NCBI GenBank assembly: GCA_021844725.1
Contig: JAKBSX010000190.1
Coordinates: 1 to 6,229 of the forward strand
DNA length: 6,229 nt
DNA from: Actinomycetes bacterium
GTDB lineage: Bacteria > Actinomycetota > Acidimicrobiia > Acidimicrobiales > Acidimicrobiaceae
Direction: 5' to 3'
The notes under the pieces are model-generated. The model worked only from the letters and a program-made list of their open reading frames with translations. It searched no databases and was not told the DNA's origin. Shown piece after piece: positions 1 through 6,229 of this stretch (position 1 is its first letter; every line of letters begins with the position of its first letter). Made by a program: the position numbers and the translations under genes.

Positions 1-60
1 GGCCATGCTGACGTAACCAATCGGCTCTTTGCCTCGGGTTCCTTTTACAATGGCGGTCAT
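1..60 (-). CDS. 5' end of an unidentified gene, coupled to the nuclease gene
   Basis: Only the first 20 codons are in the window; the rest lies beyond position 1. The peptide begins MTAIVKGTRGK and continues to YVSMA. I do not recognise the family from so little sequence. The start is well supported: the ATG overlaps the stop codon of the upstream nuclease gene by one base (TAATG), and a perfect GGAGGTG Shine-Dalgarno sequence sits 7 bases before it, inside the end of the nuclease gene. That arrangement implies translational coupling and a two-gene (or longer) operon read leftward. The partner could be functionally tied to the nuclease-like protein, but that rests on gene order alone. Confidence 0.75.
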   Translation of the reverse strand, partial: MTAIVKGTRGKEPIGYVSMA

Positions 61-1010
61 TATGAGACACCTCCGAAACTTTCTTGTGCTGATAACTGCA
101 TCTGATGTCTATGGTCGAATTTCGAGAACTCAAGAACCCGCTCTAGGGGAAGCGCGAGAACAGCACCGCCTTGTCGGGAAAGGAGAACGACCAGTTCGTC
201 AATGTGGTATTGATCCGATGTATCTAAAGCCACATAACCAATTAGCTGTCTCACGGTTGCCTGGAGAAGGTTTCCTGGATTTATAGTGGTCTTGATTTCA
301 AACAAACTGCCACCAACTAAGAAATCCCCGTCAGCTCCACCTACCCACTTCCCGCCTCTAAATACCGGATTGTCTATAAACAGTGGGCTATGTCTAATGC
401 CTTGGAAATTTGCACTGCGTAACACTGCAACTGAAACCTGAATAATGTCATCGAGCACTTCGCTCGCAACCGGCATCCGTTTAATCAGATCCATCAAAAC
501 CGGATAGTTCTCTGCCTTGATGCCGGCAATCTCGCTGTTTCTCAGCCTCTTCATGTCTCTGATGAATCCAGCCCAATCATTTGAAGTCCTGAGATAACTG
601 AGACCATCTCTGTACTTCGTGAGTTCATCTGCATTGCCGCTGCGAAAAACGTTTTCAAGTACTCCGGCAAAATAAACAACCCAAGCATCGTCAGTCCTAG
701 TCCAGGGGTCGTCTTTGTACTTATCCCATAGAACCGCCAGGGCATCATGAAATACCGCCAGGTTTTCAGCCATAGCCAAGCTCGCCGATGTAGCGTAATA
801 ATCAATCTCGCAGCTCTGGCGCAAACGAAACTCAACAGCATTTCCAACTATAGACCATGGATAACCAGCTAAATCCCCAGCAGGCATTATTGTCGTCAAA
901 CCCTCTACCTGCGGCCTAAGCAGCCCTACAATTGCCGGAATGTCAAAGTTGGTATCAACCCACTTAGACACCTGGCTCCCTGGATCTTTCAACTGTCTTG
1001 TTAGTGACAT
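60..1010 (-). CDS. PD-(D/E)XK nuclease-like protein
   Basis: A 316-residue soluble protein with no signal peptide or membrane segment. The C-terminal part carries a PD-(D/E)XK nuclease signature: GGADGDF at residues 224-230 (acidic D227/D229), then a strand ending in FEIKTT at 237-242, giving the E238-x-K240 pair. QLIGYVALD follows at 255-263, resembling the helix after the active site in this fold. The N-terminal part is mostly helical and includes VGNAVEFRLR at 55-64. From memory this pattern matches an uncharacterised nuclease-like family seen in actinobacteria; I cannot name it. DNA cleavage is inferred from the fold, and the substrate is unknown. The start is fixed by AAGGAG 5 bases upstream. 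The gene is transcribed away from the primase genes but has the same 17-bp element in its leader. It overlaps the next minus-strand gene by one base. Confidence 0.75.
   Translation of the reverse strand: MSLTRQLKDPGSQVSKWVDTNFDIPAIVGLLRPQVEGLTTIMPAGDLAGYPWSIVGNAVEFRLRQSCEIDYYATSASLAMAENLAVFHDALAVLWDKYKDDPWTRTDDAWVVYFAGVLENVFRSGNADELTKYRDGLSYLRTSNDWAGFIRDMKRLRNSEIAGIKAENYPVLMDLIKRMPVASEVLDDIIQVSVAVLRSANFQGIRHSPLFIDNPVFRGGKWVGGADGDFLVGGSLFEIKTTINPGNLLQATVRQLIGYVALDTSDQYHIDELVVLLSRQGGAVLALPLERVLEFSKFDHRHQMQLSAQESFGGVS
68..74 (-). promoter_or_regulatory. Ribosome binding site for the overlapping downstream gene
   Basis: The minus strand reads GGAGGTG here, an ideal anti-16S match, 7 bases before the ATG at 60. 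It lies within the last codons of the nuclease gene. This decides the start of the leftmost gene and shows that its one-base overlap is a real translation start. Confidence 0.8.
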
Positions 1011-1015
1011 TTCAA

Positions 1016-1021
1016 CTCCTT
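1016..1021 (-). promoter_or_regulatory. Ribosome binding site of the nuclease-like gene
   Basis: AAGGAG on the minus strand, 5 bases before the ATG at 1010. It shows that this replicon uses Shine-Dalgarno initiation, which makes its absence before the two primase genes notable. Confidence 0.75.
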
Positions 1022-1029
1022 GTTTCCGT

Positions 1030-1048
1030 CTTATCTATATGTATGCAC
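1030..1048 (-). promoter_or_regulatory. Shared regulatory element, copy 0 (nuclease promoter/operator)
   Basis: On the minus strand the 17-base core GTGCATACATATAGATA occupies 1048-1032 and is identical to the core of the copies before both primase genes. It ends about 22 bases before the nuclease start codon, with AAGGAG in between, so here a normal short leader could follow. TATAGA inside it resembles a -10 hexamer (4 of 6 to TATAAT). The dyad is weaker than in the other copies: CATAT-AG-ATAAG has one mismatched pair. I see no convincing -35 box. Promoter plus operator is the simplest reading. Confidence 0.65.
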
Positions 1049-1117
1049 CGGGTTCAGATCACCTTTTAGACCAGGCAAAACATTGCGCTAAAACCAAACC
1101 CACAAGAGACTTCTGTA

Positions 1118-1144
1118 GCTCGTGCATACATATAGATATGGAAC
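1118..1144 (+). promoter_or_regulatory. Shared regulatory element, copy 1 (overlaps the primase start)
   Basis: A 27-base stretch identical to 2094-2120, running from GCTCGTGCATA into ATGGAAC. Its core (1122-1138) matches copy 0 on the opposite strand, so the two form an inverted pair flanking 73 bp. Within it, 1129-1140 is a 5-2-5 dyad, CATAT-AG-ATATG, whose last three bases are the primase start codon. No Shine-Dalgarno site precedes that ATG. A bound regulator would cover the initiation point. If it is a promoter, transcription would have to start at or just before the ATG, giving a leaderless mRNA. Confidence 0.65.
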
Positions 1145-2082
1145 AAAACACAAATACAGCACTCAAAGAACAGGGGTGGGAGGAAGTCTCGCTTCCGCCA
1201 CTGCGGTCGTTACAGCCCAATGCTTTTCATGCAGTCGCCTATGCCAATAGGGGCTGGTCATGTTTTGCACTGTCACCAAACTCCAAGCTCCCGCCAAGGG
1301 GGTCTCACTGGATAGAGGAAGCCACTACAGATAAAAACGTCTTGGCCGAAATGTTTAGACCCGAGAACGTGAACGTTGGTATTCGCACCGGAGAGATCAG
1401 CAACCTAATGGTGGTCGATATTGACTGCCATGATGGTGGGGCAAATGGACATCAGTCAATTGGAGCACTGGCAAAGCAGGGCTTCTTGCTTCCTATGGGC
1501 AACGCCAAGCACGGGATTGGAATGGTATCGACTCCCACAGGGGGACTGCATCTCTATTACGCCATCCCTCCTGGTGCGAAGATCAAGAACTCAACCAGTG
1601 AGATAGCACCTGGCATTGATATCAGGGGTGAAGGTGGTTATGTGGTGGGTCCGCCGAGTAAGACCGACAAAGGCGAGTACAAGTGGAAGCAGTATCCAGT
1701 ACGGCTCATGTCCGCTCCTGAATGGTTAGCGGAAGCAGCTAAACAAACGCCTCCCCCTCCGCGCCCACAGTACCGTGCCACAAAGCCGACCGAGGAAATT
1801 CCACCAGTCGTCGCCGAGATGCTGAAGGACCGGCTAAACCGGATTGCTTCTGCCTCAACTGGTCAGAGAAACGAAACTCTCAACCGTGACGCTTTTTATC
1901 TCGCCAAGTTCATCGGTAAAGGATTCAGCGTCGAGGATTTAGAAGGTTGGCTCCTAAATGCGGCTATGGCTTCCGGTATGCCAGCATATGAAGCACACCG
2001 CACTATCGAAAGTGCGCTTAGAAGCCAGATGCAAAGGCCACCAGGATCTCCAACTATGCCTTCCATGCACAAAGGTTTCTAA
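1138..2082 (+). CDS. Archaeo-eukaryotic-type primase/polymerase (Prim-Pol)
   Basis: A 314-residue protein of the bifunctional DNA primase/polymerase (Prim-Pol, AEP) superfamily, expected to make primers for element replication. All three catalytic motifs are visible: VDID at 93-96 (metal ligands D94, D96), STPTGGLHLYY at 131-141 (H138, nucleotide binding), and GIDIRGEGGYVVGPPS at 159-174 (third acid D161). A proline-rich linker (about 203-223) leads to a helical C-terminal region (about 240-295, including GQRNETLNRDAF) like the small primase C-terminal domains of such proteins. No helicase domain is fused. I chose ATG 1138 although the frame is open back to 940: the longer version would run antisense through the nuclease gene and through the regulatory element, and the same ATGGAAC context recurs at the next gene. 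There is no Shine-Dalgarno site, so leaderless translation is likely. The gap to the next gene is 31 bp. Confidence 0.88.
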   Translation: MEQNTNTALKEQGWEEVSLPPLRSLQPNAFHAVAYANRGWSCFALSPNSKLPPRGSHWIEEATTDKNVLAEMFRPENVNVGIRTGEISNLMVVDIDCHDGGANGHQSIGALAKQGFLLPMGNAKHGIGMVSTPTGGLHLYYAIPPGAKIKNSTSEIAPGIDIRGEGGYVVGPPSKTDKGEYKWKQYPVRLMSAPEWLAEAAKQTPPPPRPQYRATKPTEEIPPVVAEMLKDRLNRIASASTGQRNETLNRDAFYLAKFIGKGFSVEDLEGWLLNAAMASGMPAYEAHRTIESALRSQMQRPPGSPTMPSMHKGF

Positions 2083-2093
2083 CAACTTTTGAG

Positions 2094-2120
2094 GCTCGTG
2101 CATACATATAGATATGGAAC
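2094..2120 (+). promoter_or_regulatory. Shared regulatory element, copy 2 (overlaps the paralogue start)
   Basis: A perfect 27-base copy of 1118-1144, core at 2098-2114, dyad CATAT-AG-ATATG at 2105-2116. It again ends on the start codon, here ATG 2114. It fills most of the 31-bp gap after the primase gene. An in-frame TGA at 2090 rules out any longer version of the downstream gene, so this start cannot be an artefact of choosing the wrong ATG. The only purine-rich stretch upstream (GAGG, 2091-2094) is about 19 bases away, too far for ribosome binding. Confidence 0.68.
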
Positions 2121-2749
2121 TAATTACAAACCAATCAGGCAAAGTTAAGTCCGCATCGGATATTCTGCGCCAGTACCGTGTCTATAACCCGAATCTAGCT
2201 ATTGCGCCACTTCAACCTGGAACCGACCAACACTGGTTGGAAGTACCGATTGAACAACGCTACCGCCGCCCCGCTGAATGGCAAACCCAACAGTGGCCGG
2301 ATGGTGCCAATGTAGCAATCGCAACAGGAGTAAGAAACCGTCTCATCGTTATAAACCTGAGCACCAATAGTGCAACCACTGAGTTCATTGACCAAATTGC
2401 AGACCACGGTGGGGATTTGAGTCCTTATGCAGTTCGCACTCCAATCGGAGTTCAGTGGTATTACCGCACTCGATATGATCGGGAGTCGATTCCTACCGCA
2501 GCCTCCACCATAGATACACCTGGGTTTAAAGTTATTGCCGAAGGCCAATATGTTGTCGCTGCCGGTTCTCTGATAAATGGTTGCGAGTGCAAAGCACTGC
2601 TTGACCAAACCCTCGATGTCGCTCACCTGCCAGTGCTGCCAAAGTACTTCGCCGATGCTCTCGGCTTTGCCGAAAAGTCAACGTTCGAGTCTTCGATGCC
2701 ATCGTCAGAAGTGGTAGTTGGCAAATTTGGGATCCGGCCAAAGTTTTAG
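2114..2749 (+). CDS. Catalytically degenerate Prim-Pol paralogue
   Basis: A 211-residue protein that aligns by eye with the primase domain of the preceding gene but has lost its active site. GANVAIATGVRNRLIVINLS (64-83) matches the neighbour's NVNVGIRTG...LMVVDID, with catalytic D94 and D96 replaced by N81 and S83. VRTPIGVQWYY (107-117) matches STPTGGLHLYY, with H138 replaced by W115. GFKVIAEGQYVVAAGS (137-152) matches GIDIRGEGGYVVGPPS, with D161 replaced by K139. The scaffold around each motif is kept, so the fold is probably intact while catalysis is not. It lacks the neighbour's helical C-terminal region. The frame is uninterrupted and has its own element copy, so it is not a decaying pseudogene. 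It may be a non-catalytic primase subunit, a DNA-binding or regulatory protein, or an inhibitor of the active enzyme; nothing in the sequence decides. Confidence 0.75.
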   Translation: MELITNQSGKVKSASDILRQYRVYNPNLAIAPLQPGTDQHWLEVPIEQRYRRPAEWQTQQWPDGANVAIATGVRNRLIVINLSTNSATTEFIDQIADHGGDLSPYAVRTPIGVQWYYRTRYDRESIPTAASTIDTPGFKVIAEGQYVVAAGSLINGCECKALLDQTLDVAHLPVLPKYFADALGFAEKSTFESSMPSSEVVVGKFGIRPKF

Positions 2750-2760
2750 TTAGCTAAAAC
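2743..2760 (+). repeat. Inverted repeat across the paralogue stop codon
   Basis: GTTTTAG (2743-2749) and CTAAAAC (2754-2760) are perfect reverse complements with a 4-base loop; the left arm contains the TAG stop codon. The stem is AT-rich and no T-run follows on the plus strand, so it is not a convincing intrinsic terminator. It could weakly slow transcription or protect the mRNA end. Confidence 0.35.
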
Positions 2761-2785
2761 CCCAGCTCACAAGCTAAATCGAAAC

Positions 2786-2807
2786 CTCGTGCATATGTAT
2801 AGATACA
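2786..2807 (+). promoter_or_regulatory. Shared regulatory element, copy 3 (before the giant gene), with compensatory changes
   Basis: The core at 2789-2805 reads GTGCATATGTATAGATA and differs from the other three copies only at positions 8-9 (CA to TG). The flank shows the matching change (TG to CA), so 2796-2807 is the dyad TGTAT-AG-ATACA instead of CATAT-AG-ATATG. Unlike copies 1 and 2, it stops 21 bases short of the first candidate start codon (24 counted from the end of the core). Conserved position, spacing inside the element and preserved symmetry favour a regulatory site for the large downstream gene. Confidence 0.62.
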
Positions 2808-2828
2808 GGCACAAAAAATCTCGACGAA

Positions 2829-5800
2829 ATGGAAACGAACCTAATGGCTAAAAGAGGGAAATCAAAAGTAAATTGGGAGCAGCTCGATCTCTTTGCTGAA
2901 CTCGATGATCAACCGACCGAAGGAGTCGAAAATGGAAAATCCATATCTACCAGTAGCCCGACAGTTTCTGCGGGATCATCCGCAACTATTCAAGGAATCG
3001 ACTCCCGAAGTCAAAGAAGAGATGGCACAGATGATAGCGGATCAGGTACTGGTACAAGTGAGAGCACTGACCCCAGCATTCGCCGAGTCACAGATAACCC
3101 CACAGATGACACAGGAGCAGATCAAGGGCGTGACCAACATGGCGAAGATGAGAGCCGAGGAAATGGCCTATCACGAGGTGATGTACGCGATGCTCGAACC
3201 CTACTAGAGGCTCAACGCTTTCAGCTTCCCTCAACTCACACCCTGGTTCCAAGTGGAGCCAAAGCCAGAGCTGAGGCCAACATTGAAGCCATACGGGTTC
3301 TAAATAGCATCAAGAGCGCAAGCGATGCAGCAAGTCCGGCCTACGCCACAGCCTCAGAGCAGGAAGTTCTAGCTCGGTATTCAGGTTGGGGTGCATGTCA
3401 GGAAATCTTTGACGAGCAAAGCAGTAATTTCACCGATCTTCGTAACGAGCTAAAAAGTCTGCTTTCAAACGAAGAATACGTTGCAGCTCGTCATTCGACC
3501 CTAAATGCTCATTACACCGACCCTTCGATTGCAGATGCCATGCTCACTGCTCTTGAGAGCCTCGGACTCCCCCCTGGTGCAGCAGTCCTCGAACCTGGTT
3601 GTGGAACTGGGAACTTCATCGGCCTTCGGGATGGATACGGCTTCGTTGGGGTGGAACTCGACCCGACCTCTGCTTCTATTGCTGAAATGCTTTATCCTGA
3701 TGCAAACATTCTTGCCCGAGATTTTGCAGATAAAAAAGGCGGCGGCTTTGATGCAGCTATTGGTAATGTGCCGTTTGGAGACTACAAAGTTGCCGATCCC
3801 GAATTCAACTCCGCTGGACACAACATCCACAACTATTTCATTATCAAGTCACTCCGTCTGACTAAACCTGGCGGTCTGGCAGCTTTTGTCACATCGTCCT
3901 ACACCCTCAATTCCCGCAACCCTGCCGCCCGAATAGAAATGGCACGCTACGGGGAATTCTTAGGCGCTGTACGTCTTCCGAATCAAGCACACAGCCGAGT
4001 TGCCGGCACGACAGTTCTCACCGATATTATTTTGTTCCGGCGCAGCGCTGAGGTAGCCAGCGTCAATGAAGCGGCAAGCCAGGAGTGGATACAGACCCAA
4101 CCTATTGAGGACGATGTACGCACTAACAGCTACTTTTTGAACCACCCAGAAATGGTTCTCGGCCAGGCGGTGATTACTAAAGGCCGCTTCGGGCCTACGT
4201 TGGAAGTGGAATCGGATCCAGATACCTCGCTTTCAGCTCTACTTGGCGAACGTCTTGGCCAGATCACAACCCAAGCTCTCGCCCAGGGACGTGGATATTC
4301 CTCCGACCTTGGGGCTTTAGAAGAAGAAGCCGATGTCATCAACCACAAAAGAGTCGGATCCATATACCAAGATGAGAACGGTGAATTCGTTCTCACTCAC
4401 TCTCATGGCCGAATTGAGCCTTATCCGGTCAAAGGTGCAGCAGCAGTTTCAGAACTCCGTCAGCTCCTAAAGATTCGTGACACCTATGATAAGTTACTGA
4501 TTGAGGAATCCAAGCCCCATGGCGACCCAGAGCCGGTGCGAATGGTGCTGAACGAGGTCTATGACACCTACGTGGCCAAATACGGCCCTATAAACCGATT
4601 CACCCTCTCGAGTCGCAAGCAGCTCGATGATGACGGTGTAGAGCGCATGGTCAAGGTCTATCCAAAGCTGGGCGGCTTCCGCAAAGACAAGATGTTTCGT
4701 GCAGTTGCAGCACTTGAGAACTTTGATGAGGAAACCGGAATCGCAACCAAAGCTGCAATATTCTCCCACTCGGTTCTGAGTAACGACCCTGGCATTTTAG
4801 GTGTCGATGATCCCGCCGAAGCCATTGCTGTATCGCTTTCACAAAACGGACACGTTGACCTTGTAGCAGTATCTCATCTACTTGGAATGACTGAAGCTGA
4901 GACCATTGAACAAATTAAGGATCTGGTCTTTACCGATCCCGTATCTGGTACACTCATCGACAGCGCCAGCTATCTTTCAGGTAACGTCCGTACCAAACTC
5001 GCTCAGGCTTGCCAAGCACTAGAAGCTGGAGATGAATCCCAAGCCCGCAACGTAGCCGCCCTGGAAGCGGTAGTTCCGGCTGATCTCGCCATTAGCGAAA
5101 TTCGCATGCGCCTCGGCTCTACATGGATTGCAGCGGAAGTCGTAGAAGAAGCCTTCAACACAATTACCAGCAATTTCTCGTGGGATAAGACCACAGTCTC
5201 CTATGAAGAGTCCATAGGCCACTGGCAAGTCAAATCCCCTGGCCGAAGCCACCGCTCTACTGCAATCACACATGAGTACGGTGTACCTGGACATATGGAT
5301 GCAACAAAGATCCTCGAAAATCTTCTCAACAACCGTGAAATTCAGATTCGAGTCATGGTTGACGAAAAAATGGTCATAGAACCCGAACTAACTGCTCAAG
5401 CTCGTGATAAAGCTGACTTGTTGCAGCAAAAGGTGATTGAAACCATCATTGCCACACCGCATTTGGCCGAACGGGTAGCACGCACCTATAACGACCGATT
5501 CAATGCAATCGTTCCCCGTTCCTACAATGGAGACCATCTCCAACTCTCAAGCCTTTCACGCTCGTTCAAACCTCATGACCACCAGAAAGAAATGGTTGCC
5601 AGAATCCTCCACTCCCCAACAGCACTTGCAGCCCACCCAGTCGGTGCCGGAAAGACGGCTGAGATGGTTATTGCGGGCCAGATACTGCGTAGGTCAGGCA
5701 AGATCAAAAAACCCCTCTATGCCGTACCCAACCACATGTTGGAGCAGTTCGCCCGTGAGTACCTACAGCTCTATCCCAATGCAAAGATCCTTGTTGCTGA

Positions 5801-6229
5801 TAAAGATGAGGTAACCCCAGCCTCAAGAGCCGAATTTGTCTCCCGCTGTGCAACTGAATTCTGGGATGCAGTAATTATGAGCCACAGTTCATTTGGCCGG
5901 ATTCCTTTGTCTGTTGAAACCGAACGTGAGTTCCTAATGGAACGCCACATCGAACTCGAAACCGCCCTGTCAAGGTTTGCAGGATCAAGTGAAGCAACGG
6001 TAAAAGCTATTGAAAAGAAGGTGACTCGAGAACTAGCCAAGCTAAAGTCCCAGATGGACTCCATTTCTCGTGACGACAGCTACACCTTTGAGCAGATGGG
6101 AGTGGACTATATCTTTGTCGATGAAGCCCACCTGTACAAGAACCTGGCCACCATCTCATCCTCCTCAGAGCTGTCGATAGTGGGTTCCCAGCGGGCGACT
6201 GATCTCGAATCTGAATTTCACGGTTGTTG
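2829..6229 (+). CDS. Giant DNA methyltransferase-helicase (DarB/SNF2-like), 3' end outside the window
   Basis: Open to the right edge: at least 1133 residues, where this family usually exceeds 2000. From M1: QLDLF at 18-22; a Ser/Gly/Thr/Asp-rich linker (about 35-127); RYSGWGA at 183-189, matching the family's YSGWGG; an N6-adenine methylase domain with LEPGCGTGNF (254-263, AdoMet binding), GVELD (274-278) and catalytic NVPF (313-316, the family form of NPPF); a central region with YLSGNVR (715-721) and RLGSTW (761-766); then a superfamily 2 helicase with VGAGKT (938-943), PNHMLEQF (967-974), HSSFGRIP (1019-1026) and DEAH (1098-1101). Helicase motifs IV-VI would lie outside. The start is ATG 2829 or ATG 2844; neither has a strong ribosome site (GGAAAC precedes 2844). 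No other ATG, GTG or TTG occurs in frame before the methylase domain. Related proteins on plasmids, ICEs and phages include P1 DarB, an antirestriction factor; the role here is inferred. Confidence 0.9.
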   Translation, partial: METNLMAKRGKSKVNWEQLDLFAELDDQPTEGVENGKSISTSSPTVSAGSSATIQGIDSRSQRRDGTDDSGSGTGTSESTDPSIRRVTDNPTDDTGADQGRDQHGEDESRGNGLSRGDVRDARTLLEAQRFQLPSTHTLVPSGAKARAEANIEAIRVLNSIKSASDAASPAYATASEQEVLARYSGWGACQEIFDEQSSNFTDLRNELKSLLSNEEYVAARHSTLNAHYTDPSIADAMLTALESLGLPPGAAVLEPGCGTGNFIGLRDGYGFVGVELDPTSASIAEMLYPDANILARDFADKKGGGFDAAIGNVPFGDYKVADPEFNSAGHNIHNYFIIKSLRLTKPGGLAAFVTSSYTLNSRNPAARIEMARYGEFLGAVRLPNQAHSRVAGTTVLTDIILFRRSAEVASVNEAASQEWIQTQPIEDDVRTNSYFLNHPEMVLGQAVITKGRFGPTLEVESDPDTSLSALLGERLGQITTQALAQGRGYSSDLGALEEEADVINHKRVGSIYQDENGEFVLTHSHGRIEPYPVKGAAAVSELRQLLKIRDTYDKLLIEESKPHGDPEPVRMVLNEVYDTYVAKYGPINRFTLSSRKQLDDDGVERMVKVYPKLGGFRKDKMFRAVAALENFDEETGIATKAAIFSHSVLSNDPGILGVDDPAEAIAVSLSQNGHVDLVAVSHLLGMTEAETIEQIKDLVFTDPVSGTLIDSASYLSGNVRTKLAQACQALEAGDESQARNVAALEAVVPADLAISEIRMRLGSTWIAAEVVEEAFNTITSNFSWDKTTVSYEESIGHWQVKSPGRSHRSTAITHEYGVPGHMDATKILENLLNNREIQIRVMVDEKMVIEPELTAQARDKADLLQQKVIETIIATPHLAERVARTYNDRFNAIVPRSYNGDHLQLSSLSRSFKPHDHQKEMVARILHSPTALAAHPVGAGKTAEMVIAGQILRRSGKIKKPLYAVPNHMLEQFAREYLQLYPNAKILVADKDEVTPASRAEFVSRCATEFWDAVIMSHSSFGRIPLSVETEREFLMERHIELETALSRFAGSSEATVKAIEKKVTRELAKLKSQMDSISRDDSYTFEQMGVDYIFVDEAHLYKNLATISSSSELSIVGSQRATDLESEFHGC
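2919..2925 (+). promoter_or_regulatory. Ribosome binding site for the nested gene
   Basis: GAAGGAG ends 6 bases before ATG 2932. It lies inside the giant gene but has ideal composition and spacing, and is the main evidence that the out-of-frame nested gene is translated. Confidence 0.6.
2932..3207 (+). CDS. Small overprinted gene nested in the methylase-helicase gene (unknown function)
   Basis: A 91-residue protein, MENPYLPVARQFLRD to the end YAMLEPY, in the +1 frame relative to the giant gene. It looks like a real folded protein: helix-forming, charged and amphipathic (KEEMAQMIADQVLVQV at 28-43; MAKMRAEEMAYHEVMYAML at 70-88). The giant gene's own frame over the same bases gives a disordered Ser/Gly/Thr/Asp-rich stretch. 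GAAGGAG lies 6 bases before the ATG. The frame is open further upstream (ATG 2893), but that start has no ribosome site. Weak resemblance, from memory, to the C-terminus of TnpV-type transposon proteins (MNNIR.RAEEIV..EL.Y) is only suggestive. The giant frame has no start between 2846 and the methylase domain, so the overlap cannot be removed by shortening it. Confidence 0.6.
   Translation: MENPYLPVARQFLRDHPQLFKESTPEVKEEMAQMIADQVLVQVRALTPAFAESQITPQMTQEQIKGVTNMAKMRAEEMAYHEVMYAMLEPY

Follow-up and report, generated by a model that had tools for sequence, protein, structure and literature searches.

A constrained Prim-Pol paralogue that has lost its catalytic residues, encoded beside an active-type primase as its putative non-catalytic partner

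The 6,229-nucleotide stretch of actinobacterial DNA analyzed here, which we refer to as the window, encodes two Prim-Pol proteins in tandem on the plus strand. The first (1138-2082, 314 aa) is of the active type, with 4/4 catalytic residues present. The second (2114-2749, 211 aa) is read from an ATG start through an intact open reading frame and has lost motif I; for brevity, we call it the dead protein and its gene the dead gene. We see about an even chance that this protein is a putative non-catalytic accessory subunit or partner of the adjacent, element-encoded active primase.

The spacer between the two genes is 31 bases long (2083-2113), and its final 19 bases are occupied by a promoter-like box, CTCGTGCATACATATAGATA (2095-2114, +), the last base of which is the A of the dead gene's start codon; the dead gene does carry its own copy of the regulatory element, as the initial annotation had stated. 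The longest open reading frame in the frame of the active primase begins at 940, and we prefer the start at 1138 because the box and the relatives of the protein favor it. The active protein ends in a helical bundle (residues ~223-298), and the dead protein is without a C-terminal helical domain.

On the other side of the active primase, a minus-strand gene (60-1010) encodes 316 aa with a weak match to phrog_34041, and its relatives adjoin the active primase on the same side at loci L001, L031 and L078. The 316-aa protein contains the stretch GGADGDFLVGGSLFEIKTT and may resemble a restriction-type nuclease core. Downstream of the dead gene lies the 5' part of a long DarB-like methyltransferase-helicase gene (2829-6227, +; phrog_10089), which extends past the end of the window. 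The last 26 bases of the window (6204-6229) are the exact reverse complement of 5327-5352 in this same gene, a repeat that points to an assembly artefact at the contig end. The same gene holds, in another frame, a nested open reading frame of 91 aa (2932-3207, +) with a counterpart at 5570-5836 of L078. Window and L078 agree at 46 of 88 residues in the nested frame and at only 30 of 88 in the outer one; against L001, dN/dS was 0.014/0.072 for the nested and 0.035/0 for the outer frame, from 7 differences in 273 bases. The nested frame looks like a true overlapping gene, placed in a linker region of the long protein.

Domain, fold and catalytic positions

The initial annotation had proposed a dead Prim-Pol paralogue in tandem with an active one, and the domain searches and structure prediction confirm that 2114-2749 encodes a Prim-Pol domain with the AEP fold. 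Pfam Prim-Pol (PF09250) matches residues 54-173 of the dead protein at E 1.2e-10 and 42.5 bits, the gathering cut-off being 22.8, and matches the neighbor at E 2.9e-36; no domain besides Prim-Pol was recognized in the dead protein by Pfam. A Pfam Prim-Pol match alone is hence not proof of a working primase, as the dead protein stands well above the cut-off. The two proteins of the window align by BLASTP with 27% identity over 113 columns (E 9e-5), and a profile-profile comparison of the dead and active families gave 98% probability over residues 25-188. The predicted fold is an AEP fold with the pRN1 primase as its best structural match; the alignment behind the model (A4) included active relatives and the fold is thus partly informed by them. 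The profile comparison is a separate but related line of evidence.

Four catalytic residues of the active protein, D94, D96, H138 and D161, show no variation among 37 aligned active relatives. The initial annotation had them all replaced, by N81, S83, W115 and K139. Both profile alignments return N81, S83 and K139. W115 is found in the ungapped BLASTP alignment, and both profile alignments, after inserting one gap, put Q114 opposite H138 instead; we prefer Q114 because two members of the dead family, P0129 and P0130, carry histidine at exactly that position.

How far these replacements extend can be read from the dead-family alignment, A6, which has 13 rows, including P0131 without its N-terminal part and P0006 short at the C terminus. 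Both motif I aspartates are lost in 12/12 rows covering the motif, the first being N in six and S in six, and the second S in seven, R in three, T in one and P in one. Loss of the other two residues is less complete: position 114 is Q in 11/13 rows and H in the other two (P0129, P0130), and position 139 is still Asp in 1/13 (P0128). Loss of motif I is thus the sole family-wide change, motifs II and III having decayed unevenly.

A broader comparison used 131 rows aligned to the active profile, 121 from outside the dead family and 10 from within it (P0131 fell below the threshold). All 121 outside rows keep D94, D96 and H138, and 120 of them have an acidic residue at 161; each of the 10 dead rows lacks three or all of the four residues, counting gaps as losses. 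The marks of a catalytically competent AEP, namely motif I with two acidic residues, the sxH of motif II and the hD/E of motif III, are absent from the dead protein. Motifs I and III of AEPs bind the catalytic metals and sxH serves nucleotide binding (available text of PMC4538821). Because motifs I and III hold those metals, the loss of motif I should abolish synthesis, and from this loss we infer that the dead protein should be catalytically inactive.

Conservation of the gene pair and possible roles of the dead protein

The dead family is small: six proteins were found in the first search and 11 with a wider alignment, in a database of ~5.8 billion sequences. At 4/4 loci with readable upstream sequence (the window, L001, L002 and L078), the dead gene directly follows an active primase or, at one of them, the remnant of one; the initial annotation had asked whether the two are ever neighbors, and at every readable locus they are. 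L001 holds an intact pair in the same order with its boxes in place. In L002, a 94-aa open reading frame ending like the C-terminal part of the active protein comes first, then the box, and then a stretch coding for 58 residues of the dead protein. L078, from genome G668, encodes a dead protein 39% identical to that of the window (P0127 is identical to it), and runs from the active primase through a 401-base spacer to the dead gene and then to the methyltransferase-helicase gene, as in the window.

Three more pairs (P0002/P0010, P0128/P0018 and P0130/P0019) agree in contig count and in longest contig (33,715, 134,456 and 7,700, respectively), and the members of each presumably share one contig. 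No such equal-contig partner was found for P0001, P0003-P0006, P0129 or P0131 among the best 120 of 229 active matches. Across the six intact pairs, three read directly and three assembled by this matching, the identity matrices of the dead and active proteins correlate with r 0.98, a value attained by 1/720 orderings, namely the true one; when L001 is left out, r is 0.98 and is attained by 2/120 orderings. Between branches, identity is 0.37-0.42 for dead proteins, lower than the 0.49-0.55 of the active ones. The parallel divergence shows joint inheritance of the two genes, which close linkage without interaction could give as well. In the tree, the dead rows form one clade with support 100/100 (8 dead of 46 rows; P0006, P0128-P0131 and the G673 protein were left out), which shows a single origin of the family.

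Among 42 genomes of G001's family, dead genes occur in three, one of them a remnant, and all three genomes also carry the active type or its remnant. Active-type primases occur in six of the 42 (E 1e-20) and are without a dead gene in G364 and G673, which have close relatives of the active protein, and in G667, which has a weaker match; no dead gene was found near the primase in the 19.9 kb (G364) and 4.8 kb (G673) of sequence inspected. The G673 primase is interrupted and its contig is short. The G364 protein groups in the tree with P0021 and P0022, the latter labelled Ferrimicrobium acidiphilum at its source, and the G673 protein looks by its sequence like a member of this branch. At ~9700-17600 of the G364 contig (L072, G364:C11), the Ferrimicrobium-like active primase adjoins cas1, a long CRISPR-like array (27 copies spaced at 64 bases) and a Cas9 gene; RecT is also encoded nearby. 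A second active copy in G001 (L031) lies on a contig that ends before the following gene can be read.

Searches outside this family were run with the window protein or its near relatives, which distant members of the dead family could escape. A tblastn search of 72,556 plasmid and 50,697 phage records with the window protein found no relative of the dead gene, and neither did searches of viral contigs with the single protein, alignment A1 or the exact box pattern. In a class-wide survey with A1, at least 3 of 395 genomes matched, G086 and G332 weakly; we rejected these two as carriers of dead genes, their open reading frames scoring ~300 bits with the active profile. An order-wide survey with A6 (E 1e-5) gave matches in at least 4 of 397 genomes: G001, G002 (the remnant), G332 (the same primase as in the class survey) and G186 (E 4e-8, a 794-aa frame). 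Clear dead-gene matches numbered at least 2 of 397, in G001 and the G002 remnant. Tandem open reading frames at L061, L063 and L064 were also considered as dead copies and set aside, the second frame matching only the C-terminal part of the profile.

Based on these data, we propose that, early on, a Prim-Pol domain in one group of actinobacterial mobile elements may have lost the motif that binds metal, and that the resulting pseudo-primase would then have been retained as a non-catalytic partner of the adjoining active primase. It would bind the active primase or its template, and may help to position primer synthesis, or to restrict it, when the element replicates. Because the dead gene has its own promoter-like box and its product is without the helical bundle, the dosage of the dead protein could be controlled independently of the catalytic protein's. 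We extend this proposal tentatively, and at a little short of even, to a heteromeric element primase in which one catalytic AEP subunit would work with a dead AEP subunit of the same fold devoted to template or primer handling.

The same co-occurrence data would also fit a dead protein that is a negative regulator of replication, competing with the active primase for the template or entering inactive mixed complexes and so keeping copy number low. A shared fold without catalytic residues would suit such a role, as would separate dosage, possibly set by the gene's own box. Competition would need contacts with DNA or protein, however, and two conserved residues of the active protein are not retained in the dead rows: K50 is a gap in 10/10, and R163 is replaced in seven and unaligned in three. 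We regard negative regulation as unlikely.

We consider it rather improbable that the dead protein has a function independent of the primase, using the Prim-Pol fold as a module for binding nucleic acid or protein (in conjugation, defence or counter-defence, for example) and staying a neighbor through block inheritance. Active-type enzymes without a dead gene do exist, and the dead family conserves residues unlike those of the active enzymes: the rows covering the N-terminal region share LRxYRxxNP, and a YxR stretch follows what was once motif II. Against independence, the gene order persists down to ~39% identity between dead proteins, and it is unchanged in L078 despite the 401-base spacer.

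The shared box and selection on the dead gene

The 20-base box, CTCGTGCATAYRTATAGATA, has four matches in the window with 0-2 mismatches when up to 3 are allowed, and none in 200 shuffles. Besides the copy before the dead gene, one precedes the active primase (1119-1138, +), where the final base is likewise the A of the start codon; a divergent copy with 2 mismatches precedes the minus-strand gene (1032-1051, -); and a CATATG variant precedes the methyltransferase-helicase gene (2786-2805, +). L001 has four boxes and L002 has one. Both primase genes of L078 have a related box, TGCATATATAT or TGCATATCTAT, 15-16 bases ahead of the start codon. Copies in places form divergent pairs, and a second form of the box is GTGCATACATATTAAGTA.

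As an alternative, the initial annotation had suggested an autoregulator that reuses the primase fold; such a dead protein would bind the GTGCATA box. In its favor, the box lies directly before both primase genes in the window, and related boxes precede both in L078. This suggestion has found no direct support, and we now consider it highly doubtful. The box is not special to primases: genome G001 has 29 matches with up to 3 mismatches and none for the reversed pattern. Box cores number 41 in 140 kb compared with 0.45 in shuffles, a biased count in that most of the contigs were chosen for carrying the box, and we rely on the genome-wide one. Moreover, Pfam gives the dead protein no domain but Prim-Pol. 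Since the box is common to many genes, the dead primase is not singled out as its regulator. Of ten proteins picked from box-bearing contigs of G001, several resemble a TrwC relaxase, a type II/IV secretion ATPase, a ParA-like ATPase or AAA ATPases; in four, Pfam recognized nothing. These contigs presumably belong to one element, which we take to be conjugative and to share a promoter or operator among its genes; the box may serve as the promoter for a factor that the element encodes, or as an operator.

Selection on the dead gene was estimated from one sequence pair, window against L001 (NG86). dN/dS was 0.022/0.231, or ~0.10, for the dead gene; the active gene gave 0.0125/0.129, and the minus-strand gene 0.025/0.131. 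On this one pair, the dead gene is constrained as strongly as its active neighbor and is not decaying, which agrees with the initial annotation's view of an intact gene whose product probably functions without catalysis. L078 carries, upstream of the intact pair on the same contig, a second dead copy (bases 95-475) with its own box; this copy is broken by stops and frame changes and lies too near the contig end for its upstream side to be read. The broken copy and the truncated one of L002 are what a relic in the course of being lost would leave, but the constraint on the gene, together with frames that are open in the window, L001, L078 and ten further database proteins (P0131 and P0006 each incomplete), largely refutes that reading.

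Comparison with known systems

Most descriptions of mobile-element Prim-Pols are of a single catalytic protein aided by fused domains. Among titles and abstract openings of the open-access literature, we found no published pair of a dead and an active Prim-Pol; the founding AEP survey of 2005, which may mention inactive members, lies outside that scope. Likewise, the available portions of PMC5862659, PMC6563490, PMC5797428, PMC10910872, PMC4158269, PMC3973330 and PMC4104785 describe no dead Prim-Pol beside an active one.

The initial annotation had drawn a parallel with the PriS-PriL arrangement. The likeness to PriS-PriL/PriX is that a catalytic and a non-catalytic component would cooperate. 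Neither PriL nor PriX is known to be a dead copy of PriS, and PriL is helical with four Fe-S cysteines. The dead protein instead matches the catalytic Prim-Pol domain, no row of its family has more than three cysteines, and it is the active protein that bears its own helical bundle. We therefore rejected the parallel as homology, the dead partner being a catalytic-type Prim-Pol domain and kin to the catalytic subunit. The p51 subunit of reverse transcriptase offers a comparable logic, that of a dead subunit with the same fold.

The Prim-Pol domain of pRN1 ORF904 (PDB 1rni, 3m1m and 9aam) has one active catalytic domain and a helix bundle in the same protein, whereas both the catalytic residues and the bundle are missing from the dead protein. 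The active protein's C-terminal bundle occupies the position of the helix-bundle domain in pRN1; the DNA-binding face of that pRN1 domain has been likened to PriL (available text of PMC8076596).

Replaced catalytic residues in a conserved replication enzyme with a kept gene neighborhood are also described for the archaeal inactivated family B polymerase PolB2, thought to act in repair or in the regulation of replication (available text of PMC4104785). PolB2 differs in belonging to an unrelated enzyme family and in being linked to an inactivated RadA and a small protein (same text). In the CCPol-MP system of SCCmec, the primase of a mobile element likewise pairs a catalytic protein with a non-catalytic one encoded in the same operon, and MP confers priming; CCPol, however, is an A-family polymerase, and the available text does not describe MP as a copy of it (PMC7581432). 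CasMuC, a transposase rather than a primase, is another case from a mobile element: it is an inactivated paralogue whose gene accompanies that of the active enzyme, a MuA transposase, and is predicted to be an adaptor (available text of PMC10910872). In the present case, a dead copy retained beside a live one would show a non-catalytic primase subunit arising by duplication, and the pair forms a small two-protein system that is open to direct test.
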